DNA of 64,000 nucleotides from Turneriella parva DSM 21527. GTDB taxonomy: Bacteria > Spirochaetota > Leptospiria > Turneriellales > Turneriellaceae. The stretch's first letter is position 1. Each line of letters starts with the position of its first letter. This document shows positions 1 to 64,000 of this stretch, piece after piece. The stretch is taken from contig NC_018020.1 of assembly GCF_000266885.1 (NCBI RefSeq), forward strand, positions 496,001 to 560,000. Direction: 5' to 3'. Both the position numbers and the translations under genes were made by a program. The notes beneath the pieces are model-generated. The model was not told the origin of the DNA. It worked only from the letters and a program-made list of their open reading frames with translations, and made no database searches.

Positions 1-2
1 GT

Positions 3-197
3 AACCGTATCGCGGCACTCGATGCGACCACAGGCAATGAGACTGCCTGGGACCCTAATGCCAGTTCAGATGTACATACCGTTATTGTTGTCGGCTCCGT
101 GCTTTACGCGGGCGGCAATTTCGGTACAATCGGAACCAAAGCATCATATTATCTTGCCGCAATCGACACAACGACCGGGCTGCTCTTAGAATACTAG
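3..197 (+). CDS. C-terminal end of a beta-propeller (delta-60 repeat type) protein, 5' end outside window
   Basis: The frame is open from base 3 to a TAG at 195-197 and gives 64 residues. The sequence has the rhythm of a propeller blade: an ALDATTG stretch, an acidic WDPNAS turn, the strand VIVVGSVLYAGGNF, then a second AIDTTTG. This spacing is typical of delta-60 (DUF5122-like) repeats in large secreted spirochaete proteins. Only the last blade and a half are visible, so ligand and size are unknown. The frame ends at LLLEY with no anchoring motif. It is separated by 8 bases from the next gene on the same strand. Confidence 0.6.
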   Translation, partial: NRIAALDATTGNETAWDPNASSDVHTVIVVGSVLYAGGNFGTIGTKASYYLAAIDTTTGLLLEY

Positions 198-673
198 TTG
201 CTCCAATGCGCACGCAAGTCTATGCCGGCGAGGCACTCGCCCGTTACGGTTTTCCCGGCGGGCATCCGTTCAGCACGAAACGCTTCGGCGCGTTTTATGA
301 CGAGTTTCTGAAGCGTGATTTGCCGAAGCGCAGCACTGTGGTGAATGCTCATGAAGGCGACCCGCAGATTCTCGCAGATTACCATACGAGCGCCTACATC
401 GAACTCGTGCGCCGATCGTCTGCACAGGGCTTCGGTCTGCTCGACCGGGGTGACACGCCGGCTTTTGCCGGTTGTTTCGACGCTGCGCTCACCGTGTGCG
501 CGACAGCGCTCGCGGCGGCAGATGCAATCATCGCGGGTGAAACCGAAGCGGCATTTGTGCCGATTGCCGGGCTGCACCATGCGCGGCGCGATACGGCCGG
601 CGGCTTTTGTATCTTTAACGATGCCGGCATCGTGATCGAAAAGCTTTTCTCGCGGGAGAAAATCCACCGCATC

Positions 674-1639
674 TTACATTCCAAAACGAAGTGCAATCGA
701 CCTCCGAAAGTAGACCTCGGCTGGCGTCCGAAAATTCAGTCGCTTGCGTGGCCGATTATTCAGTAATTCGAGCGCCGCGTCAACCTGTTCCTGGTCGATT
801 TCCCGAAAGTCCGTTCCCTTCGGAAATGGCTCGCGCAGCAGGCCGTTGGTGTTTTCGTTCGTTCCCCGCTGCCAGGGCGATCCTGGGTCGCAGAAATACA
901 CTCCGCAATTCAGCACCTGTTGCAGGTCCCGGTATCCGCTCATTTCTGTGCCGCGATCATAAATCACACCCCGTAACAGAGAATTATCGACGTCTGCGAA
1001 CAGGTCGCGTGCAGCCGCGTTGAACTGCTCAACGAGTTTGCGCTCGATTTTTGCCGCCTTGGTGTAGCGCGAATGTCTTTCGACAAAGGTTGCGATTTGT
1101 CCTGTGCCGATTTTTCCCTCCACCAAATCACCCTCCCAATAGCCAGGTTTTCGCCGCGTCAAAGCCTCGGCTGGCAGGTCGTGAATGCGTAAAAACCCTT
1201 TGTTTTCAGCCTCAATCCGCACTGTGCGCTTGTATGGTTTTCCCTTGCGGCGCAGGCAAAGGCGATAGAAATTCGATGTGGCGGATTTCTTACGGATATG
1301 ATTATAGATCGTCTGCATGCAAACCCCGCCGAAGCGTTCAAGCCGCATACGCCCCGCGATCTGCTCCGGTGACAGCGTCGCTTTGAGCGATGCGCCGATC
1401 TGTGACCAGAGTTCCGGGGTCACCTTTGCGGCGTTGGTATTCGTCTGGCGCCTGCGCGCTGCATCTTTTGCGCAGCGGGCGCTGTAATGCCGCGGCATTG
1501 AATTGCGGCGGATTTCACGATAAATGGTGCTCGGGTGGCGCTTCAGGTCTCTGGCAATACGTCCGGCATGGCGGCCCTGCCTGAGGCTTTCTTCTATACA
1601 CAGTCTTTCTTCATTGGATAGTTGAACGTAAGGTCGCAT
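674..1639 (-). CDS. IS30-family transposase
   Basis: DDE transposase that cuts and joins the element ends. From the ATG at 1639 the protein has 321 residues and opens with an IS30-type helix-turn-helix (YVQLSNEERLCIE, then IARDLKRHPSTIYREIRRN). The catalytic core follows: GYWEGDLVEGK holds the first Asp, IYDRGTEMSGY the second, and the TNENTNGLLREPFPKGTDF block the Glu, all as in the family. A longer frame starts at 1672, but the extra 11 residues (MICEIRPRRPR) are not family-like. The stop codon TAA lies at 674-676, partly in the target duplication outside the element, so the last codons are encoded by the terminal repeat and the stop depends on the insertion site. Confidence 0.92.
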   Translation of the reverse strand: MRPYVQLSNEERLCIEESLRQGRHAGRIARDLKRHPSTIYREIRRNSMPRHYSARCAKDAARRRQTNTNAAKVTPELWSQIGASLKATLSPEQIAGRMRLERFGGVCMQTIYNHIRKKSATSNFYRLCLRRKGKPYKRTVRIEAENKGFLRIHDLPAEALTRRKPGYWEGDLVEGKIGTGQIATFVERHSRYTKAAKIERKLVEQFNAAARDLFADVDNSLLRGVIYDRGTEMSGYRDLQQVLNCGVYFCDPGSPWQRGTNENTNGLLREPFPKGTDFREIDQEQVDAALELLNNRPRKRLNFRTPAEVYFRRSIALRFGM

Positions 1640-1731
1640 CCGGGGTCTCCGTGGTCGTATTTCGCAAATCAACCTCGAAACCCCGGCGCGGCCTTACACT
1701 ACTTTATCCTATCGCACTTCGTTTTGGAATC
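678..1731 (-). mobile_element. IS30-family insertion sequence, about 1054 bp
   Basis: The two ends carry imperfect inverted repeats of about 22 bp: the left end at 678-699 begins ATTCCAAAACGAAGTGC and the right end (reverse complement of 1709-1730) begins with the same 17 bases, differing at two of the next five. TAC occurs just outside both ends (675-677 and 1732-1734), which fits the short target duplications of the IS30 family and restores the host gene's frame when one copy is removed. The element holds one transposase gene on the minus strand. The high similarity of the ends and the intact transposase suggest it could be recent and active. Confidence 0.88.
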
Positions 1732-2185
1732 TACACATTGCCTACGTCGATATCGACGCGCACCACGGCGATGGTGTCTTCTACGATTTCGAATCGCACC
1801 CTGGCCTCATTTTTGCCGACATGCACCAGCAACACATCTACCCCGGTACCGGCGATGCGCACGAGATCGGTGTCGGCGCGGCGGCGGGCGTGAAGCTGAA
1901 TCTGCCGATGCGTGCAGGTTCGAACGATGCGGATTTCGACCGAGCCTGGGGCCGGGTCGTCGAGCATCTGCGCGCTCACAAACCGGAGTTCATCATCTTA
2001 CAATGCGGCGCCGACTCGATTGCCGGCGACCCGCTGACGCACATGCAGTATTCGCCCGCTTCGTATACCAAGGCGGCGCTCGATCTGGCGGCGATAGCGC
2101 GTGAATTTGCCGGCGGTCGGCTCTTGGCGTTGGGCGGGGGTGGTTATAACCTCAGTAATATCGCTGCGGGCTGGAATAATGTCGT

Positions 2186-2632
2186 TCATGCGCTCGTCGA
2201 GGCGTAGTTCAGGTTTATGGTTTTCTCCAAGCGCGGGTATTTAGGGTAGAAGTACAGGCTTTCGGTCAAAATTCCGGCGTTTTGACCCCACGCGTGCAGA
2301 TGGAGTTCATAGTTAGTCACGTGCAGATTTGCGCGTCGCCTTCTGGAGCGCTTAATCCACATCTTGATCATGCAATAGACCAGCCAAGACACGCTGACGC
2401 GCATCGCCGAGGCCGCAAAGTGTAACGTATCATACTCCGCCTCGGTAAAACGCGTCGTCACGATGGCAAACTCCCCGCCCTGGCGATTATAGGTGCGCTT
2501 CACCCCACGCCTGACGGTGGCGTTTCGCATCTGAACGCGCAGCGTCCGAATAGCGAGCCTCATGATCGCGCGCTGCCGGCGCCTCCACACGTTCGCAAAT
2601 TTTACCGGCAATGAAACACTTGTCGTCAGCAT
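2186..2632 (-). CDS. DUF1564-like protein of unknown function
   Basis: 148 residues, strongly basic at the N terminus. The middle (GGEFAIVTTRFTEAEYDTL then a helix rich in Ala and WLVYCMIKMW) has the pattern of DUF1564, a family expanded in Leptospira that resembles ribbon-helix-helix proteins: a beta strand followed by two helices. A second gene at 25985-26560 shows the same core (YN-x2-G, LHAAA/LHFAA, then a Ser-rich helix start) and shares an upstream sequence box. The 3' end overlaps the deacetylase remnant by 22 bases in convergent orientation. DNA binding is an inference from the fold pattern; no function is established. Confidence 0.55.
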   Translation of the reverse strand: MLTTSVSLPVKFANVWRRRQRAIMRLAIRTLRVQMRNATVRRGVKRTYNRQGGEFAIVTTRFTEAEYDTLHFAASAMRVSVSWLVYCMIKMWIKRSRRRRANLHVTNYELHLHAWGQNAGILTESLYFYPKYPRLEKTINLNYASTSA

Positions 2633-2647
2633 AACCCCTCTACTGAC

Positions 2648-2678
2648 TAAATACCACAGAACGCCGTTTTTTTCTCAC
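2648..2678 (-). promoter_or_regulatory. Upstream box shared by the two DUF1564-like genes
   Basis: Read on the minus strand this is GTGAGAAAAA, then a G-rich core with GGCG, then TTCT and GGTATTTA, lying 15-46 bases before the ATG at 2632. The same order of blocks occurs before the ATG at 26560 (26569-26599). Similarity outside the boxes is low, so this looks like a conserved promoter, operator or leader rather than a recent gene duplication. Confidence 0.45.
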
Positions 2679-2761
2679 CGGTGCTGAAAAATACCGCGGG
2701 CGCTCTTTTTTGGTTGCCGCGCTGTTTTGAATTATGTCACATTGTGTTCAGGCTTCGGCAG

Positions 2762-3475
2762 ATGAAATTATCCATTGTATTCTCTATCCTCATTTTGTTC
2801 GCGCCGAATCTCAAGGCGCAAGATGCGGATGTCAAAACGCCCGCAGCCCCGGCCGCAGTGGAGAAGCCTGCCACCGAGGCGCCACGCAAAGCCGAGACAC
2901 TCGACGATTTTGACAGGCAACTGCAGCGCGAGCTCGATGCCACGCCGGGGCGGCCGGCGAATGGCACCGAGCAACCTTCGCTCGTCTGGCAATTTGTGCG
3001 CACACTGCTGACGTTGAGTTTTCTGCTCGCAATATTTTATGGTATCTTTCGCCTCTACAAATTCAAACGCGAATTGCCGCAACAGAGTTTTTCGGCGATC
3101 ACCAGCATTTACGATTTTCCGCTCGGGCCGAACCAGCGCCTGCAGATTCTCGAAATCGCCGGCCGCCTCATGATTCTGGGGGTGAGCGAAAACTCGGTTC
3201 AGCTCATCAGCGAAGTCACAGACAAGTACACAGTCGACCGCATTAAGCTCGACTGCGCCGAAGACAAACGGGCGCCGCAGGTTGATTTTATAACTGAACT
3301 TTCGCGCGTTATCAAGACAAACCTTTCGCAGCGCTTTGGCAAGAAAGACCCAGGTTCATTCTCGCTGCAAGAAAGCGGCGACGACAATACAGAGCTCGAA
3401 GCGCAGCGCCGCAGCTCAATGGAGCGCCTGAGAAAAATGCGGTCTGAAAAGTTCGACTGGCGGGATAAACCATGA
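2762..3475 (+). CDS. fliO: Flagellar export protein FliO
   Basis: FliO helps assemble the FliP ring of the flagellar type III export gate. From the ATG at 2762 the protein has 237 residues: a signal-like first segment (MKLSIVFSILILFAPNLKAQ), an Ala/Pro-rich periplasmic spacer, one membrane helix (VRTLLTLSFLLAIFYGIF), and a cytoplasmic FliO domain with the strands SIYDFPLGPNQRLQILEIAGR and MILGVSENSVQLI. A frame from 2681 adds 27 residues that would disrupt the signal segment, so 2762 is preferred although no clear ribosome binding site precedes it. The stop overlaps the fliP start (ATGA), and the pair is in the usual fliO-fliP order. Confidence 0.85.
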   Translation: MKLSIVFSILILFAPNLKAQDADVKTPAAPAAVEKPATEAPRKAETLDDFDRQLQRELDATPGRPANGTEQPSLVWQFVRTLLTLSFLLAIFYGIFRLYKFKRELPQQSFSAITSIYDFPLGPNQRLQILEIAGRLMILGVSENSVQLISEVTDKYTVDRIKLDCAEDKRAPQVDFITELSRVIKTNLSQRFGKKDPGSFSLQESGDDNTELEAQRRSSMERLRKMRSEKFDWRDKP

Positions 3476-4230
3476 AATTGTTATTTCGCGCCGCGGTGGT
3501 TCTCGCGCTTTTCTTCGCGGCCGGCGCCGTGTTCGCACAGCAGGTACCTATCCCGCGTGTGGATTTTAATATCACCCAGGCCAAGAACCCACAGCAGGTC
3601 GCACTCTCGCTGCAGATTCTGCTGCTGCTCACGATCTTGTCGCTCGCGCCTGCGATTATTCTGATGCTGACGTCGTTCACCAAGATTATTATCGTGTTCG
3701 ACTTCATGAAACGCGCGCTCAGCCTGCAGAACATGCCCCCGAACCAGGTCATGGTTTCTCTGGCTCTCTTTATCACTTTCTTTATCATGGCGCCGACGTT
3801 CGACGAGATGAACAAGAAGGCAATCACCCCCTATCTTGACGGCAAGATTAGCAACACGGGTTTCTTTAAAGAAGCCGCAGCGCCGCTCAGAAAATTCATG
3901 GTCAAACAGATCGGCCGCGAGGGCATTAAAGAGATCGCCCTGTTCGTACGGTTAAGTAAAGCCGAGAGGCCCAAGAAGATCGACGATGTTTCGATGCAGG
4001 TACTGATACCTGCTTTCATGCTCACCGAGATCAAAAAGGCATTTATCATCGGCATCTACCTGTTCTTGCCGTTTCTGATTATCGACATGGTTGTCGCGAG
4101 TGTGCTCATGTCGATGGGCATGATGATGTTGCCACCGGTCATGATTTCGCTGCCGTTCAAGATTATTCTGTTCGTTCTCGTCGACGGCTGGACACTACTC
4201 ACGTACGAAATCGTCCGAAGCTACGGGTAA
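3472..4230 (+). CDS. fliP: Flagellar biosynthesis protein FliP
   Basis: FliP forms the core of the membrane export gate for flagellar subunits. The 252-residue protein has a signal peptide (about residues 1-24 ending VFAQ), a helix pair with LLLLTILSLAPAIILMLTSF, the motif FDFMKRALSLQNMPPNQVMV, a hydrophilic loop, and a C-terminal hydrophobic block containing FIIGIYLFLPFLIIDMVVAS and MGMMMLPPVMISLPFK, all diagnostic of FliP. Length is normal for the family. It starts inside the end of fliO (ATGA overlap), indicating coupled translation. FliQ and FliR do not follow here, so the spirochaete gene order is broken at this point. Confidence 0.95.
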   Translation: MKLLFRAAVVLALFFAAGAVFAQQVPIPRVDFNITQAKNPQQVALSLQILLLLTILSLAPAIILMLTSFTKIIIVFDFMKRALSLQNMPPNQVMVSLALFITFFIMAPTFDEMNKKAITPYLDGKISNTGFFKEAAAPLRKFMVKQIGREGIKEIALFVRLSKAERPKKIDDVSMQVLIPAFMLTEIKKAFIIGIYLFLPFLIIDMVVASVLMSMGMMMLPPVMISLPFKIILFVLVDGWTLLTYEIVRSYG

Positions 4231-4238
4231 CCGTAGCT
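4219..4238 (+). terminator. Hairpin at the fliP stop codon
   Basis: AGCTACGG-GTAA-CCGTAGCT forms an 8-bp stem with a four-base loop; the fliP stop TAA is in the loop. A partial second copy (AGCTACGGGTAGCT) follows at about 4269. There is no long T run, so this may be a weak terminator or an mRNA 3'-end stabiliser. Between the two copies lies a CCCTGAGC-TCGTCGAAGGG stretch of the kind often seen as a dispersed genomic repeat. Confidence 0.45.
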
Positions 4239-4289
4239 GAGGAGCCTGCCCTGAGCTCGTCGAAGGGAAGCTACGGGTAGCTCTCGCAG

Positions 4290-4312
4290 TTGCGGTTTCG
4301 TCGATACCGCAA
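4290..4312 (-). terminator. Short hairpin after the SpoIIE phosphatase gene
   Basis: TTGCGGT and ACCGCAA form a 7-bp stem immediately beyond the stop codon of the minus-strand gene at 4313. The loop is nine bases and there is no clear U run, so termination strength is uncertain. Confidence 0.35.
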
Positions 4313-7300
4313 TTACGTCGCCGCTTTTGCCTGTGCGTCGGCGAGCTTGCGCTTCAAAATGTCGATGCTACCGAAATTCTTGTCGATTTCAATGAGTTCT
4401 GAGAGCATCGCCTCAGCCCGCTTGAAGTTGCCCATGCGCAGGTGCAGATCGCACAGCAGCGCAAGGTTCTTGGCGATCGGCACTTCTCTGAGGCGCAGGC
4501 GCTCTGAAAGATCGATCGACTTGCGGTAGTCTTTTATTCTGCGAAAGCAGAGGCTCGCGAAATAGACAAAGTGTGCGTCCGCTGGCTTTAGCCATAAATA
4601 ATCCTGCGCATACTGCGCGGCTTTTTCATAGTCTTTGGTCTGGTAATAGATCTGCGCCAGATTCTTCACCGCCTCGGGGTAAAATTCATCTTGGCGCAGG
4701 TAGGCTTCGATGCGCCGAATTGCTTTGTCGGTCTGCCCCGTCTTAAGATCGCGTTTCACCCCGCTCAATACCGCGCCATAGTCGAAAGCGTGGTGGTTGT
4801 TGCGCTGCTCGACATAGCGCTCGATACGCATGATCGAGAGGTCGTCCATGATTTCGCCGCGCTGCTCAATTGCGCCCACAATGTCGGTGACGCGTCCGCC
4901 ATTTTCTTCAATAATGCGCAAGAACAGCGTCTCATCTTCGTTGATAATACGGTCACCATGTTCATCGTACCCGAGTATAATGTCGTCGCGACCGTCAGAC
5001 CCGACGAATAAGACATCACCGGGTTCGAGCTGGGTTGTTGCGATTTGCAACTTACCTTCAACGCCTGCGGTACCAAGCTTGCGCAGCATGGTATCGTTCT
5101 CGATAAACTCCGCTTTTCCGTTTCGGTAAAGCACGGCGCGGGGGTGTTCGGCGAGAATATGGTACATCAGACCCGTGTGCTCGTCGATAAGGCCAAAAAA
5201 GCCCGACATCAGCATCGAGCCGTCGAAACTCTCGAACACCCGGTGCAGCTCAATGAACGCATTCTTGAGCCAGCGTTCCGGTGCCTGCTGCTGCATCGCA
5301 AGTGTTGCCTGCGTGCGTTCAACAATTGTGTGAAAAACCGACCCCAAGACGAGCGCGCCGCCGGCCCCCTGTATCGATTTGCCCATCGCGTCACCGTTCA
5401 CGAAGGCGATGTGCCGTTTGCCTTCGAGTTCAATTATGTGCGAAATATTGATATCGCCGCCGATGTCTTTACTCCAGTGGCGAAACTCGAACTTTTTCTT
5501 CTGCCGCACGACCGACTCGATGCCTACGAGGGAGCTGTCGACCTCATTCACGCCGAGGGGTTTTAGAAGCAGAGTCGTGAGAAAATAATCACCGTCTTGC
5601 TGTGCCTTGAGCGCTTGCACGTCTTTGAGCGTTGTTTGCAGTTCTTGCGTACGCTCTTTCACTTTCTCTTCGAGCTGCTCGGCATATTGCTGCAACCGCA
5701 TGCGACCGGCTTTAATTGAACGCGCCATCTTGTTAAAGCTCTTGGCCATAAAGCCGATCTCGTCTTCAACCTGAACTTTGACACGGGCATCAAAATTGTC
5801 GTTGTGAATCTCTTTAAGGCCATCGACCAGCCAATTGATCGGCCGCATCAGGGCGCCCCTGAAGAAAACGGAGAATCCAATAAGTATAAAGAGGTACGAC
5901 GACAGAATCACGATCACGAGCGGCCACGTTGCCGCGGCGATCTGCTGCCGGTAATAGATATAGGGATACGCAACTTCAATGACGCGTTGCTGTCCCTGGT
6001 CAACGAATGGGTAAGATACATAATGCTGCGGAAAGCTACCGGCATAATGTATCTGGCCTCGGTAGAGCCGCTGCGCTTCTTCGCGCCATGGCGTCAGAGA
6101 TGCCATCAGCAGCTGTTTCTTTTCCGTAGCTGCGAGTTCACCCAATTTTTCTGTGGCTTCGGCGAGCCCGGGAAATTTCTTATCGAGTGCGGCAATCACC
6201 TCACCGCTTTTTTTCTCAAACTCAGCGTCGCTCATCTGCCGAAGCTTTGCGATCTGGTAAAGCTGCTGGCTTCTGAGCGAGCGAATCGCTGCGGTCAGCG
6301 TTGCGCCATCGGTATAATTGGCACGCGAAACCAGTTCTTGCAAATAGCGCGATTGAATTGCCGAGTGCTTCGACACCTGAGCGAGAAGATCGAGCGCCAC
6401 TTTCTTCACCGTTTCTGCATCGCCCTTGAGCACCTGCAAACTGTCATGCAGATAGGTTGCCTGCATCTGCTGCAACAGGGCCGTTTCACTTTCGTAATCC
6501 TCACCGGGAGCAGAGAGAAGCTTACTCTGTTTGTGGTCATAGATTATTTTTTTGACGCCATAGTCTGGTAGGCGGCCCAAAACATAACCTTCACGCGCCC
6601 TGCCATAGAGCAGCGCATCGAAATTGCGCTCGGCATCGTGCAGCCAGTAATACGCGACCGCCTGAAATATCAAAAGCACGGTCAAGAGTGTAATGCCGGT
6701 AATTCGCCAGAGAACCGAGGTACGGTCTTTCGTGACGTTGATGTAGGTAACGATCGCTGCAAAGTAACCGAACAGGTTAAAAATGACCGTGGCCGTCATA
6801 AAAGTCGAGCGTGGTATTAGATTGTCGCGGCTGAGAACCTGCAAGATCGCGGGCGGTATTGTCGCGAACAGAAACGCTGCCGCAATCAGCCACACGCCCG
6901 AGCGCTCGTCGCCACGCTCTTTGAAACCGCGCCAGATACCCGTGGCGACGAAGTGTAAGAAGTGCAGTAGAATCATGAGGCTGACAGCCTTCTGCGCGGG
7001 CAGAGAATCTGAATCCCAGAAATGGCTGTTAAAAAGATAATAGAGCGGCGAATTGAACATGACGTATGCGAGCCATGCCGATACCAGAATAATGGAGGAG
7101 TGCCCAATAACCAGAACCCATTTTACCACGCGCGTCGAGTGAACGCGCGGGAACGAATGAAAGAACGCGGCGACGTGAAGACCTGCGCACATCGCCGTGT
7201 AGAAATTCAGCCAGCGCGTCGCAAAATTCGGCACGGTATAGATGCCATGCGTGATCAGATAGCTCAGATTGAAAATTCCGGTGAAAACCATCGCAATCGC

Positions 7301-7420
7301 GAGTTGCGTGCTCGCCGGCGAGCGGTTGGGCACCCGAAACAGCAGAATCGCCACATATAATAAGAATAGAAAAGACAGCAACGAACCTACAAAGAAGTAA
7401 TTGGGATACAACGCGGGCAT
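4313..7420 (-). CDS. Membrane HAMP-SpoIIE (PP2C-type) phosphatase with C-terminal TPR repeats
   Basis: Large signalling protein of 1035 residues. Residues 1-260 contain about seven to eight membrane helices (a 7TM-like sensor); 265-495 is a mostly helical extracytoplasmic segment; 500-520 is a membrane helix; 520-575 is a HAMP domain (RPINWLVDGLKEIHNDNFDAR); 570-605 is coiled coil; 640-870 is the SpoIIE/PP2C phosphatase with the metal-binding DIGGDI, VNGDAMGKS, VGSDGRDDI and DDLSIMRI motifs intact; 890-1035 has TPR-like repeats. The family dephosphorylates anti-sigma-factor antagonists of the STAS type; a STAS gene lies at 11962-12324, but a link is only inference. The gene is transcribed alone, convergent with fliP. 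Confidence 0.85.
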   Translation of the reverse strand: MPALYPNYFFVGSLLSFLFLLYVAILLFRVPNRSPASTQLAIAMVFTGIFNLSYLITHGIYTVPNFATRWLNFYTAMCAGLHVAAFFHSFPRVHSTRVVKWVLVIGHSSIILVSAWLAYVMFNSPLYYLFNSHFWDSDSLPAQKAVSLMILLHFLHFVATGIWRGFKERGDERSGVWLIAAAFLFATIPPAILQVLSRDNLIPRSTFMTATVIFNLFGYFAAIVTYINVTKDRTSVLWRITGITLLTVLLIFQAVAYYWLHDAERNFDALLYGRAREGYVLGRLPDYGVKKIIYDHKQSKLLSAPGEDYESETALLQQMQATYLHDSLQVLKGDAETVKKVALDLLAQVSKHSAIQSRYLQELVSRANYTDGATLTAAIRSLRSQQLYQIAKLRQMSDAEFEKKSGEVIAALDKKFPGLAEATEKLGELAATEKKQLLMASLTPWREEAQRLYRGQIHYAGSFPQHYVSYPFVDQGQQRVIEVAYPYIYYRQQIAAATWPLVIVILSSYLFILIGFSVFFRGALMRPINWLVDGLKEIHNDNFDARVKVQVEDEIGFMAKSFNKMARSIKAGRMRLQQYAEQLEEKVKERTQELQTTLKDVQALKAQQDGDYFLTTLLLKPLGVNEVDSSLVGIESVVRQKKKFEFRHWSKDIGGDINISHIIELEGKRHIAFVNGDAMGKSIQGAGGALVLGSVFHTIVERTQATLAMQQQAPERWLKNAFIELHRVFESFDGSMLMSGFFGLIDEHTGLMYHILAEHPRAVLYRNGKAEFIENDTMLRKLGTAGVEGKLQIATTQLEPGDVLFVGSDGRDDIILGYDEHGDRIINEDETLFLRIIEENGGRVTDIVGAIEQRGEIMDDLSIMRIERYVEQRNNHHAFDYGAVLSGVKRDLKTGQTDKAIRRIEAYLRQDEFYPEAVKNLAQIYYQTKDYEKAAQYAQDYLWLKPADAHFVYFASLCFRRIKDYRKSIDLSERLRLREVPIAKNLALLCDLHLRMGNFKRAEAMLSELIEIDKNFGSIDILKRKLADAQAKAAT

Positions 7421-7516
7421 TCCCGGTTCTGCCTATGCCCGCTATAATGTAAACTAAAGATTCTGGTATTGTGGTTTTTTACTTCACGGCTGATTTAAGT
7501 TTAAGTAAACTGCTGT

Positions 7517-7918
7517 ATGCCCAATTCGGCGGTACCCACTTCTCTCTGGCCTGCTCTGCTGCAGCTTCTGTTCGGCGTCGGCTTTGCCGGGCTGATTCTG
7601 CTGCTCGCTCACAAGATCAGACCCCGCACGAGCAAACCCGCCGAATCGCACCCTGACACGTTCGAATGCGGTATACCCTACACCGACGATGCGCGCGGGC
7701 TGTTCAACGTAAAGTTCTACCTTGTGGCGATGATTTTTATCATCTTCGACGTCGAGGCCATCTTTCTGATGCCCTGGGCGGTATCGTTTCAGCCGTTTCG
7801 CGAAGCCGGCTTCGGTTTCGTGATGCTTGTTGAACTCGTCATATTTATGGCAATTCTCTTCATCGGCTATTATTATGTGCTGAAGAAAGGCGCCCTGAAT
7901 TGGGAGGATCCAAATTGA
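7517..7918 (+). CDS. nuoA: NADH-quinone oxidoreductase subunit A
   Basis: Membrane subunit of respiratory complex I. The 133 residues show three membrane helices and the family signature: [35 protein letters not shown], in which the Cys, Glu and Asp of the conserved loop are present. Length is normal. It overlaps the start of nuoB by four bases (TTGA). An AT-rich stretch of about 96 bases separates it from the divergent phosphatase gene and presumably holds both promoters. Confidence 0.95.
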
Positions 7919-8562
7919 GCACTGAAACGATCACGAACCGATTCACTAACCCTGGAAGCCGCCAAGATCAACATCGTGTTGAGCGGCTACCCGGTGCCTC
8001 CATGCACCCTGCCAGCTCAGCAGGCCCCGAAAAGGGCCAGTTCGACCAGAGCTTCATCGTGGGCGCGCTCGACGATTTTATCTCGTGGGGGCAGTCTTAT
8101 TCGCTTTGGCCGTTTCCCTTTGCGACCGCCTGCTGCGGCATCGAGTACATGGCGACAAGTGCCTCTGATTTTGATATCGCGCGCTTTGGTGCCGAACGCC
8201 CGTCATTCTCACCACGCCAGGCAGACATGATTCTCGTGCTCGGCACCATCACCTACAAGATGGCTCCGGTATTGCGCAATATTTACGAACAGCTCGCCGA
8301 CCCAAGATACGTGGTTTCGGTCGGGGCCTGCGCGTCGTCGGGGGGTATGTTCCACACCTACGCGGTGCTGCAGGGCATCGACCGCATTCTGCCGGTCGAT
8401 GTGTACGTTCCGGGTTGCCCTCCCCGCCCTGAGGCGATTCTCGAAGCGGTGATGCAGCTGCAGAAAAAATTGCGCGCGCAGACAATTGAAGAACGCCGCG
8501 AAGAAATTCGCCATAAGTTGGCGTTAATCGAAGAGAAAAATCGTCCCATAGTCGTAGAGTGA
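7915..8562 (+). CDS. nuoB: NADH-quinone oxidoreductase subunit B
   Basis: Peripheral arm subunit that carries iron-sulphur cluster N2, the last electron carrier before quinone. The cluster ligands are visible: [10 protein letters not shown] (two adjacent Cys), [11 protein letters not shown] and [12 protein letters not shown] at 7915 is the best start, because GGGAGG at 7902-7907 lies seven bases upstream and the TTG overlaps the nuoA stop; a frame-compatible ATG at 7900 would sit on that ribosome binding site. The protein is then 215 residues, with a longer N terminus than usual. No other nuo subunits follow, so complex I genes must be split elsewhere. Confidence 0.93.
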
Positions 8563-8606
8563 GGGTTCGTTAACAGCGATAATTTGCCCAAAAGGTGAGG
8601 TCAGAC

Positions 8607-8963
8607 ATGGCAGCGCAATATTACGACATTCAAGATTCGCGGCGCATCTTCGGCAGCGAAGTCGAGCTGATGAAGTTTCTGAAGTCGCTGCTGATCAAGG
8701 ATTACAAGATATACGAGATGCAGAATGAAAAGGGCACCATCGTGCCCTACCACGCGCACGCTCACACTGAAACAATTCTCGTACTCGAGGGCGTCATGCG
8801 CCTTATCATCGAAGAAGACATCGTCGATATTTATCCTGGGCAAATGGTGACGATTCAGCCATTCGCAGTCCATATGGCGGCTTTTCCGCAAGAGTCGGGC
8901 GCGCGCTTCTATTTACTGTATTCTGAGCGCGGTAAGCAGAAACTTTTTCCTCAGCAGGATTAA
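8607..8963 (+). CDS. Small cupin-domain protein
   Basis: 118 residues with one cupin barrel. The first cupin motif is seen as PYHAHAHTETILVLEG (His, His, Glu metal ligands) and the second as PFAVHMAAFP with its His. Such single-domain cupins bind a metal ion and act as isomerases, dioxygenases or sensors; nothing here fixes the substrate. The ATG at 8607 follows AAAGGTGAGG at a good distance, while an in-frame GTG at 8595 lies within that ribosome binding site. It is 44 bases downstream of nuoB on the same strand and may be co-transcribed. Confidence 0.72.
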   Translation: MAAQYYDIQDSRRIFGSEVELMKFLKSLLIKDYKIYEMQNEKGTIVPYHAHAHTETILVLEGVMRLIIEEDIVDIYPGQMVTIQPFAVHMAAFPQESGARFYLLYSERGKQKLFPQQD

Positions 8964-8968
8964 CCACT

Positions 8969-9880
8969 TTAACGCAGCTCATAGCCGTTCAGCATCTGCA
9001 TCTCTTTTGGGCTCGCGCGATAGGGTCGCACAAAAGCCTGCGGCGCCTGCCTTTGCAGATTACTGAGCAGCCGTTCGGCATCGGCGTTCTCGCCGGTAAT
9101 TTTGATGATCTCTTCAAGTAGAAGCCGGGCATCGTAAAACCGGCGTTCGGCGAGCTTCACCTCGACCAGCGGCCAGATATAGCGCGCTTCTGAACCAAAT
9201 AGGGAATAAATAGCGAGCGCATGCCGGGCCGCAGCCTTAGTCTGCCTCGCCGCCGCAGCGATGCGGTAAAGCGCCAGGTAGCTGCCCTCACGGTCAGGCC
9301 GGCTGAGCTTCGCGCGCTCGAAACATGCCAGTGCGAGAGGTATTTTTTGCTTCTTCTCCATGGCATCACACTCCGCGGTATCGACCGCAGCCATTGCCGG
9401 TTCGATCGTCTCGAGCACCTGTTTCGCAGCCTGCCTGTCTCCCTGCCGGCCCAGCACTATCGCATAGCGTATATGCGTCGCCGAATCTGACTTATTGACA
9501 GCCAGATATTTCTCATAAAACTTCTTCGCCTGTGTCCATTTGCCGCGATCATCGTATTGTACCGCCAGATACGCATAAGCTTCGGGCTTATTATAGCCGT
9601 GTTCCATTGCGCGTTCATACATGTTGACGGCCTCTTCGTGCCGGCCGAGTGCCAGCAGTGCCTCGGCAGAGAGAACTTCAGCCTCGAGCTGTGTATTCTG
9701 ATCGCTATTCATCTGCAAGGTGACACGAAGCGAATCGAGTGCGTTCAAGAAGCGCCGGCGCTCAAAATGTTCGCGTGCCCGCTCGAGAAAATCTTCGGCA
9801 GTGACAGGTTGTGCGCGGTGTAATGAAACAACCGTGAAGAGCAATACGCAATGCCGCAAGAGCGACATCGCCCACCGCAT
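8969..9880 (-). CDS. Exported TPR-repeat protein
   Basis: 303 residues: a signal peptide (about 1-28, LLRHCVLLFTVVSLHRAQPVTA) followed by tetratricopeptide-type helices, with units such as AEALLALGRHEEAVNMYERA and AYLAVQYDDRGKWTQAKKFY. TPR arrays act as protein docking surfaces, so this is likely a periplasmic scaffold. It directly follows the barrel gene at 9882 with essentially no gap, suggesting one operon and perhaps a shared role at the outer membrane. No enzyme motif is seen. Confidence 0.7.
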   Translation of the reverse strand: MRWAMSLLRHCVLLFTVVSLHRAQPVTAEDFLERAREHFERRRFLNALDSLRVTLQMNSDQNTQLEAEVLSAEALLALGRHEEAVNMYERAMEHGYNKPEAYAYLAVQYDDRGKWTQAKKFYEKYLAVNKSDSATHIRYAIVLGRQGDRQAAKQVLETIEPAMAAVDTAECDAMEKKQKIPLALACFERAKLSRPDREGSYLALYRIAAAARQTKAAARHALAIYSLFGSEARYIWPLVEVKLAERRFYDARLLLEEIIKITGENADAERLLSNLQRQAPQAFVRPYRASPKEMQMLNGYELR

Positions 9881-9881
9881 A

Positions 9882-11429
9882 TCAGAACCTCACGCCGAAC
9901 GAAAGCTGAAGACCGATCGCATGGTTGCGCTCAGAGCCGGGTGTGCCTTCGAAGAACAATTGCTCCCGCAGAATGTAGCGGTTTTTAAACATCTGCGCGG
10001 CGAACAGCGTGACGATGAACGAATTGCCGCGGTACGATGAGAAGGCGTTTCCGGTGGTTGCTCCGGTTGAATTGAAGCCGAAATAACCCTGGCCGTTGCC
10101 GAAACTTGTCAGGTTCGTATTGCCGGTATTCTGAAAGTAGAGCCGATTGGTGAGTAAAAAACCCCAGGTCGTGGCAACCTTGTCGAACTCGCGCTGCAAC
10201 TTGCCGAACTCCATACCAATCGAGAGGTCATAAGTACCGAAATAGTGACCCACGGCATCGGTGCCGGTTGTCGGCTTGTATTCGGTGAGGTAAATTTCGT
10301 CGATCACGAATTTCACGATAATATCGGTGAACGGGCCTTTGCTGATCGGTTGCTTTTCGTCGACAACCGAACCCAGCTGCAGCCGCAGATTACGGCGGTA
10401 TTCGATTTCAACCTTCGCCACGTCGAAAGACGTGCTCTTCGGCGCGCTTTCAGCATCGCGAAACAGATAACGGGGGTATATGCGCAGAACGAAAAATGTC
10501 AGATCGTCGCGGCCGCCCATAAAGAGACCGAATTTTGTGTCTGAGATTGAAGTATAATCGGTATTCTGAATATACGTCGTCGTCGACACGGGCACGGTGC
10601 TGTTCTCGACATTCAGCTGGCTGAAGAGAATGCCGCCGCCGAAAAAGAAGTACTTGAAGTTGTACTGCATCTCGATCTTCTGCGAGCCTGCATAAAACGT
10701 GGGCTGCAAAATGCCGTAATATGGCGTCTGGCCATTCAATCTGAACGTCAGCTCGCGCAACGGATTGAACTCCGCATAGGCGCCCGCAGGTGTCTGCAAA
10801 ACCCCTGCAGGTTTATAGAGATTCAGCGCCGTCGACTGTTTATCGATGACGCCGATTGCCGAAGCAAACACACCCACCTCACCGATCACTTCGGGCCGTG
10901 CCTCGCAGTTCGGGTTTGTGGCCGGGTCACCGGTCAGATCATTGCGTGCGTCATAAATTTTTTGCTCGGCGAGTTTCGAGTACGCATCGGGTAACCACTT
11001 TTGAACCGACGCGTTGCGCGGGTCGAGCTTCAGCGTGGTTTCACCAGAGAAAACCGCATCTTTGTAGAGCCCCATGGTGTACTGCATTCGCCCGAGGCTC
11101 GCCCATGATACCGTCTGCTGTGGATTGCGCACGACCGCTTTTTGGTAGTTTTCCAGCGCCTTGTTCTTATCGCCCGCAAGCTCGTACGTGTAGGCAACGT
11201 TATGGTATGAGCGCGCGGCGCGTGAATCGTCGAGTGAGATTGCTTTTTGAAAACGATCAGCAGCATCGAGGTAGCGCGAATCATTGGAAAGGTCGATACC
11301 TTCCCAGTTGAGCTTATCTACCTCAGCCGCAAGGTCTTTGCTGCTTTTTTTCTGGTTCTGTGCACCGGCTGCAGAGGCGAAAAACAACATCGCCAGCAAA
11401 AAATAGGAGTATGGATTGCGCATTTTCAT
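9882..11429 (-). CDS. TPR plus outer-membrane beta-barrel protein
   Basis: 515 residues: signal peptide (about 1-23, ending AAGAQ), then three TPR units (about 40-145: AADRFQKAISLDDS, SYHNVAYTYELAGDKNKALE, SLGRMQYTMGLYKDAVFS), then a long region of alternating aromatic and polar residues typical of a transmembrane beta barrel, ending QLSFGVRF with the C-terminal Phe recognised by the BAM machinery. The TPR part is probably periplasmic and the barrel in the outer membrane. A tandem 36-bp repeat with a palindromic centre lies upstream of the start. It heads a two-gene operon with the TPR gene at 8969. Confidence 0.72.
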   Translation of the reverse strand: MKMRNPYSYFLLAMLFFASAAGAQNQKKSSKDLAAEVDKLNWEGIDLSNDSRYLDAADRFQKAISLDDSRAARSYHNVAYTYELAGDKNKALENYQKAVVRNPQQTVSWASLGRMQYTMGLYKDAVFSGETTLKLDPRNASVQKWLPDAYSKLAEQKIYDARNDLTGDPATNPNCEARPEVIGEVGVFASAIGVIDKQSTALNLYKPAGVLQTPAGAYAEFNPLRELTFRLNGQTPYYGILQPTFYAGSQKIEMQYNFKYFFFGGGILFSQLNVENSTVPVSTTTYIQNTDYTSISDTKFGLFMGGRDDLTFFVLRIYPRYLFRDAESAPKSTSFDVAKVEIEYRRNLRLQLGSVVDEKQPISKGPFTDIIVKFVIDEIYLTEYKPTTGTDAVGHYFGTYDLSIGMEFGKLQREFDKVATTWGFLLTNRLYFQNTGNTNLTSFGNGQGYFGFNSTGATTGNAFSSYRGNSFIVTLFAAQMFKNRYILREQLFFEGTPGSERNHAIGLQLSFGVRF

Positions 11430-11467
11430 AGTCGGTTAGACGCCCCGTCTGGGTAAATATCGACTTA

Positions 11468-11503
11468 TTATGCTATACGATATAGCTTATTTTGCTGCCG
11501 CCA
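11468..11503. repeat. 36-bp direct repeat, copy 1, with palindromic core
   Basis: Identical over 36 bases to 11525-11560. The core GCTATA-CGA-TATAGC is a perfect inverted repeat with a three-base centre. It is followed by GCTGCCGCCA. Position between the end of the phasin-like gene and the start of the TPR-barrel gene (both minus strand) puts it in the promoter region of the latter, as expected of an operator. Confidence 0.6.
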
Positions 11504-11524
11504 AGGAGGGCGTCCAGGCAGAAT

Positions 11525-11560
11525 TTATGCTATACGATATAGCTTATTTTGCTGCCGCCA
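11525..11560. repeat. 36-bp direct repeat, copy 2, with palindromic core
   Basis: Second exact copy, starting 57 bases after the first. Two dyads in the same orientation would fit cooperative binding by a dimeric regulator, or a duplicated 3' hairpin of the gene ending at 11570. The stem is AT-rich and only six pairs long, which argues for a protein site rather than a terminator. Confidence 0.6.
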
Positions 11561-11569
11561 GGGCAGCGA

Positions 11570-11908
11570 CTAGACGCGTTCTTTGAGGCTCTTCGACAGA
11601 TTGCTGACTTTTTCTGCCAGCTCTTGAACGCTTTGGCGCGCCATCGGGTCAACTTGTTCGAGGTAACCCTGAATCGCACGGCTCACCTCGGTGGCACGCT
11701 TTTCATAGTCACGAATCGCCTGAATCGATTTTTCAATGAGTTCATCGAGTTTCTCGTTGGTATCTTCGGCTGTGTTTGAGGCCGCGATACGCTGGCTGAG
11801 TTGCTGAATATCACGGTCGAGCACGGTGAGCCCGTGCCGCACTTCTTCGGTGACTGAGATCAGGGCTTCGATGCCGCTGCGCAAAGCCTTTTTCAGTGTC
11901 TCTTCCAT
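11570..11908 (-). CDS. Phasin-like coiled-coil protein
   Basis: 112 residues, almost entirely helical with heptad spacing, opening MEETLKKALRSGIEALIS and ending with LAEKVSNLSKSLKERV. The pattern resembles small phasins (polyhydroxyalkanoate granule proteins), which coat granule surfaces; no PHA synthase is present in the window, so the role is open. An ATG at 11932 would add eight residues (MQITFFAA); neither start has a clear ribosome binding site and the shorter one gives the usual phasin-like start. It follows the STAS gene on the same strand. Confidence 0.5.
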   Translation of the reverse strand: MEETLKKALRSGIEALISVTEEVRHGLTVLDRDIQQLSQRIAASNTAEDTNEKLDELIEKSIQAIRDYEKRATEVSRAIQGYLEQVDPMARQSVQELAEKVSNLSKSLKERV

Positions 11909-11961
11909 GGCGGCAAAAAACGTTATTTGCATCGAATGTACATCTTTTCGGAATATTCCGT

Positions 11962-12324
11962 TCAGGCCATGACATCTTTCGTGGCCGATTCGAGATCGGC
12001 AGAAATATTGAAAACCGACAAGAGCCGCGTCACCTCAAAGATGTTTTGAATCTGCTCATTGAGGCCGCAAATCACTACTTTAGAACTCTCGCGCTTTTTG
12101 ACCATGCTGACAAAACTCACGAGCACCCCAATACCAGACGAATCGACGAATGCCAGTTCGGTCAGGTCGAGCACAAATCGGGCAATACCCTTTTCGAGGT
12201 GCTTCACGAGCGCCGTTCTGAGCTCAGGCGCTGAAAACATATTCAGATCGCCGGTCAGCTGTACAACAGTGAAGTTCGGTTCGTCTTTAAAACTGAATGT
12301 TAGGCCTTTGTTTTTGTCGAGCAT
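11962..12324 (-). CDS. STAS-domain anti-sigma-factor antagonist
   Basis: 120 residues matching the SpoIIAA/RsbV fold: strand FTVVQLTGDLNMFSAPELR, strand RFVLDLTELAFVDSSGIGVL, and a C-terminal helix. The DSSGIG segment contains the serine that partner kinases phosphorylate. In this family the unphosphorylated protein sequesters an anti-sigma factor or a kinase, and SpoIIE-type phosphatases such as the protein at 4313-7420 reactivate it. The matching kinase is not in the window. It lies downstream of gmhA on the same strand with a 41-base gap. Confidence 0.9.
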   Translation of the reverse strand: MLDKNKGLTFSFKDEPNFTVVQLTGDLNMFSAPELRTALVKHLEKGIARFVLDLTELAFVDSSGIGVLVSFVSMVKKRESSKVVICGLNEQIQNIFEVTRLLSVFNISADLESATKDVMA

Positions 12325-12365
12325 GCGACTCGGCCGTACTGCAAACAGACATAGTAAGTCAAGTT

Positions 12366-12956
12366 CTACTTTCGGTATTCTTTCTCAAACAGTTCTTTTT
12401 CAACCGCGGCGCACAATATATGCCCGATGAGTATATGGCATTCTTGAATACGTGGGGTTTCGTCTGACGGCACACGTACGCAATAATCGACCATGTCGGC
12501 CATTTTACCGCCTTTCATGCCGGTAAGCCCAATCGTTTTTAATCCTATTTTTTTAGCAACTTCAAGCGAATGTAAAACGTTTTTGGAATTGCCTGAGGTT
12601 GAGATCGCGATATAGATGTCACCCGGCTGTGCATTCGCTTCAAGCTGGCGCGAGAAAAGCAGTTCGTAACCATAGTCGTTGCCTATTGCAGTCAGCGCCG
12701 AGGTATCGGTCGTGAGTGCAATACTCGCGAGCGCGGGCCGGTCGAAATAAAAGCGACTGACAAATTCTGCCGCAATATGCTGCGCGTCTGCTGCACTGCC
12801 GCCATTGCCGGCGATCAGGGTCTTCTTGCCTGCCTTATAGGCCGCGATCACATCGGCACAGATCTTATCGAGCTGGTTAATGTTCGCTTCGTCAGCAAGG
12901 TAACGTTCTTTGACGCTGATCGAATCTTTAACCTGCGCACGAATGTAGTCTTTCAT
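12366..12956 (-). CDS. gmhA: Sedoheptulose 7-phosphate isomerase (phosphoheptose isomerase), SIS domain
   Basis: GmhA makes D-glycero-D-manno-heptose 7-phosphate, the first step of ADP-heptose synthesis for the lipopolysaccharide core. The 196 residues show the SIS-domain sugar-phosphate site (TLIAGNGGSAADAQHIAAEF and ISTSGNSKNVLHS), a TTDTSALTAIGNDYG loop and the final helix with QECHILIGHILC. A frame extends to 13100, but this would overlap the upstream pseudouridine synthase gene and add 48 residues without family character; the ATG at 12956 gives the standard N terminus MKDYIRAQVK. Confidence 0.9.
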   Translation of the reverse strand: MKDYIRAQVKDSISVKERYLADEANINQLDKICADVIAAYKAGKKTLIAGNGGSAADAQHIAAEFVSRFYFDRPALASIALTTDTSALTAIGNDYGYELLFSRQLEANAQPGDIYIAISTSGNSKNVLHSLEVAKKIGLKTIGLTGMKGGKMADMVDYCVRVPSDETPRIQECHILIGHILCAAVEKELFEKEYRK

Positions 12957-12975
12957 TAGACTCAATATAATAAAA

Positions 12976-13938
12976 TCAGCTGGCGGTGAAAAGCTTTTTG
13001 AAGGCTTCTGGCACCGGGGCTTCGACGACGACGTCTTTGCCATCTGGGCCACGAAATTCGAGCCGGCGTGCATGCAGCATGAGCCGGTCGGCTGGTTCAC
13101 CGCCGTAAGTTCGGTCGCCGATTATCGGCATGCCGAATTCAGAGAGATGCACACGCAGCTGGTGCGTTCGACCCGTGACAGGCTCGGCGCGAACCAGAGC
13201 CCTGGGTTCAAGCGTCTGCAGAATTTCGAAACGGCTAAAGGCAAAAGAGCCTTCGGGCTTCGCGCCCGTTTTGCCATGCGCAGCCAGCCATTCGGTGGAT
13301 GCATAACGATTGTGTTTCTTCTCTGCGCGCACGAGCTCGTTCTTGATTTCCCACTTTTTTTCGCGCATGCCGGGCTTCATCTTCGTCGCAGCCACATACT
13401 CTTTTTTGATGAGATTTTCCTGAAAGAGGTTGGCGGCAAAAACATTCATCGCAGGGTCGGTCGTAAAAAGTATACATCCCGATGTTTCCGCATCAAGGCG
13501 GTGGTGAATTCCAAGGTACATGGTCTCCGGCGAAGAGCGCGTCGTGTTTGCCAGCAGTCGCTTCAGCGCCGCGACGAGGTTGTCGCGTGCATTGTCGAGC
13601 GTCGGCACTGTCGGCAGGCGTGGTGGTTTGTTCACGACGATGAGTCCGTTTTGGTGGTAGAGAATATCTGACGGGTTCAGGTCTGGCACATTCTGTTGCC
13701 GCGCCTGCGGCAGCCTGTCTGCCTTGTATTCGACACGCACTTCGATGCCGGCAAATACGGGTTTTGAAGCAATGCGGCAACGGCTGCCGTTGAGATAGGC
13801 TGCGCCGATCATAATCAGCTTGCGCACCATGCCCCGCGAGACGCCGCCTTCGACGCGCTCAGTCAAAAGAGCGTGCAAGACTTTATCAAAACGTTCGCCG
13901 TGCAGTTTCTGCGGGTTCTTGAAACCGTAAGTTGCCAT
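12976..13938 (-). CDS. RluA-family RNA pseudouridine synthase
   Basis: Isomerises uridine in ribosomal or transfer RNA. The 320 residues contain an S4-like RNA-binding N terminus (about 15-75, SRGMVRKLIMIGAAYLNG) and the catalytic domain with NGLIVVNKPPRLPTVPT and the active-site segment GIHHRLDAETSGCILF, whose Asp is the nucleophile, then TGRTHQLRVHLSEFGMPIIG. It has the RluC/RluD layout but the target base cannot be read from sequence. It lies 3 bases downstream of serS, so the two are one transcript, followed by gmhA. Confidence 0.9.
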   Translation of the reverse strand: MATYGFKNPQKLHGERFDKVLHALLTERVEGGVSRGMVRKLIMIGAAYLNGSRCRIASKPVFAGIEVRVEYKADRLPQARQQNVPDLNPSDILYHQNGLIVVNKPPRLPTVPTLDNARDNLVAALKRLLANTTRSSPETMYLGIHHRLDAETSGCILFTTDPAMNVFAANLFQENLIKKEYVAATKMKPGMREKKWEIKNELVRAEKKHNRYASTEWLAAHGKTGAKPEGSFAFSRFEILQTLEPRALVRAEPVTGRTHQLRVHLSEFGMPIIGDRTYGGEPADRLMLHARRLEFRGPDGKDVVVEAPVPEAFKKLFTAS

Positions 13939-13941
13939 GGC

Positions 13942-15201
13942 TCAGCTTTTCAGCTTCGCCTCAATCGCCCGCCAATCCACTTTGCCGAACGGTGTCTGGT
14001 GGTATTCCAAGAGTGCTGCGACGAGTCTGCCCGCTGCGACGCCCGAGCCATTGATCGTGTGCACGTATTCGTTTTTGCCCGCTTCGTTCTTGTAACGTAT
14101 TTTTGCGCGCCGTGCCTGAAAGTCTTTGAAGTTTGAGCATGAAGAAATCTCGAGCCAGCGTTTGAGGCCCGGCATATAGATTTCGAGGTCATAGGTAATC
14201 GAAGAGGTGAAGCCCATGTCGCCCGAACACAGACTCAGCACGCGGTAGGTAAGGCCCAATTTTTGCAGCACGCGTTCGGCATCGTGTGTGAGAGAAATCC
14301 ACTCTTTTTCTGATTCTTCAGGTCTGACGAATTTCACGAGCTCAACCTTGTTGAACTGGTGTACACGCACGAGCCCCCGTGTGTCTTTACCTGCGCTGCC
14401 CGCCTCGCGGCGAAAGCAGGGCGTGAATGCAGTGAGTTTAATGGGCAATTCGGCCGCATTCAGAATTTCGTCGGCGTAAAGGTTCGTCAGCGGCACTTCG
14501 CCCGTGGGTATCAGCGAGAGGCCGTCTTTCTCCATGCGGTAATATTCATCATTGAATTTGGGAAACTGCCCAGTGCCGAACATGCACTCGTCTTTCACCA
14601 AAAGCGGCACCATGCGCTCTTTGTAGCCCGCCTCAGCGTGCAGGTCGAGCATGAGGTTGGCAAGTTGGCGTTCGAGCCGCGCGATCTGCTCGTTGTAGAC
14701 ATAGAAGCGCGCACCCGAAATCTTAACGCCACGCTCGAAATCGACCAGTGATTGCGATTCTGCAATTTCATAGTGGGGCTTTACCTCAAAATCAAATTGG
14801 GGTATCTCACCCACCGTGCGCACGACGACATTTTCAGTTTCATCTTTGCCTGCGGGCACTTTTTCATCGAGAATGTTCGGCAGGCGCGCCAGCAGGTTCT
14901 GAAACCTCTCTTCTATCGGCGCCTCTTCTTCTTTGAGTGCCTTGAGGCGGTCGGCCACGTCTTTCATCGTTTCGCGCAACGCATCGAACTCGGCCTGCTT
15001 TCCCTGCGCCTTGAGCTCGCCGAGTTTCTTCGACTGCACATTGCGCTCATTCGAGAGCGCCTCAACCTCGCGAATCATTAATCTGCGCTTTTCGGCCGCT
15101 TCTTTCAGGTCTGCGGCCGAAGCCGTGTCACCGCGCTTCGCGAGACTCTGCAGCACACGCTCAAAGCCTTCGTCGGTTTTCAGCAGCTGGTGATCAATCA
15201 T
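13942..15201 (-). CDS. serS: Seryl-tRNA synthetase
   Basis: Class II synthetase charging tRNA-Ser. The 419 residues show the N-terminal coiled-coil tRNA-binding arm (about 30-105, EVEALSNERNVQSKKLGELK) and the catalytic core with TGEVPLTNLYADEI, motif 2 (LTAFTPCFRREAGSAGKDTR), RVHQFNKVELVKF, and motif 3 close to the end (NGSGVAAGRLVAALLEYHQT). Length is normal. It is the first gene of a minus-strand run with the pseudouridine synthase, gmhA, STAS and phasin-like genes. Confidence 0.97.
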   Translation of the reverse strand: MIDHQLLKTDEGFERVLQSLAKRGDTASAADLKEAAEKRRLMIREVEALSNERNVQSKKLGELKAQGKQAEFDALRETMKDVADRLKALKEEEAPIEERFQNLLARLPNILDEKVPAGKDETENVVVRTVGEIPQFDFEVKPHYEIAESQSLVDFERGVKISGARFYVYNEQIARLERQLANLMLDLHAEAGYKERMVPLLVKDECMFGTGQFPKFNDEYYRMEKDGLSLIPTGEVPLTNLYADEILNAAELPIKLTAFTPCFRREAGSAGKDTRGLVRVHQFNKVELVKFVRPEESEKEWISLTHDAERVLQKLGLTYRVLSLCSGDMGFTSSITYDLEIYMPGLKRWLEISSCSNFKDFQARRAKIRYKNEAGKNEYVHTINGSGVAAGRLVAALLEYHQTPFGKVDWRAIEAKLKS

Positions 15202-15238
15202 GGGAAAAAGTGATTATTTCAAACAGGCTGCAAAGCCG

Positions 15239-15970
15239 TTAACTGTGCGAGCTGCAAGCGGAGTAAGCCGCGCTGAGTTCTTGTGCAATCTCTTCGACCT
15301 GACTCGGGTCTATCCGCTGGGCCAGAAAGCGACATAACTCTTCGGGCGAGTCGGGTAGCACCCGCTCTATGTCTTCAAAAGAGGTAGTTACCACATTGTG
15401 CCGTTCATATAAATGCGCCACCACGGTATAGAATTGCTGCAGAGAAACGCCGCCCCCGGCGAATCGGCCGAGCGCGCGGTGCAACGTATGGTCAGACGCG
15501 AGCCGCGCATACGCAAACAGAGTAGCGGTACTTGCCCAGGCGAAAAAATCCCCCGTGTACGCCTTTCTGTCTTTCGCGAGGCAGTCATAGCTGAGGCAAA
15601 TGCCCTCGCCATAAAAAGAAAAATTCTGCGGGTGCGGCCACAACGAAATCTGCCGGTGCGGCGAACCTTGCGGGTGGAGCAAACATCCCGTTTTTTGGTT
15701 TTGTGTATCCACAAAACCTAAAAACGGGCAAACATAAATGTCGTCGCGCACTCTGTTCGGCAGTGTCACTGCTTCGCGGTCTTTGCGGTATTGTACGATG
15801 TTGACCGCGACAGAAATATCAAGTTCGAGAAACTGTCGGGTATTCTCTGCAACCCAGGCGCGGCGATCGGCGTCGCTGCCCTTCAGATTAAATATGCCGC
15901 AGCATGCGCTGCACGAAAGCCGTTCGCTCATGCAGGCATCAGCAGCAGTCAACACCGAAGGGTTGGTCAT
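15239..15970 (-). CDS. Cysteine-containing protein of unknown function
   Basis: 243 residues. An N-terminal CSACCGIFNL segment and later Cys residues (DDIYVCPFLGF, GCLLHPQG, GICLSYDC) resemble a metal or iron-sulphur site, somewhat like YkgJ-type cysteine clusters, but I do not recognise a named family. The rest is mostly helical with no signal peptide, so it is probably cytoplasmic. Its ATG directly abuts the stop of the lipoprotein gene (TAG-ATG), so the two are on one transcript. A family of Leptospira hypotheticals may be related. Confidence 0.6.
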   Translation of the reverse strand: MTNPSVLTAADACMSERLSCSACCGIFNLKGSDADRRAWVAENTRQFLELDISVAVNIVQYRKDREAVTLPNRVRDDIYVCPFLGFVDTQNQKTGCLLHPQGSPHRQISLWPHPQNFSFYGEGICLSYDCLAKDRKAYTGDFFAWASTATLFAYARLASDHTLHRALGRFAGGGVSLQQFYTVVAHLYERHNVVTTSFEDIERVLPDSPEELCRFLAQRIDPSQVEEIAQELSAAYSACSSHS

Positions 15971-16633
15971 CTATTTCGGTTGGCGCATGCAAAGAATGGT
16001 GCCACCGCTTCCGCTGACTGCGCCACAGGTGTCAGAGCTGGTAACGCTCGTAAAGCCAACACCAGAAAGGCCTGAATTACCGAAAGTCGCCGCACCGCCG
16101 GTGCTTGTAAACCCTGTGCAGTCTGCCCCCGAGGCTCGGCCATCGATTCGGGTACCGGTAAAAACGGGACGCCCGACATCTTCGAGATTTACCCTGAAGC
16201 CACTGCTTGAGAGTTCTGCATAATCGGTCGCAAGCAAAGCATATCCTGAAGACTTTCTGGCTATGAACGGACCGAGCGTGGTCTCAGCGCTACAGCCAGT
16301 TGCTTCAATACCCTGGATATTGCAGATGGCATCTACAGCGCCCGCTCCGGAACTTATGGATATCCATGCCCTGAAAGTGCCCGTAAATTGCCTGCTCGTT
16401 GCCTCTGCCTGACAGGCACAGTTTGCCGTCGCGATACCACCGGCGAGACAAACGGGGTTTAGACTGCCATTACCCGCAGAAAGAAAAGAACCGTTCGCGA
16501 GAGAGCCACCGAACGCGAATACCTCGATACCAAACGAATTATTCGCAACAGCTTTAGCCTTTTCGACAAACCCGATATTGCTGCAATGCGTTACCGCGAG
16601 GCCGAGTAAGAGTATTTTTGCGTATCGTTTCAT
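15971..16633 (-). CDS. Putative lipoprotein with a DUF1554-like C-terminal domain
   Basis: 220 residues from the ATG at 16633, which has AGAGGT just upstream; a frame from 16654 only adds seven residues. The N terminus MKRYAKILLLGLAVTHC is a lipoprotein signal with Cys17 as the likely lipidated residue, though the residues before Cys are not a textbook lipobox. The middle is rich in Gly, Ser, Ala and Cys, and the C-terminal part (FRAWISISSG, VFTGTRIDG, TSSDTCG, ILCMRQPK) has the spacing of DUF1554, a lectin-like fold common in Leptospira surface proteins. Surface exposure is an inference. Confidence 0.55.
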   Translation of the reverse strand: MKRYAKILLLGLAVTHCSNIGFVEKAKAVANNSFGIEVFAFGGSLANGSFLSAGNGSLNPVCLAGGIATANCACQAEATSRQFTGTFRAWISISSGAGAVDAICNIQGIEATGCSAETTLGPFIARKSSGYALLATDYAELSSSGFRVNLEDVGRPVFTGTRIDGRASGADCTGFTSTGGAATFGNSGLSGVGFTSVTSSDTCGAVSGSGGTILCMRQPK

Positions 16634-16643
16634 CGCTTTACCT

Positions 16644-17747
16644 CTAAAACACATACCCTGCTGACAGCAGCAGATTCACGACGCGGCCCGCCTCGTTGCC
16701 CTTGTCGAACAGCACCACAGAGCCGAACTCAAGCCCGAATGAGACATTCTGCAAGAATAGCCAGTGCAACGCCACTGCCGAGCGCGCCGCGGGATTGCTG
16801 AACGTCTTGCTGTAGATATCGCCCGACGAATTGCCGCCTGAATTGACGGCAAATTTGCCACCGTAATAACCCCCGCCGAGTTCGACGTCGAACCGCCAGC
16901 GGTCTGACCAGAAGAACCATGAATAGCCCAGGTTGAGCGTCAGCGGTATAGCCGTCAGCGAACTCGAGAACGAAGCACTCTGCGTTTCGCGTGAATTGAG
17001 CTTAAAGAATTGCATGAATGCTCCCGCGTACATACCGCGCCAGACGAGCCGCTTTGCCGAGACTGCGATGCTGCCTGCCGAAGAGTAAGGTTCTTTCAGA
17101 TCGTCGATCGGTGACGCTACACCCACAGAGAGATTGGCGGTGAAATCTTTGAACGCCCAGACAACGGGTATCTGTTTTTCAAGCTCGAGCTTTTCGCCCT
17201 TTTGCGCGGCAGTCGCCTTACCTGCATTCAGCTTCTGCTCTTTCGCAATTTTTGTCATCTCGGCGACGATGTCATCGGCGACTTTGTCGGCGAGACCAAA
17301 AATAGAAGCATCGGTCGGGTTGCGCCTCTCGGGTAAGGCGCGATAATTTTCTTTGCTGCCGAGCGAAATGTAGGTATCGACCACAATTTGTTTTTTAGCC
17401 GCGTCGTACTTGAACTGGCCGAGAACCAGAATCTGAACGTCATTTCTTGCGCAATATTGCGCGGCCTCGGCCGCATTCAGAATGCCGGTGGATTTAATTT
17501 TTCTTCGCGCCGCGTCAGACTTTGCCGGGTCTTCGCGCACGTACTCGAATTTCTGCTGCAGAGATTTGTCGATCGCTTCAGTCAGAGAATTCGGCATATA
17601 ACCAAAGTTTTTGGTGCCTGTGTCGTCTTCGTAGGTCAATATCGCGACGCGCGCGAGAGATTTGGTTTTATCGGCTGCAGAGAGCTGTACTGCCGAGATC
17701 GAAAGGCACGCAAATAATGCCATCAGCTTTTTATAGTCAGCGCGCAT
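16644..17747 (-). CDS. Secreted protein with CsgG/FlgO-like N-terminal part and outer-membrane barrel end
   Basis: From the ATG at 17747 the protein has 367 residues, with a signal peptide (ending SAVQLSA). The first half (RVAILTYEDDTGTKNFGYM, TEAIDKSLQQKFEYV, DVQILVLGQFKYD) resembles the periplasmic domain of CsgG/FlgO-type lipoproteins; the second half alternates hydrophobic and polar residues like a beta barrel and ends LLSAGYVF with a C-terminal Phe. A longer frame to 17894 would overlap the divergent CAP gene. It directly precedes the lipoprotein gene, with 10 bases between, which supports a shared envelope role. Confidence 0.55.
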   Translation of the reverse strand: MRADYKKLMALFACLSISAVQLSAADKTKSLARVAILTYEDDTGTKNFGYMPNSLTEAIDKSLQQKFEYVREDPAKSDAARRKIKSTGILNAAEAAQYCARNDVQILVLGQFKYDAAKKQIVVDTYISLGSKENYRALPERRNPTDASIFGLADKVADDIVAEMTKIAKEQKLNAGKATAAQKGEKLELEKQIPVVWAFKDFTANLSVGVASPIDDLKEPYSSAGSIAVSAKRLVWRGMYAGAFMQFFKLNSRETQSASFSSSLTAIPLTLNLGYSWFFWSDRWRFDVELGGGYYGGKFAVNSGGNSSGDIYSKTFSNPAARSAVALHWLFLQNVSFGLEFGSVVLFDKGNEAGRVVNLLLSAGYVF

Positions 17748-17827
17748 GCCGCACAACCATACCTGCAGCGAAGCACCCGGCAAGCATAATTCATTGACGA
17801 TAAGTCGTGCAGACCCCGAGTGCAGCC

Positions 17828-18478
17828 ATGCAAACATATAAATGGGAAATCCGCCTGATGCTGGTGCTGATTCTGGCGACGGGTATTTTCGCACGTTCGA
17901 TCGCTATAGAGACGCCTTCATATCTCTCGAAACTCGAGAACGATGTGCTGCAAGAGCTGAATCTCGCGCGCACCAACCCAAAGGCATTCGCGCGGCTGCT
18001 CGAAGACTACCGGGCGCAGTTTAACGGCAAGATCGTGAAGAGGCCCGGCAAAATCGATCTGATGACGAGCGAAGGCACGCGAGCCGTCGACGAAGCGATT
18101 CGCGCGCTGAAATCGCAGAAGCCATTAGATGCATTTCGCCCATCGAAGGGCATGTCGCTCGCAGCAAAAGACCATGTCAAAGACACCGGCCCGCGCGGTT
18201 CGACCGGGCATTTTGGCACCGACGGGTCAAAACCTTTCGACCGCATGAACCGCCACGGCAAGTGGCAAAAGACTGCCGGTGAAAATATCAGTTACGGTAA
18301 CGACGAGGGTCGCGCGGTAATTATTCAGTTGATCGTCGACGATGCCGTGCCGTCGCGCGGCCACCGCAAGAATATTTACAACGAGGCATTCGGTGTTGTG
18401 GGCATCTCATGCGGCGCGCACAAGGTCTACGGCACGATGTGTGTGCAAACCTTTGCCGGTGACTATCAGGAAAGATAG
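17828..18478 (+). CDS. Secreted CAP/SCP-domain protein
   Basis: 216 residues: a signal peptide (MQTYKWEIRLMLVLILATGIFA) and one CAP domain. The family signatures are the N-terminal helix VLQELNLARTNPKAFARLLE, the His of STGHFGTDGS, the AGENISYG strand and the RGHRKNIYNEAFGVVGISC segment with its second His. CAP proteins are extracellular; activity is known for few bacterial members. An upstream in-frame start at 17807 adds seven residues without improving the signal. Its TAG stop lies in the left arm of the hairpin shared with the convergent aldehyde dehydrogenase gene. Confidence 0.88.
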   Translation: MQTYKWEIRLMLVLILATGIFARSIAIETPSYLSKLENDVLQELNLARTNPKAFARLLEDYRAQFNGKIVKRPGKIDLMTSEGTRAVDEAIRALKSQKPLDAFRPSKGMSLAAKDHVKDTGPRGSTGHFGTDGSKPFDRMNRHGKWQKTAGENISYGNDEGRAVIIQLIVDDAVPSRGHRKNIYNEAFGVVGISCGAHKVYGTMCVQTFAGDYQER

Positions 18479-18501
18479 AATAGCCAATGCTATTCTATCT
18501 T
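18472..18501. terminator. Bidirectional hairpin between convergent CAP and aldehyde dehydrogenase genes
   Basis: AAGATAGAATAG, loop CCAATG, CTATTCTATCTT: a perfect 12-bp stem. The stop codon of each gene lies in one arm (18476-18478 and 18490-18492). It can fold in RNA from either strand, so it should terminate both transcripts, although the T run is short. Confidence 0.7.
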
Positions 18502-20031
18502 ACAATAGTCGAGCAGGCCCTGTTTGCCGCCTTCGCGGCCGTAACCCGATTCTTTATAACCGCCGAAGGGCGATGTCGGGTCAAATTTGTTGAACGTGTT
18601 AATCCACACGACACCTGCGCGCAGCGCATTTGCCATCTTCATCGCCTTTGAGCCCTTGTCTGTCCAGATGCCGGCCGAAAGGCCGTAAGGCGTGTTGTTG
18701 GCTTTTTCAACTGCTTCGTCGGGAGTTCTGAACGTCATGACCGAAAGCACCGGCCCGAAAATTTCTTCGCGCGCGATGCGGCTCGACGAGGTCACGTTGG
18801 TGAAAAACGTAGGCTGAAACCAGAAACCTTTGTCGGGCAGCTTGCCAGCCTTCTGGTGCATCACTGCGCCCTCTGCGACGCCCGAGTCGGCGAGCTCACA
18901 GATTTTGTTGAGCTGCATTTTTGAATTGATCGCGCCAATGTCGGTATTTTTGTCGAGCGGATTTCCCACGCGCAGAGTCTGCAGGCGACGGAAAAGCTTC
19001 TTCACAACAACGTCATGAATCGACTCTTGCACGAGCAGCCTTGAACCCGCACAGCACACATGGCCCTGGTTAAAGTAGATACCATTGACGATACCTTCGA
19101 CCGCCTGATCGATCGCAGCGTCTTCAAAGATGATGTTTGCCGCTTTGCCACCGAGCTCGAGTGTCATTTTTTTACCCGAGCCTGCGAGGGCCTGCTGAAT
19201 TTTTTTGCCAACAAGAGTTGAGCCCGTGAAAGCCACTTTGTTCACGTCGGCGTGCGACACCACCGATGCCCCGGTTGCGCCGGCGCCGGTGACGATGTTG
19301 ACCACACCGTCTGGCAGTTCTGCCTCTTGCAGAATCTGCGCGAGAAAAAGCGAGGTGAGCGGCGTCGTTTCAGCCGGTTTCAGCACAACCGTATTGCCGC
19401 ACGCAAGCGCTGGTGCGAGTTTCCAAGCGGCCATCAGCAATGGAAAGTTCCAGGGTATCACCTGCCCCGCGACACCGAGAGGCTTCAGTGTGCGGCCGGG
19501 AAACGCATAGTCCAGTTTATCGGCCCAACCCGCATAATAGAAAAAGTGCGCAGCCGCGAGCGGCACATCGACGTCGCGCGATTCACGAATCGGCTTGCCG
19601 CCGTCGATCGACTCGAGCACCGCCAGTTCGCGCGCATGGTCTTGAATGAGCCGCGCAATGCGGTAGATGTATTTTGCGCGCTCTTTGCCGGGAAGCTTCG
19701 ACCAGACTTTGTTGTAAGCCTGCCGCGCGGCCTTCACGGCGAGATCGACGTCAGCCTCGCCCGCTTCGGCGACGTCGGCGATTTTTTGCTCGGTTGCCGG
19801 GTTAATCGAGGCGAAATATTTACCGCTTTTGGGAGCGACGAATTTGCCGTTGATGAAGAGATTGTATTTCGGGGCAATCTTGACAATCGCTGCCGACTCG
19901 ATACTTTCAGAGTATTCCCAGGCTTTGCCAAATTGAATGATGTCGGTTTTGGCGCTCGCCGCAGCGACGACTGCCGTTTTCTTTTTTACCGGCGCCGGGG
20001 TCTTTGCTTTCGCTTTCTTTTTCGCAGCCAT
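18490..20031 (-). CDS. NAD(P)-dependent aldehyde dehydrogenase with basic N-terminal tail
   Basis: 513 residues, of which about 55-513 form a standard ALDH. Visible are the nucleotide-binding GVAGQVIPWNFPL and GNTVVLKPAE, the general-base Glu in TLELGGKAAN, the catalytic Cys in NQGHVCCAGSRL, and EEIFGPVLSV. It resembles betaine- or phenylacetaldehyde-type enzymes, but the substrate cannot be assigned. Residues 1-45 are a Lys/Ala/Pro-rich tail (KKKAKAKTPAPVKKKT), histone H1-like and absent from most ALDHs; it may bind nucleic acid or another protein. It begins 2 bases after the stop of the unknown gene at 20033. Confidence 0.88.
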   Translation of the reverse strand: MAAKKKAKAKTPAPVKKKTAVVAAASAKTDIIQFGKAWEYSESIESAAIVKIAPKYNLFINGKFVAPKSGKYFASINPATEQKIADVAEAGEADVDLAVKAARQAYNKVWSKLPGKERAKYIYRIARLIQDHARELAVLESIDGGKPIRESRDVDVPLAAAHFFYYAGWADKLDYAFPGRTLKPLGVAGQVIPWNFPLLMAAWKLAPALACGNTVVLKPAETTPLTSLFLAQILQEAELPDGVVNIVTGAGATGASVVSHADVNKVAFTGSTLVGKKIQQALAGSGKKMTLELGGKAANIIFEDAAIDQAVEGIVNGIYFNQGHVCCAGSRLLVQESIHDVVVKKLFRRLQTLRVGNPLDKNTDIGAINSKMQLNKICELADSGVAEGAVMHQKAGKLPDKGFWFQPTFFTNVTSSSRIAREEIFGPVLSVMTFRTPDEAVEKANNTPYGLSAGIWTDKGSKAMKMANALRAGVVWINTFNKFDPTSPFGGYKESGYGREGGKQGLLDYCKIE

Positions 20032-20032
20032 G

Positions 20033-20836
20033 TTACCTCAGATTTTTATTTTTATCAACCGGCAGATCGGGCAGGTTCAGCGCTTCAATCGCTTCGTGCA
20101 AAAACATGACGGTGAAGCGCGCCGTCTCGCGCACCGATTTGCCCTGAAAGAAGTTCGCCACTTCGAGACGCGTGTCGACCATAATATGGTCGTCTTTATT
20201 GAAGCATTTAGGGCCGTTGGCCTGAATATCTTCGTAGACGTTTTTCCAGAATTCGTGAATTTTCTTGAGAAACGCGCCACCGTCGAACATGAACTGGCGC
20301 TGCTGCCGCGTGCGCATGTCTTTGAGCTGCGCTTTGGAATCTTCACGCACCGCGCGTGGAATATCTTCGATTGTTTCGCATAGAATTTTCATCTGGCGTT
20401 TGAGGCTTTCAAGCACTGAAAAATGGCTGTCGCGTTCAGCAGAGAGCGCGAAATCAAGTTTAATTTTGCCGAGCGCCGGGTAGAAGGTGTTTTCCCAGGC
20501 GACGAGTACAGAACCCAGGACGTTGATTTCGAGCTCGTCTGAGTTGGGCGAAATGCGCGCCATGGGCAATTTGCCGAGCGTTGGATATGTCTCGCCTATA
20601 TCCTCAATGCTTTTCTTTTTGCCATAAGTCGGCACGGTGCCGGGGTTGGCTTGCAAGAACTGGTCGGCACTGCCGCCCGGGGCAATCGCCTCCATCTTGT
20701 CGCGTATTTTCTTGAGTTCGATCTTCGCTTTGCCTTGTTGATCGGCGTTGCGCGAGGTACGTATGATACCTTCGTATTGACGAGCCAGTTTTTGCAGGGT
20801 CATGAGCTCGTTTTTCTGAGCTTCGCTGAGAGACAT
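20033..20836 (-). CDS. Conserved-looking cytoplasmic protein of unknown function
   Basis: 267 residues, helical, no signal peptide or membrane segment. It opens with a coiled-coil-like helix (EAQKNELMTLQKLARQYEGI) and continues with charged helices; I recognise no family. Because its stop is directly followed by the ATG of the aldehyde dehydrogenase gene, the two are surely co-transcribed, this gene first. The base composition and codon use are like the neighbours, so it is a resident gene. Confidence 0.65.
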   Translation of the reverse strand: MSLSEAQKNELMTLQKLARQYEGIIRTSRNADQQGKAKIELKKIRDKMEAIAPGGSADQFLQANPGTVPTYGKKKSIEDIGETYPTLGKLPMARISPNSDELEINVLGSVLVAWENTFYPALGKIKLDFALSAERDSHFSVLESLKRQMKILCETIEDIPRAVREDSKAQLKDMRTRQQRQFMFDGGAFLKKIHEFWKNVYEDIQANGPKCFNKDDHIMVDTRLEVANFFQGKSVRETARFTVMFLHEAIEALNLPDLPVDKNKNLR

Positions 20837-20884
20837 GTGCTACGTGGGCCTACTCATAGGCTTTGCTGTAAAGCAAAAAGCTGC

Positions 20885-20927
20885 CAAGTGAGCCGTAATG
20901 ACGCCAGGCGCCATTACGGCTCACTTG
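20885..20927 (-). terminator. Long hairpin after carA
   Basis: CAAGTGAGCCGTAATG pairs perfectly over 16 bp with CATTACGGCTCACTTG, with an inner GCC/GGC. It lies 4 bases past the carA stop, and the minus strand then reads GGCAGCTTTTTGC, giving a U-rich tail. This is one of the strongest stems in the window. Confidence 0.75.
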
Positions 20928-20930
20928 AAA

Positions 20931-22076
20931 TCAAAAAAGACCGCGGAACTCAGAAAAGACAATGGCCGCATCGCGCGGGCCGGGGGCGGCCTCAGGGTGG
21001 TATTGCACACTCAGAATCTTGTAACGGCCGCCCAGAATACGAAAACCTTCGGCGCTCAGGTCGTTCGCATTGACCTCAAACCGGGCGTCGCTTTCGGTGA
21101 CCGCCTTGAGCGAAGCCTCATCGACGGCAAAACCATGGTTTTGTGACGTGATGATGACTTGTTTGCGGTAATCAGCTTTGACGGGCTGGTTACCGCCGTG
21201 GTGACCGAATTTGAGCTTGTAGGTCTTTGCGCCGAGCGCGAGCGCGAGCATCTGGTGACCAAGGCAAATACCGAGGCAGGGTTTGCCCGTCGCCGTCAGG
21301 TCGCGAATGTTTGCCACGCCGTTGGTGACGACTGCCGGGTCACCGGGGCCGTTGCTGAAAAAGAAGCCCTGAAACTTGTTCGCGTCAAAACCCTGTTCGG
21401 CCAATGGTGTATCGCCCGCAAATACCTGAGGATAAAAACCCTGCTGAATCAATTCTCTGAGTATGTTGTATTTTATACCGAAATCGAGTACTGCAATAGG
21501 TGTAAGCGTTTCTTTCGCAATATTCTGCGCCTGCAGATAAGTGACGACAAAAGCGTTGGCATCGACACCGTCAAAACCCCTGACAAGATTCTTGCCGTCC
21601 ATGGAAGGCTCGGCAGCCACGAGTGCGGCAAAGCGAGCCGCGTCTTTGCCTGTGCCGGCAAAGATGCCTGCAGTTTGCGCTCCCCCCTCACGGATTTTTC
21701 GCACGACCGCCCGCGTGTCGACGCCCGTTATGCCCGAAATATTCTGCTCGGTGAGAAACTCTGCGACGGTCTGCGTCGAGCGAAAATTACTCGGGATCTC
21801 GCAAAGGTCACGCACGACGACACCCGATAGCCAGGCTTTCTTCGATTCGAAGTCTTCTTTGTTGATGCCGTAATTGCCGAATGAGGGATATGTAAAGCAA
21901 ACGATCTGGCCGCTGTAGCTGGGGTCGGTGAGTATCTCTTGATAACCCGACATGGCGGTCTGAAAGACGGCCTCGCCAAACGCCCCCTGACCCTGTGGGG
22001 CGGCCCCAAACAGCCTGCCCTCAAAGAACGTGCCGTCTGCGAAGACGATTACGCCTGGGCGGATTTCAGAGCTCAC
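20931..22076 (-). CDS. carA: Carbamoyl-phosphate synthase small subunit
   Basis: CarA hydrolyses glutamine to supply ammonia to CarB for arginine and pyrimidine synthesis. The 381 residues show the N-terminal CPSase domain (ADGTFFEGRLFGA, FGEAVFQTAMSGYQEILTDP, PSFGNYGIN) and the class I glutamine amidotransferase domain with the catalytic Cys in CLGICLGHQMLALALG, and the His-Glu pair in VQYHPEAAPGP. Length is normal. CarB is not adjacent. Strong hairpins lie both upstream (22128-22160) and downstream (20885-20927), so it appears to be a single-gene transcript. Confidence 0.97.
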   Translation of the reverse strand: MSSEIRPGVIVFADGTFFEGRLFGAAPQGQGAFGEAVFQTAMSGYQEILTDPSYSGQIVCFTYPSFGNYGINKEDFESKKAWLSGVVVRDLCEIPSNFRSTQTVAEFLTEQNISGITGVDTRAVVRKIREGGAQTAGIFAGTGKDAARFAALVAAEPSMDGKNLVRGFDGVDANAFVVTYLQAQNIAKETLTPIAVLDFGIKYNILRELIQQGFYPQVFAGDTPLAEQGFDANKFQGFFFSNGPGDPAVVTNGVANIRDLTATGKPCLGICLGHQMLALALGAKTYKLKFGHHGGNQPVKADYRKQVIITSQNHGFAVDEASLKAVTESDARFEVNANDLSAEGFRILGGRYKILSVQYHPEAAPGPRDAAIVFSEFRGLF

Positions 22077-22127
22077 AGAGACACTCTCGGCCAGACAGAC
22101 ACGCCGTGGAGTCTTTTCGGCAATTGA

Positions 22128-22160
22128 TTCTGACGGTTTTCCGCAGGAAAACCGTTAGAA
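22128..22160 (-). terminator. Hairpin between the EAL-like gene and carA
   Basis: TTCTGACGGTTTTCC and GGAAAACCGTTAGAA form a 15-bp stem with one G-T pair and a GCA loop. The stop codon of the EAL-like gene (22155-22157) is inside the stem. It should separate that transcript from carA, which starts 52 bases on. Confidence 0.7.
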
Positions 22161-23564
22161 TAACTTCAATTCACGGGCGAGTTCAAAGATATTGCCCACA
22201 TCTTTCTGCCGCTGAATCAAATCATCTTCTGACAAGATCTTACGCACTGCGCTCTCGGGCAGATTCTGCATTTTATGGAAGTTTTCCCGGTAGTATATCA
22301 AGGGTAATTTCTTGCAGAAGATGTGGCTCTGAAAATGGAATACCTGGTGCGCGATCAGAAACCGCATGGTGTCATAGTCTTCAACGGCTTCGGCAGTGAT
22401 GATCGCCTCGCGGTTGTCGGCGAGACGAATGCAATAGTCGATAAACGCCAGGTTATCCAAAAATTTGGTCTGGTCTTCTTCGGGCTTAAATTTGAAGCTA
22501 ATCGGGTCGAGCTTGAACTCTTTGATCATTTCACCCAGGTCAAGAATCACCTGGTGGCTCTGGCTCTTGACGCCAAAGTCGTCAGCTGCAAATGAAATAC
22601 CGAATTGAAAGAAATAACGGCAGACGTCTTTCAATTTGATTTCGTGCTCTTCATAAGGTTTTTCAACCAGCTCAAGGCGCACGTTTTGCGGGTTGAGCTT
22701 CTGGCGCAGCAAGAGTTCGTTGAAACGAAAAACCTTCTCGGCTGACGGAAAAGTATCGATCAGAGTCTGCGGCGACACATTGAATTTCAGAAGCCCAGGT
22801 GCTTCGTGGCAGGCCATGACGATTTTCTCAAGAATCAATAGTTCGACACGGTTTATATCCTGATCATCGGGTATGTCGCGCAGCAGTTCTGAATAACTCG
22901 CGTAAAGTTCTCCGCCGACAAAAACTTCGCCGCCCTTGATTGAGTAGAGTTCTTTTTTGGGGTCAAAATAAATAATCGGTTGAATCACCGCATTCGCCTC
23001 GACGTTGGCGAAATAGTCGTTGGCCCGGTTCAGGTATGTCCAGCTCCAGCGGACAAGGTTGTCTTTGAGGTTTTTATGTGCAGCACGCACCAGCTCGTCG
23101 AAGATCTCTTGCGCATCAGAAATATAATTGCACTGCGTACGCCCGATGCCGAAGTCAAAACTGCCATGGCCGTCTTTCGGCGCCTCGCCGTGAAACTTGC
23201 CCATCGCCCCGTCGATATTCGGCAAGAACCCGGGCGCGTCATCGGCCGGCACGATGCCGACATAGAAGCGGTGTTCGTCGCCGAGAACATAACAGTGTAT
23301 ATGCTGGTTGGCCTCGGTGTTGACCTTCGAGACATATTCAGGTATCTGCTGCAGAAATTCGTCGATGCGCATGCCCTTGAGCTTCTCGACGAGCATCAAG
23401 AAAAGCGGTTTGCCGCGGTTGCGATCGATAAACGTATTGCGAAAATTCTTTTCGGCATCGGCGAGGCCAAAGTTTTCGACGGTTCGTTGTAATATAGAGC
23501 GCAAGGGAGAGGTCACCGTTGTCCATATTAGATCGCACGGGACTCGCCGCAAAGGCCAAAACAT
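22155..23564 (-). CDS. Degenerate EAL-domain protein
   Basis: 469 residues. The C-terminal half is recognisably EAL-like: FNVSPQTLIDTFPSA, LELVEKPYEEHEIKL, SFAADDFGVKSQSH, ITAEAVEDYDTM and the final HFQSHIFCKKLPL. However the EAL signature itself is replaced (GGELYASYSELL) and the catalytic AEGVE is AEAVE, so hydrolysis of cyclic di-GMP is unlikely; binding or a protein-interaction role is more plausible. The N-terminal 230 residues form a separate domain I do not recognise (RFYVGIVPADDAPGFLPN). The exact start is uncertain, since the first ATG has no ribosome binding site. Confidence 0.6.
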   Translation of the reverse strand: MFWPLRRVPCDLIWTTVTSPLRSILQRTVENFGLADAEKNFRNTFIDRNRGKPLFLMLVEKLKGMRIDEFLQQIPEYVSKVNTEANQHIHCYVLGDEHRFYVGIVPADDAPGFLPNIDGAMGKFHGEAPKDGHGSFDFGIGRTQCNYISDAQEIFDELVRAAHKNLKDNLVRWSWTYLNRANDYFANVEANAVIQPIIYFDPKKELYSIKGGEVFVGGELYASYSELLRDIPDDQDINRVELLILEKIVMACHEAPGLLKFNVSPQTLIDTFPSAEKVFRFNELLLRQKLNPQNVRLELVEKPYEEHEIKLKDVCRYFFQFGISFAADDFGVKSQSHQVILDLGEMIKEFKLDPISFKFKPEEDQTKFLDNLAFIDYCIRLADNREAIITAEAVEDYDTMRFLIAHQVFHFQSHIFCKKLPLIYYRENFHKMQNLPESAVRKILSEDDLIQRQKDVGNIFELARELKLF

Positions 23565-23639
23565 CGAAAATGGCGGCCCTGATAGTTCGTTTGCGAAACC
23601 TGCTCAAGGTATTCGTGCAATCAGCCGATGTGACATAAT

Positions 23640-24263
23640 ATGGAAAGGTGCGGATTGATCAAGATATGCGTCGCGTGGGTTGCGCTGGAGAGCATGCCTT
23701 TCGCGCAGGCGACGCCAAATGGCAATACGAACCCTTTCACATGCGCGGGCGGCCCCACCGAGTCTTGCCATCCGGTAGAAATGACCGATACGGTAACACC
23801 CCTCGAGCAACAACAAGGTGATCTGGCGGTGAACCTCGCGCACTCGCTCGCAAAAGAAAAAAGATATAACGAAGCGCTGCAGACTTACCGCGAATTCGTA
23901 CGCGTGTTTCCGTGGCATATTCGCGTTCGCGAAGCGCGCGAAAACATGGCCCGAATCTATGAGAAGCGCCAAAGGTTTGATCTGGCGGCCAGACAATACG
24001 AAGAACTCTACCGTGCGCTCGGGGTAAGCCAGCTCGGCCTGGCCTATAACCTCGAAGCCGCACGCCTGCACGAATTGCAGGGCGAAGAAGAACGCGCTGT
24101 CAGAATCTACAAAGAGCTGAATTCAATCGACCCCAATTCAGAAGCCGCCAAGCGCGCCCGCGAACGTATGGAATCTCTGAATCTGGTGCAAAAAAGCGGC
24201 GACTACCTGAAACGCGAGGCCTTTACCGATCAGTCAGAGAAGAGCTCGCCGCAGAAAGAATAA
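23640..24263 (+). CDS. Exported TPR-repeat protein
   Basis: 207 residues. The first 25 form a weak signal (MERCGLIKICVAWVALESMPFAQA) with a Cys-containing spacer after it. Three TPR units follow from about 60 (NLAHSLAKEKRYNEALQTYR, NMARIYEKRQRFDLAARQYE, LEAARLHELQGEEERAVRIY), then a charged tail. Likely a periplasmic scaffold. It is convergent with the HDOD gene and their ends overlap by 34 bases, an unusually large antisense overlap. Confidence 0.65.
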   Translation: MERCGLIKICVAWVALESMPFAQATPNGNTNPFTCAGGPTESCHPVEMTDTVTPLEQQQGDLAVNLAHSLAKEKRYNEALQTYREFVRVFPWHIRVREARENMARIYEKRQRFDLAARQYEELYRALGVSQLGLAYNLEAARLHELQGEEERAVRIYKELNSIDPNSEAAKRARERMESLNLVQKSGDYLKREAFTDQSEKSSPQKE

Positions 24264-25138
24264 AACGAGTCTTGCTTAATTACCTGCCGCAACTCTTCAA
24301 GATAATATTTTTGTTTTACCTCATCGATCTGGTAAACCGGGCAGATGCGCTTGAATTCGGCGAGTAGCTTGTCCCTTAACTTCTGATCAGGCTTGAACGA
24401 ATCCGTATAGCCTGAAAGCAATACAATGTACTCGGCCAGAATAACCGGCATAAGCAGCGGCTGGTCTTTCTCAAGCTGCTGCGCATCTGCGATTTTATAT
24501 CTGAGCACGTTGCTTGAGTCGACCAGCTCAGGTGGAAAGTTCCAGGTTTTCATCGCAAACGCAGAGGCATCGGCAGAGGTAAACTGCCACTTCATCATTT
24601 CAAGCTGGTGCAATTTTTCTTCATCGGCGGCATCGCCCGACATCTGAAAACAGATTGCATACTCTTCGGGAAACTGGTTCGCCAGAATCGACTTGCCGAT
24701 TTGACGCAAAAGACCAATCATAAAAACTTCGTCTTTCACCTTTTCTTTGCCGACACGTTCGGCGACAATCTTGGCAATGAGGGCGCTCAAAACAGAACGC
24801 ATCCAGAGCTCTTTCATGATTTTGAAATTACCCTTCTTGGGAATTATCGACGCAGCAGAAACGAGCAGCGAAAGGCCCTTTACGGTTTTAAATCCTAATA
24901 AGGCTATCGCCTGCGACAGATTATTGATGCGGTTGCCACGTGCGTAAAATGCGGAGTTCGCAAGTTTCAAAATTTTGGTCGAAAGCGCCAGATCTGCCTG
25001 TACGATATTCTTGATCTGCTCAGCAGAGACGCTGATCTGGCTTTCGTCGATCTGCATCACGCGCGCAGCAACCTGCGGCATCGGAGGCAGCTCAAGATTC
25101 TTGAGCTTTTCGGTGAGCATCTGTTTCCCGACGTCCAT
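24230..25138 (-). CDS. HDOD-domain signalling protein
   Basis: 302 residues. The HDOD domain (about 10-215) has the typical LPPMPQVAARVMQI start, VQADLALSTKILKLANSAFY and INNLSQAIALLGFKTVKGL. HDOD domains are HD-like helical folds that lack the catalytic metal site and mediate regulation of motility and cyclic-nucleotide signalling. No second domain is obvious in the last 85 residues. It lies near the degenerate EAL gene, which may hint at a shared signalling pathway, but this is inference. Confidence 0.85.
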   Translation of the reverse strand: MDVGKQMLTEKLKNLELPPMPQVAARVMQIDESQISVSAEQIKNIVQADLALSTKILKLANSAFYARGNRINNLSQAIALLGFKTVKGLSLLVSAASIIPKKGNFKIMKELWMRSVLSALIAKIVAERVGKEKVKDEVFMIGLLRQIGKSILANQFPEEYAICFQMSGDAADEEKLHQLEMMKWQFTSADASAFAMKTWNFPPELVDSSNVLRYKIADAQQLEKDQPLLMPVILAEYIVLLSGYTDSFKPDQKLRDKLLAEFKRICPVYQIDEVKQKYYLEELRQVIKQDSFYSFCGELFSD

Positions 25139-25218
25139 TTCAATTTTGCAGTGTCAATTGTAATTAGTTCAATAATAAACTTTTTTGCTTTAGAGCGTGC
25201 ATTTCGCAGCCCAATTGG

Positions 25219-25896
25219 CTAGTTCTCTTCGATTTTTTTCCAGGTTGATCGGCCATCGCCTGAGACGGGTTTTGGCTCATCTTGTGTGATATCGGGTTTC
25301 AGCAGGTAAACATCCAACACCGATTTGAGCCTGGCCAGATATTCGCGACCTATCGCCTGCCACGTGTTGTCAAAGGACGACGATTCGGCTACATAGCCCT
25401 CCACTTTAAGCCCCTGCGCGCGGGCGAGAAACAGGGCTCTTGGCAAGTAAAGCTGCTGGCTGACCACGATCGCTGTGCGAACCTGAAATGAGGTTTTTGC
25501 CCTGCTCATCGTGTCGTATGTGCGCACCCCGGCGTGATCGAGAAATATATCTTCACCCTTCACGCCATGGCGCAGGCAGTAGTCACGCATAGTGTGGACC
25601 TCGTCATAGAACTTACGCGTATTGTCACCGGAGAGTAACAACTTGGGGACGAGCTGCTTGTTATAGAGGTCGATTCCCGCGCGCAGGCGACCGAGCAGTG
25701 TATTCGAGGGTTTTTTATTAGGTAAGACGCTTGCGCCCGGTATAAGCGCCACCTGGGCTGGGTGGGGCAGATTCGGATTGCTAACTGAGCCGAAAATGAC
25801 ATCTCGCGTGGCCCAAATAAACGCCAATTGTATGCCTCCGACGAGAACTACGGTCGAAATACTTAGAATCAGCATTGTACGAATGATTTTGCGCAT
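25219..25896 (-). CDS. DUF218 (SanA/ElyC/YdcF-type) envelope protein
   Basis: 225 residues from the ATG at 25896, one membrane helix at the start (IIRTMLILSISTVVLVGGIQ) and a DUF218 domain. Family marks are VALIPGASVLPNKKPSNTLLGRL, LVPKLLLSGDN, DHAGVRTYDTMSRAK and AIVVSQQLYLPRALFLARAQG. SanA and ElyC proteins affect envelope barrier function and vancomycin sensitivity; the reaction is unknown. A start at 25920 would add eight residues ahead of the helix. Confidence 0.8.
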   Translation of the reverse strand: MRKIIRTMLILSISTVVLVGGIQLAFIWATRDVIFGSVSNPNLPHPAQVALIPGASVLPNKKPSNTLLGRLRAGIDLYNKQLVPKLLLSGDNTRKFYDEVHTMRDYCLRHGVKGEDIFLDHAGVRTYDTMSRAKTSFQVRTAIVVSQQLYLPRALFLARAQGLKVEGYVAESSSFDNTWQAIGREYLARLKSVLDVYLLKPDITQDEPKPVSGDGRSTWKKIEEN

Positions 25897-25984
25897 AGGC
25901 GTCCGCGACAACGGTAGCATTATCCAAGGGAATAGATGCTCTGCACAGCGAAATGTGCAGTTTTTTCGGTTATGAATCCCTATG

Positions 25985-26560
25985 TTAGGCAGTGTTTTGT
26001 AAGCACTCGATTATTCGTTCAGCCGAGAGGCCCTTTTTCATGATCGTAGAACATTGTTGAAACCAGCTTAGGTTCGCAAATTGGTTTTCGTCCGTCCTGC
26101 ATTTATAGCTAATAAAAAATTCTTCACGATTCCGACGCCGAGCATAACGGGCACTCCAGTTTTTTCTTTGCTGAATCGACAGAAGACGGCCCGATCGCAA
26201 AAAACCCTCAAGCAGTCGTCGAGCATAATTTCTTATCGCAAAATCCAGCATGCGCGAGAGCGACTCTCCGGAATGCATCGCCCGGTGAGTGGCCGCTGCG
26301 TGCAGAACGCGATTTATATAAAACGGGCGCACCTGATACCCTCGCCCGTCGATATTGTACCGGCGCAGAGTTGCGGGCTTAACACCCTGTCCCCGCCAGA
26401 GGCGCAAGTAGAGGCGCAGCAACTCATCCATGACGCGTGATTCTGAAAACTCTATACCCGCGCGCGATAGCAGTTTGCGCAGGGCGCGCACTCGCCTTAC
26501 CGACCGGGCGCGCAGGGTAACGGACGTATAGTAGTAATGTAGAGCATTTATGCGTTGCAT
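25985..26560 (-). CDS. DUF1564-like protein, second copy
   Basis: 191 residues, basic. The core RRYNIDGRGYQVRPFYINRV, LHAAATHRAMHSGESLSRMLDFAIRNY matches the equivalent region of the protein at 2186-2632 in order and spacing, and agrees with my memory of Leptospira DUF1564 proteins: a beta strand followed by two helices, like ribbon-helix-helix DNA binders. The N terminus holds an extra helical region (SVRRVRALRKLLSRAG). The shared upstream box at 26569-26599 suggests common regulation. Function unknown. Confidence 0.6.
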   Translation of the reverse strand: MQRINALHYYYTSVTLRARSVRRVRALRKLLSRAGIEFSESRVMDELLRLYLRLWRGQGVKPATLRRYNIDGRGYQVRPFYINRVLHAAATHRAMHSGESLSRMLDFAIRNYARRLLEGFLRSGRLLSIQQRKNWSARYARRRNREEFFISYKCRTDENQFANLSWFQQCSTIMKKGLSAERIIECLQNTA

Positions 26561-26568
26561 CTATCTAT

Positions 26569-26599
26569 TAAATACCAGAAATATTCGCCTTTTTCTCAC
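26569..26599 (-). promoter_or_regulatory. Upstream box shared by the DUF1564-like genes, copy 2
   Basis: Minus strand: GTGAGAAAAAGGCG, then TATTTCT and GGTATTTA, 9-39 bases before the ATG at 26560. It matches 2648-2678 block by block, with a few bases of insertion between blocks. Confidence 0.45.
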
Positions 26600-26672
26600 G
26601 GTCTCGTTATTTTTTTCCCTACACCCCTTTATTTGTTGACCCACTCTCTCTTTACATCGTGTTCGCTCGCAC

Positions 26673-27677
26673 GTGCGCTTTGCCCTTCGCCGCTTTCTGC
26701 TCATGGTACCGACCTTTGTTGGCATCATTACGATTACGTTCTTTTTGATCAAATTACGACCCGACGCCCTAACGACTGCCTCCATGGGGCCCGATGGCTT
26801 GAAAGAAAGTTCTGGTCTCGATGAATTTCAAACCAAGATGCGCGCGTACTACGGTCTCGATCAGCCGCTCCATATTCAATACCTAAAGCTCTGGAAAAAT
26901 ATTCTGACTCTCGACTTTTCTGAAAGCCGCATTGATCATCGACCCGTGCTGAGTAAAATTGCAGAGGCGCTGCCGATAACACTCTTCTTCAATCTGCTTT
27001 CGGTCTTCATCGTCTATACCATTTCGATTCCGCTCGGTATCTATATGGCATTACACGACGGTGCCAGACGAGAGCACTTGATTGCCACCGTGCTCTACGT
27101 TCTCTATGCTCTACCCGGTTTCTGGGTTGCGCTGATGGTGCTCAAATATTTCGGTTCAGCCGAATATCTCGATATGTTTCCGCTTTCGGGTTTGGTTAGC
27201 CCCTACTTCAGCAAGCTCGCGTGGTATGAGCAGGTTGCCGATTTTCTCTGGCACCTTGTGCTACCCGTATTTGTCATGGTCTACGGCTCATTCGCATTTT
27301 TGAGCCGGTATATGAAATCTTCTTTTTTGGATGCACTCCGTTCTGACTATGTGCGCACGGCAAAAGCCAAGGGTCTCAAGGGCTCCACGGTTATTTACGT
27401 GCACGCACTGCGCAACTCGGTGATTCCCCTCGTGACGCTGCTCGGGGGATTGCTGCCTTCTCTCATAGGTGGTTCGGTGATTTTAGAACGTATCTTTACG
27501 ATACCCGGCATGGGCAAGCTCGCCTACGACAGTTTTTACGCCAATGACGACACGGTGATCATCGCGGTTGTTTCCATATCGTCAGTGCTGACGATGCTTG
27601 GCATTTTTCTAAGCGACATCGCCTACATGGCCGTCGACCCGCGCATTCGTTATGGAATGCAGAACGAGAAAATGTGA
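26673..27677 (+). CDS. ABC transporter permease, OppB/DppB type
   Basis: 334 residues with six membrane helices and the binding-protein-dependent transport fold. Marks include the first helix RRFLLMVPTFVGIITITFF, YGLDQPLHIQYLKLWKNIL, and the cytoplasmic EAA loop near SDYVRTAKAKGLKGSTVIYVHALRNS, which contacts the ATPase. Such proteins import peptides, nickel or similar solutes. No binding protein or ATPase gene is adjacent, so the substrate is open. The next permease starts one base before this stop ends (TGATG). Confidence 0.9.
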   Translation: MRFALRRFLLMVPTFVGIITITFFLIKLRPDALTTASMGPDGLKESSGLDEFQTKMRAYYGLDQPLHIQYLKLWKNILTLDFSESRIDHRPVLSKIAEALPITLFFNLLSVFIVYTISIPLGIYMALHDGARREHLIATVLYVLYALPGFWVALMVLKYFGSAEYLDMFPLSGLVSPYFSKLAWYEQVADFLWHLVLPVFVMVYGSFAFLSRYMKSSFLDALRSDYVRTAKAKGLKGSTVIYVHALRNSVIPLVTLLGGLLPSLIGGSVILERIFTIPGMGKLAYDSFYANDDTVIIAVVSISSVLTMLGIFLSDIAYMAVDPRIRYGMQNEKM

Positions 27678-28711
27678 TGCGTGCGCCTAAGTTGTTGTCA
27701 AAACTCGCCGACCGCCTCGCCACTGCGCGGCGCGACGGCGCACCAGTTTGGGCCTATTTTTTTCTGTTCATGTTCGTGTTCACGGGTACCTGCGCCCCGG
27801 TGCTTTCTTCTTCGCAGCCATTGTTTATTTATGACAAGGCGGATTACGAAGCCAAATCGGGCATTGCGCTCAAAAGATCACCTTTGCTCTATTCTCTGGT
27901 TTTTTCAGACGCACAGGTCGAGAAAATAGAATACCGCAGACTGGTCACAAAAGGTGAAATCGGCGCGGTGTTTACGCTGGTGCCGTATTCACCTTATGAA
28001 ACGGAACTCGAAAACTATCTGAAAGCCCCCAATCTGTTGGGTAGCAGGTTCAAACATTATCTCGGCACCGACGAGAATGGACGCGACGTCGCGGCGCGAC
28101 TCATTCGCGGCACGCGCAACTCACTACTTGTTTCACTCGTGGCCGTGGGTCTTGCACTCATGATTGGCATTATCGTCGGCGCGACGGCCGGCTATTTTGG
28201 CGGTTATGTTGATGCGACGATCAGTCGCCTCATTGAAGTGGTGATTTGTTTTCCCAAACTGATTCTGATTATTGCCGTCATGGCTCTCAAGAAGCCTTCT
28301 CTCTTAAACCTCATGATCGTCATCGGCCTCACGAGCTGGACAGGTATTGCGCGGCTCGTGCGCGGCGAGGTGATGCGTGTGCGCAACTTTGACTACGTGC
28401 AAAGCGCACGGGCAATGGGTGCGTCGCATTGGCGCATTATCTTTATCCATATCTTGCCGGCAACCGCTGGGCCACTCTCTGTGACCGCTGCATTCGACGT
28501 CGCCGAAGCGGTGCTCACAGAATCGGCACTCAGCTTTCTCGGCATCGGCGTCCCCATACCTGAGCCGTCATGGGGCGATGTGCTCAAAACCGCGCAAGAT
28601 TTTCCCGACATCGCATGGTGGATGACGCTTTTTCCCGGCCTGCTGATTTTTCTCACTGTGATTACGTTCAACCAAATCGGCGACCGTTTGCGCCAGCGTT
28701 TCGCGAGGTAA
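27677..28711 (+). CDS. ABC transporter permease, OppC/DppC type
   Basis: 344 residues from the ATG at 27677; a GTG one codon earlier is less likely, since ATG overlaps the upstream stop (TGATG). An N-terminal helix is followed by a long periplasmic insert (about 45-115), as in YejE-like members, then the permease core with HYLGTDENGRDVAARLIRGT, the EAA loop DYVQSARAMGASHWRIIFIH, and ALSFLGIGVPIPEPSWGDVL. It pairs with the OppB-type protein to form the channel. Confidence 0.9.
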   Translation: MRAPKLLSKLADRLATARRDGAPVWAYFFLFMFVFTGTCAPVLSSSQPLFIYDKADYEAKSGIALKRSPLLYSLVFSDAQVEKIEYRRLVTKGEIGAVFTLVPYSPYETELENYLKAPNLLGSRFKHYLGTDENGRDVAARLIRGTRNSLLVSLVAVGLALMIGIIVGATAGYFGGYVDATISRLIEVVICFPKLILIIAVMALKKPSLLNLMIVIGLTSWTGIARLVRGEVMRVRNFDYVQSARAMGASHWRIIFIHILPATAGPLSVTAAFDVAEAVLTESALSFLGIGVPIPEPSWGDVLKTAQDFPDIAWWMTLFPGLLIFLTVITFNQIGDRLRQRFAR

Positions 28712-28712
28712 C

Positions 28713-29432
28713 ATGAATCTTGTCGGCATCGATCAGTCATTCTGGTTCAAGACCTGGCCTGCCATTTTCTCTAATCTGGTTCTCGTGCTTTTTGTCGTTT
28801 TCAAACGCCCGCCGCTCTTTAAATACCTGCTGGTATTTGCGCTGACGACGCTTGCTGACATACTGGTTGCGAGTAAAATCGTTGCCATGCCCGACGACAC
28901 CTTGCAGACCGCAGTCGAATATGTCTTCGTGCTGATCGGTGACCTGCGCTTTATACTGCTTTTGGCATACTTTCTCTATGCCGGTCTCGGAGCCACCGAG
29001 TTGCAGCAACTATCGCTGCCCGGCAGCGTCATTAAACCCGCGTTTATCTTTACACTTTTTCCGACAATTCTGGTGGGTGCCGTCGGTTTCGCAAAGCCGC
29101 ACCTCTTGACCGAAGCGCGCCATAAATTTCTGGCTTATGAGCTGATCTTTTTCATCTTAACAGTGTTGTGGATCTATATCGTACTGCCGCAAAAGAACCT
29201 ATCGGCGGCCTCTGCCCGTTTTGTCAAATCTGCCGCTCTGCCTGTATTTCTCTTCTATGGTCTGTGGTCACTGGCCGACATACTCATTTTGCGCGGTGTC
29301 GAAGCAGGTTATGCAATCCGCATTGTGCCCAATTTTCTCTACTACAGCGTATTTCTGTGGTGGATTCACCTCGCGCATGGTTCTTCTTTCGGGGCACCGG
29401 CGAACCCATTTTCTACTTTGCGCGCTGAGTGA
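28713..29432 (+). CDS. Integral membrane protein of unknown function
   Basis: 239 residues with about seven hydrophobic helices and short loops (AIFSNLVLVLFVVF, LLVFALTTLADILVAS, FILLLAYFLYAGLG, FIFTLFPTILVGAVG). The spacing of charged residues in the loops recalls YhhN/lysoplasmalogenase-type proteins, but no diagnostic motif is clear. It starts 2 bases after the permease operon ends, so it is probably co-transcribed. Confidence 0.6.
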   Translation: MNLVGIDQSFWFKTWPAIFSNLVLVLFVVFKRPPLFKYLLVFALTTLADILVASKIVAMPDDTLQTAVEYVFVLIGDLRFILLLAYFLYAGLGATELQQLSLPGSVIKPAFIFTLFPTILVGAVGFAKPHLLTEARHKFLAYELIFFILTVLWIYIVLPQKNLSAASARFVKSAALPVFLFYGLWSLADILILRGVEAGYAIRIVPNFLYYSVFLWWIHLAHGSSFGAPANPFSTLRAE

Positions 29433-29450
29433 ATCGGGTTTAATTTCCTT

Positions 29451-29771
29451 ATGTCTGACAAGTCGCCCAATACCTCAGAGCTGAGCTTAGCTGAAGTACA
29501 GAAAATTGCATCGCTGAGCAAGCTGCGTCTCGAGGGCGATGAGCTCGAAAAAATGGCGCATGACTTTAATGGCATTCTGGGCTTCGTGGCGCAGATCAAA
29601 GAAGCCGACACCAAAGGTGCGCCGGCGATCGACCACCCGCTGGGCCTCACCAATTCAGCGCGCGAAGATAAGCCCGAAGCGTCGATCGGGCAAGATGCAA
29701 TACGCCAATTTGCCCCGAAATTCGAATCGGGCTTTTTCGTCGTGCCGCGCGTCATTGAGACAGACGGTTAA
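29451..29771 (+). CDS. gatC: Aspartyl/glutamyl-tRNA amidotransferase subunit C
   Basis: GatC wraps GatA and GatB in the enzyme that converts Glu-tRNA-Gln or Asp-tRNA-Asn to the amide. The 106 residues have the typical helix pair (LAEVQKIASLSKLRLEGDELEKM, HDFNGILGFVAQIKEADTKG) and the C-terminal strand with FESGFFVVPRVI. gatA and gatB are not in this window. A methyltransferase gene starts immediately downstream. Confidence 0.92.
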   Translation: MSDKSPNTSELSLAEVQKIASLSKLRLEGDELEKMAHDFNGILGFVAQIKEADTKGAPAIDHPLGLTNSAREDKPEASIGQDAIRQFAPKFESGFFVVPRVIETDG

Positions 29772-29788
29772 GCAAGCAGGGGGCTGAC

Positions 29789-30394
29789 CTGCAGCACGCC
29801 GAAGAATTTGCAATCTACCAGAACTATCTGATTTCTGACCAGCGCGAAAAGCTGGTGCAGCCAACAATCTATACCTCGCAGATTCAGCGCGACGGCCGCG
29901 AGAACCTGAATATTCTCGACTTCGGCTGCGGCTATGGTTATGTCGCGATGCAGCTCGCGATTCTGCCGACACCCGGCATTCGTGTCTACGCCTGCGACAC
30001 CGACGAAGAATGCCTCGATGTACTCTGGGGCCGCATAGCCCACCGCGTGGTGAAAAACCTGACCGCGTTTCACTTACCCAACTATTCGCAGATTTCGCTG
30101 CCCGGGTGGTTGCCGGCAATGGATTACGTGATCTGCTCGTTCAGCATCGCCGCGCTCGAGCACCCCGACATTGGCCTGCCGCAGCTGGCGCGACAGATGG
30201 CGGGCGGCACGCAGTTTATATTTGTCGAATGGGACCCTGAAAAGTCGCATCCATTTATTGATATTTATTTTCCGCCGGCGCGCAGAATTACACCGGCCGA
30301 CTTCAAACAGCTCATAGAAATGAGCGGCCTTAAATTGCAGTACGAAGAGGTCGGCAAGCACCCCTGTTACGTCATGCGCGCCATAAAAGCGTAA
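29789..30394 (+). CDS. SAM-dependent methyltransferase, class I, probable CTG start
   Basis: The Rossmann fold is clear: motif I NILDFGCGYGYVAMQL, then VYACDTDEECLDV, and motif IV-like region DYVICSFSIAALEH. Target unknown. The first standard start, GTG at 29855, would leave motif I too near the N terminus. The frame is open upstream, and a CTG at 29789 lies five bases after AGGGGG (29778-29783), giving a normal N-terminal helix (HAEEFAIYQNYLISDQREK) and a 201-residue protein. CTG starts are rare, so this start is an inference. It is 17 bases downstream of gatC. Confidence 0.7.
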   Translation: MQHAEEFAIYQNYLISDQREKLVQPTIYTSQIQRDGRENLNILDFGCGYGYVAMQLAILPTPGIRVYACDTDEECLDVLWGRIAHRVVKNLTAFHLPNYSQISLPGWLPAMDYVICSFSIAALEHPDIGLPQLARQMAGGTQFIFVEWDPEKSHPFIDIYFPPARRITPADFKQLIEMSGLKLQYEEVGKHPCYVMRAIKA

Positions 30395-30433
30395 AGTTGA
30401 TTTGTTTCTGAAGCAAACAAATCAGCTTTACGC
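30389..30433 (+). terminator. Long hairpin after the methyltransferase gene
   Basis: GCGTAAAGTTGATTTGTTT and AAACAAATCAGCTTTACGC pair over 19 bp with one G-T pair and a seven-base loop. The stop codon at 30392-30394 is in the left arm. It isolates the desaturase operon that follows. Confidence 0.72.
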
Positions 30434-30441
30434 GGCAATAC

Positions 30442-30459
30442 TGACCGATCGTTCGGTCA
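30442..30459. promoter_or_regulatory. TetR-type operator directly before the desaturase start codon
   Basis: TGACCGA-TCGT-TCGGTCA is a perfect 7+4+7 inverted repeat of the kind bound by TetR proteins (ACCGA...TCGGT cores). It ends four bases before the ATG, where a ribosome binding site would normally be. No other ribosome binding site is visible, so the mRNA may be leaderless. Confidence 0.6.
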
Positions 30460-30462
30460 CCA

Positions 30463-31446
30463 ATGGTCAAACCCAAAGATATTCTAAGTCAAGATGAGAT
30501 GTCGGCGTTGCTCGCAAAATCAGACTTTCGCGGCTTCATTGAGCTTGCGACAAGCTGGGGGCTCATCGTCGCCGCATTTGCGATCGTCGGTTTCTGGCCA
30601 CACCTGCCCACGATTTTTATTCCGGTTGTGGTGGCGTTGATCATTCTCGGCAATCGCCACCTCGCTCTGGCGATTCTGGTGCACGACGCCTGCCACCATG
30701 CACTCTTCAAGACGCGCTGGCTGAATGAATTTGCCGGCAAGTGGTTCGCCGCCGCGCCGGTGCTGCAAGATCTCGATGGCTACCGCAACTACCACCTGCA
30801 GCACCATAAGTACACTGGGCAAGATTATCAGGGTGAAAAAGGCGACCCCGACATTATTCTCACACGCAACTACCCGATTTCAAAAAAGAGCCTCTGGCGC
30901 TGGGTGTTGCGCGACCTGACAGGCCGTTCAGCCCCACGCCTGTATTTGGGATTATTAGCCATGAACTTAGGGCTCATGAAGTTCGATCTGTCGGGCCGAG
31001 TCGTCATGTTGCCGCAGCCTGAGCGCACGGCATTCGGCTGGGTGACGTTAGCAATCCGCAAGGTGGGGCCGTTTCTGTTCACGAACGCGCTCATGTTCAC
31101 AACGCTCTGGCTCGCCGGCAATGGTTGGTTATATTTACTTTGGGTTGGCGCTGCGCTCACGACGTTTCAATTTTTCACGCGCATTCGCTCGATAGCTGAA
31201 CACGGTATGCTGCCGCGCGTTGCCGACATGCTAAAGAACACGCGTACGACCGAGGTCAGCTGGTGGCATCGCCTGACGTTCGCGCCGCACCACGTGAACT
31301 ACCATCTCGAGCACCACTTTCTGATGGCGGTGCCTTCGTATCGCCTGCCAAAAATGCACCGACTGTTGAAAGAGCGCGGCGTTTTTGCCGATGCCCCTCT
31401 CGCGTACGGCTATGGTGAAATCTTGAGACTTGCAACCACAAAATGA
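30463..31446 (+). CDS. Membrane fatty acid desaturase
   Basis: Introduces a double bond into lipid acyl chains using a di-iron centre. The 327 residues show the three His boxes: HDACHH (about 74-79), HLQHH (about 108-112) and HHVNYHLEHH (about 272-281), with hydrophobic spans between (LIVAAFAIVGFW, MLPQPERTAFGW, NALMFTTLWLAGNGW). It resembles bacterial delta-type acyl-lipid desaturases. The overlap with the TetR gene (ATGA) and the operator at its start point to control by that regulator, as in other fatty acid desaturase operons. Confidence 0.9.
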   Translation: MVKPKDILSQDEMSALLAKSDFRGFIELATSWGLIVAAFAIVGFWPHLPTIFIPVVVALIILGNRHLALAILVHDACHHALFKTRWLNEFAGKWFAAAPVLQDLDGYRNYHLQHHKYTGQDYQGEKGDPDIILTRNYPISKKSLWRWVLRDLTGRSAPRLYLGLLAMNLGLMKFDLSGRVVMLPQPERTAFGWVTLAIRKVGPFLFTNALMFTTLWLAGNGWLYLLWVGAALTTFQFFTRIRSIAEHGMLPRVADMLKNTRTTEVSWWHRLTFAPHHVNYHLEHHFLMAVPSYRLPKMHRLLKERGVFADAPLAYGYGEILRLATTK

Positions 31447-31994
31447 CCGAAGGCCATCAGCGTATTTACAGTGTGGCGCAGAGGCTCTTCGCGCTGCGCG
31501 GTTACGCCGGCGTCAGCATTGCCGACATCGCTAAAGAGGCAAAAATGGCAAAGTCAACCGTGCTGCACCATTTTGCGAATAAACAAAGACTCTACCAAGA
31601 GGTCGTGAATGAAAGTATCGCGCTCTTCGCAGCAGCGCCTGCCGAGCTTGCGCACGCCACGCTCGCCGACAAACTCAAGCACTTGCTCGCAGCGATGCTC
31701 GCCGAACCGATGCACGCGAAACTGCTCAACCGGGTTTTTATGGACAACCCCAAAAGCGCAGCTCTCGCAGCGCGCCGCTATTGGCGGCCTTTGCTCGAGC
31801 AACTGACGCCGAACGGCGACCTGCACGAACGCGCGCTCGCGCTGTTTTGCGTGAACGCTATTATTCAGATTGCATTCAGCATTGAACTGCAGAGACATGT
31901 ACTAAAGACGGAGATTGATCTTGTTCAGACGTATAGAGGTGTCATCGACGATTTGGTTTTGAAGGTTTCCCGAAGGGAAACCTTCAAAACCTAA
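31443..31994 (+). CDS. TetR-family regulator of the desaturase operon
   Basis: 183 residues. The N-terminal DNA-binding helices are clear: IYSVAQRLFALRGYAGVSIADIAKEAKMAKSTVLHHFANKQRLYQEV, with VSIADIAKEAKMAKSTVLHH as helix-turn-helix. The ligand domain is short and helical. Its ATG overlaps the desaturase stop, so it is co-transcribed and probably represses its own operon through the palindrome at 30442-30459; the inducer could be an acyl chain or acyl-CoA, as for DesT and FabR. Confidence 0.9.
   Translation: MTEGHQRIYSVAQRLFALRGYAGVSIADIAKEAKMAKSTVLHHFANKQRLYQEVVNESIALFAAAPAELAHATLADKLKHLLAAMLAEPMHAKLLNRVFMDNPKSAALAARRYWRPLLEQLTPNGDLHERALALFCVNAIIQIAFSIELQRHVLKTEIDLVQTYRGVIDDLVLKVSRRETFKT
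31955..31991. terminator. Bidirectional hairpin between TetR and barrel genes
   Basis: GGTTTTGAAGGTTTCCC, loop GAA, GGGAAACCTTCAAAACC: a perfect 17-bp stem. The TetR stop (31992-31994) lies just beyond it, and the barrel gene stop (31984-31986) lies in the right arm. Confidence 0.75.
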
Positions 31995-32961
31995 ATGCAG
32001 TACCCAATGCGCCGCCGACGAGACCGTTGACCATGTCGACCTGTGCTTCGACGCCGATTTCGATGAGAAAGAGTGAGATTTCAAAACCGAGAAGCAGACG
32101 GTGCGAAAGTAGCCGTGCCGCTTGGCGTTCTGAGATATCAATTGAGCCGGTGCCGGTGTAAGCACCCACGGACATATCGCCACTGATGTTTAACCCCGTG
32201 GTGTATTGACCAACCTGTAAGCCGAGCGAATATCCCAAGAACGGATGAAAGAACATAAGGTCATACCATACCCTAACCTCTGGGCCAATGCCGAGGTACT
32301 GCCAGTTGGTGGCCACTTTCGAGGTTACATTGGTGAGCGAAACTGAACCCGAGGTAACACTTTGCCCTGTTTGCGTGACCGACATCGCTCCGGTCGTGTA
32401 AGAGGCGAAACCGGCGATCGTGACGCCGGGCTTTAGAAATCCCCCCTCAACCAAATGGTAGCCCATGCGCGCCCGGTATGTACCGAATTTAATCTCTGCC
32501 GAGGTGTTGCTGCCGAAGGCGTCAGAACTGAGCGCAATCGGCACGTTGGGAAAAAATGAAAACCGCAGGTCCCATTTGCGGGTGATGCCCATGCCGAAAT
32601 TGAATGAAATATTCGGCGCCACCAGATATGACGGCACGTTGCCCTGAAGCGATGAATCGACCTCGCTCTTCATTGCCGTGACACGTCCGAACGAGCCGCC
32701 GATGCCAAGGCCTACATAAAGCGAAGGAAACTTGCCAAGGTTGTCGCGCGCGATCGGCGCCGAGAGGTGTGATGAGAACGCCATCGCGTCACCATAATAG
32801 CGCGAGTAAGATTGAGCCAACTGTGTGTACTTAGCATCAAGTTCTTGCGCCTGTGTCAGTTCAGCGCCACTGAGGCCTGAAAAATTCACCGTGGCATTTA
32901 GGGGTAAAATGGCCGCCAGCGCGAGCAGCAAGATAAAAGCGCGGATTAACCCCTTATACAT
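31984..32961 (-). CDS. Outer-membrane beta-barrel protein
   Basis: 325 residues from the ATG at 32961 with a signal peptide (MYKGLIRAFILLLALAAILPLNA). The mature part begins with a helical region (AELTQAQELDAKYTQLAQ) and then alternating strands rich in Gly and aromatics, ending LGTAFRF with a C-terminal Phe. It resembles spirochaete Lipl45/porin-like barrels but no named family is recognised. A longer frame to 33057 would overlap the next minus gene and lacks a signal. Confidence 0.6.
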   Translation of the reverse strand: MYKGLIRAFILLLALAAILPLNATVNFSGLSGAELTQAQELDAKYTQLAQSYSRYYGDAMAFSSHLSAPIARDNLGKFPSLYVGLGIGGSFGRVTAMKSEVDSSLQGNVPSYLVAPNISFNFGMGITRKWDLRFSFFPNVPIALSSDAFGSNTSAEIKFGTYRARMGYHLVEGGFLKPGVTIAGFASYTTGAMSVTQTGQSVTSGSVSLTNVTSKVATNWQYLGIGPEVRVWYDLMFFHPFLGYSLGLQVGQYTTGLNISGDMSVGAYTGTGSIDISERQAARLLSHRLLLGFEISLFLIEIGVEAQVDMVNGLVGGALGTAFRF

Positions 32962-33016
32962 GATTGGCATATATGACGACCCTACGCGCTTATTATCGAC
33001 AGTTTCGGGTCGCGAC

Positions 33017-33505
33017 TCAACCATTGGCTTCTGTGCCATACTGCAACTTAAACACATTGTGTACCAGATGCGTCGCGAAAAGTGCGATCGCGCAGCCGGC
33101 GACGACCGCCGCCACCCTTGATACGGCAGCGCCCCAGTGATCGGTCGAATCGGTCTGCATCAGCGTGATGATCAGCGCCACCAGGGTCGAACGAGCGCCC
33201 GCCATCAACTGCAGGCGATGGCAGGCAAAAAGCGCAACGGTCGCGCCGGCGATAATGTTCACGGGATTCTCGAGCGCAGCAAAAAGAAACAGCACGCCGA
33301 CGAGCACACCGATGATGTTGCCTTTGATGCGTATCACCGAAAGCTGAACAGCGTCTTTGCCCTCTGGTGTCATGACGAGCACAGCCGAGATGAGCGCCCA
33401 GATATAGTCGACCTGGCTTACCCAGAGCGAAAGTAGATAGCAAAGCGAAACTGCGATAACCATTTTTAAGAGGTAAATGGCGGTGTTGCGCTTTTGCGGG
33501 GTCAT
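33017..33505 (-). CDS. FUSC-type (aromatic acid exporter-like) membrane protein
   Basis: 162 residues from the ATG at 33505 (MTPQKRNTAIYLLKMVIAVS). Four or five membrane helices with the FUSC pattern: LLSLWVSQVDYIWALISAVLVM, RIKGNIIGVLVGVLFLF and VNIIAGATVALFACHRLQLM. Larger FUSC proteins such as YccS/AaeB export small aromatic acids; this one is only the N-terminal membrane half, so it may be a minimal member. A frame from 33562 adds 19 residues without a signal-like pattern. Confidence 0.65.
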   Translation of the reverse strand: MTPQKRNTAIYLLKMVIAVSLCYLLSLWVSQVDYIWALISAVLVMTPEGKDAVQLSVIRIKGNIIGVLVGVLFLFAALENPVNIIAGATVALFACHRLQLMAGARSTLVALIITLMQTDSTDHWGAAVSRVAAVVAGCAIALFATHLVHNVFKLQYGTEANG

Positions 33506-33609
33506 GCTGCTTTCGCAAAACCGAGGAGCGCAATGGGGCGAACATAAGAATTCAGATTGCAAAAAGCAACCGAATTTGCAGCATGTAACCCAGAAAAAGC
33601 AGGGTCGAA

Positions 33610-34218
33610 ATGGCGTTATTCAAACATACGTTTCGCGTTGAATCGACCAGGCTACCGGGGTACGACTATGCAAAGCCGGGTGCATATTTTGTCACCATCT
33701 GCGCAAGAGGCCGCCGTTCTTGGTTTGGTGAAATACGAAATGGTATCATGGCATTGAACGAGGCGGGTAACCTCGTTTGGCGCGAATGGCACAGAACTGG
33801 CCAATTGGTACAAAATCTGAAGGTCGATGAATTTATCGTCATGCCAAACCATGTGCATGGTATTCTAATCATCGGTGAATCCATTGACGCCAATACCTTT
33901 GGCATACAATCAATTGCCGACAGAAAAACCGTAGAGACGCCCTTTACGGGCGTCTCATTGAATTCGCGCCAAAAAATGAAGGAGACGCCCGGGAAGGGCG
34001 TCTCTACAGATCGCGCCAACGCGAATATTTCCATAATCACGAATCAATTCAAACGCGCGTGCACCCTGGGCATTAGACGCAACTTCGCGCCTGATTTTTC
34101 CTGGCAAACCAGGTTTTACGAGCACATTATTCGCGATGACGCGTCCCTCACAGCAATTCGGCAATACATTCAGCAAAACCCGGTAAACTGGACAAAAGAT
34201 GAGTATTATGGTTCATAA
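33610..34218 (+). CDS. REP-associated tyrosine transposase (RAYT) with an internal repeat unit
   Basis: 202 residues of the Y1/HUH type that cut and join REP hairpins. The marks are PGAYFVTICARGRRSWFGEI, the HUH pair in EFIVMPNHVHGILII, and the C-terminal Tyr region HIIRDDASLTAIRQYIQQNPVNW. Between residues about 105 and 135, the coding sequence contains one whole 78-bp repeat unit of the same kind as the array downstream (33931-34008), read as KTVETPFTGVSLNSRQKMKE. The insertion keeps the frame, so the protein may still be active. The repeats begin again 55 bases after the stop. Confidence 0.82.
   Translation: MALFKHTFRVESTRLPGYDYAKPGAYFVTICARGRRSWFGEIRNGIMALNEAGNLVWREWHRTGQLVQNLKVDEFIVMPNHVHGILIIGESIDANTFGIQSIADRKTVETPFTGVSLNSRQKMKETPGKGVSTDRANANISIITNQFKRACTLGIRRNFAPDFSWQTRFYEHIIRDDASLTAIRQYIQQNPVNWTKDEYYGS
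33931..34008. repeat. REP-like hairpin pair inside the RAYT coding region
   Basis: GAGACGCCC-TTTAC-GGGCGTCTC at 33934-33956, a 25-base spacer, then GAGACGCCC-GGGAA-GGGCGTCTC at 33982-34004, bordered by GTA and TAC. The whole unit is thus a double hairpin that can also close end to end. Confidence 0.85.
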
Positions 34219-34272
34219 TCCGTTTATGACGCATACCAGAGCGCAATCACAGAATTCTCAAGATTTAAATCC

Positions 34273-34349
34273 GTAGAGACGACCTTCATGGGCGTCTCTT
34301 TAAATTCAAGGCAGAAAACGAAGGAGACGCCCGTGAAGGGCGTCTCTAC
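34273..34349. repeat. REP-like double hairpin, array unit 1
   Basis: Same layout as 33931-34008 with one mismatch in the first hairpin arm (GAGACGACC). Spacer AATTCAAGGCAGAAAACGAA-like. It starts a run of three units with a period of about 174 bases. Confidence 0.85.
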
Positions 34350-34446
34350 AGATTGCGGTAGATGGAGAATTGCCTTGAGAAATGAGATTTCATCTGTCTC
34401 GGCCGAGGTCGTAGAATTTACAATAAATAGTCACCACGACAAAACT

Positions 34447-34523
34447 GTAGAGACGCCCTTCATGGGCGTCTCTTTGAATTGACGGCAGAAAACGGAGGAG
34501 ACGCCCGTGAAGGGCGTCTCTAC
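34447..34523. repeat. REP-like double hairpin, array unit 2
   Basis: Perfect arms in both hairpins (loops TTCAT and GTGAA). The about 97 bases between units 1 and 2 are repeated after unit 2 with only scattered differences, including TTTACAATAAATAGTCACCA, so the tandem unit is hairpin pair plus flanking DNA. Confidence 0.85.
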
Positions 34524-34621
34524 GGATTGCGGCACAAGGAGGATTGCATTCAGAAATGAAACATCATCTGTCTCGGGCCGAGGTCGTAGAATTTACAATA
34601 AATAGTCACCACGACAAAACT

Positions 34622-34746
34622 GTAGAGACGCCCTTCATGGGCGTCTCTTTGAATTAACGGCAGAAAACGGAGGAGACGCCCTTCATGGGCGTCTCTTTAA
34701 ATTCACGCCAAAAAGCGAAGGCGACGCCCGTGAAGGGCGTCTCTAC
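34622..34746. repeat. REP-like triple hairpin, array unit 3
   Basis: Three GAGACGCCC/GGGCGTCTC-type hairpins in a row (the last left arm is GCGACGCCC) instead of two, as if two units had fused. It ends the array 72 bases before the HD phosphohydrolase gene. Confidence 0.82.
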
Positions 34747-34817
34747 AGATCGCGGCGAAGGGTTTATCGTATAAAAAACGATAGCTATCTTATGGCAACG
34801 GGAGAATCACTCCCCCG

Positions 34818-35798
34818 ATGAGCGACCTTTTGACCGCAGCGCGCCGTGAATGGCGGCAGCTCATGCATTTTCACGACGGTGGCCCGGCTGTCTTGAGCGA
34901 AGTTCTGTCGGCGTATGGCGAATCGGGGCGATTCTATCACACCGAACTGCACCTGGCAGAAATGACGATGCTGCTCGCTGAGCACCGCGACGACTTCGAG
35001 AGCTATGAAAATATTCTATTTGCCTGCCTCTACCACGATGCCGTTTACGACGCCACACGCAGCGATAACGAAGAAGCGAGTACCGCTCTTTGGCGCCGTG
35101 ATGCGGGCCGGCTTGGGCTCGGGCTAGAGCAGACAGAACAAATATCAATCCTCATCAATGCGACAAAGAAGCACCAGCCGGCGAATGGTAGTTTTGACAT
35201 GCAGCTTTTTCTCGACGCCGACCTGGCGGTCTTGGGCAGTGAACGGAATCGCTACCACGACTATCTCGTCGCGATTCGCCGCGAATATGCGCATGTGACT
35301 GAGAACGCGTACCGCGAGGGCCGCATCGCGGTGCTGAAAAAATTTCTGGCGCGGCCGCAGCTCTACTTCACCGAAACAGCGCGAACGCGTTTCGAAGCGC
35401 AGGCGCGGCAGAATCTCGCCGACGAGATTCGTCTGCTGCAAAAGCCCGACACGTTTATCGGGCGCTTCACTCGCAATGCATTGGGCCGCACGGTCTTCGA
35501 AATCGACGAGACCAATGCAGAAATTTACGAAAGCATCAAGGCGCACCTGCAGATAAACCTCGGCTTCACCGATTTTTCTAAACCCATACAGGGCCCGGCT
35601 GAAATAATCGGCACCTGCAGCAACGGCAGCGTCACGCTTGACTGGGGCTATGACGGCCCGAGCGGCTTCTACATGATGGCAGAACGCGCCGAAGACGAGC
35701 CGCTGCTCGCCGAAGTGTGCGAGTCACTGAATGCTCTGCTGCTTGAGCCGCGCTTCAACCACTACCGCACCTACCCGAATTTTGGTAAAATCAAATAG
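34818..35798 (+). CDS. HD-superfamily metal-dependent phosphohydrolase with a C-terminal extension
   Basis: 326 residues. Residues 1-200 match the predicted HD hydrolases of the COG4339 type: GRFYHTELHLAEM (first His), LYHDAVYD (HD pair), FLDADLAVLG (Asp), and EYAHVTENAYREGRIAVLKKFL. About 110 further residues (AEIIGTCSNGSVTLDWGYDG) form a second part I do not recognise, absent from the short family members. Substrate unknown; likely a nucleotide. The ATG at 34818 follows the REP array. Confidence 0.8.
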   Translation: MSDLLTAARREWRQLMHFHDGGPAVLSEVLSAYGESGRFYHTELHLAEMTMLLAEHRDDFESYENILFACLYHDAVYDATRSDNEEASTALWRRDAGRLGLGLEQTEQISILINATKKHQPANGSFDMQLFLDADLAVLGSERNRYHDYLVAIRREYAHVTENAYREGRIAVLKKFLARPQLYFTETARTRFEAQARQNLADEIRLLQKPDTFIGRFTRNALGRTVFEIDETNAEIYESIKAHLQINLGFTDFSKPIQGPAEIIGTCSNGSVTLDWGYDGPSGFYMMAERAEDEPLLAEVCESLNALLLEPRFNHYRTYPNFGKIK

Positions 35799-35826
35799 CG
35801 GGCAAAATAACAAATAGGTAACGCCA

Positions 35827-36504
35827 ATGACCCTGCTCAAAAATATTTCGTGGGACAACATCTTGCTCGATGTGATGGTGATGGCGTTCTTTCAGTTCGC
35901 CTATGCGCCGATCGAATCGTATTTCGTGGCGCGCTTCAACACCTATTACTGGTTTGTCGAGGGCATTCAACTCTACATCTTCATGCTTATGGTCGCGCGT
36001 TATGTCTATGACCGCGCCGATGCGGGCAGCGTCATCGACGAAAACTTCGGCGCGTCTTCAATACCCCAGGTCGGCTATGGGTTTGTCGCGCTCGGCGGCC
36101 TGTGGCTGATGTTTGCCGGCTTTCAAATGAAAAAACCCGAGAACTGGGTTTTCGGCATTCATTTCTTCGGGCATTTTTTCGCCGCGCTCTGGGTAGCGCT
36201 CTATGGCACACGCCTCGGCGCGCTCTTTCACAAGCTGCGCTTTCGCAAACTCACCGTGCACGCGCTCGTCATGGCGCAGGTCACCATCGGCTTCATCGCA
36301 CTCGAAGCGTGCTTCGCTGCCGTCATCGACGCCGCCGGCAGCGGCAACTCTGGCCTTGCGTTTCGCATCGGCTTCTTTCTCTGGGGCCTCGCCACATTTC
36401 TACCGCTGCGCATTTTTCTCATGGTGCAACCACCATTTCACCCACTCGAAATTGCCACCGCCATCGCCGCGTACGTGTGGCTTTTTAGAGCAGCGATTGG
36501 GTAG
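35827..36504 (+). CDS. Integral membrane protein of unknown function
   Basis: 225 residues with about six membrane helices (VMVMAFFQFAYAPIESYFV, FVEGIQLYIFMLMVARYV, FVALGGLWLMFAGFQM, FFAALWVALYGTRLG, LVMAQVTIGFIALEACFA, RIFLMVQPPFHPLEIA). I recognise no family motif. It starts 28 bases after the HD hydrolase gene in the same direction and may be co-transcribed. Confidence 0.6.
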   Translation: MTLLKNISWDNILLDVMVMAFFQFAYAPIESYFVARFNTYYWFVEGIQLYIFMLMVARYVYDRADAGSVIDENFGASSIPQVGYGFVALGGLWLMFAGFQMKKPENWVFGIHFFGHFFAALWVALYGTRLGALFHKLRFRKLTVHALVMAQVTIGFIALEACFAAVIDAAGSGNSGLAFRIGFFLWGLATFLPLRIFLMVQPPFHPLEIATAIAAYVWLFRAAIG

Positions 36505-36599
36505 ATGACCTGTGGCAGATGTGCATAGTGAGGTGTTGAGGATTAATCACGTACTCAAAGTTGCATTTGACAACGTAACTTGGCGCATTCAGCCAGGTG

Positions 36600-36908
36600 A
36601 TGAACGTTAAATTCACATACCTTTACCGCGATGCGGGTAATTATAAGACTTGGTACGATGTAGTGTTCCCGAACCGCACGGGCAAAACGGCTGAGCAGCT
36701 AACAGAAGAGATCAAGAAGCACCTGATATCGGGGCAGTATTTTGATAAGGCTTTGGCGCCATTGCCGATTGAACCGGAGCATGATTTCGATGAGGAGCTA
36801 GACTATACATGGTTGGAGTTTCATAGTCTTAGGGAGACCCCAGAGTCAAGCACATCGAGCCAAGATATTGAGGATTTTATTGCCTCGCTCGGAGCAAATT
36901 TGGCATAG
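36600..36908 (+). CDS. Small acidic protein of unknown function
   Basis: 102 residues, acidic in the second half (EPEHDFDEELDYTWLEFHS). The opening MNVKFTYLYRDAGNYKTWYDVVF is of a type found in many small hypothetical proteins near accessory genes. The ATG at 36600 follows a possible 29-codon reading frame (36521-36610) that overlaps it, whose product would be a short leader or the other half of a two-gene module. It lies just before the HNH endonuclease and methylase region. Confidence 0.55.
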   Translation: MNVKFTYLYRDAGNYKTWYDVVFPNRTGKTAEQLTEEIKKHLISGQYFDKALAPLPIEPEHDFDEELDYTWLEFHSLRETPESSTSSQDIEDFIASLGANLA

Positions 36909-36973
36909 AAACTGTCTCTGTCACCTCTTCAAATATGCGATTACAAATAATCTCGGCGGCAGCTGAATGCCGA

Positions 36974-37750
36974 CTAACTTCGGAAGATATTTGCGCGATG
37001 GTAATCCAAGGCCGCATTGTCGGGCAAAAAACGAATGGGGGCTGTCATTACTTTACCTTCGAGCCCCAAAAGGCTGACTTGGTGCATCTTAGATGGCTTC
37101 GCCTTCTTGACTTCGGGTGATAGCATTATTTGTAGATCGGGCTGCAGTGACATAAACCCCCGATCGAATGCCCGATCATGAAATGCGCAAAGGGCCAAAC
37201 CGTTTTGCGGGTCTGCCCGCTGTGTTGTGGTGCGGCTCCACGGTATGATATGACTGGCATTCAGCATGGGCACCACCGCAAAACCGCAAAACGCACACTG
37301 GTATTCATAGCTGCTGAGCACGGCATCCCTGAAGAAACCTTGTACCCGGCGAATTTTGACGAGACTCTTTGACTCTGTCTGGTCCGGGTGAATTTCCTTC
37401 AGAATAAAATCGGGCAATTCATCGGTTTTGTTTTCTTCACCCAAAGACGACTTGATTTGTGCGCTCTGCAGGGCTAGTTCTTCCCAATGGCCGCTAAACT
37501 CATCCCACACCAAACGATCACCGGCGCCGGCGCCGGCCAAACCGCGAATCCCCCGCTCACGCAGCACTGGGTCAAAGCTGGCAAAATTCACCAGCTTCAT
37601 TGCCAACGCCCCTGGAGTACGCCCGATTACCTTTGCGAGCTTTATGATTTCAGGATTTCTACTGTGCAACTTGCCGAAAGGGGTTCGACAGTAGAACTCT
37701 AAGGCAACAATCAACTGCTTGCGAGTCCAAGTATTTCTTCGGGCAGCCAA
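36974..37750 (-). CDS. HNH endonuclease, putative restriction enzyme type
   Basis: 258 residues. The N terminus (about 5-80) has a helical module (RKQLIVALEFYCRTPFGKLHS, VIGRTPGALAMKLVNFASFD) known from predicted HNH restriction proteins (COG3440-like). The C-terminal HNH core shows YQCAFCGFAVVPMLNASHIIPWS with the first Cys pair and His, then NGLALCAFHDRAFDRGFMSL with the second Cys and the Asn/His. It is divergent from the cytosine methyltransferase gene across 213 bases, so it could be a second nuclease of that locus, or a methylation-dependent enzyme. Confidence 0.85.
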   Translation of the reverse strand: MAARRNTWTRKQLIVALEFYCRTPFGKLHSRNPEIIKLAKVIGRTPGALAMKLVNFASFDPVLRERGIRGLAGAGAGDRLVWDEFSGHWEELALQSAQIKSSLGEENKTDELPDFILKEIHPDQTESKSLVKIRRVQGFFRDAVLSSYEYQCAFCGFAVVPMLNASHIIPWSRTTTQRADPQNGLALCAFHDRAFDRGFMSLQPDLQIMLSPEVKKAKPSKMHQVSLLGLEGKVMTAPIRFLPDNAALDYHRANIFRS

Positions 37751-37963
37751 ACTGTTTACCTAAATACAGCTTCTGTGTGCGGAAAGCTTGAGTCAAATCA
37801 ATTACTTATGACCAGCACGCAAAGAACAATCCAGCGTAGCCATGAAAGCAGCTCTGCAATTTCTGACCTCGAACCTCCGTGTCCTTCGCGGTTCATCTCA
37901 ACATTCACCACCCCCATTCAACTTGACGCACTGTTGCAATCCGCATGCTTAGAGACATAATAC

Positions 37964-39208
37964 ATGCCCGCGAAAGCAGCAAAAATTATCCCGTTTCGCA
38001 AGAAAATACACAGCCTGAGCTTCTTCTCTGGCGCGATGGGCCTCGACCTTGGGCTTGAAGCCGAGGGTATCGAACCTCTGTTGGTTTCAGAAATCGACAA
38101 GAGCTGTATCGCAACGATTCGCCGCAACAAACCCGATTTAAATGTCATTGGCGACATTCGCGAATATACGCCCGCTCAGATTCGCAAGGCGGCCGGCTTG
38201 GGTGCTCGCGACGAAATTGACCTGGTCGTCGGCGGCCCGCCATGCCAGCCATTCAGCACCGCCGGTAAACGACTGAGCTTTGAAGATATCAGAGGCAACG
38301 TCTTCTTGAATTTTATTGAAATGATCATTCAGCTGAAGCCTAAACTCGCGGTCATTGAAAATGTACGCGGTTTGCTCTCGGCGCCGTTGATACACCGGCC
38401 CCACCAGCAGCGCGGTCGCGGCTTTGCGCCCCTAACCCCTGAAGAGATGCCCGGCGGGGCTTTGTGGTTTGCGTTGAATATGCTGCGCACAGCGAAGTAC
38501 GGCGTTTCGTTTAATCTCTACAACGCGGCAAATTTCGGTGCACCCCAGAAAAGAGAGCGCGTGATTCTGATTGCCAGTCGTGACGGTGTCAGCCTGCCCT
38601 ATCTTGAGCCAACGCATTCAAAAGATGGATTGATGAATTTACCAAGATGGCGAACCGTTCGTCAGGCAATCGGCAAATTAAAGATTAAAGAGCATGATTT
38701 TGTTAAATTTCCCGAGAAGAGATTGAAATACTATCGGCTGTTAAAGGCGGGCCAGTACTGGAAGCATTTGCCCGAACATCTGCAGAAAGAAGCATTGGGC
38801 GCTTCATATTATGCAGGTGGCGGTAAAACCGGCTTCTTACGCCGTTTACCCTGGGACGAAGCTTCGCCAACCCTGGTGACGCACCCGGCGATGCCTGCGA
38901 CAGATCTGGCGCACCCTGAAGAAGACCGGCCGCTGAGTGTTCAAGAATATAAGAAGCTGCAAGAATTTCCCGATAGCTGGCACATTGAAGGTAAGCTGCT
39001 TGATCAATACCGGCAGGTTGGCAATGCCGTGCCGATTTCTTTGGGCAGAGCCGTTGGCAGGCATGTGATGAAATATCTCAACAATGAAAAATTTGTCGTA
39101 CAGACTGGATTCGAGTATTCACGCTACAAGATGACAGACCACATTTCATGGGAGAGAAATTATCTAAAAACAATCGAAGCCGATAAACAAAGCGTGTTGT
39201 TCGCCTAG
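37964..39208 (+). CDS. DNA (cytosine-5) methyltransferase, type II
   Basis: 414 residues with the ordered C5-methylase motifs: motif [21 protein letters not shown], motif [19 protein letters not shown] with the catalytic Cys, motif [12 protein letters not shown], motif VIII region [20 protein letters not shown], and motif X near [18 protein letters not shown]. Together with the convergent SinI-type gene at 39205-39933 it forms a restriction-modification system; if specificity follows SinI the methylated site would be GGWCC, which is inference. Its end overlaps the restriction gene by four bases. Confidence 0.93.
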
Positions 39209-39933
39209 AGCCACAGATTATCTGGCTCAACAGCCAATGCCGCGGGGTTTGCCCTGAGCGTTTCTTTGACGAAAGCCTCAAAGACTTCTTCTGACAGGGC
39301 GCAGTTGCCACCAATGATCTTATTCAGAGCTTCCCAATTGTAACGGCCCGTTGTGGCATTGACCCGGTGCCATTTTAAGATACTGGTGCCAGTTCGCACT
39401 CTACTTGAAGAGCTATTCTCAGAATTGCTTCGATTCTTAACCTGCAGCAAAAGGCCAGTGGCACTGACAAAATCGACGCTCTTGATGCTCTCGCCCCATG
39501 CGCAGTGCCAGCCATATTTCTTGAGGTGTGTCGCAAGAAATTCTTCCAAAAGCAAACCAAGAATATTCTCTGAAGACATGGATATCCGGTGAGCGTCGCT
39601 GATTTTCTTTAGGTCTTCGTCAGACAATCGCCCTAGCCGTGCTTTGATGATTTTCGAAACCATCGTATCGGGCATTGTACCGGGATATCGAGACGACCTC
39701 TGCGAGATGCGGTTCGAATAGCTAGAATGGTACTTGCCCAACCACCATAAGAGAATGCGCTGCGGATCGGGGGGCAATGACTTATATTCGGGTGCCAGAT
39801 CTGGATTCTGGATCAGAACGCCTAGCAGGCAGGTTACTGCTTGCATGTCTGCATCGATACGCTGCATTTCGAAAATTTCGCGGCTCTGTTGCACCAAAGC
39901 GGCAAGATTACCTGAACTAATGATGCGCCTCAT
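39205..39933 (-). CDS. Type II restriction endonuclease, SinI family
   Basis: 242 residues. The region from about 110 to 210 ([73 protein letters not shown]) agrees with SinI-type enzymes, where the Asp and the QVKNR lysine belong to the nuclease core. SinI cuts GGWCC, so that site is expected. Placement next to the methylase, tail to tail, fits a self-contained type II system. Confidence 0.78.
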
Positions 39934-40025
39934 CGGGCAAATTCATCTGTCTCGCATACACTTGCGAGATATTTTTAGTTTTGCGCATGTGCATTAATTC
40001 GGTGGGCAGGCAAACAAGTTACCCC

Positions 40026-40457
40026 TCACCCCAACGGATTTTTCACCCGCAACCCCGCAAACCTGCTGAAATCACGGTCGAGTGTGTAGATGACCCGCAC
40101 GCCGTTCTCGAGACACACCGCGGCAATACGTGCATCATGCACCGCCGAACCTGCGACGCGGCTTTTCGCCAGCAGCGGGGCAAAGATTTCGAAACTAGAG
40201 CTTGATTCTGTGAGAATCTGAACCGCAGGGGCTGCGATGAGATTTCGGCATTGCCTCATCGCCGTCTCGGGAGCGGTGGGTATCTTAAAAATACGCGCAT
40301 TGGTGACGATGCCGAAAAATTCAACGAGGCAGTGGTACGGTATGCCATGCTTCTCGTCTGATGTAAGCGCCGTTTCAACAAAAGCTTTTGCGCTTTCATG
40401 CCACGGGCTATCGGCGCGATGTGCATAGACCAGAATATTGGTATCGATAGCGTTCAC
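40026..40457 (-). CDS. PIN-domain toxin, VapC type
   Basis: 143 residues. The PIN ribonuclease core shows IDTNILVYAH with the first Asp, CLVEFFGIVTN with a conserved Glu, VHDARIAAVC with the central Asp, and TLDRDFSRFAG with the last Asp. VapC toxins cleave tRNA or rRNA. It follows the antitoxin gene with an ATGA overlap (40454-40457). Confidence 0.88.
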   Translation of the reverse strand: MNAIDTNILVYAHRADSPWHESAKAFVETALTSDEKHGIPYHCLVEFFGIVTNARIFKIPTAPETAMRQCRNLIAAPAVQILTESSSSFEIFAPLLAKSRVAGSAVHDARIAAVCLENGVRVIYTLDRDFSRFAGLRVKNPLG

Positions 40458-40696
40458 TTTTCACGCTCGTAAAGCAGGTCGCGCATTTTCGGCCAGTTCG
40501 CTTCAAGGTCTGGTGAAACGAACCCGCCTTTGCCCACCGCCTCTATGCGCCATGTTTTTTTCACTGGAGCACGCGCAGCGCCAAGGTATGCACGCAGCGC
40601 ATCTTCAACGAGCCTCGTCATCGTCGTGTGGTTCTCGCGGGCATGCAGTTTAGCCTTCTGCATCAGCTGATCAGGCAAGATCATTGTTGTTTTCAT
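40454..40696 (-). CDS. Antitoxin, VapB type (ribbon-helix-helix)
   Basis: 80 residues: strand MKTTMILPDQLMQKAKLHAR and helix TTMTRLVEDALRAYL are the ribbon-helix-helix DNA-binding part; the rest (VGKGGFVSPDLEANWPKMRDLLYE) is the toxin-binding tail. It probably represses its own promoter through the palindrome at 40715-40729. Confidence 0.85.
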   Translation of the reverse strand: MKTTMILPDQLMQKAKLHARENHTTMTRLVEDALRAYLGAARAPVKKTWRIEAVGKGGFVSPDLEANWPKMRDLLYEREK

Positions 40697-40714
40697 ATGG
40701 GCAGTATATAAACA

Positions 40715-40729
40715 GCCATATTATATGGC
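40715..40729 (-). promoter_or_regulatory. Palindrome overlapping the -10 box of the VapBC operon
   Basis: GCCATAT-T-ATATGGC is a perfect 7+1+7 inverted repeat. Read on the minus strand it contains TATAAT, 20-odd bases before the vapB ATG. The arrangement fits autoregulation by the antitoxin at the promoter; no good -35 box is obvious. Confidence 0.6.
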
Positions 40730-40806
40730 AATTTTTTTGACCTAATGCCATAGGCAGGCTTCCCAACCCCGCTTGACCACCTGACACAGCCGGGTTCGAC
40801 TGGCGC

Positions 40807-41463
40807 ATGTTCATCGGACACTTCGCTGTTGGCTTTGCGCTGAAAAAAGCCGAACCTAAGGTGCCGCTCGGTGTGTGGTTTGCCGGCGCGATGTTTCTCG
40901 ATATTCTCTGGCCGGTGTTTCTGCTGATCGGCATTGAAAAGGCGAGCGTCGTGCCGGGCATCACGGTCGTCACGCCGCTGAATCTTGAAATCGTGCACTG
41001 GTCGCACAGCTTACTCATGTCGGCGGTATGGGGCACGCTCTTCGGCGCGGTCGTTTACTGGCGCGTGCGCACGGCGAAAGCATTCCTTCTCACCGCACTC
41101 GCAGTCATGAGCCACTGGCTGCTCGACTATGTTACCCACACCGCCGACATGACACTCGCGCCGCACGGCGCAAGAATGGGCCTTGAACTCTGGAACTCCC
41201 TGGCAGGCACGCTCGTCGTCGAGCTGGGTATTTTTGCGGTCGGTATCGCGATCTATGTGCGCATGGTTCGCAACGCGGCAAGAAGTGCCTGGATTCATTT
41301 CGCAATCCTCATCGTCTTTTTTCTGGTGATGTATGTTGCGGCAATCTTCGGGCCACCACCTCCGAATGACCAAACGGTGCTGGCAGTCAGCGCGCTCGCT
41401 CTCACGCCGGTGATCATGTGGGCGAACTGGCTTGATAAAAAATTAGGATTGCATACGTTCTGA
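40807..41463 (+). CDS. YdjM-type inner-membrane metal-dependent hydrolase-like protein
   Basis: 218 residues with about six membrane helices. FIGHFAVGFALKKAEPKVPLG, EIVHWSHSLLMSAVWG and VMSHWLLDYVTHTADM place His residues as in the DUF457/YdjM family, proposed membrane metal hydrolases linked to the SOS response in enterobacteria. The role here is unproved. A small DUF1272 gene follows 3 bases downstream. Confidence 0.75.
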   Translation: MFIGHFAVGFALKKAEPKVPLGVWFAGAMFLDILWPVFLLIGIEKASVVPGITVVTPLNLEIVHWSHSLLMSAVWGTLFGAVVYWRVRTAKAFLLTALAVMSHWLLDYVTHTADMTLAPHGARMGLELWNSLAGTLVVELGIFAVGIAIYVRMVRNAARSAWIHFAILIVFFLVMYVAAIFGPPPPNDQTVLAVSALALTPVIMWANWLDKKLGLHTF

Positions 41464-41466
41464 ACC

Positions 41467-41775
41467 ATGCTCGAACTGCGGCCGACATGCGAGAACTGTA
41501 ACCGGCTGTTGCCGCCCGAGTCGGCCGAGGCTCGCATTTGTTCTTATGAGTGCACATTCTGCGTGCACTGCGTCGACCACGTGCTGCACAATGTTTGCCC
41601 CAACTGTGGCGGCGGTTTCGTGCCGCGGCCGGTGCGGCCGGCGCAGAACCATAAGGGCGATAATTATCTCGGCAAAGACCCGGCTTCGACGGTCGTGAAG
41701 CACCGACCGGTCAACGAGATTGAACACGAAAAATTTTCAGCGAGCCTGCGCCACGTGCCGCCGCAAAAGCGGTGA
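41467..41775 (+). CDS. DUF1272 zinc-binding protein
   Basis: 102 residues. The first 60 show the family signature: MLELRPTCENCNRLLPPES, ARICSYECTFCVHC and VLHNVCPNCGGGFVPRPVRP, with paired Cys residues likely to bind zinc. The last 40 residues are a charged extension. Function unknown. It starts 3 bases after the hydrolase-like gene ends, so the two are probably one transcript. Confidence 0.88.
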   Translation: MLELRPTCENCNRLLPPESAEARICSYECTFCVHCVDHVLHNVCPNCGGGFVPRPVRPAQNHKGDNYLGKDPASTVVKHRPVNEIEHEKFSASLRHVPPQKR

Positions 41776-41878
41776 CTCGCTTAACGAACCCCCTGCTTCA
41801 AGTATCGCAAGCGTGACCACTTCAGCAAGAATGGGACAAGATTCTTGACAATGTGTATAAATTGGCTATTTTATGTGT

Positions 41879-42073
41879 ATGCGCACCAACATTGTACTCG
41901 ACGACAAACTCGTCAAAGAAGCGATGAGACTAAGCGGCAAAAAGACAAAACGCGAACTGATCGACCATGCGCTGCATGAACTGGTTAAGCTACACCATCG
42001 CCGCGCGCTATTGAATCTAAGGGGCAAGCTGCATTGGGAAGGCGATCTCGATGAAATGCGCAAGACCCGGTGA
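41879..42073 (+). CDS. Antitoxin, VapB type (second module)
   Basis: 64 residues from the ATG at 41879; an earlier ATG at 41873 adds two. MRTNIVLDDKLVKEAMRLSGKKTKRELIDHALHELV is a typical DUF2191-like antitoxin N terminus: one strand and two helices. The AT-rich stretch just upstream (41850-41872) is a likely promoter. The stop overlaps the toxin start. Confidence 0.85.
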   Translation: MRTNIVLDDKLVKEAMRLSGKKTKRELIDHALHELVKLHHRRALLNLRGKLHWEGDLDEMRKTR

Positions 42074-42477
42074 TGTCTGCCCCGGTTCTCGTCGACACCT
42101 CTGCCTGGATAGACTACCTGTTGGGTCGTGAATCTGAGACCGCAGGCAAGATGAATGAACTCTTAAGCAATGATCAGGTGGTAATTTGTCCTCTGATCGT
42201 GCAAGAGATATTACAGGGCCTGAAATCCCAGCAAGAATTTGACCATACGAAATTATTGCTCAGCTCAATGCCACGCCTTCACTTTAATCCATACGACGCA
42301 GCAGAGGGGGCAGCGAACCTTTATCGCACATTGCGCAGACAAGGCATCACAATCAGAAAGACCAATGATTGCCTCATCGCATGGTATGCGCTGCAGGCTG
42401 GTTGCGCAGTGCTGCACCGCGACCGCGATTTTGATCTAATGGCCAAGCCCCTAAAACTCAAAGTGCTGAAAAAATAG
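42073..42477 (+). CDS. PIN-domain toxin, VapC type (second module)
   Basis: 134 residues from the ATG at 42073. The catalytic carboxylates are seen in VLVDTSAWIDYLLG, CPLIVQEILQGL, RKTNDCLIAWYALQ and LHRDRDFDLMA. It is distinct from the first VapC in its N terminus and length. The GTG at 42070 is an alternative start. Two VapBC sets within 2.5 kb are typical of accessory regions and may stabilise them. Confidence 0.88.
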   Translation: MSAPVLVDTSAWIDYLLGRESETAGKMNELLSNDQVVICPLIVQEILQGLKSQQEFDHTKLLLSSMPRLHFNPYDAAEGAANLYRTLRRQGITIRKTNDCLIAWYALQAGCAVLHRDRDFDLMAKPLKLKVLKK

Positions 42478-42527
42478 AAAAATACAGCGCGCTGTCACAA
42501 ACATGCCCCCTGCCCCGTCAGAGGGTT

Positions 42528-43151
42528 ATGAAAACGTTATTCCATGGCTTTGATCTGACCCGCGTGCTGCACAGGGCGAGTGCAGTCGTGCTTTTAATTT
42601 TTATCTTACCGCACATCGCGAACCACCTCATGGCACTAACGGGCATTGAGACGCATATCGCGGCGATGCGCCAGCTGCGGGCCGTTTACCGTTTTGCTGC
42701 GGTTGAGGTATTGCTGCTTGCCGCAGCACTGCTGCAGGTGGTTACCGGTTTGGTGCTCGCCTACCATGGCCGCCATAAACGCCTGGGCTTTTGGCCACGA
42801 CTGCAGACCTGGTCAGGCATTGCGATCGCGACATTCTTGCTGCAGCATGTGCCGGCAGTGATGGTCGGGCGCTACCTGCAGCAACTCGACACGAACTTCT
42901 ATTTTGCGGCCGCAGTGCTGCAGGGCGGTCTGCACAAATATTATTTCTTTCCCTATTATTTTTTAGGATTAACCGCCGTCTTTGTGCACCTTGCTGCGGC
43001 GTTGCGGCTACGCATGCAGCCGGGCTTCGCGCGCACCTTGGCAGTCTGCACCCTCTTCGTCACGGGTATGGGTGCCGCAGTTCTAATATTGCTTTGCTTC
43101 GGCGGCGCACTCTATGAAGTTCGTCTGCCTGCAGGCTATAAGTTTTTATGA
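42528..43151 (+). CDS. Cytochrome b-like membrane protein, possibly succinate-dehydrogenase-type
   Basis: 207 residues with five membrane helices and several His in or near them: RVLHRASAVVLLIFILPHIA, HLMALTGIETHIAAM, FLLQHVPAVMVGRY, GLHKYYFFPYYF, AVFVHLAAALR. This resembles succinate dehydrogenase or related diheme cytochrome b subunits, but no partner flavoprotein is near. The overlap (ATGA) with the sigma factor gene is unusual and suggests the pair is functionally linked. Confidence 0.5.
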   Translation: MKTLFHGFDLTRVLHRASAVVLLIFILPHIANHLMALTGIETHIAAMRQLRAVYRFAAVEVLLLAAALLQVVTGLVLAYHGRHKRLGFWPRLQTWSGIAIATFLLQHVPAVMVGRYLQQLDTNFYFAAAVLQGGLHKYYFFPYYFLGLTAVFVHLAAALRLRMQPGFARTLAVCTLFVTGMGAAVLILLCFGGALYEVRLPAGYKFL

Positions 43152-44140
43152 GCGCCTCTCACCTGACACTCTATACCGAGACGCGACCACGGCTCTTGTC
43201 GCTTGCATACCGCATGACAGGCAGCCTGGCCGACAGCGAAGACATTCTGCAAGAGGCATGGCTGCGCTTCGCGCAAGTACCTGCAGAGAAAGTAGGTTCG
43301 GCAGCCGCACTGCTGACGACCATCGTCACGCGGCTATGCCTCGACCTCTTGCGCAGTGCGCGCAAAAAGCGCGAAACCTATGTGGGCCCGTGGCTTCCCG
43401 AGCCGATGCCCGATCTTTATCTCGCTCACGAAGATGCGATGCAGCGCGAGACGGTCAGCTATGCCTTCTTGCTGCTGCTGCAGAAGCTTGCGCCGGCAGA
43501 ACGCGCGGTTTTTATCTTGCGTGAAATTTTTGACTATGACTATATAGAAATCGCCAAGGTCGTGCGCAAGAGTGCTGACAACTGCCGCCAGGTATTTCAC
43601 CGGGCGAAAAAGTCACTGCGCCGCGAACTCGGTGTTCAAACATCTGCCGGCCCGCACGAACGAGAGTTGCTGGCAGCGTTTCTTGCCGCCTGCAGCGGCG
43701 ACAACCTGGAAAAACTGGTGCAGATGCTCGGGCACGATGCGACGCTTCTCAGCGATGGCGGTGGCAAGGTGAATGCGTCGTCAATACCGGTGGTGGGCAA
43801 AAGCAAAGTGGCCAAGTTTATATTTGCCGTGCGGCACAAGGGTGGTCGTAAACTCTACTATGCAGCGCGAATGAATAATACCGACGCGATCATTATTTAC
43901 GCTGATGGCAAACCGTATGCCGCGCAGTTTTTTGAATATGGTCACGGGAGAATCACGCGTACGCTGATTGTCAGAAACCCAAATAAGCTCACGCTTTTCG
44001 CTGACCGTGAGAAGCTACTGAGCCAGGGCATTCTGCAGCCTGTGGCTAAATTTCTGGGCGCTAAAGCAACCCTTCTCATTGCCGCAAACAGCTTGATGCG
44101 ATTTTTGTTCTCGCGCCGCGCGCCTTCAGCGCTTCGGTGA
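43148..44140 (+). CDS. ECF sigma factor of the SigJ (ECF41-like) type with SnoaL-like C-terminal domain
   Basis: 330 residues. Region 2 (about 10-75: RLLSLAYRMTGSLADSEDILQEAWLRF) and region 4 (about 120-175: ERAVFILREIFDYDYIEIAKVVRKSADNCRQVFHRAKKSL) are complete. The last 150 residues form a SnoaL-like domain (LLSDGGGKVNASSIPVVGKSKVAKFI) that in this group controls the sigma factor in place of a separate anti-sigma protein. Members usually direct transcription of a nearby gene; the overlapping cytochrome-like gene is the likely partner here. Confidence 0.85.
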   Translation: MSASHLTLYTETRPRLLSLAYRMTGSLADSEDILQEAWLRFAQVPAEKVGSAAALLTTIVTRLCLDLLRSARKKRETYVGPWLPEPMPDLYLAHEDAMQRETVSYAFLLLLQKLAPAERAVFILREIFDYDYIEIAKVVRKSADNCRQVFHRAKKSLRRELGVQTSAGPHERELLAAFLAACSGDNLEKLVQMLGHDATLLSDGGGKVNASSIPVVGKSKVAKFIFAVRHKGGRKLYYAARMNNTDAIIIYADGKPYAAQFFEYGHGRITRTLIVRNPNKLTLFADREKLLSQGILQPVAKFLGAKATLLIAANSLMRFLFSRRAPSALR

Positions 44141-44146
44141 GCCAAC

Positions 44147-44422
44147 CTATTTCACCGCGGCAGACTGGGCAGAACGGGCCCATTTGTAGCAGCCACCGTT
44201 TGATTCACTCAGCCCGCCGCTGCACGAGTCAAGCGCCTGGCAGCGCTCATAACCTTCGCCGTGGTAGATACCACCGACTTCTGCCGGCACCCATTCGTAT
44301 CGACCTGAGGCGTTCTCCATCCAGTAACAAAAATAAGGCAGCGAATTCGACTTCGGCGCCTCACCGGCGATCGAAGCTGCCAGCAACACCGTAGCGGGCG
44401 CCCCAAAAATTAATTCTTTCAT
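44147..44422 (-). CDS. Small exported cysteine-containing protein
   Basis: 91 residues: an N-terminal hydrophobic segment (LIFGAPATVLLAASIAGEA) that could be a signal peptide, then a short region with four Cys (PYFCYWMENASG, RCQALDSCSGG, GGCYKWARS) that may form two disulphides. I recognise no family. It is convergent with the sigma factor gene. Confidence 0.45.
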   Translation of the reverse strand: MKELIFGAPATVLLAASIAGEAPKSNSLPYFCYWMENASGRYEWVPAEVGGIYHGEGYERCQALDSCSGGLSESNGGCYKWARSAQSAAVK

Positions 44423-44519
44423 GACACTTAGACGCCGCAGAGAGACATTTGCGATTTTTTTCTACGCGCCACTGCCGCATATATTCGCCACAGCCTGATT
44501 TTTTATCTACAATATACCC

Positions 44520-45026
44520 ATGCCTCTACCAGCGCCGCGCACAATCTTACTCAGGGCAGGGCGCTCCGTTCTATACCTCGCAGGCATCTTTCTCTTCGCC
44601 GCCGCGGTGAATTGGTACCAAGCACCCGCCACGCAGAACATTGCTCCGATTCACCAGCTCAAGCTCGCATCGCTTAGCGGTGAAAAAAACCAGATTGTAA
44701 TTACCGGTGGTAAAAAGACCGTGATCTATTTTTTTGCGCCATGGTGCGCCGTTTGCAAGGTCAGCATGGACGCTCTGAATTTTTTTGAGGATAGCAAGCG
44801 TGTGCAGGCGATTGCCGTCGGGCTTGACTATGAAAATGTTGAGGAGCTCAATCCATTCCAAACTAAAGTCAACGTGCCAGTCTACGCGGGTAGTCACGAA
44901 CTTCAACGCCGGTTCATGGTAGATCGCTTTCCTGCTGTCTACATATTAAACAATGACGGCTCGGTTGCGCATGTGATCGTCGGCTATACCAGCCGTTTCG
45001 GCATCTGGATCAGAACGTTACTCTGA
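44520..45026 (+). CDS. Membrane-anchored thioredoxin-like protein (TlpA/DsbE type)
   Basis: 168 residues: one N-terminal membrane helix (VLYLAGIFLFAAAVNWY) and a thioredoxin fold with the active site YFFAPWCAVCKVSM and the cis-Pro region RFPAVYILNNDG. It should act in the periplasm on protein disulphides. Its stop (45024-45026) lies in the hairpin shared with the convergent gene. Confidence 0.85.
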   Translation: MPLPAPRTILLRAGRSVLYLAGIFLFAAAVNWYQAPATQNIAPIHQLKLASLSGEKNQIVITGGKKTVIYFFAPWCAVCKVSMDALNFFEDSKRVQAIAVGLDYENVEELNPFQTKVNVPVYAGSHELQRRFMVDRFPAVYILNNDGSVAHVIVGYTSRFGIWIRTLL

Positions 45027-45052
45027 TTGTTGTCCTGCGGACAACAATCAGA
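45022..45052. terminator. Bidirectional hairpin between thioredoxin-like and spermidine synthase-like genes
   Basis: TCTGATTGTTGTCC, loop TGC, GGACAACAATCAGA: a perfect 14-bp stem. Both genes' TGA stop codons are inside the stem. Confidence 0.75.
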
Positions 45053-45884
45053 CGTCAAACGAACTCTGCGCGCGAATGCGTTTGATGTTCATGTCGTTCA
45101 TGATGCGCCCATCTTCGGGCATGACAACCGGCCTGATCGCGAGGCGCTCGGCCATTTCAGAATACGAGAGCATGCGGCGCTCGCCCGGTTTGCGCGGTGT
45201 CGAGTGAAACTTCGTGCGTATATCGAGCTCTGCGGTGCGGGCTGCAAGCAGGTCGTAAAGCGCGTCGGCCGAATTTGCTGCGCCGCCGTTGATGAGAAGA
45301 ATTCGGTTGCCGTCGATATTCGGGCGGCGGCGAATATCCCACGCTGAACCGAAAACTGAAATGTACGTGGCGTCTTCGTGCGCGGTGATCTCGGGCAGAA
45401 CCCATGTGTTTGAAATAAAAATGCCACCGGGTGCAAGGCGCTGCTTTACGAGCTGCAGAAACTCATACGTCATGAGATTCGCCGGCACATAGGTGCTGTC
45501 GAATGCATCGAGCAGCACGATATCGTATTTTCCCGTGCGGCCCGACATATGCGTGCGCCCGTCGGCGCAATGCACCATGACCTTTGGGTCGAGCGCAAAA
45601 TGCTCGCGTGCAATGGCAATCACCTTCGCGTCGGGTTCGCACGCCTCGATCTCTACATTCGGGAAATGCCGGCGCAGAAAACGGCAGAGAATGCCGCCGC
45701 CGAGACCGATAATCAGCGCGCGGCCTTTGCGTTTCGGTGCATAGCCAACCCACGTGAGCATCGCGAGCGCGCAGAGCTGCACGTACGAGTGCACGAGGTA
45801 GTCGGGCTGGTCTTTGCGCCAGACTGACTGCTCGCGGTCACCCTGCACAAGCCTGACGGTACGGTGATCGGTTTTTAGCTGCAA
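45048..45884 (-). CDS. Spermidine synthase-like protein, probably 5'-truncated
   Basis: 278 residues with the SAM-binding spermidine synthase fold: RALIIGLGGGILCRFLRRHF, VEIEACEPDAKVIAIAREHF, CADGRTHMSGRTGKYDIVLLDAFD, LMTYEFLQLVKQRLAPGGIF. It resembles fused or orphan members whose product is unknown. The only start available is a TTG at 45884, with a stop three codons upstream (TAA at 45891-45893) and no ribosome binding site. The usual N-terminal strand before VRLVQGD is short, so the natural start was probably lost at the junction just upstream. Confidence 0.75.
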   Translation of the reverse strand: MQLKTDHRTVRLVQGDREQSVWRKDQPDYLVHSYVQLCALAMLTWVGYAPKRKGRALIIGLGGGILCRFLRRHFPNVEIEACEPDAKVIAIAREHFALDPKVMVHCADGRTHMSGRTGKYDIVLLDAFDSTYVPANLMTYEFLQLVKQRLAPGGIFISNTWVLPEITAHEDATYISVFGSAWDIRRRPNIDGNRILLINGGAANSADALYDLLAARTAELDIRTKFHSTPRKPGERRMLSYSEMAERLAIRPVVMPEDGRIMNDMNIKRIRAQSSFDV

Positions 45885-46025
45885 GGGATTTTAGTACATC
45901 GCTCCCCTTTAATCCCCACCACCGTCCAGAATTTATCAGTTTCACCCCATTCCCACGAATATTATAGCCAGCTGACGGATATTATTCTCGACTCATTCTA
46001 CCCATCGACCTGCTCTTCTTGCAAT
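45885..46025. other. Likely recombination junction between divergent genes
   Basis: Both flanking genes seem to have lost their starts here. To the left the spermidine synthase-like frame has no proper start. To the right the transposase frame stays open through the whole segment without an ATG, GTG or TTG, yet encodes the first half of a zinc ribbon (CSSC at 46011-46022). The stretch opens the AT-richer segment that follows. No inverted or direct repeats were seen at the boundary. Confidence 0.45.
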
Positions 46026-47609
46026 GTGAAAATGACGGGCCGCGTAAGCACGCGCTCTTATGTAGCGAAGTGCCCTAAGTGCAGAAAGCATGTATCCCGA
46101 ATCAGCCATACTCCTTTCGCCTATTTGAAACTACCTCTCTGGACAGTTGGTTGGGTATTAGACCAAAGTGCCACAAAGTATCCTCAGGTTATCACTGGCG
46201 CAGAGATCAAGCGCTGCCTGAATATTTCTGAAGATGCTGCTTTACGTTTAAAAAAGCGGGTTCAGGTTTTTGCGTCCCAACACAAGTCCGCCGTAGAGAG
46301 CTTGTTTTACTCTGAACTTAAGAAGCGCTTCCATAAATCCAAAGACCTCCTTGAACCAGACAGGAGCGATATAAACAAGAGAGTCACCACCCCCGTAGGC
46401 AATAAGCCCATACCCCAGAGTGATTCAGTAGTTCTCTTTAGTGCAAAAGAGCGCTCAAATAAAGGCCGAAAGCGCTTTCGTCATCATGGCCAAACAGCCT
46501 CTATATACTTAACTGACTCTTTAGGCGGAAGACAAGTAGGAGTAATGGTACAGACCACCACATGGAAAGGCGGCCCTGCTCTCTATGAATCAATCCCCAA
46601 CCAACAGACCAAGACCATACTCCCCATAATACAGAGACAAATCCCCAAAAACACCCCCTTCTTCACAGATATGGGTATGGACTGGTTAAAACCCTATAAT
46701 CGCAATCATAGGACAGTAAACCACAACCTTCAATCAAAAAGAGGCACCGGTAAATCCAGAAGACGATTTCAACAGAATGGAATACATACCCAAGCAGCAG
46801 AAGGAAGACAGGGAGCCTTAAAGACAGCCTTTCGAGCATACCGTTATATCAAGCCAGAACACTCACAATTATACCTGAACGAATACAGTTTCTTCGGAGC
46901 CTTGAAATATTATGGAGCTGAGCGCATTACGGCCCAAAATCAGAGCCTGTTAGGCAATAATTTGGATCGTTCGACGAAACAAGCCGGGTGGGGTTTGTCG
47001 GGTATGAATGTCGGACAAAAAGCCGAGACAATCACTGCTCTAACGCAACCTTTTTTCTACCGACCACCGACAATGGATGATCGGAGAGAACTAAGTCCGA
47101 GAGCCCAAGCCTTTCGTGAGAATCGAGAGATAATGGAAGCAATCGGATCATCTAACGAGAAGCTTGCAAATGCACTTACAGAGTATCAAAAGTTCTACGC
47201 TGCCCCGACGGTATCGCACCAGAGACGCAGAGAGCGACAATATGCGCACACGGCCCAGAAGCTTTGGCAGGCTTTGCCGGATAATGGCTATGCTGACCTG
47301 AGCTTGATTTGCCGCGAAAATGGTCTATCGAAAAGGATGTGCCATCGAGTTGTAGCACGATGGAGCCATATCGGACTCACAAACGTCATAGATCGGACAG
47401 TCATCAGTCGAAACAATAAGGAGCACGTGTATGATGTGCAGCGGATTCTGCCGAATTTACCTCATGTTTTGTATATGGTCACCGGGCCTGCTCGGCGCAC
47501 GACCCTCAAGGAATGGCAGAGTCATATAAAGAGCGATTATCCAAGGGCTAAAATCAATAACACACTTAGGGGGAGAAAGTATGAGCGCAGATGGCTCCAA
47601 ACCAGCTAA
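46026..47609 (+). CDS. IS1595/ISXO2-like transposase derivative with long C-terminal extension
   Basis: 527 residues from the GTG at 46026, with additional coding sequence likely upstream. Order: zinc ribbon (CSSC upstream, then KCPKCRK), a module with TPFAYLKLPLWTVGWVLDQ, then the catalytic region. Parts correspond to IS1595 transposases: FFTDMGMDWLKPY gives the second Asp and IHTQAAEGRQGALKTAFRAY, EHSQLYLNEYSFF the final block with Glu. The usual first DE motif is not clear (SDSVVLFSAKE), so activity is uncertain. Residues about 320-527 are an extension with a helix-turn-helix-like stretch (LICRENGLSKRMCHRVVARW). The HNH gene overlaps its end by 29 bases. Confidence 0.65.
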   Translation: MKMTGRVSTRSYVAKCPKCRKHVSRISHTPFAYLKLPLWTVGWVLDQSATKYPQVITGAEIKRCLNISEDAALRLKKRVQVFASQHKSAVESLFYSELKKRFHKSKDLLEPDRSDINKRVTTPVGNKPIPQSDSVVLFSAKERSNKGRKRFRHHGQTASIYLTDSLGGRQVGVMVQTTTWKGGPALYESIPNQQTKTILPIIQRQIPKNTPFFTDMGMDWLKPYNRNHRTVNHNLQSKRGTGKSRRRFQQNGIHTQAAEGRQGALKTAFRAYRYIKPEHSQLYLNEYSFFGALKYYGAERITAQNQSLLGNNLDRSTKQAGWGLSGMNVGQKAETITALTQPFFYRPPTMDDRRELSPRAQAFRENREIMEAIGSSNEKLANALTEYQKFYAAPTVSHQRRRERQYAHTAQKLWQALPDNGYADLSLICRENGLSKRMCHRVVARWSHIGLTNVIDRTVISRNNKEHVYDVQRILPNLPHVLYMVTGPARRTTLKEWQSHIKSDYPRAKINNTLRGRKYERRWLQTS

Positions 47610-47877
47610 TCGATATATATTTAGGGCAAGGGATTTTTACGAATTGCTCGAGAAGCAGCATTATCGCTGTCCTTATACAGATCGCGAACTAACGCCTACA
47701 AATTGTATCGCAGAACATCGCGTGCCATTGCGGAAAGGAGGCAAGCACGAAGGCAAAAATATTGTTCTTGTAGATCATCAAGTTGCCTACTTAAAACGCT
47801 ACATGACCGATGAAGAGGTCAAGCAGCTCGTGGCTGATATGATGAAGACGTTAAAACAAAAAGGTGCCAGAAAATAA
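47581..47877 (+). CDS. Small HNH endonuclease
   Basis: 98 residues with an HNH motif: HYRCPYTDRELTPTNCIAEHRVPLRKGG, then HEGKNIVLVDHQVAYLK, giving the first His, the Asn and the last His. The ATG at 47581 has GGGGGAG at 47569-47574. It begins inside the transposase-like gene (29-base overlap) and its end overlaps the next gene by 14 bases, so the three are translated together. HNH enzymes nick or cut DNA; small ones often act in mobile elements. Confidence 0.82.
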   Translation: MSADGSKPANRYIFRARDFYELLEKQHYRCPYTDRELTPTNCIAEHRVPLRKGGKHEGKNIVLVDHQVAYLKRYMTDEEVKQLVADMMKTLKQKGARK

Positions 47878-48532
47878 ACGAGTAGAGAAATTCGATGAAT
47901 GGCATGCTCGTCACGTCGTTCGCAGTTTACAGAATCGCTCAGGCGAGTTCGTCCGAGCGGCTGGTAATCCCCCAGAATCTTGGGGTGAATGCCAAGATTA
48001 TAACGCATCACGCCTCATTACGTTGAGCCATGTAACTTATCAGCCCCGTGAGGCTCTCTGGCAGCCAACGGCTCTTAAGAACCGATTGCAATTAGACCAA
48101 AGAGCAAAACGGAATCGCCCAATCTGGTACGGTGTCGAATACCGTATGTCGTTCCAAATTAATCAAAGGGCTTATGAGCCCAAACCAGAGGCGCAATCCG
48201 CTCTTTGGGAAGCTAAAGCTGTCTACGAAACTTTGCAATGTAATGCCCGGTCAAAGATAGAGAAGAACGGCGACGGCTTGCGAGCCCGTAAAACTTGGAA
48301 GGTGGCACAAAAAGCAGCGGCCGTCAGAATGCAGCGTAGACGACCTTCGTTAGATGATATTCGCGATACAAGGTACAACCTTTGGGATTTGATAATTCGC
48401 CACGCGGGTCTGACCTTCAAGAACGTGCCACCAGTTGAAGATGGCTGGCACAGGAATGTAAAAAGTAGGCTCGATCGGTTGGTTCAAGGGTATAGTACCG
48501 CAGCACAGTTGGAGGTGGAAGCCGATGCATAG
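47864..48532 (+). CDS. Basic protein of unknown function in the transposase operon
   Basis: 222 residues, rich in Arg, Lys, Gln and Trp (KNRLQLDQRAKRNRPIWYG, AQKAAAVRMQRRRPSLDDIR), no signal peptide or membrane helix. No family is recognised. GTG is the start and overlaps the HNH stop. The basic composition suggests nucleic acid binding, but this is inference only. Likely an accessory factor of the element. Confidence 0.5.
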   Translation: MPENKRVEKFDEWHARHVVRSLQNRSGEFVRAAGNPPESWGECQDYNASRLITLSHVTYQPREALWQPTALKNRLQLDQRAKRNRPIWYGVEYRMSFQINQRAYEPKPEAQSALWEAKAVYETLQCNARSKIEKNGDGLRARKTWKVAQKAAAVRMQRRRPSLDDIRDTRYNLWDLIIRHAGLTFKNVPPVEDGWHRNVKSRLDRLVQGYSTAAQLEVEADA

Positions 48533-48554
48533 GTTTCATAGGTAACCCATTAAG

Positions 48555-48953
48555 ATGCGAAAAACAGCCATACGTGGGGTAATTCTGCAGAAAATCACCG
48601 AATACTATTGTGCTACAGGCACGGCGACGACGGTAAAGCAGCTTGCGATTGAAACGGGATTCAGGCCTCAGAACATCAATCGCATGGTGAAGAGTATGGC
48701 TAAAGCAAAACAGCTGACCATTATTGGTGGTTATAAGCGGCGGCAGGTGAAGTTCTTACTGCCAATGAATGCCTTAATAGCTCCGGGATTTTTTCGGCTT
48801 GCTCCAAAAGACACCAAACACGACAAATATCTCCGACCCGATGAGGTGCAAATCGGCATCGTAGCCATACAGTTAAAAAGCTTCTTTGAGAGAAATATCC
48901 AAATGGCTTCACTTGGGAATACATACGCGAAATGGAAAATGAACCGAGTATAA
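48555..48953 (+). CDS. Winged-helix DNA-binding protein
   Basis: 132 residues. An N-terminal winged helix is indicated by ILQKITEYYCATGTATTVKQLAIETGFRPQNINRMVKSMAKAKQLTIIGGYKRRQVKF: three helices and a wing. The remainder has no known domain. It ends the four-gene operon, 22 bases after the previous stop, and could be its regulator or the target-binding part of the element. Confidence 0.62.
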   Translation: MRKTAIRGVILQKITEYYCATGTATTVKQLAIETGFRPQNINRMVKSMAKAKQLTIIGGYKRRQVKFLLPMNALIAPGFFRLAPKDTKHDKYLRPDEVQIGIVAIQLKSFFERNIQMASLGNTYAKWKMNRV

Positions 48954-49157
48954 CATGGAATGCTAAATAGAAAGGCTCTTGAACCTGCTTAATATAATCG
49001 AATAGAATCATCCCAAGAACACTTCACTCCAGTAGGGCATGCATAAGCTGGTTCTTTTCATGGCAAATTATGCAAGCATGCCGGGACGGACTGCCCTTCG
49101 AACCTCTGGTAAAGTTGTAGCGCAAACACCTAAAGCATTCAACTGTGGCCAAATCTC
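48954..49157. other. Intergenic stretch with a long imperfect hairpin
   Basis: Contains GGCATGCATAA (49037-49047) and TTATGCAAGCATGCC (49067-49083), which pair imperfectly with an AA bulge. It may mark the 3' end of the operon. I see no supported gene: a 74-codon frame at 49039 uses the hairpin as start and has no protein-like pattern. Confidence 0.35.
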
Positions 49158-50750
49158 ATGGGCTTGCTTCAAAGACTCTTTAATGCCACATCGCTTTACA
49201 AAAGGCGTAAAACAATTACATATCGCACGGATTTATTGCGACGAATTACTATGTCGCAGTTGACGCAGGTAAAGGCCTTGTATGACCGTAATTATGGTTT
49301 CTTTGATCGAACATTTAGTTCTGCGAAAAGGCGCGTCAAGATGCCACACCAAATGCTATTTGACTTGAGTAAGAAAGAGAATACATATATTGCGCTGGCT
49401 ATGGTCAAGACAGAACTGGTTGGATACGCGATTTATTATCGTTTCGGCACAAAAAGAGGAGCTATATCAATCGTCATTCAACTGGTCGTAGGTGCATCCT
49501 ACCGTCGACTCGGAATAGGCACGCGGCTCCTTTTCTCTGCTTGGGGTTTTTCAAACGATAAGGCATGGGGAATTATCACATCGAATCCATTTACCATCCG
49601 CACTTTAGAATCTGCTACAATGCGGCACGTAAAGGCCAAGATTGTGCATGAGTTCCGACCGCTCATTCAGCAATGCCTGAAACAAATGATTTTTTTCACC
49701 TCTGCGCATCTAAAAATTGACAGTCAAAACGCCAAGATAGATTCAAAGTTTTACGTCGATCAATCGAATATACGTGGTGACCTTTTGAAAGCCTTCAAGG
49801 ATAGAAATTGGCAATTGGGTTCTTTGAACCGTGGTGAAGAATGGCTTGCATTTACCTTTCAAGGCCAACCGTTAGTCATACCAAAAGGTAGAAAGTTTTT
49901 GGACTTTATTGAGTTCTCAGAGCAAAACCTTAGAGAAGCCTATCAGAGAATGAAAATTACAGAGCACGGCTGGGCGCGGCATGCTGCAAAAGAGGTAAAT
50001 CAAATTCTTGAGCTTCTTGTACAACTCGGTCTTGAGGTAAATTTTCAAAGGGTAGCGGATTTTGGGTGTGGTATCGGCCGACATTCTATTGCGATGGGCA
50101 AACTGGGACACTCAGTGATTGGTATCGACTATGGGCCTAATTTTATTCAGCATGCCGAGGAGACTCGACGTGAAGCTTCCCTCCAGAATGTTCAGTTCAA
50201 AGTCGCAGACATTCGCTCTGGGGAAAAATTTGGCAGATTTAACCTCATCTTATGTTTGTATGATGTAATTGGTTCTTTTCCCAAAGAAGGCGACAACGAA
50301 CGAATAATCCTAAATATCAGGAGAAATCTGGCAAGAAATGGAGTCGCCGTGATTTCAACAATGAATAAAGCCCTTACGCTGAATTTACTAAAGAAAACTA
50401 AACAGCATATCGTTCATGATCTAAGTAAGAAACCCATGCGATTGATGAGACTCAAACCCAGTAACACTATGCAGGCATCGGGGAATGTTTTTGACCCCAA
50501 ATACATTCTATATGAGAAAAAAACCGATACATTCTATCGCAAAGAGCAGTTCCGAAATGATGGTCTCCTGAGCGCGGAGTATCTGATCCGTGATCGCAGG
50601 TATACGCTACCCGAGCTCACTTCAATATTTAACCGGTATGGATTAGAAGTGATTCATTCCCGCTACGTCCAAGCTGGACGCTTCAACTCAGAGCTTTACG
50701 AAACGCACCCCAGAGCAAAAGAGTTGTTAATTATAGTGAGACATCAATGA
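49158..50750 (+). CDS. GNAT acetyltransferase fused to a SAM methyltransferase
   Basis: 530 residues. Residues about 20-170 are a GNAT fold with YRTDLLRRITMSQLTQVKAL as first strand and the acetyl-CoA loop VVGASYRRLGIGTRLLFSAW. Residues about 280-440 are a class I methyltransferase with RVADFGCGIGRHSIAMGKLG (motif I), SVIGIDYGPNFIQHAEETRR and LILCLYDVIGSFPKEGDNER. A linker of about 110 residues joins them. The fusion would be able to modify one target twice. Codon and base use are AT-rich like the neighbouring operon. The ATG at 49251 is an alternative start but would cut the first strand of the GNAT fold. Confidence 0.75.
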   Translation: MGLLQRLFNATSLYKRRKTITYRTDLLRRITMSQLTQVKALYDRNYGFFDRTFSSAKRRVKMPHQMLFDLSKKENTYIALAMVKTELVGYAIYYRFGTKRGAISIVIQLVVGASYRRLGIGTRLLFSAWGFSNDKAWGIITSNPFTIRTLESATMRHVKAKIVHEFRPLIQQCLKQMIFFTSAHLKIDSQNAKIDSKFYVDQSNIRGDLLKAFKDRNWQLGSLNRGEEWLAFTFQGQPLVIPKGRKFLDFIEFSEQNLREAYQRMKITEHGWARHAAKEVNQILELLVQLGLEVNFQRVADFGCGIGRHSIAMGKLGHSVIGIDYGPNFIQHAEETRREASLQNVQFKVADIRSGEKFGRFNLILCLYDVIGSFPKEGDNERIILNIRRNLARNGVAVISTMNKALTLNLLKKTKQHIVHDLSKKPMRLMRLKPSNTMQASGNVFDPKYILYEKKTDTFYRKEQFRNDGLLSAEYLIRDRRYTLPELTSIFNRYGLEVIHSRYVQAGRFNSELYETHPRAKELLIIVRHQ

Positions 50751-50785
50751 AGCAGAAGATGTTATGATGCAGAGGTGAGACTGAT

Positions 50786-51922
50786 TTGTAATAGTTTTTA
50801 CTTTATCTGACACTCTCTTAACAAAAAGGAGTGTTTATGACGACAGAACAGAAAATTATCAAGAACAAGGTTGGTCTGCTGAAACTGGCAGAGCAGCTGG
50901 GCAGCGTATCGAAAGCTTGCAAGGTTTTCGGTTACTCAAGAGACAGTTTCTACCGGTTTAAGGAGCTTTACGACAAGGGTGGCGAGCTCGCATTGCAGGA
51001 GATCAGCCGCAGGAAGCCTTTGCTGAAAAATCGTGTAGCTCCAGAGGTCGAGGAAGCGGTACGGGAAATTGCATTTCAATACCCCGCGTACGGTCAGGTT
51101 CGGGCGTCCAACGAGTTGCGCAAGATAGGTATCATCATCTCCCCTTTTGGCGTGCGCGGCGTTTGGCTGCGCCATGATCTTGCGACGTTTAAAAAACGGC
51201 TGAAATACCTTGAAGCGCGAATGGCTCAGGAAAAGGGGATCTTTACCGAGGCACAATTGGTTGCGCTCGAACGCGCAAAAGATGAGAAGGAAAGTCACGG
51301 TGAAATTGAAACGGAGCACCCTGGTTATTTGGGGTCACAAGACACGTTTTACGTGGGAAATATGAAGGGTGTGGGTAAAATTTATCAGCAGACCTTCATC
51401 GACACGTATTCGAAAGTCGCTTTTGCGAAACTCTATGATCGCAAGAATTCTCTGGTTTCAGCCGATATGCTTAACGACAGAGTCATCCCGTTTTTTGACG
51501 AGCATGAGATTCCGCTGTTGCGCGTTCTGACCGATCGTGGCAGCGAGTACTGTGGCAACCGGGAAGAGCACGATTATCAGCTGTATCTGGCCTTGGAGAA
51601 TATCGACCACACAAAAACCAAGGCCAAGAGCCCGCAGACGAACGGCATTTGTGAGCGCTTTCACCGGACTATATTGAATGAGTTTTACAATGTTGCATTC
51701 AGAAAGAAGGTTTACACTTCTTTGGAGCAATTGCAGGCAGACCTTGATGAGTGGATTTACGATTACAACACGCAGCGCACTCATCAGGGGAAATATTGCT
51801 TCGGCAAAACGCCTCTGGCAACATTCAAAGACTCGCTCAGTATAGCGAAAGACAAAATGCTGGATTTGAAATTACAGACAGCATGAAAATGGGTGTGTCA
51901 GGTCAAGTTCAGACTTTTACAA
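50786..51922 (+). mobile_element. IS481-family insertion sequence, about 1137 bp
   Basis: Inverted ends of about 28 bp: left TTGTAATAGTTTTTACTTTA and right (reverse complement) TTGTAAAAGTCTGAACTTGA, both ending CTGACAC. If the element starts at TGTAA, ATT flanks it on both sides (a possible 3-bp duplication). It interrupts the sequence just before an integrase fragment, which lacks its N-terminal half. Confidence 0.8.
50837..51886 (+). CDS. IS481-family transposase
   Basis: 349 residues. N-terminal HTH (KLAEQLGSVSKACKVFGYSRDSFYRFK) and an integrase core: GSQDTFYVGNMKGVGKIYQQTFIDTYSK with the second Asp region, VLTDRGSEYCGN with the catalytic Asp, and QTNGICERFHRTILNEFY with the Glu. The ATG at 50837 follows AAAGGAG. 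A GTG two codons earlier is less likely. It appears intact. Confidence 0.93.
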   Translation: MTTEQKIIKNKVGLLKLAEQLGSVSKACKVFGYSRDSFYRFKELYDKGGELALQEISRRKPLLKNRVAPEVEEAVREIAFQYPAYGQVRASNELRKIGIIISPFGVRGVWLRHDLATFKKRLKYLEARMAQEKGIFTEAQLVALERAKDEKESHGEIETEHPGYLGSQDTFYVGNMKGVGKIYQQTFIDTYSKVAFAKLYDRKNSLVSADMLNDRVIPFFDEHEIPLLRVLTDRGSEYCGNREEHDYQLYLALENIDHTKTKAKSPQTNGICERFHRTILNEFYNVAFRKKVYTSLEQLQADLDEWIYDYNTQRTHQGKYCFGKTPLATFKDSLSIAKDKMLDLKLQTA

Positions 51923-52198
51923 TTGTACGGTTCGAAGGTTTACTTGTTTGAATCGTCGCCGGGAAAACCTATCTCCCGGTTTACGGCCCATACGCTCTTG
52001 AGCCGCGCTGGCCGCAAAATCGGTCGGCGACTACACCCCCATATGCTGCGTCACACACGGGCAACAGATTTGCTCAACCGGGGTGAACCGCTCTCTTCAG
52101 TCGCCGCTTACATGGGGCATAGCTCGCCGGAAATTACGGCGCGGTTCTACCTGCACGGCCTGCCAAAAGCCAGCAGGATAATGAGCGGATTGGATTAA
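51923..52198 (+). pseudogene. Tyrosine recombinase (integrase) fragment, C-terminal end
   Basis: After the IS481 end the frame encodes LHPHMLRHTRATDLLNRGEPLSSVAAYMGHSSPEITARFYLHGLP, the HxxR, GHSS and Tyr parts of a phage-type integrase catalytic domain. The upstream half, with the first Arg and the core-binding domain, is missing, so this is a remnant. It shows that the region was once part of an integrating element; its attachment site is not recognisable here. Confidence 0.82.
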
Positions 52199-52646
52199 AC
52201 GGGCCGCCTGAAGCAATGCCTGACATTAGTTCAGAGGCGCACAGCGGTCTCTAAGGACGACGAATTTGAACTGAATGACCTATGGCGGGTTTGCATATGC
52301 TTTCCGTGCATCACCGATTGCACCAAAAATCGCTTGCTCGCACGTACTGTTTGATCACAGCCATCCATACTGCGAAAGATCGTGGAGAAAAAATGATATA
52401 AGTATAGCTTTCACATGATTGAAGTCGCGGCTGAAAAGCCGAGCGGTTCGTTCCCGCTCAGACACTACTTCCGAGAACCGGGCTCTATCTGGAAGGGCTC
52501 TTCTGCGTTTACGGAAGTAGCGTATAAGGGCGAACGAACTTTCAGGTAGGGCCCGCTTCATATGCCCAACGCTGGAAGATTCTCAACCCCAGAGGTTTGG
52601 ATATGAACATCATGTACGATAGATTGGCTACGCACGGCTTTTCCCA
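52199..52646. other. Intergenic stretch of about 450 bases, no supported gene
   Basis: Two short overlapping frames are possible: a minus one at 52355-52561 and a 44-codon plus one at 52415-52549, neither with a ribosome binding site. A short AGCGG-TTCGTTC-CCGCT hairpin at about 52437-52455 looks like a tRNA T arm but nothing else fits a tRNA. Rest is unassigned. Confidence 0.3.
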
Positions 52647-53786
52647 ATGCTCGAAGATAAGGCTTCGGCAGGGCGGGTCGCATTGAAAGTTCCCGATTTA
52701 TTTGCGCTCAAGCACATCGGTTTTTACCGAAATTTTCTCAATTTTGTGCATCAAGGCTTTGCGCCTAAGCTGCACGCCACTGCCGTCGGCCAGACATTAG
52801 AAAAGATAATTCTCACAGAAGATTACCGGAATTTACATCACTGGACTTTCTTTGAGAGCTATGTGGCCGAATACTTTTTGTCGCCATTGCTACTGCAATA
52901 CTTCAGCCCGTATCACAAAACGGCGTTTGGCGATGAAGGTATTGATCGCCGAAGTATGCATGCACATTCGGCCGTCTATCAAACTGTGGTACAGGTGAAG
53001 CTTCACAAAAACCAGATCGGCCACGATGAAATAACGAAGTTTCTCGGGGCCGTTGACCTTTTCGAGCGGAAGAACGGCAATCGCGCCAAAACCTACGGAG
53101 TATATATCACAGCGAGTGGGTATTCGGCACCGGTAGCAGAATTAGAGAGAGTCTACCGGCGGCCCGGTACGAAGCGTGCCCTGTTCTTGATCGATAGACG
53201 GAAACTATTGGACTATTTGCCGCTTTATCAGAAATTCTATGGTGACATACTGAAAAAGACAAAACAATTCAGGCAAGACGACTCTGAAGAAAATCGGCGT
53301 CATACAATTCATGCTTTCAGGGAACTGCACGATGAGTTTATCCTGAAGAATATTTCGTTTCTAAAGGAATCGTTTTCCGAGAAAGATACGCAGATACTCT
53401 TTAAGCGAAAGCGCAATTGCGAACAACTCTATATCAATGAGGGGCGTTACAAGGCGTTTACCCTTGGTCGCCATAAGATGCAGCTGTTGACCGAGGCTTT
53501 CGAGACGGCGAATCGGCGACCCTCTACGCTCCCATTGGATGAGAGCGCCCGTCTGGAGTTTTTCCAAAAAGTTAAAGAAGCTGGTATTGAAGCCGACGCT
53601 GGTGAGATTCAGGATTTCTTCGATAGAAAATTCATGGGTCTATTGGAGAAGCATGCGTTGCATATGAAGGTCATACATGCGCTGATGGGCGACGTAAAGG
53701 AATCCCAGACGAAAACCCGTAAGGGGGCCGCTCTGCGAAAAACGAAATTAACAAAAACGAAGAAAAGTGTAAGGAGAAAAATATGA
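52647..53786 (+). CDS. Mrr-type restriction-like endonuclease
   Basis: 379 residues. Residues about 60-160 carry the PD-(D/E)XK pattern of Mrr-like proteins: TFFESYVAEYFLSPLLLQYF, KTAFGDEGIDRRSM with Asp-Glu-Gly-Ile-Asp, and VYQTVVQVKLHKNQIGHDEI with the Gln-x-Lys, then FLGAVDLF. The C-terminal 200 residues are a separate helical domain of unknown kind ending in a Lys-rich tail (KTKLTKTKKSVRRK). Mrr enzymes cut methylated DNA. It overlaps the start of the next gene by four bases. Confidence 0.75.
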   Translation: MLEDKASAGRVALKVPDLFALKHIGFYRNFLNFVHQGFAPKLHATAVGQTLEKIILTEDYRNLHHWTFFESYVAEYFLSPLLLQYFSPYHKTAFGDEGIDRRSMHAHSAVYQTVVQVKLHKNQIGHDEITKFLGAVDLFERKNGNRAKTYGVYITASGYSAPVAELERVYRRPGTKRALFLIDRRKLLDYLPLYQKFYGDILKKTKQFRQDDSEENRRHTIHAFRELHDEFILKNISFLKESFSEKDTQILFKRKRNCEQLYINEGRYKAFTLGRHKMQLLTEAFETANRRPSTLPLDESARLEFFQKVKEAGIEADAGEIQDFFDRKFMGLLEKHALHMKVIHALMGDVKESQTKTRKGAALRKTKLTKTKKSVRRKI

Positions 53787-54094
53787 AAACAGCAGGTGCA
53801 ATATTAGCATTGGTCTTGGCGATTTTTGGGAGCATCATAGCATTGGCAGATTTATGGTCTGATAAGGCTGCTCTGACCGCTCTACTGGGTCTCAGCTTCT
53901 TATCGGTGCAATTCATACTGGGGATAGTCAGCTTTTTCAAAGCCAAGGCTGCTGGCATGGGTATCATCGTGACGAGTGCAATTATGGTCGTCATCAGTCT
54001 ATTGACTTCTGCAAAATTTACTGGATTCGTTGAGTTGTTAATGCTTGGTGGTGGAGTCATGGTATTGATTGGAGCTAAGAAAGATGCAAATTGA
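53783..54094 (+). CDS. Small membrane protein with four hydrophobic segments
   Basis: 103 residues, mostly hydrophobic: AGAILALVLAIFGSIIALAD, LTALLGLSFLSVQFILGIVS, MGIIVTSAIMVVISLLT, FVELLMLGGGVMVLIG. It starts by ATGA overlap with the nuclease gene, and ends 11 bases into the following gene. No family is recognised. A nuclease, membrane protein and exported protein in tight order may form one system. Confidence 0.65.
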   Translation: MKTAGAILALVLAIFGSIIALADLWSDKAALTALLGLSFLSVQFILGIVSFFKAKAAGMGIIVTSAIMVVISLLTSAKFTGFVELLMLGGGVMVLIGAKKDAN

Positions 54095-54827
54095 AAAGGG
54101 TGCAGTGGTGAGGCTCGCTTGGGCTGGATTGGTTGCCTTTCTATTGGCTACATCAGGGGCCAGCGCTCAGGATGAAGATACGGCACAACCTGATAGCAAT
54201 GCGACTGAAGAGACGACGGAGAATCAACCTGAGCAAACCGGTGAAGTTGGCAATGAAACAGAAAATCAAGGAACAGCCGACGAAAAACTCATCACCGCGA
54301 TGCTCGAAGATGCGGCAAATTATAAGAGTTCGTACGAAGATTCAACGGCATTGCAAGAGAAGAAAGGCCGTCAGTTGAAAAAGAAAATTGCCGCAATAAA
54401 CAAAAAGAACATCGGCCGCACCATCAGGTTTTCGCAGATTTACGTATATGACGTTGAGGCGGAGCAGAGCATCACGAAATATGGTAAGACGAAGGCGCGG
54501 AGCATTATTCAAAAGTTAAGGCGTGATCCACAAACACGAGAACTCATAAGTGCTTCGGGAGGTGACGACCCGCGAGAGAATCCGGTTCTTGCTCTCATGG
54601 TTGGCTTACAGCTGATGGCGTGCAAGAAGTGTATGGCGCCCACGGGTCGCTTTGAAGTGACCTTCACGTTCGATGAGGCCAATCTTACATGGCATAAGGT
54701 TGTGAAAGTCGTCGAATCTGAGGCGGCTGCTTTGCGATACAAGAAAGGGCAAGCGTATGCTGTCTCGGGACAGATTGTATTTCTGGAAGTTAATGACGAA
54801 TTGAATGTTAAACTCCATATGAAATAA
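54084..54827 (+). CDS. Exported protein of unknown function
   Basis: 247 residues from the ATG at 54084. A signal peptide (about 1-28, RLAWAGLVAFLLATSGASAQ) is followed by a Glu/Thr/Asn-rich linker and a domain with IAAINKKNIGRTIRFSQIYV, QLMACKKCMAPTGRFEVTF and VSGQIVFLEVNDELNV. It is probably periplasmic. The longer start at 54069 breaks the signal. It is the third gene of the nuclease-membrane-exported set. Confidence 0.65.
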   Translation: MQIEKGAVVRLAWAGLVAFLLATSGASAQDEDTAQPDSNATEETTENQPEQTGEVGNETENQGTADEKLITAMLEDAANYKSSYEDSTALQEKKGRQLKKKIAAINKKNIGRTIRFSQIYVYDVEAEQSITKYGKTKARSIIQKLRRDPQTRELISASGGDDPRENPVLALMVGLQLMACKKCMAPTGRFEVTFTFDEANLTWHKVVKVVESEAAALRYKKGQAYAVSGQIVFLEVNDELNVKLHMK

Positions 54828-54833
54828 AAAAAG

Positions 54834-54853
54834 GGGGAGGCCGAAGCCTCCCC
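54834..54853 (-). terminator. Rho-independent terminator of the DUF932 gene train
   Basis: GGGGAGGC-CGAA-GCCTCCCC forms an 8-bp GC-rich stem. On the minus strand it is followed by a run of T (TTTTTTTATTTC). It may also end the plus-strand exported gene at 54827. Confidence 0.82.
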
Positions 54854-54861
54854 ATAAACTC

Positions 54862-55575
54862 TCAAGCAGCAAATGAATTGGCCAGATCGAACAGGGCCTG
54901 ATTCAATTTCACGGTTCGATCTACATTTCGCAAGGGTCTGATCTTGTTGCCAGACCGGTCATAGAAACGACCGTTCAGCAGTTTTTCTTGCGTGATGTTG
55001 AGGGTTCGCCATAAATCCTCACCTGCATCACTCGGCCGGCGCGGTGCCAGAAAGCGTGCGAGATCAATATCAGGCAGTTTTTCTGGAAACCGTAGCAACA
55101 GAGCAGACTTGGCGAATACTAAACGTTCGGCGATTTTTAGCTCACGACTCTTAAACCGCTCGACAGAATGCATCAGGCCCGGTAGTTTCTCTACGAACTC
55201 TGACACGGCATATTGCACCGATTCGTAGCTGTAGCTGATGTGGCGAATTGATATGGCAGAAAATAACGATTCTGCAATTATCAATCCATTACCACAAACC
55301 AGCCTGAACACGCCCGCCATCAGACGAAAGCTCGAAAGCCCGTCATGGCTATTGACCATGACAATTTCAGGGACTTCATCCCCTGAAATATCAAGGCGTC
55401 GAAAGCGAATCAAGTGTTTTGCCACATCGCTGTGTCGATTGCCTATGATCGTTGCCGGATACCAGCCAAGGGTTTGTAGATCGTCGATAAGCCGCACCGT
55501 CGGAATAAACGTGTATTTCGACGAGACACCTATCGGTCGCTCTGCGTAAACCGCCGGCACTAATTGTTGTTTCAT
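54862..55575 (-). CDS. DUF932 protein (plasmid and phage type)
   Basis: 237 residues from the ATG at 55575, which follows ACAGGAGGT. The family pattern is visible: KYTFIPTVRLIDDLQTLGWYP, HLIRFRRLDISGDEVPEIVM, SHDGLSSFRLMAGVFRLVCGNGLI and LNITQEKLLNGRFYDRSG. DUF932 genes are common on conjugative plasmids and phages; function is not settled. It is the last gene of the minus-strand train. A longer frame to 55602 lies in the leader hairpin. Confidence 0.82.
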   Translation of the reverse strand: MKQQLVPAVYAERPIGVSSKYTFIPTVRLIDDLQTLGWYPATIIGNRHSDVAKHLIRFRRLDISGDEVPEIVMVNSHDGLSSFRLMAGVFRLVCGNGLIIAESLFSAISIRHISYSYESVQYAVSEFVEKLPGLMHSVERFKSRELKIAERLVFAKSALLLRFPEKLPDIDLARFLAPRRPSDAGEDLWRTLNITQEKLLNGRFYDRSGNKIRPLRNVDRTVKLNQALFDLANSFAA

Positions 55576-55600
55576 ATAGAAACCTCCTGTACTTACGTAC

Positions 55601-55631
55601 ATCCCCTTAACGGGGATTCGGTTCTGTTCAA
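55601..55631 (-). promoter_or_regulatory. Modular leader element a, before DUF932
   Basis: Minus strand: TGAACAG-N4-GAATCCCC-GTTAA-GGGGAT, then a second hairpin GTAC-GTAA-GTAC, then AGGAGG and ATG. The TGA is the stop of the DUF6573-like gene. Confidence 0.7.
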
Positions 55632-56002
55632 TAATCTTCTGGAAGCATGATCGTTATTGTCGGCTCAGGCGTATCAGCGGGGCCGCAGACCATAAATACC
55701 TCATGGATATTCTTCACCACCGCTGCGCCAATAGTGACCTTGGCCTTGAGACCGCTTTCACCACGCGCTCTGCGCGCTTCGGACGCGCACGCGAATAGCA
55801 GGTTGCGTACGACGCCTCGATAATCTGTGAGGTCATGCTCATTGGCAACAGCCCCTTCGATCAGCCTAAAAACCTTGTCGGAGAGAATGACGGGATATTT
55901 GAAATACACCCGTGAAATTTCATTCGGTACCAGATGCAGCACGCCATCTTCAATTGCCTGCGCCTGAGAGTACCTTGAAATCACATCTTCTTCACTAAAC
56001 AT
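55628..56002 (-). CDS. DUF6573-like plasmid-type protein
   Basis: 124 residues. The opening MFSEEDVISRYSQAQAIEDGVLHLV, then KYPVILSDKVFRLIEGAV, matches DUF6573-type proteins of plasmids and phages. The ATG at 56002 follows AAGGAG; a longer frame reaches 56074 through the leader and is unlikely. Function unknown. Confidence 0.72.
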   Translation of the reverse strand: MFSEEDVISRYSQAQAIEDGVLHLVPNEISRVYFKYPVILSDKVFRLIEGAVANEHDLTDYRGVVRNLLFACASEARRARGESGLKAKVTIGAAVVKNIHEVFMVCGPADTPEPTITIMLPEDY

Positions 56003-56043
56003 ACTGACTCCTTGCCTTGTGCATGCTCGTGCGCACAGGGCAA

Positions 56044-56074
56044 GCCCGCCGTAGCGGGATTCGAGTCTTTTCAA
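56044..56074 (-). promoter_or_regulatory. Modular leader element b, before the DUF6573-like gene
   Basis: Minus strand: TGAAAAGACTCGAATCCCGC-TACG-GCGGG, then TTGCCCTGTGC...GCACAAGGCAA as a second hairpin with one mismatch, then GGAG. The TGA is the stop of the small zinc-ribbon gene. Confidence 0.72.
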
Positions 56075-56175
56075 TCTGGGTTAATCTTCACAAGTTCGAC
56101 AAGACACTCCTTGCAGAAGCCGAATTGGCCAAACAGAAAGAAGTATCGTTTTTGGCAGCTATAGCATGTTCGCAT
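56071..56175 (-). CDS. 34-residue zinc-ribbon protein
   Basis: Too small for usual gene calling but well supported. It reads MRTCYSCQKRYFFL, then a Phe/Gly spacer and FCKECLVELV, placing two CxxC pairs 16 residues apart as in a zinc ribbon. The ATG has GGAGG six bases upstream and is preceded by leader element c; the stop is the TGA of the next leader. Function unknown, probably a DNA- or protein-binding zinc finger. Confidence 0.72.
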   Translation of the reverse strand: MRTCYSCQKRYFFLFGQFGFCKECLVELVKINPD

Positions 56176-56195
56176 TGAATCCTCCGCGTCGATGA

Positions 56196-56230
56196 CGCAT
56201 CCCGGTGGGGCCGGGATTCATTGCTTTTCA
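56196..56230 (-). promoter_or_regulatory. Modular leader element c, before the zinc-ribbon gene
   Basis: Minus strand: TGAAAAGCAATGAATCCCGG-CCCCA-CCGGGAT, then GCGTC-ATC-GACGC as second hairpin, then GGAGG. The TGA is the stop of the gene at 56228. Confidence 0.72.
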
Positions 56231-56530
56231 TGGGGCCGCCAGAAGCCGGCCCGAAAGTAATGATTCAATCTGCACCTGAATTGCTTCGCGCTCGGCCTCC
56301 TCGCCATACTTCTCCGCGTAGTTCAATGCAATCTGCAAGCCACGGGCGAGCCCGACAGTCAGAAAGACCGTCTTGCGTTCGCCGTTAGCTCTGACTGCAT
56401 TCAGCCAAGTAGATACCGGATCAGATGCCGTGTCAAAGAAGACTTCGAGGCCGTCGGCCCGCGTTGCCTGCACATACCGGCCCTTGTCGATGACTTGAGT
56501 ACAGCGTGAGGTAATTTCTAAAAGGTTCAT
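56228..56530 (-). CDS. Small protein of unknown function in the plasmid-type train
   Basis: 100 residues: MNLLEITSRCTQVIDKGRYV, FFDTASDPVSTWLNAVRANG, VFLTVGLARGLQIALNYAEK and a helical end. No signal or membrane segment and no recognised family. The ATG is preceded by AGGAG and the short leader element d. Confidence 0.65.
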   Translation of the reverse strand: MNLLEITSRCTQVIDKGRYVQATRADGLEVFFDTASDPVSTWLNAVRANGERKTVFLTVGLARGLQIALNYAEKYGEEAEREAIQVQIESLLSGRLLAAP

Positions 56531-56539
56531 AGTCGCTCC

Positions 56540-56562
56540 TTGGGTTGTTCACCCAGAGATTC
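56540..56562 (-). promoter_or_regulatory. Modular leader element d, before the gene at 56530
   Basis: Minus strand: GAATCTC, then TGGGT-GAACA-ACCCA hairpin, then AGGAG. It lacks the TGAAAAG box and the first hairpin, so it is shorter than a-c, e and f. Its right side (56565-56590) resembles the start of element g, suggesting a damaged copy. Confidence 0.6.
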
Positions 56563-56664
56563 TATGCCAGATATGCAAACCCGCCAGAAGAGATGGCAAC
56601 CGAACGCTGTACTGAATTATTCGGCGTGACGCCACCGATCGCGACCGGAAATATCTCCTCATCT

Positions 56665-57654
56665 ATGGCAAAGAAATTCAGCTTCGCAATCGTGGCGCTC
56701 ACGCTTGCAATTACTATTAGCGCCGATGACCGAAAATATTCGAGCCTCGCAAAGTCCATTACCAAACAGGTATTGCAGATTATCGCTGACAAAGGCGACC
56801 CCAAAGGAAAGAATTACAACCTCGCTGTAAGCATTGTATCAGCAAATAAGAAAAAGATAAGCAAAAAAGCCGAGCAGAGCATGGGCGACTTTGAAAATTT
56901 AGTAAAAATGGATTTGGCGAGCAGCCCCAAAGTTGTTATCACTGAGACAGACCTCACCGCAAACCCCGCAGTGATGAAGATCATGGAGAACCAGCAATTA
57001 CTCGGCACTGCCGGCAAATCAAAGATTACGAGCGGAGACGATGCGTTTCAAATCGCCATGCCCGATTTCTTCGTCACCATCGTCGTACCAGAAACCTTGG
57101 ATACGGCAGACATCAAAGTGCATAAGGTTAATTATAGTCTACTCGGGGCATTCAATGTTGACCTAAAGCCAGTAACCGAAAGGGCCGCCGCCATGGAGAC
57201 GACTTTTGAAAAGCTTCGACCGACTGCTATTCAAGCGAGTTCAATATTGCCGCCGACGACCAACTACACTTACGGCCCTGAAATGGTAACTGACGATTAT
57301 TTCAATTCAGTTTGGGCCGAGGGCAGCAAGGGAGATGGGATCGGCGATTACCTGCTCTTCAAGTTTGGCGGAACGCACACATTTCACAAATTTGAGATCG
57401 TGAATGGCTTTTCTGCCCTACATAAAGTATTCGGTGATCTTTACTTCTTGAATAATCGCGTCAAAGGTTTGCGCATCGAATTTGAAGATGGTGCTGAAAC
57501 AGTCATATTCAATGATAAAGTCAAGGGGTACCAGACAGTGGCGTTCAACAGAGCGCACCGATCTTCATGGGCCAAGATCAGCATCACTTCTGTGCACAAA
57601 GGTAAGCGGTGGGATGACACCTGTATTGCGGAGGCTCATTTTTTCGGACGGTAA
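56665..57654 (+). CDS. Exported protein with a discoidin/NADase-type glycan-binding-like domain
   Basis: 329 residues from the ATG at 56665 (signal MAKKFSFAIVALTLAITISA); a frame to 56545 precedes it but lacks a signal. The middle is helical, and the last 130 residues (DDYFNSVWAEGSKGDGIGDY, FKFGGTHTFHKFEIVNGF, RVKGLRIEFEDGAETVIFND) have the sandwich pattern of F5/8C-type or NADase-type glycan-binding domains, frequent in Leptospira exported proteins. It runs opposite to the neighbouring genes and sits between leader elements d and e, as if inserted. Confidence 0.62.
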   Translation: MAKKFSFAIVALTLAITISADDRKYSSLAKSITKQVLQIIADKGDPKGKNYNLAVSIVSANKKKISKKAEQSMGDFENLVKMDLASSPKVVITETDLTANPAVMKIMENQQLLGTAGKSKITSGDDAFQIAMPDFFVTIVVPETLDTADIKVHKVNYSLLGAFNVDLKPVTERAAAMETTFEKLRPTAIQASSILPPTTNYTYGPEMVTDDYFNSVWAEGSKGDGIGDYLLFKFGGTHTFHKFEIVNGFSALHKVFGDLYFLNNRVKGLRIEFEDGAETVIFNDKVKGYQTVAFNRAHRSSWAKISITSVHKGKRWDDTCIAEAHFFGR

Positions 57655-57686
57655 GCGTTGGGCCGATAGACACTTCGCACAACTGG

Positions 57687-57719
57687 CGCATCCGCCGAAG
57701 CGGATTCAAACCTTTTCAA
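57687..57719 (-). promoter_or_regulatory. Modular leader element e, after the DUF4313-like gene
   Basis: Minus strand: TGAAAAGGTTTGAATCCGC-TTCG-GCGGAT. The TGA is the stop of the DUF4313-like gene. Unlike the others no minus gene follows, because the plus-strand gene at 56665-57654 intervenes. Confidence 0.68.
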
Positions 57720-58012
57720 AGCAGTGACTTGCAAACGGGAATATGTACGAATCCCGTGGCAATGCTCAGTGCGGGCCGCTCGACGATGCCATTTTCAATG
57801 AGTACCTCAAGCAGACCTTCGTTCTCTGAATAATTCTTGATGGTCACATGCCCCTCAGGAATTGCCTCTCGAGTATTCACCGTGGCCGTCATGAATGGCT
57901 CATCATCATCGGTAACCAACTCTAAGGCGACTCGGTTGTTTTCGGCGTATTTGCTTTTCCAGATGGTAAGCTCCTCGCCCAAGAAACTTATTTTTCTTCT
58001 AGTATTGGTCAT
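57716..58012 (-). CDS. DUF4313-like plasmid-type protein
   Basis: 98 residues. LGEELTIWKSKYAENNRVALELVTDDDEPFMTATVN has the pattern of DUF4313 proteins found on plasmids: a strand, then a KYA-N-R-A-L core. The ATG at 58012 has GGAGG five bases upstream, preceded by leader f. Function unknown. Confidence 0.65.
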   Translation of the reverse strand: MTNTRRKISFLGEELTIWKSKYAENNRVALELVTDDDEPFMTATVNTREAIPEGHVTIKNYSENEGLLEVLIENGIVERPALSIATGFVHIPVCKSLL

Positions 58013-58030
58013 AGTACCTCCACGCCAATA

Positions 58031-58066
58031 GGCGTGTCCCGTTCTGGCGGGATTCTATTCTTGTCA
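58031..58066 (-). promoter_or_regulatory. Modular leader element f, before the DUF4313-like gene
   Basis: Minus strand: TGACAAGAATAGAATCCCG-CCAGAA-CGGGA, then CACGCC-TATT-GGCGTG as second hairpin immediately before GGAGG. The TGA ends no visible frame, so an upstream gene may have decayed. Confidence 0.7.
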
Positions 58067-58184
58067 TGGTCATGCCTGCGACCGGAGCCGAATACAACCT
58101 ACGGCCGTGGCAAAATGCCGAAAACTGCCGAACACTTAGTTAGAGCTCGGAAGTGGGTCACGTGGCTTGAAATTCTTTATGCGA

Positions 58185-58222
58185 GATTTGCAAACCCGCC
58201 GCGCCGGATCGAGCCGTTCTAA
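58185..58222 (-). promoter_or_regulatory. Modular leader element g, diverged copy after the DUF4365 gene
   Basis: Minus strand: AGAACGGCTCGATCCGGCGCGGCGGGTTTGC; it has the GATCC and GC-rich fold but not the full box. It lies 6 bases past the DUF4365 stop; no supported gene follows it before element f. Confidence 0.4.
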
Positions 58223-58225
58223 CCT

Positions 58226-59980
58226 TCACCCGCCTTGATTTTTCTGCTTCCATTGTACGTAGAGCGTATAGATCGGCCATTTCCTAAAGGTGGTCTGCCG
58301 GTCTTCGGTCATCTTCAAGAACAGTTGCTCGAACTCCGCGTATTCTTCGAGAAGAATATGGAGACAGCAAATGACATCGTTTTCGCTTTTAGAGTCACTA
58401 ATGATCTCGCCCATACGTCGAATTTCGCGAGGCGTGAAGGCCCGCCGACGCCGAACAATTTGCAGCTGGTTCACCTCAGAGGTCAACGGATCAAGAATCC
58501 CTTTGTGGGTCAATAGGGAACAAATATCTTCAGCGAGCGACAAGAATTGTTCACTGGCATCCTGATCGTACACATGTATACATAATAGCATGAACTGCGC
58601 GTAAATATCTTGAGCCATGGGATCGAAGTACTCTCGCAATGAGGCCGCAACTTGATTTGTGATTCTGCCCACACCCCTAATCAAATCGGTATTGTTGAGC
58701 AACAGGTACTTTGAGATACGGAATTTAATGTCTGCGCCAGTCTGGTCTCGCTGTTTCACTTCTAAGGTGTCTTCATTGGGAAAGGGCGCATTAAAATCAT
58801 GCAAAACAAAATGATTATCCTTTTGCCGCTCAAATTTTATCAGAATGTCCTGATGGAATATCCGAAATCGTTGAATAAACAGAGGCCGCTCAACCTGCAA
58901 AACGGCTTTTTCGCCATTTAGCAACGTAGCGATTAATATTCTGATTACGTTTGCTTGATCTTTATTCTGGTCATAATCTTTAAAGGACACATGAGAGTAA
59001 TCGATCTGCAATATATCGAACAGCTGACGATGGGTTTTTGCCCATGCAATATTTCTGTCAAAGGTATCGGCCATTTTCGGCATGCTTACTGCCAAATCAC
59101 GTCCGTTGAGCTTGAGCCTCTTGTGCACCAAGAGCGCTTCCATAAATTCCAGTGCAGCGAACAGATCAGCGAGATTCGCTGGTATTGAAGCCGTGCCATC
59201 TACGTTGAGAGCAATGGTTAGTGATTTATCTCGGTTGATTTTGACCTCGAGCGCATTGTTTAAGAACAGACGGGTCTCACCAATAGAATTCCGCACGAGC
59301 GACGCCGATGAAAAATATGTCTTCTCAGCGACAACCACCTGTGCCGGGCCACTCAGCGCTAAGAGTCCATCGTCCAAGTGACAGGGCACAGTTAGGTTTT
59401 TCCCGAGATCGGCATACACGTAAAAATTGCCTTTAGCGAAATTCTCGATGAAATTCCGCTCAGGCATGAACGATAATACCATATCGGTCTGCTTGCCTGC
59501 AAGGTCTTTGATCGAAATGCTGCGATCAGTACCAACCTGAAGTTGCTTGTTCTGAAGAAAAAAATAGCAAATGGATTCGAGATGTAGCGCATCACTAACT
59601 AACTGAAAATTAAGTGCATAACTCTTCTGATTCTTTTGCATGTATTTCCGAATATCCATGGGCAAAAGGAAAGACAGGTAAATCTTTGGGAGATCGCCAA
59701 GCTGAACCATAAAGAACAAGAGCCCACCGTCGCGCAAATATACTTCAAGTCGATCACGCGTTATGGATTGTTTTAGCCTCCCGTTTGTCGACTTAACTTG
59801 CACAGGGATTCGACCGTGCAGATCACCGGCTTTTAGCCGGGGCTGCTTATACACGAGAATATGCCCATCCCAATGGGGATGACGGTCATTCTCCAGAATT
59901 TCAGAGGCCAATATATTGCTTTTTAATATCAAATCTCGGAGCGCGTGGATGCCCCGCTGTTCAATTTGGCTACTATTCAC
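58226..59980 (-). CDS. DUF4365-type nuclease-domain protein
   Basis: 584 residues from a GTG start. The first 120 residues match the DUF4365 pattern: IEQRGIHALRDLILKSNILASEI, HPHWDGHILVYKQPRLKAGD and HGRIPVQVKSTNGRL, with Glu, Asp and Gln-x-Lys as expected of PD-(D/E)XK nucleases. The following 460 residues form an unassigned region that includes SLAEDICSLLTHKGILDPLT. DUF4365 proteins occur in defence islands. It is divergent from the GmrSD-type gene across 146 bases and shares the minus strand with the leader train. Confidence 0.68.
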   Translation of the reverse strand: MNSSQIEQRGIHALRDLILKSNILASEILENDRHPHWDGHILVYKQPRLKAGDLHGRIPVQVKSTNGRLKQSITRDRLEVYLRDGGLLFFMVQLGDLPKIYLSFLLPMDIRKYMQKNQKSYALNFQLVSDALHLESICYFFLQNKQLQVGTDRSISIKDLAGKQTDMVLSFMPERNFIENFAKGNFYVYADLGKNLTVPCHLDDGLLALSGPAQVVVAEKTYFSSASLVRNSIGETRLFLNNALEVKINRDKSLTIALNVDGTASIPANLADLFAALEFMEALLVHKRLKLNGRDLAVSMPKMADTFDRNIAWAKTHRQLFDILQIDYSHVSFKDYDQNKDQANVIRILIATLLNGEKAVLQVERPLFIQRFRIFHQDILIKFERQKDNHFVLHDFNAPFPNEDTLEVKQRDQTGADIKFRISKYLLLNNTDLIRGVGRITNQVAASLREYFDPMAQDIYAQFMLLCIHVYDQDASEQFLSLAEDICSLLTHKGILDPLTSEVNQLQIVRRRRAFTPREIRRMGEIISDSKSENDVICCLHILLEEYAEFEQLFLKMTEDRQTTFRKWPIYTLYVQWKQKNQGG

Positions 59981-60126
59981 GCTGAAAAATTTTCAATTGG
60001 AGACTATTCACAATGTGTCAAATCTATACTAAGAAAATGGGAAATTAAAAATATCCGCGCGCAAAAACGAAAAACAATCTTGCCTACGAGAAAGCGCTAT
60101 GTAAATCTGCCATACTGCTCGGATGC

Positions 60127-62355
60127 ATGAAGAGCCGTATCCCGATCATGGAATGGTTTTCATCGAATAGCAACATTGATAAGGTCACGATAAGCGATCT
60201 GGCGGTAGCCATCGGTGAACATGGCTTGGTGCAACTGCCGTCTTTTCAAAGAGACGCCGTGTGGAATGAGCAGCAGATTGAACTTCTTTGGGACTCGATG
60301 CTTCGCGGATACCCCGTAGGCTCGCTGATATTCTCGGGAACGGCGAATTTTAGCCGACTAAACCTAACGACGCGCACGTTGCAGAACACCTCTGTTACGA
60401 AGGCCGGGGAAATGCGCCCGATTGATTCAAGCACCAAATACCTCATCATTGATGGGCAACAGAGAGCCATTGCCGTGAGGTTGGGCCATATGGCATGGGT
60501 TTCAGGGGACAAGGCGAGACTCTGGATAGATATAGGAACTGCGGCGGAAGCTGGCGCACATAGACTTTTTCATGTCTGCAATATCAAATCACCTTGGGGC
60601 CGCGAGGCCACCAACTACCAGATTTCGCAAGCCCAACTTGAATTGGCACAAGGCGGATCGGAAGAAATTTTCGACAGGCACAATGAAAAATTACTTAGCC
60701 TGACTTGGCCTTTGAAAGCGCAATGTCCTGTGCCGGTCGCAGACTTCTTGACCCTCTATGATGGGCAAAAACATAACTGGCATGATCTGATTCCGCCTGA
60801 ATGGCCTCAGGAGCGAATCTCTCAGATTATGCAGTTACCAATTGACCGAAAGGCATTGAGCGAATGGCATAAACGGCTCTCGCATTTTGAAATACCCATC
60901 CATCTCGTGCGTGAGATCACCAGCGTCGAAGAACTGGGTGAAGCCTTTGAGCGCCTGAATAATCAAGGGACTCGTATGTCTCAAGCTGAACTATTCTTTT
61001 CAGGTCTTAAGATGCATTGGCCGGCGGCCCATGACTTAGTGTGGCAAATATACAGCGACCCTGCTACGGGAAGATTTCTCGAACCAATAGACATTGTGCA
61101 CGCTGTCGTGCGACTTGCAGCCGCGAGCGACAAGCAGGTTCAAGGAGACGATGTTCCTGAGTTGACATTGAAAGACTTTAAGCGATTGATTGGCCCCAGT
61201 GAAGCTACCGGCTCGTTTCTCGCGAAGATTAAAGCATACCTTGCACACGAACCACAATCTGAAATTGGTCGTTTTCATGCTATTCTCAGGCACGCCAAGG
61301 CGATGTTACAGTACCATCCGGTTGAGAATCCGAGAGGTTTGCCGTTGCCAGCCCTTAGCCTCTTGTCACCAAAATTCTGGCACACCGTGGTTGTGTGGCT
61401 TGACCATAACTACGAAGATAAAGCGTTAATTTCAAGCGACATCAGCAAACGAAATGTGCTGCAACAGGCAATATTTGATCGACTCTTCGTCATTAGTACC
61501 CGCAAGCACCGGGCAAATACGCTTGCATTCGGCATAGCCGCAAAAGCCATCGGTATTCCTTTCCCATCGGGGCTTATACTCCGCAAATACTTCGCTACAG
61601 GCATCATGGCGTCTGATTTTGTATTTCAAACAGCTGCCACCTACGCCGCAAGTCTTGCCAAGGCTTGTGATGCGAAAGGAGACCTTTTCACGATAAATGA
61701 CATTATTTTGCTATTTTGGGCTCAGCGTGAATCGTTGCATAATTGGTTTCAGGACTACGATCCGACGCTATACTTTGGCTCAGACGATCTACCGTATGAT
61801 GTCGATCACCTTATAGCTGGTTCAAAATTCCAGCACGTACGCCATCGACATCCCGATTTTGATTGGGCCTTTCCGCATAATCAATTACATAACAGCACGG
61901 GAAATCTGCGCATTTGGCCCAAGCATTTGAACCGCGCCGATCAGGATGCCAATCTTGAATACAAAGGTCTACTGGGAGAAAGGGATGAATTCTTTCCTGA
62001 GGACGATAAATATCAGGCACAAATTGCGTATTTGAAGGCGAAACCATTTATGCTGGATACATTTGGCGCGATTAGAGCCGCCAGTGCATTTGCTGAAGAG
62101 GACGTTGATCTATGGCGAGAGGCTGCGGCCATGGGCGATGAGCGTAACTGGATAAAGAAAGACCGCATCGGAGCTGTTGTGAAAGCAATTACCAGACGTT
62201 CTGTCTACCTCTACGAACAGATCTATCGCGAATTAGAATGGGAAAGTTGGGGGAAGTTCGCTCTGAAGCAAACATGGTTTGTGGATTTGAGTGACTCTCC
62301 CATCATTGGAGAAACAGACTCGAAGCTAATGGAGATTTATGTCCGAATCAGTTGA
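60127..62355 (+). CDS. GmrSD-type enzyme, DUF262 plus C-terminal HNH (DUF1524-like)
   Basis: 742 residues. The N-terminal DUF262 part has LPSFQRDAVWNEQQIELLWD and STKYLIIDGQQRAIAVRLG, the nucleotide-binding motifs of the GmrS half. The C-terminal half contains YDVDHLIAGSKF and HNSTGNLRIWPKHLNRADQD, an HNH-like metal site as in DUF1524/GmrD. Related single-chain enzymes are modification-dependent restriction proteins that cut glucosylated or otherwise modified phage DNA. A 17-base overlap links it to the next gene. Confidence 0.85.
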   Translation: MKSRIPIMEWFSSNSNIDKVTISDLAVAIGEHGLVQLPSFQRDAVWNEQQIELLWDSMLRGYPVGSLIFSGTANFSRLNLTTRTLQNTSVTKAGEMRPIDSSTKYLIIDGQQRAIAVRLGHMAWVSGDKARLWIDIGTAAEAGAHRLFHVCNIKSPWGREATNYQISQAQLELAQGGSEEIFDRHNEKLLSLTWPLKAQCPVPVADFLTLYDGQKHNWHDLIPPEWPQERISQIMQLPIDRKALSEWHKRLSHFEIPIHLVREITSVEELGEAFERLNNQGTRMSQAELFFSGLKMHWPAAHDLVWQIYSDPATGRFLEPIDIVHAVVRLAAASDKQVQGDDVPELTLKDFKRLIGPSEATGSFLAKIKAYLAHEPQSEIGRFHAILRHAKAMLQYHPVENPRGLPLPALSLLSPKFWHTVVVWLDHNYEDKALISSDISKRNVLQQAIFDRLFVISTRKHRANTLAFGIAAKAIGIPFPSGLILRKYFATGIMASDFVFQTAATYAASLAKACDAKGDLFTINDIILLFWAQRESLHNWFQDYDPTLYFGSDDLPYDVDHLIAGSKFQHVRHRHPDFDWAFPHNQLHNSTGNLRIWPKHLNRADQDANLEYKGLLGERDEFFPEDDKYQAQIAYLKAKPFMLDTFGAIRAASAFAEEDVDLWREAAAMGDERNWIKKDRIGAVVKAITRRSVYLYEQIYRELEWESWGKFALKQTWFVDLSDSPIIGETDSKLMEIYVRIS

Positions 62356-62995
62356 TCTAAAACTGCGAAATGCGGTGCGTTTCGTGACCATGTACAATGA
62401 CCAGTTGCGCGCGGCCTTGACGCGAATTGCAGAGGATTTAGAGACCGCAGGTTGGCAAACCGGAAAACTTGAAACCCCGCTTTTCTCTTGGCCAAATCAG
62501 AGCCATTGGCAGACCAATTGGTCTTGGGATTATTTACCGTTGGCATTTCCGAGTATAACTTTCTCGAAACATTCTGAACCTAATAGGCCACCATGGGCCG
62601 GCATATACATCAGTCATATCTCGGATTCAGGGATTCTCGCAGCCCAAGAAAGTTTACGAAAAGAACCGCAATCAATGCCCCCCGCAGAGGAGTGCAGAAC
62701 ACTATGGATAATCAGATATTGTCTCGTTGGCCCCAAAGCGATTCAGATCGATGACAATACATATCATAAAAGCAGCTGGGAATCCCTCGCCAAACTATTG
62801 TTCCCAGACGAAAAGGTCTGGAGCTACGACATTGACACACATCGTCGGGTAGAAATAGAGCGCAACCAGATGATTTATGGCCATTTCATTTTTGACGCTG
62901 CGGAAATAATGCCCCTGCCTGACTTTGACGAAAAGATCATAGGATGTATTCGCGAGATCGACAAGAGGTACGCTATAATACTGGCTCGAAAATAG
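62339..62995 (+). CDS. Unknown protein linked to the GmrSD-type gene
   Basis: 218 residues with no recognised domain, rich in Trp and Asp (SWPNQSHWQTNWSWDYLPLA, PPWAGIYISHISDSG). It starts inside the end of the DUF262 gene, and so is almost surely co-translated. It could be a specificity or immunity partner; nothing in the sequence decides this. Confidence 0.65.
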   Translation: MSESVDLKLRNAVRFVTMYNDQLRAALTRIAEDLETAGWQTGKLETPLFSWPNQSHWQTNWSWDYLPLAFPSITFSKHSEPNRPPWAGIYISHISDSGILAAQESLRKEPQSMPPAEECRTLWIIRYCLVGPKAIQIDDNTYHKSSWESLAKLLFPDEKVWSYDIDTHRRVEIERNQMIYGHFIFDAAEIMPLPDFDEKIIGCIREIDKRYAIILARK

Positions 62996-63046
62996 CATCA
63001 GTTTACGGGAGTAGTAACTTACAGGATCGTCCCATCAAAAGCCCCC

Positions 63047-64000
63047 ATGTTTGAACAAACCTTCAAGAATATCGACGACATCTTACACAAAGATGCTGGC
63101 TGCAGCTCAGAGCTGGATTACGTAGAGCAGACCTCGTGGATTCTGTTTCTGAAGTATCTTGATGATTATGAGAAAGACAAGGCCGCAGCAGCGGAGCTGA
63201 AGGGTAAGGAATATAAATCCATCATTGAAAAGGGTTACCGGTGGGAAGTATGGGCCGCGCCTAAGGGAAAAGACGGCAAACTCGATCACCACAAGGCTCT
63301 TTCGGGCGATGACCTGACCGAGTTTGTGAACGGTAAACTTTTCCCGTATTTGACGAAGTTTAAGACCGACGCGACGAGTGCTGATACGTTTGAGTATAAG
63401 ATTGGAGAGATTTTTAGTGAACTGAAAAACCGCATTCAGAGCGGGTACAACCTGCGCGAGGTAATAAATCGCATTGATGAGCTGCGCTTTCGGACGCATG
63501 CCGAGAAATATGAGCTGAGTCATCTTTACGAAGAAAAGATTAAGAACATGGGTAATGCGGGCCGCAATGGTGGTGAATATTACACGCCTCGCCCGCTGGT
63601 GAAGGTGATCGTGCAGGTAGTGGCGCCGAAGATCGGCGACAAGTGCTATGATGGCGCGATGGGCTCTGCGGGGTTCTTGGTTGAGACGCATGAATATCTG
63701 AAGAAGAGCAAGAAGCTGACGACGGCCGATATGGAAACCTTGCAGAAGAGAACTCTGTATGGTAAAGAGAAGAAGTCGCTCGCGTACATCATTGGCATCA
63801 TGAACATGATTCTGCACGGCATTGAAGCGCCGAATGTGATTCATACGAACACGCTGGCCGAGAACCTCGCCGATGTGCAAGAAAAAGACCGTTTTGACAT
63901 CGCGGTGGCGAATCCGCCTTTTGGTGGCAAAGAACGCGCTGAAGTGCAGCAGAACTTTCCGATTCAGACGGGCGAAACAGCCTATCTGTTCTTGCAGCAT
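63047..64000 (+). CDS. hsdM: Type I restriction-modification DNA methyltransferase subunit, 3' end outside window
   Basis: 318 residues visible. HsdM methylates adenine using SAM. The N-terminal helical domain (DDILHKDAGCSSELDYVEQTSWILFLKYLDD) is followed by GYNLREVINRIDELRF, the YYTPRPLVKVIVQVVAPKIGDKCYDGAMGSAGFL SAM region, and the VANPPFGGKE catalytic motif (NPPF). The ATG at 63047 is the first in frame and lies 51 bases after the previous stop. HsdS and HsdR are expected beyond the window. Confidence 0.95.
   Translation, partial: MFEQTFKNIDDILHKDAGCSSELDYVEQTSWILFLKYLDDYEKDKAAAAELKGKEYKSIIEKGYRWEVWAAPKGKDGKLDHHKALSGDDLTEFVNGKLFPYLTKFKTDATSADTFEYKIGEIFSELKNRIQSGYNLREVINRIDELRFRTHAEKYELSHLYEEKIKNMGNAGRNGGEYYTPRPLVKVIVQVVAPKIGDKCYDGAMGSAGFLVETHEYLKKSKKLTTADMETLQKRTLYGKEKKSLAYIIGIMNMILHGIEAPNVIHTNTLAENLADVQEKDRFDIAVANPPFGGKERAEVQQNFPIQTGETAYLFLQH

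Follow-up and report, generated by a model that had tools for sequence, protein, structure and literature searches.

What are the repeated leaders that separate a series of small genes on the minus strand of the Turneriella parva genome, and at which level, DNA or RNA, might they act? The window analysed here, a stretch of 64,000 nucleotides, covers positions 496001-560000 of a 4,384,015-bp contig; the genome (4,409,302 bp in two contigs) is composed of a chromosome and a plasmid (PMC3746428). From about 46 kb on, the G+C content within the window drops from about 0.53 to 0.45-0.49, and this low-G+C part contains an IS1595-like transposase ORF, an rve-type transposase ORF and restriction genes of the Mrr and GmrSD types. 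The region from ~46 kb on is thus mobile-looking, with the appearance of a mobile or defence island. Its features around the gene train are as follows:

51893-52198: tyrosine-recombinase fragment, 101 aa, ~3 kb from the leader train
54834..54853, minus: intrinsic terminator 3' of DUF932, GGGGAGGC-TTCG-GCCTCCCC followed by CT7
54862..55575, minus: DUF932 gene, 237 aa (Pfam PF06067, E 6.9e-28)
55628..56002, minus: DUF6573 gene, 124 aa (Pfam PF20213, E 3.3e-15)
56071..56178, minus: short zinc-ribbon-like ORF, 34-35 aa, two CxxC pairs in its translation
56228..56530, minus: 100-aa ORF, nothing above cut-off in family searches
56665-57654, plus: gene of ~1 kb, between leaders e6 and e5, interrupting the train
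57716..58012, minus: 98-aa ORF, relatives on plasmids and in PHROG 37545

In the direction of the minus strand, the order is the 98-aa ORF, (the plus-strand gene), the 100-aa ORF, the 35-codon zinc-ribbon-like ORF (for which family searches returned no family), DUF6573, DUF932 and the intrinsic terminator. Within the train, only this terminator shows the intrinsic form, a GC-rich hairpin with an immediate U-run, and it is the end of the transcription unit. Plasmid relatives exist for the DUF932, DUF6573 and 98-aa proteins, two of which match phage families.

Anatomy of the leaders

The full form of the leader, present in e1-e4, consists of a box, TGA[A/C][A/C]AG, followed by four variable bases, GAATCC, two hairpins (P2 and P3), a Shine-Dalgarno sequence and ATG. 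The copies, all on the minus strand between 54.8 and 58.2 kb and always oriented from stop to start, are listed below.

55576..55630, minus: leader e1, before DUF932; box 55624-55630, GAATCC 55614-55619, P2 55601-55617, P3 55589-55600, Shine-Dalgarno 55583-55588; TGAACAG-AACC-GAATCC, P2 ATCCCC/GGGGAT, P3 GTAC/GTAC, Shine-Dalgarno AGGAGG
56003..56073, minus: leader e2, before DUF6573; box 56067-56073, GAATCC 56057-56062, P2 56045-56058, long P3 56011-56044, Shine-Dalgarno 56008-56013 (minus), overlapping the P3 end; TGAAAAG-ACTC-GAATCC, P2 CCCGC/GCGGG, P3 CTTGCC/GGCAAG, Shine-Dalgarno AAGGAG
56176..56230, minus: leader e3, before the 35-codon ORF; box 56224-56230, GAATCC 56214-56219, P2 56199-56217, P3 56186-56198, Shine-Dalgarno 56181-56185; TGAAAAG-CAAT-GAATCC, P2 ATCCCGG/CCGGGAT, P3 GCGTC/GACGC, Shine-Dalgarno GGAGG
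58013..58066, minus: leader e4, before the 98-aa ORF; box 58060-58066, GAATCC 58050-58055, P2 58037-58052, P3 58022-58035, Shine-Dalgarno 58017-58021; TGACAAG-AATA-GAATCC, P2 TCCCG/CGGGA, P3 ACGCC/GGCGT, Shine-Dalgarno GGAGG
56531..56585, minus: leader e5, before the 100-aa ORF; 23-bp repeat 56563-56585, GAATC 56558-56562, P3 56541-56555, Shine-Dalgarno 56536-56541; P3 TGGGT/ACCCA, Shine-Dalgarno AAGGAG, box and P2 absent
57672..57718, minus: leader copy e6, after the 98-aa ORF; box 57712-57718, GAATCC 57702-57707, P2 57690-57705, weak P3 57677-57689; TGAAAAG-GTTT-GAATCC, P2 ATCCGC/GCGGAT, weak P3 GCGC/GTGC, degenerate GAAG, no gene following
58178..58200, minus: second copy of the 23-bp repeat, 91% identical to the one ahead of e5

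The four genes that follow full leaders are unrelated to one another. In e1, e2, e3 and e6 the TGA of the box is the stop codon of the preceding ORF, lying exactly 10 nt before P2 in all four; the TGA of the e4 box ends no recognisable ORF, and e5 has no same-strand gene directly ahead. The two copies of the 23-bp repeat align locally with a score of 38, whereas shuffles reach 26 at most, and the copy at 58178-58200 may be what is left of an e5-type leader, or else a promoter region that was duplicated. The leaders themselves contain no consensus promoter. The repeated arrangement of stop box, GAATCC, hairpins and ribosome binding site in the original prediction is thus read directly in the sequence. 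The second hairpin does lie before the Shine-Dalgarno sequence as claimed, but the list of copies bearing it was incomplete (e5 has it too, as does e6 in weak form), and the element set needs correction for the reduced e5 and for the plus-strand gene between e6 and e5.

Conservation of pairing and search for further copies

TGAANAG-N3-5-GAATCC has four matches in the 4.41-Mb genome, all of them in the train and within 2.1 kb. In the leader alignment, which was made by hand, with N inserted so that the hairpins line up, and therefore favours structure, 96% of the P2 and P3 cells are paired, compared to 74% in shuffles. The claim that the letters of the hairpins differ while pairing is kept was borne out: 7 of the 12 pairs changed on both sides between copies (a level reached by 1 of 500 shuffles), and the covariation of 0.417, against 0.111 in shuffles, was reached by none of 500. 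Sliding the partner by 1-3 columns destroyed the pairing signal, and no G-U pair occurs among the paired cells. A hairpin with 4 bp or more whose end reaches the Shine-Dalgarno sequence was found in all five leaders counted (with a longer loop allowed for e2) and in 6 of 63 background ORFs; with 5 bp or more, the corresponding counts are 3/5 and 1/63. The spacers of e1-e4 fold better than their dinucleotide shuffles (z -1.9 to -3.7), whereas that of e6 folds no better (z -0.5), as expected for a decayed copy. The leaders are therefore a real and well-supported structure, restricted to one locus and assessed on six copies with no relatives found. Compensatory changes within one locus represent an unusually clear sign of structural selection from a single genome.

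A covariance model (R1) built from the five boxed copies recovers those five. It gave no convincing copy outside the locus in 48 genomes of the class, convincing matches at the train locus only among 393 Spirochaetota genomes (the window genome and 392 others), and nothing convincing in ten plasmid or phage records that carry related genes. The wide searches scored only the top candidates per genome, and weak leader copies could thus be missed. Single weak matches in two genomes, G045 and, more tentatively, G258, were judged not credible. The sequence pattern produced scattered matches in 40 relatives, with no cluster like that of the train, and six weak matches in viral contigs, the best-scored of which lies inside an apparent coding sequence. 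Such a leader is lacking at both DUF932 paralogues of the T. parva genome and at the DUF932/DUF6573 loci of other Spirochaetota. The train is absent from both BLAST collections, the search of plasmid and phage DNA returned only a short match inside DUF932, and in an Rfam scan of 46-64 kb no match reached the gathering score. Nitrosococcus plasmids also contain spacers with a stop codon, hairpin and Shine-Dalgarno sequence, but most of these carry a U-rich tail of the kind seen in terminators. The leader module is so far known at one locus. The original prediction had named a lack of copies beyond the locus, together with a stem whose breakage has no effect, as evidence against itself; the former is what the pattern and covariance-model searches returned.

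Relation to described systems

Promoter-early stem-loop (PeSL) cassettes of T4-type phages, which contain a promoter and a stem-loop, are repeated intergenic hairpins among small accessory genes and have been proposed to aid shuffling. Unlike these, the present leaders carry a Shine-Dalgarno sequence and lack both a consensus promoter and a U-run behind P2. An identity as intrinsic terminators was rejected, as on the coding strand neither P2 nor P3 is followed by a U-run.

The nearest described kind is represented by the SAS/ESAS leaders of cluster K mycobacteriophages, and by analogy the present leaders may work alike. The SAS/ESAS leaders are short and repeated, lie directly upstream of start codons with the Shine-Dalgarno sequence included, are preceded in about half of the cases by an inverted repeat, and are common to unrelated gene families within one phage group, their function not being established (PMC3203893). 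The SAS has a 13-mer consensus, GGGATAGGAGCCC, and the ESAS consists of conserved 17-bp imperfect inverted repeats upstream of it (PMC3203893). Both systems thus combine a short, repeated, Shine-Dalgarno-containing leader with a hairpin across unrelated genes, whereas the T. parva leaders have variable arms that still pair, a second hairpin and a stop-codon box at a fixed distance. By eye, the SAS 13-mer (with up to 2 mismatches) is absent before the start codons of the leaders, and in place of conserved 17-bp repeats the leaders have stems of 4-7 bp that differ in sequence from copy to copy. Lacking these two defining features, the leaders are not SAS/ESAS members. The earlier statement that no element of this form had been described is accordingly too broad with respect to layout, which SAS/ESAS resembles (PMC3203893).

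Translational coupling by RNA unfolding is known, for example, for rpmI-rplT and f1 VII-IX, and stop-start spacings of about +50 nt occur among the known cases (PMC12548453). As in the leaders, RNA structure lies between the stop and start of neighbouring cistrons; the cases named there are single gene pairs, whereas the leaders form a single structural family that recurs along a train.

Possible modes of action

The fixed distance from stop codon to P2, the contact between P3 and the Shine-Dalgarno sequence and the reduced form of e5 point to a role in translating successive cistrons. We also count in favour of such a role the covariation of P2 and P3, the abutment of P3 on the Shine-Dalgarno sequence far above background, the constant orientation, the terminator and the folding z-scores. 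Most likely, the leaders act in the mRNA on the translation of each cistron. From their anatomy, coupling of termination and initiation between neighbouring genes, as suggested originally, is plausible, and a hand-over of ribosomes across a folded-away spacer is our preferred, albeit unproven, direction. We tentatively regard the leaders as a single family of intercistronic mRNA structures that recurs within one operon and might control the translation start of each small gene through this hand-over. A ribosome terminating at the box would stop just short of P2; P2 and P3 would fold away 30-50 nt of spacer and bring the Shine-Dalgarno sequence, held by P3 at the edge of a hairpin, close to that ribosome, which, or its released 30S subunit, could thereby be helped to start the next gene. 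If the box and P2 serve hand-over, their absence from e5, with no same-strand gene directly ahead, is expected. Against hand-over, e4 has a box and P2 behind no recognisable upstream ORF, and in folding calculations, masking the stop region as if covered by a ribosome gives no clear reduction in the cost of opening the Shine-Dalgarno sequence, except in e3. The lowered coupling caused by structure just after the stop codon in a library screen, as described in a 2025 review (PMC12548453), also counts against it, as do the lack of G-U pairs in the aligned stems and the small number of copies that a single locus provides.

The same account of lowered coupling (PMC12548453), the small effect of ribosome masking and the strong Shine-Dalgarno sequences of e1-e5 would suit an insulator, in which P2 past the stop blocks scanning or read-on ribosomes while P3 and the strong Shine-Dalgarno sequence provide independent initiation in any gene order. 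This reading is a serious competitor, if rather unlikely; it leaves unexplained the conserved box bases beyond the stop codon and the GAA before P2, and e4 has no recognisable upstream gene to be insulated from. Those unpaired letters, conserved in the box and in the GAA of GAATCC while the stems vary, could instead be recognised beside the hairpin by a trans-acting factor, either a small RNA or an RNA-binding protein, under which the genes of the train would jointly be repressed or activated; such control is also suspected for the similarly laid-out SAS/ESAS. No candidate regulator was identified and e5 has neither box nor P2; we consider such trans-acting control unlikely, though likewise a serious competitor.

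An action in DNA, with the leaders serving as exchange or insertion sites that swap small genes through attC-like single-stranded hairpins, appears improbable. The presence of the same leader on unrelated genes, the interruption of the train by the 1-kb plus-strand gene and the tyrosine-recombinase fragment would agree with it, as would the purely Watson-Crick stems, which suit a DNA-level hairpin too. Like integron attC sites, the leaders are structured and recur between unrelated small genes in the neighbourhood of a tyrosine recombinase; unlike them, they have two hairpins and a Shine-Dalgarno sequence and lack the R''/R' core pair. A regular expression for the RYYYAAC...GTTRRRY pair (~55-145 bp) gave a sole match at 57543-57663, mostly inside the plus-strand gene, and the check for an integron integrase nearby found only the 101-aa fragment. 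With attC core sites in the right geometry absent from every leader, hairpin arms not common to the copies, placement always from stop to start with a Shine-Dalgarno sequence, and no copies elsewhere in the genomes, plasmids and phages searched, the modular exchange site of the original prediction finds little support.

A third, outer stem (P1) is only suggested, as a lead, by pairing of the four variable bases with bases at or after the Shine-Dalgarno sequence (e1 AACC/GGTT, e2 GACTC/GAGTC, e4 ATAG/CTAT, e5 CATAG/CTATG). That P1 forms a three-way junction switch, in which the start site would become accessible only once a terminating ribosome sits on the box, is very improbable. The stem is present in the lowest-energy folds of e1 and e2, and among five copies the leaders' own arms are matched or beaten by no more than 4 of 120 permutations, a count that includes the true arrangement; however, the proportion is 36/720 with e6 added, the arms of e4 and e5 pair better with those of other copies, and masking the box frees the Shine-Dalgarno sequence only slightly in the folding calculation.

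Returning to ribosome hand-over, the leader could conceivably, though this is doubtful, be a generic cassette repeated by the mobile island, such that any inserted gene would be translated by ribosomes arriving from the preceding gene. If it is such a generic junction, it would reveal a way in which unrelated small genes on mobile islands stay expressed whatever their order, and it would offer a compact, testable intercistronic part.

A second DUF932 gene train on Nitrosococcus plasmids

L039 2465-5010 and L041 7249-9830: second DUF932 gene train, Nitrosococcus plasmids

In these plasmid loci the order is gene, then hairpin, then Shine-Dalgarno sequence. Arms resembling GGGCACAGG are common to some of the hairpins, and most of them carry U-rich tails.

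Other DUF932 neighbourhoods

L084 7170-7195: 5-bp hairpin (GTATG/CATAC) at a DUF932 paralogue in the genome of the window
L086 13045-13362 (another genome of the class) and window 53783-54094 (adjoining the train): small membrane-protein genes near DUF932

The paralogue hairpin lies inside the 3' end of the upstream ORF and ends at the Shine-Dalgarno sequence of the DUF932 paralogue. By eye, the two small membrane-protein genes resemble each other.

Plus-strand genes and a repeat at the Turneriella train

51893-52198, plus strand: tyrosine recombinase, C-terminal fragment
56665-57654, plus strand: gene whose product carries an NADase-translocation F5/8-type domain
56563-56585 and 58178-58200, minus strand: 23-bp repeat, two copies, 91% identical to each other

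The recombinase fragment lies some 3 kb away from the train and adjoins a transposase ORF. Within the train, the F5/8-type gene, whose product looks secreted, runs opposite to the other genes and is flanked by leader copies e6 (after the 98-aa ORF) and e5 (the reduced leader of the 100-aa ORF). One copy of the repeat stands immediately before e5 and the other about 110 nt upstream of e4, the full leader of the 98-aa ORF; in the rest of the genome, matches are limited to its core, with 3 mismatches. The repeat is a candidate promoter or a candidate leftover of a duplicated leader.
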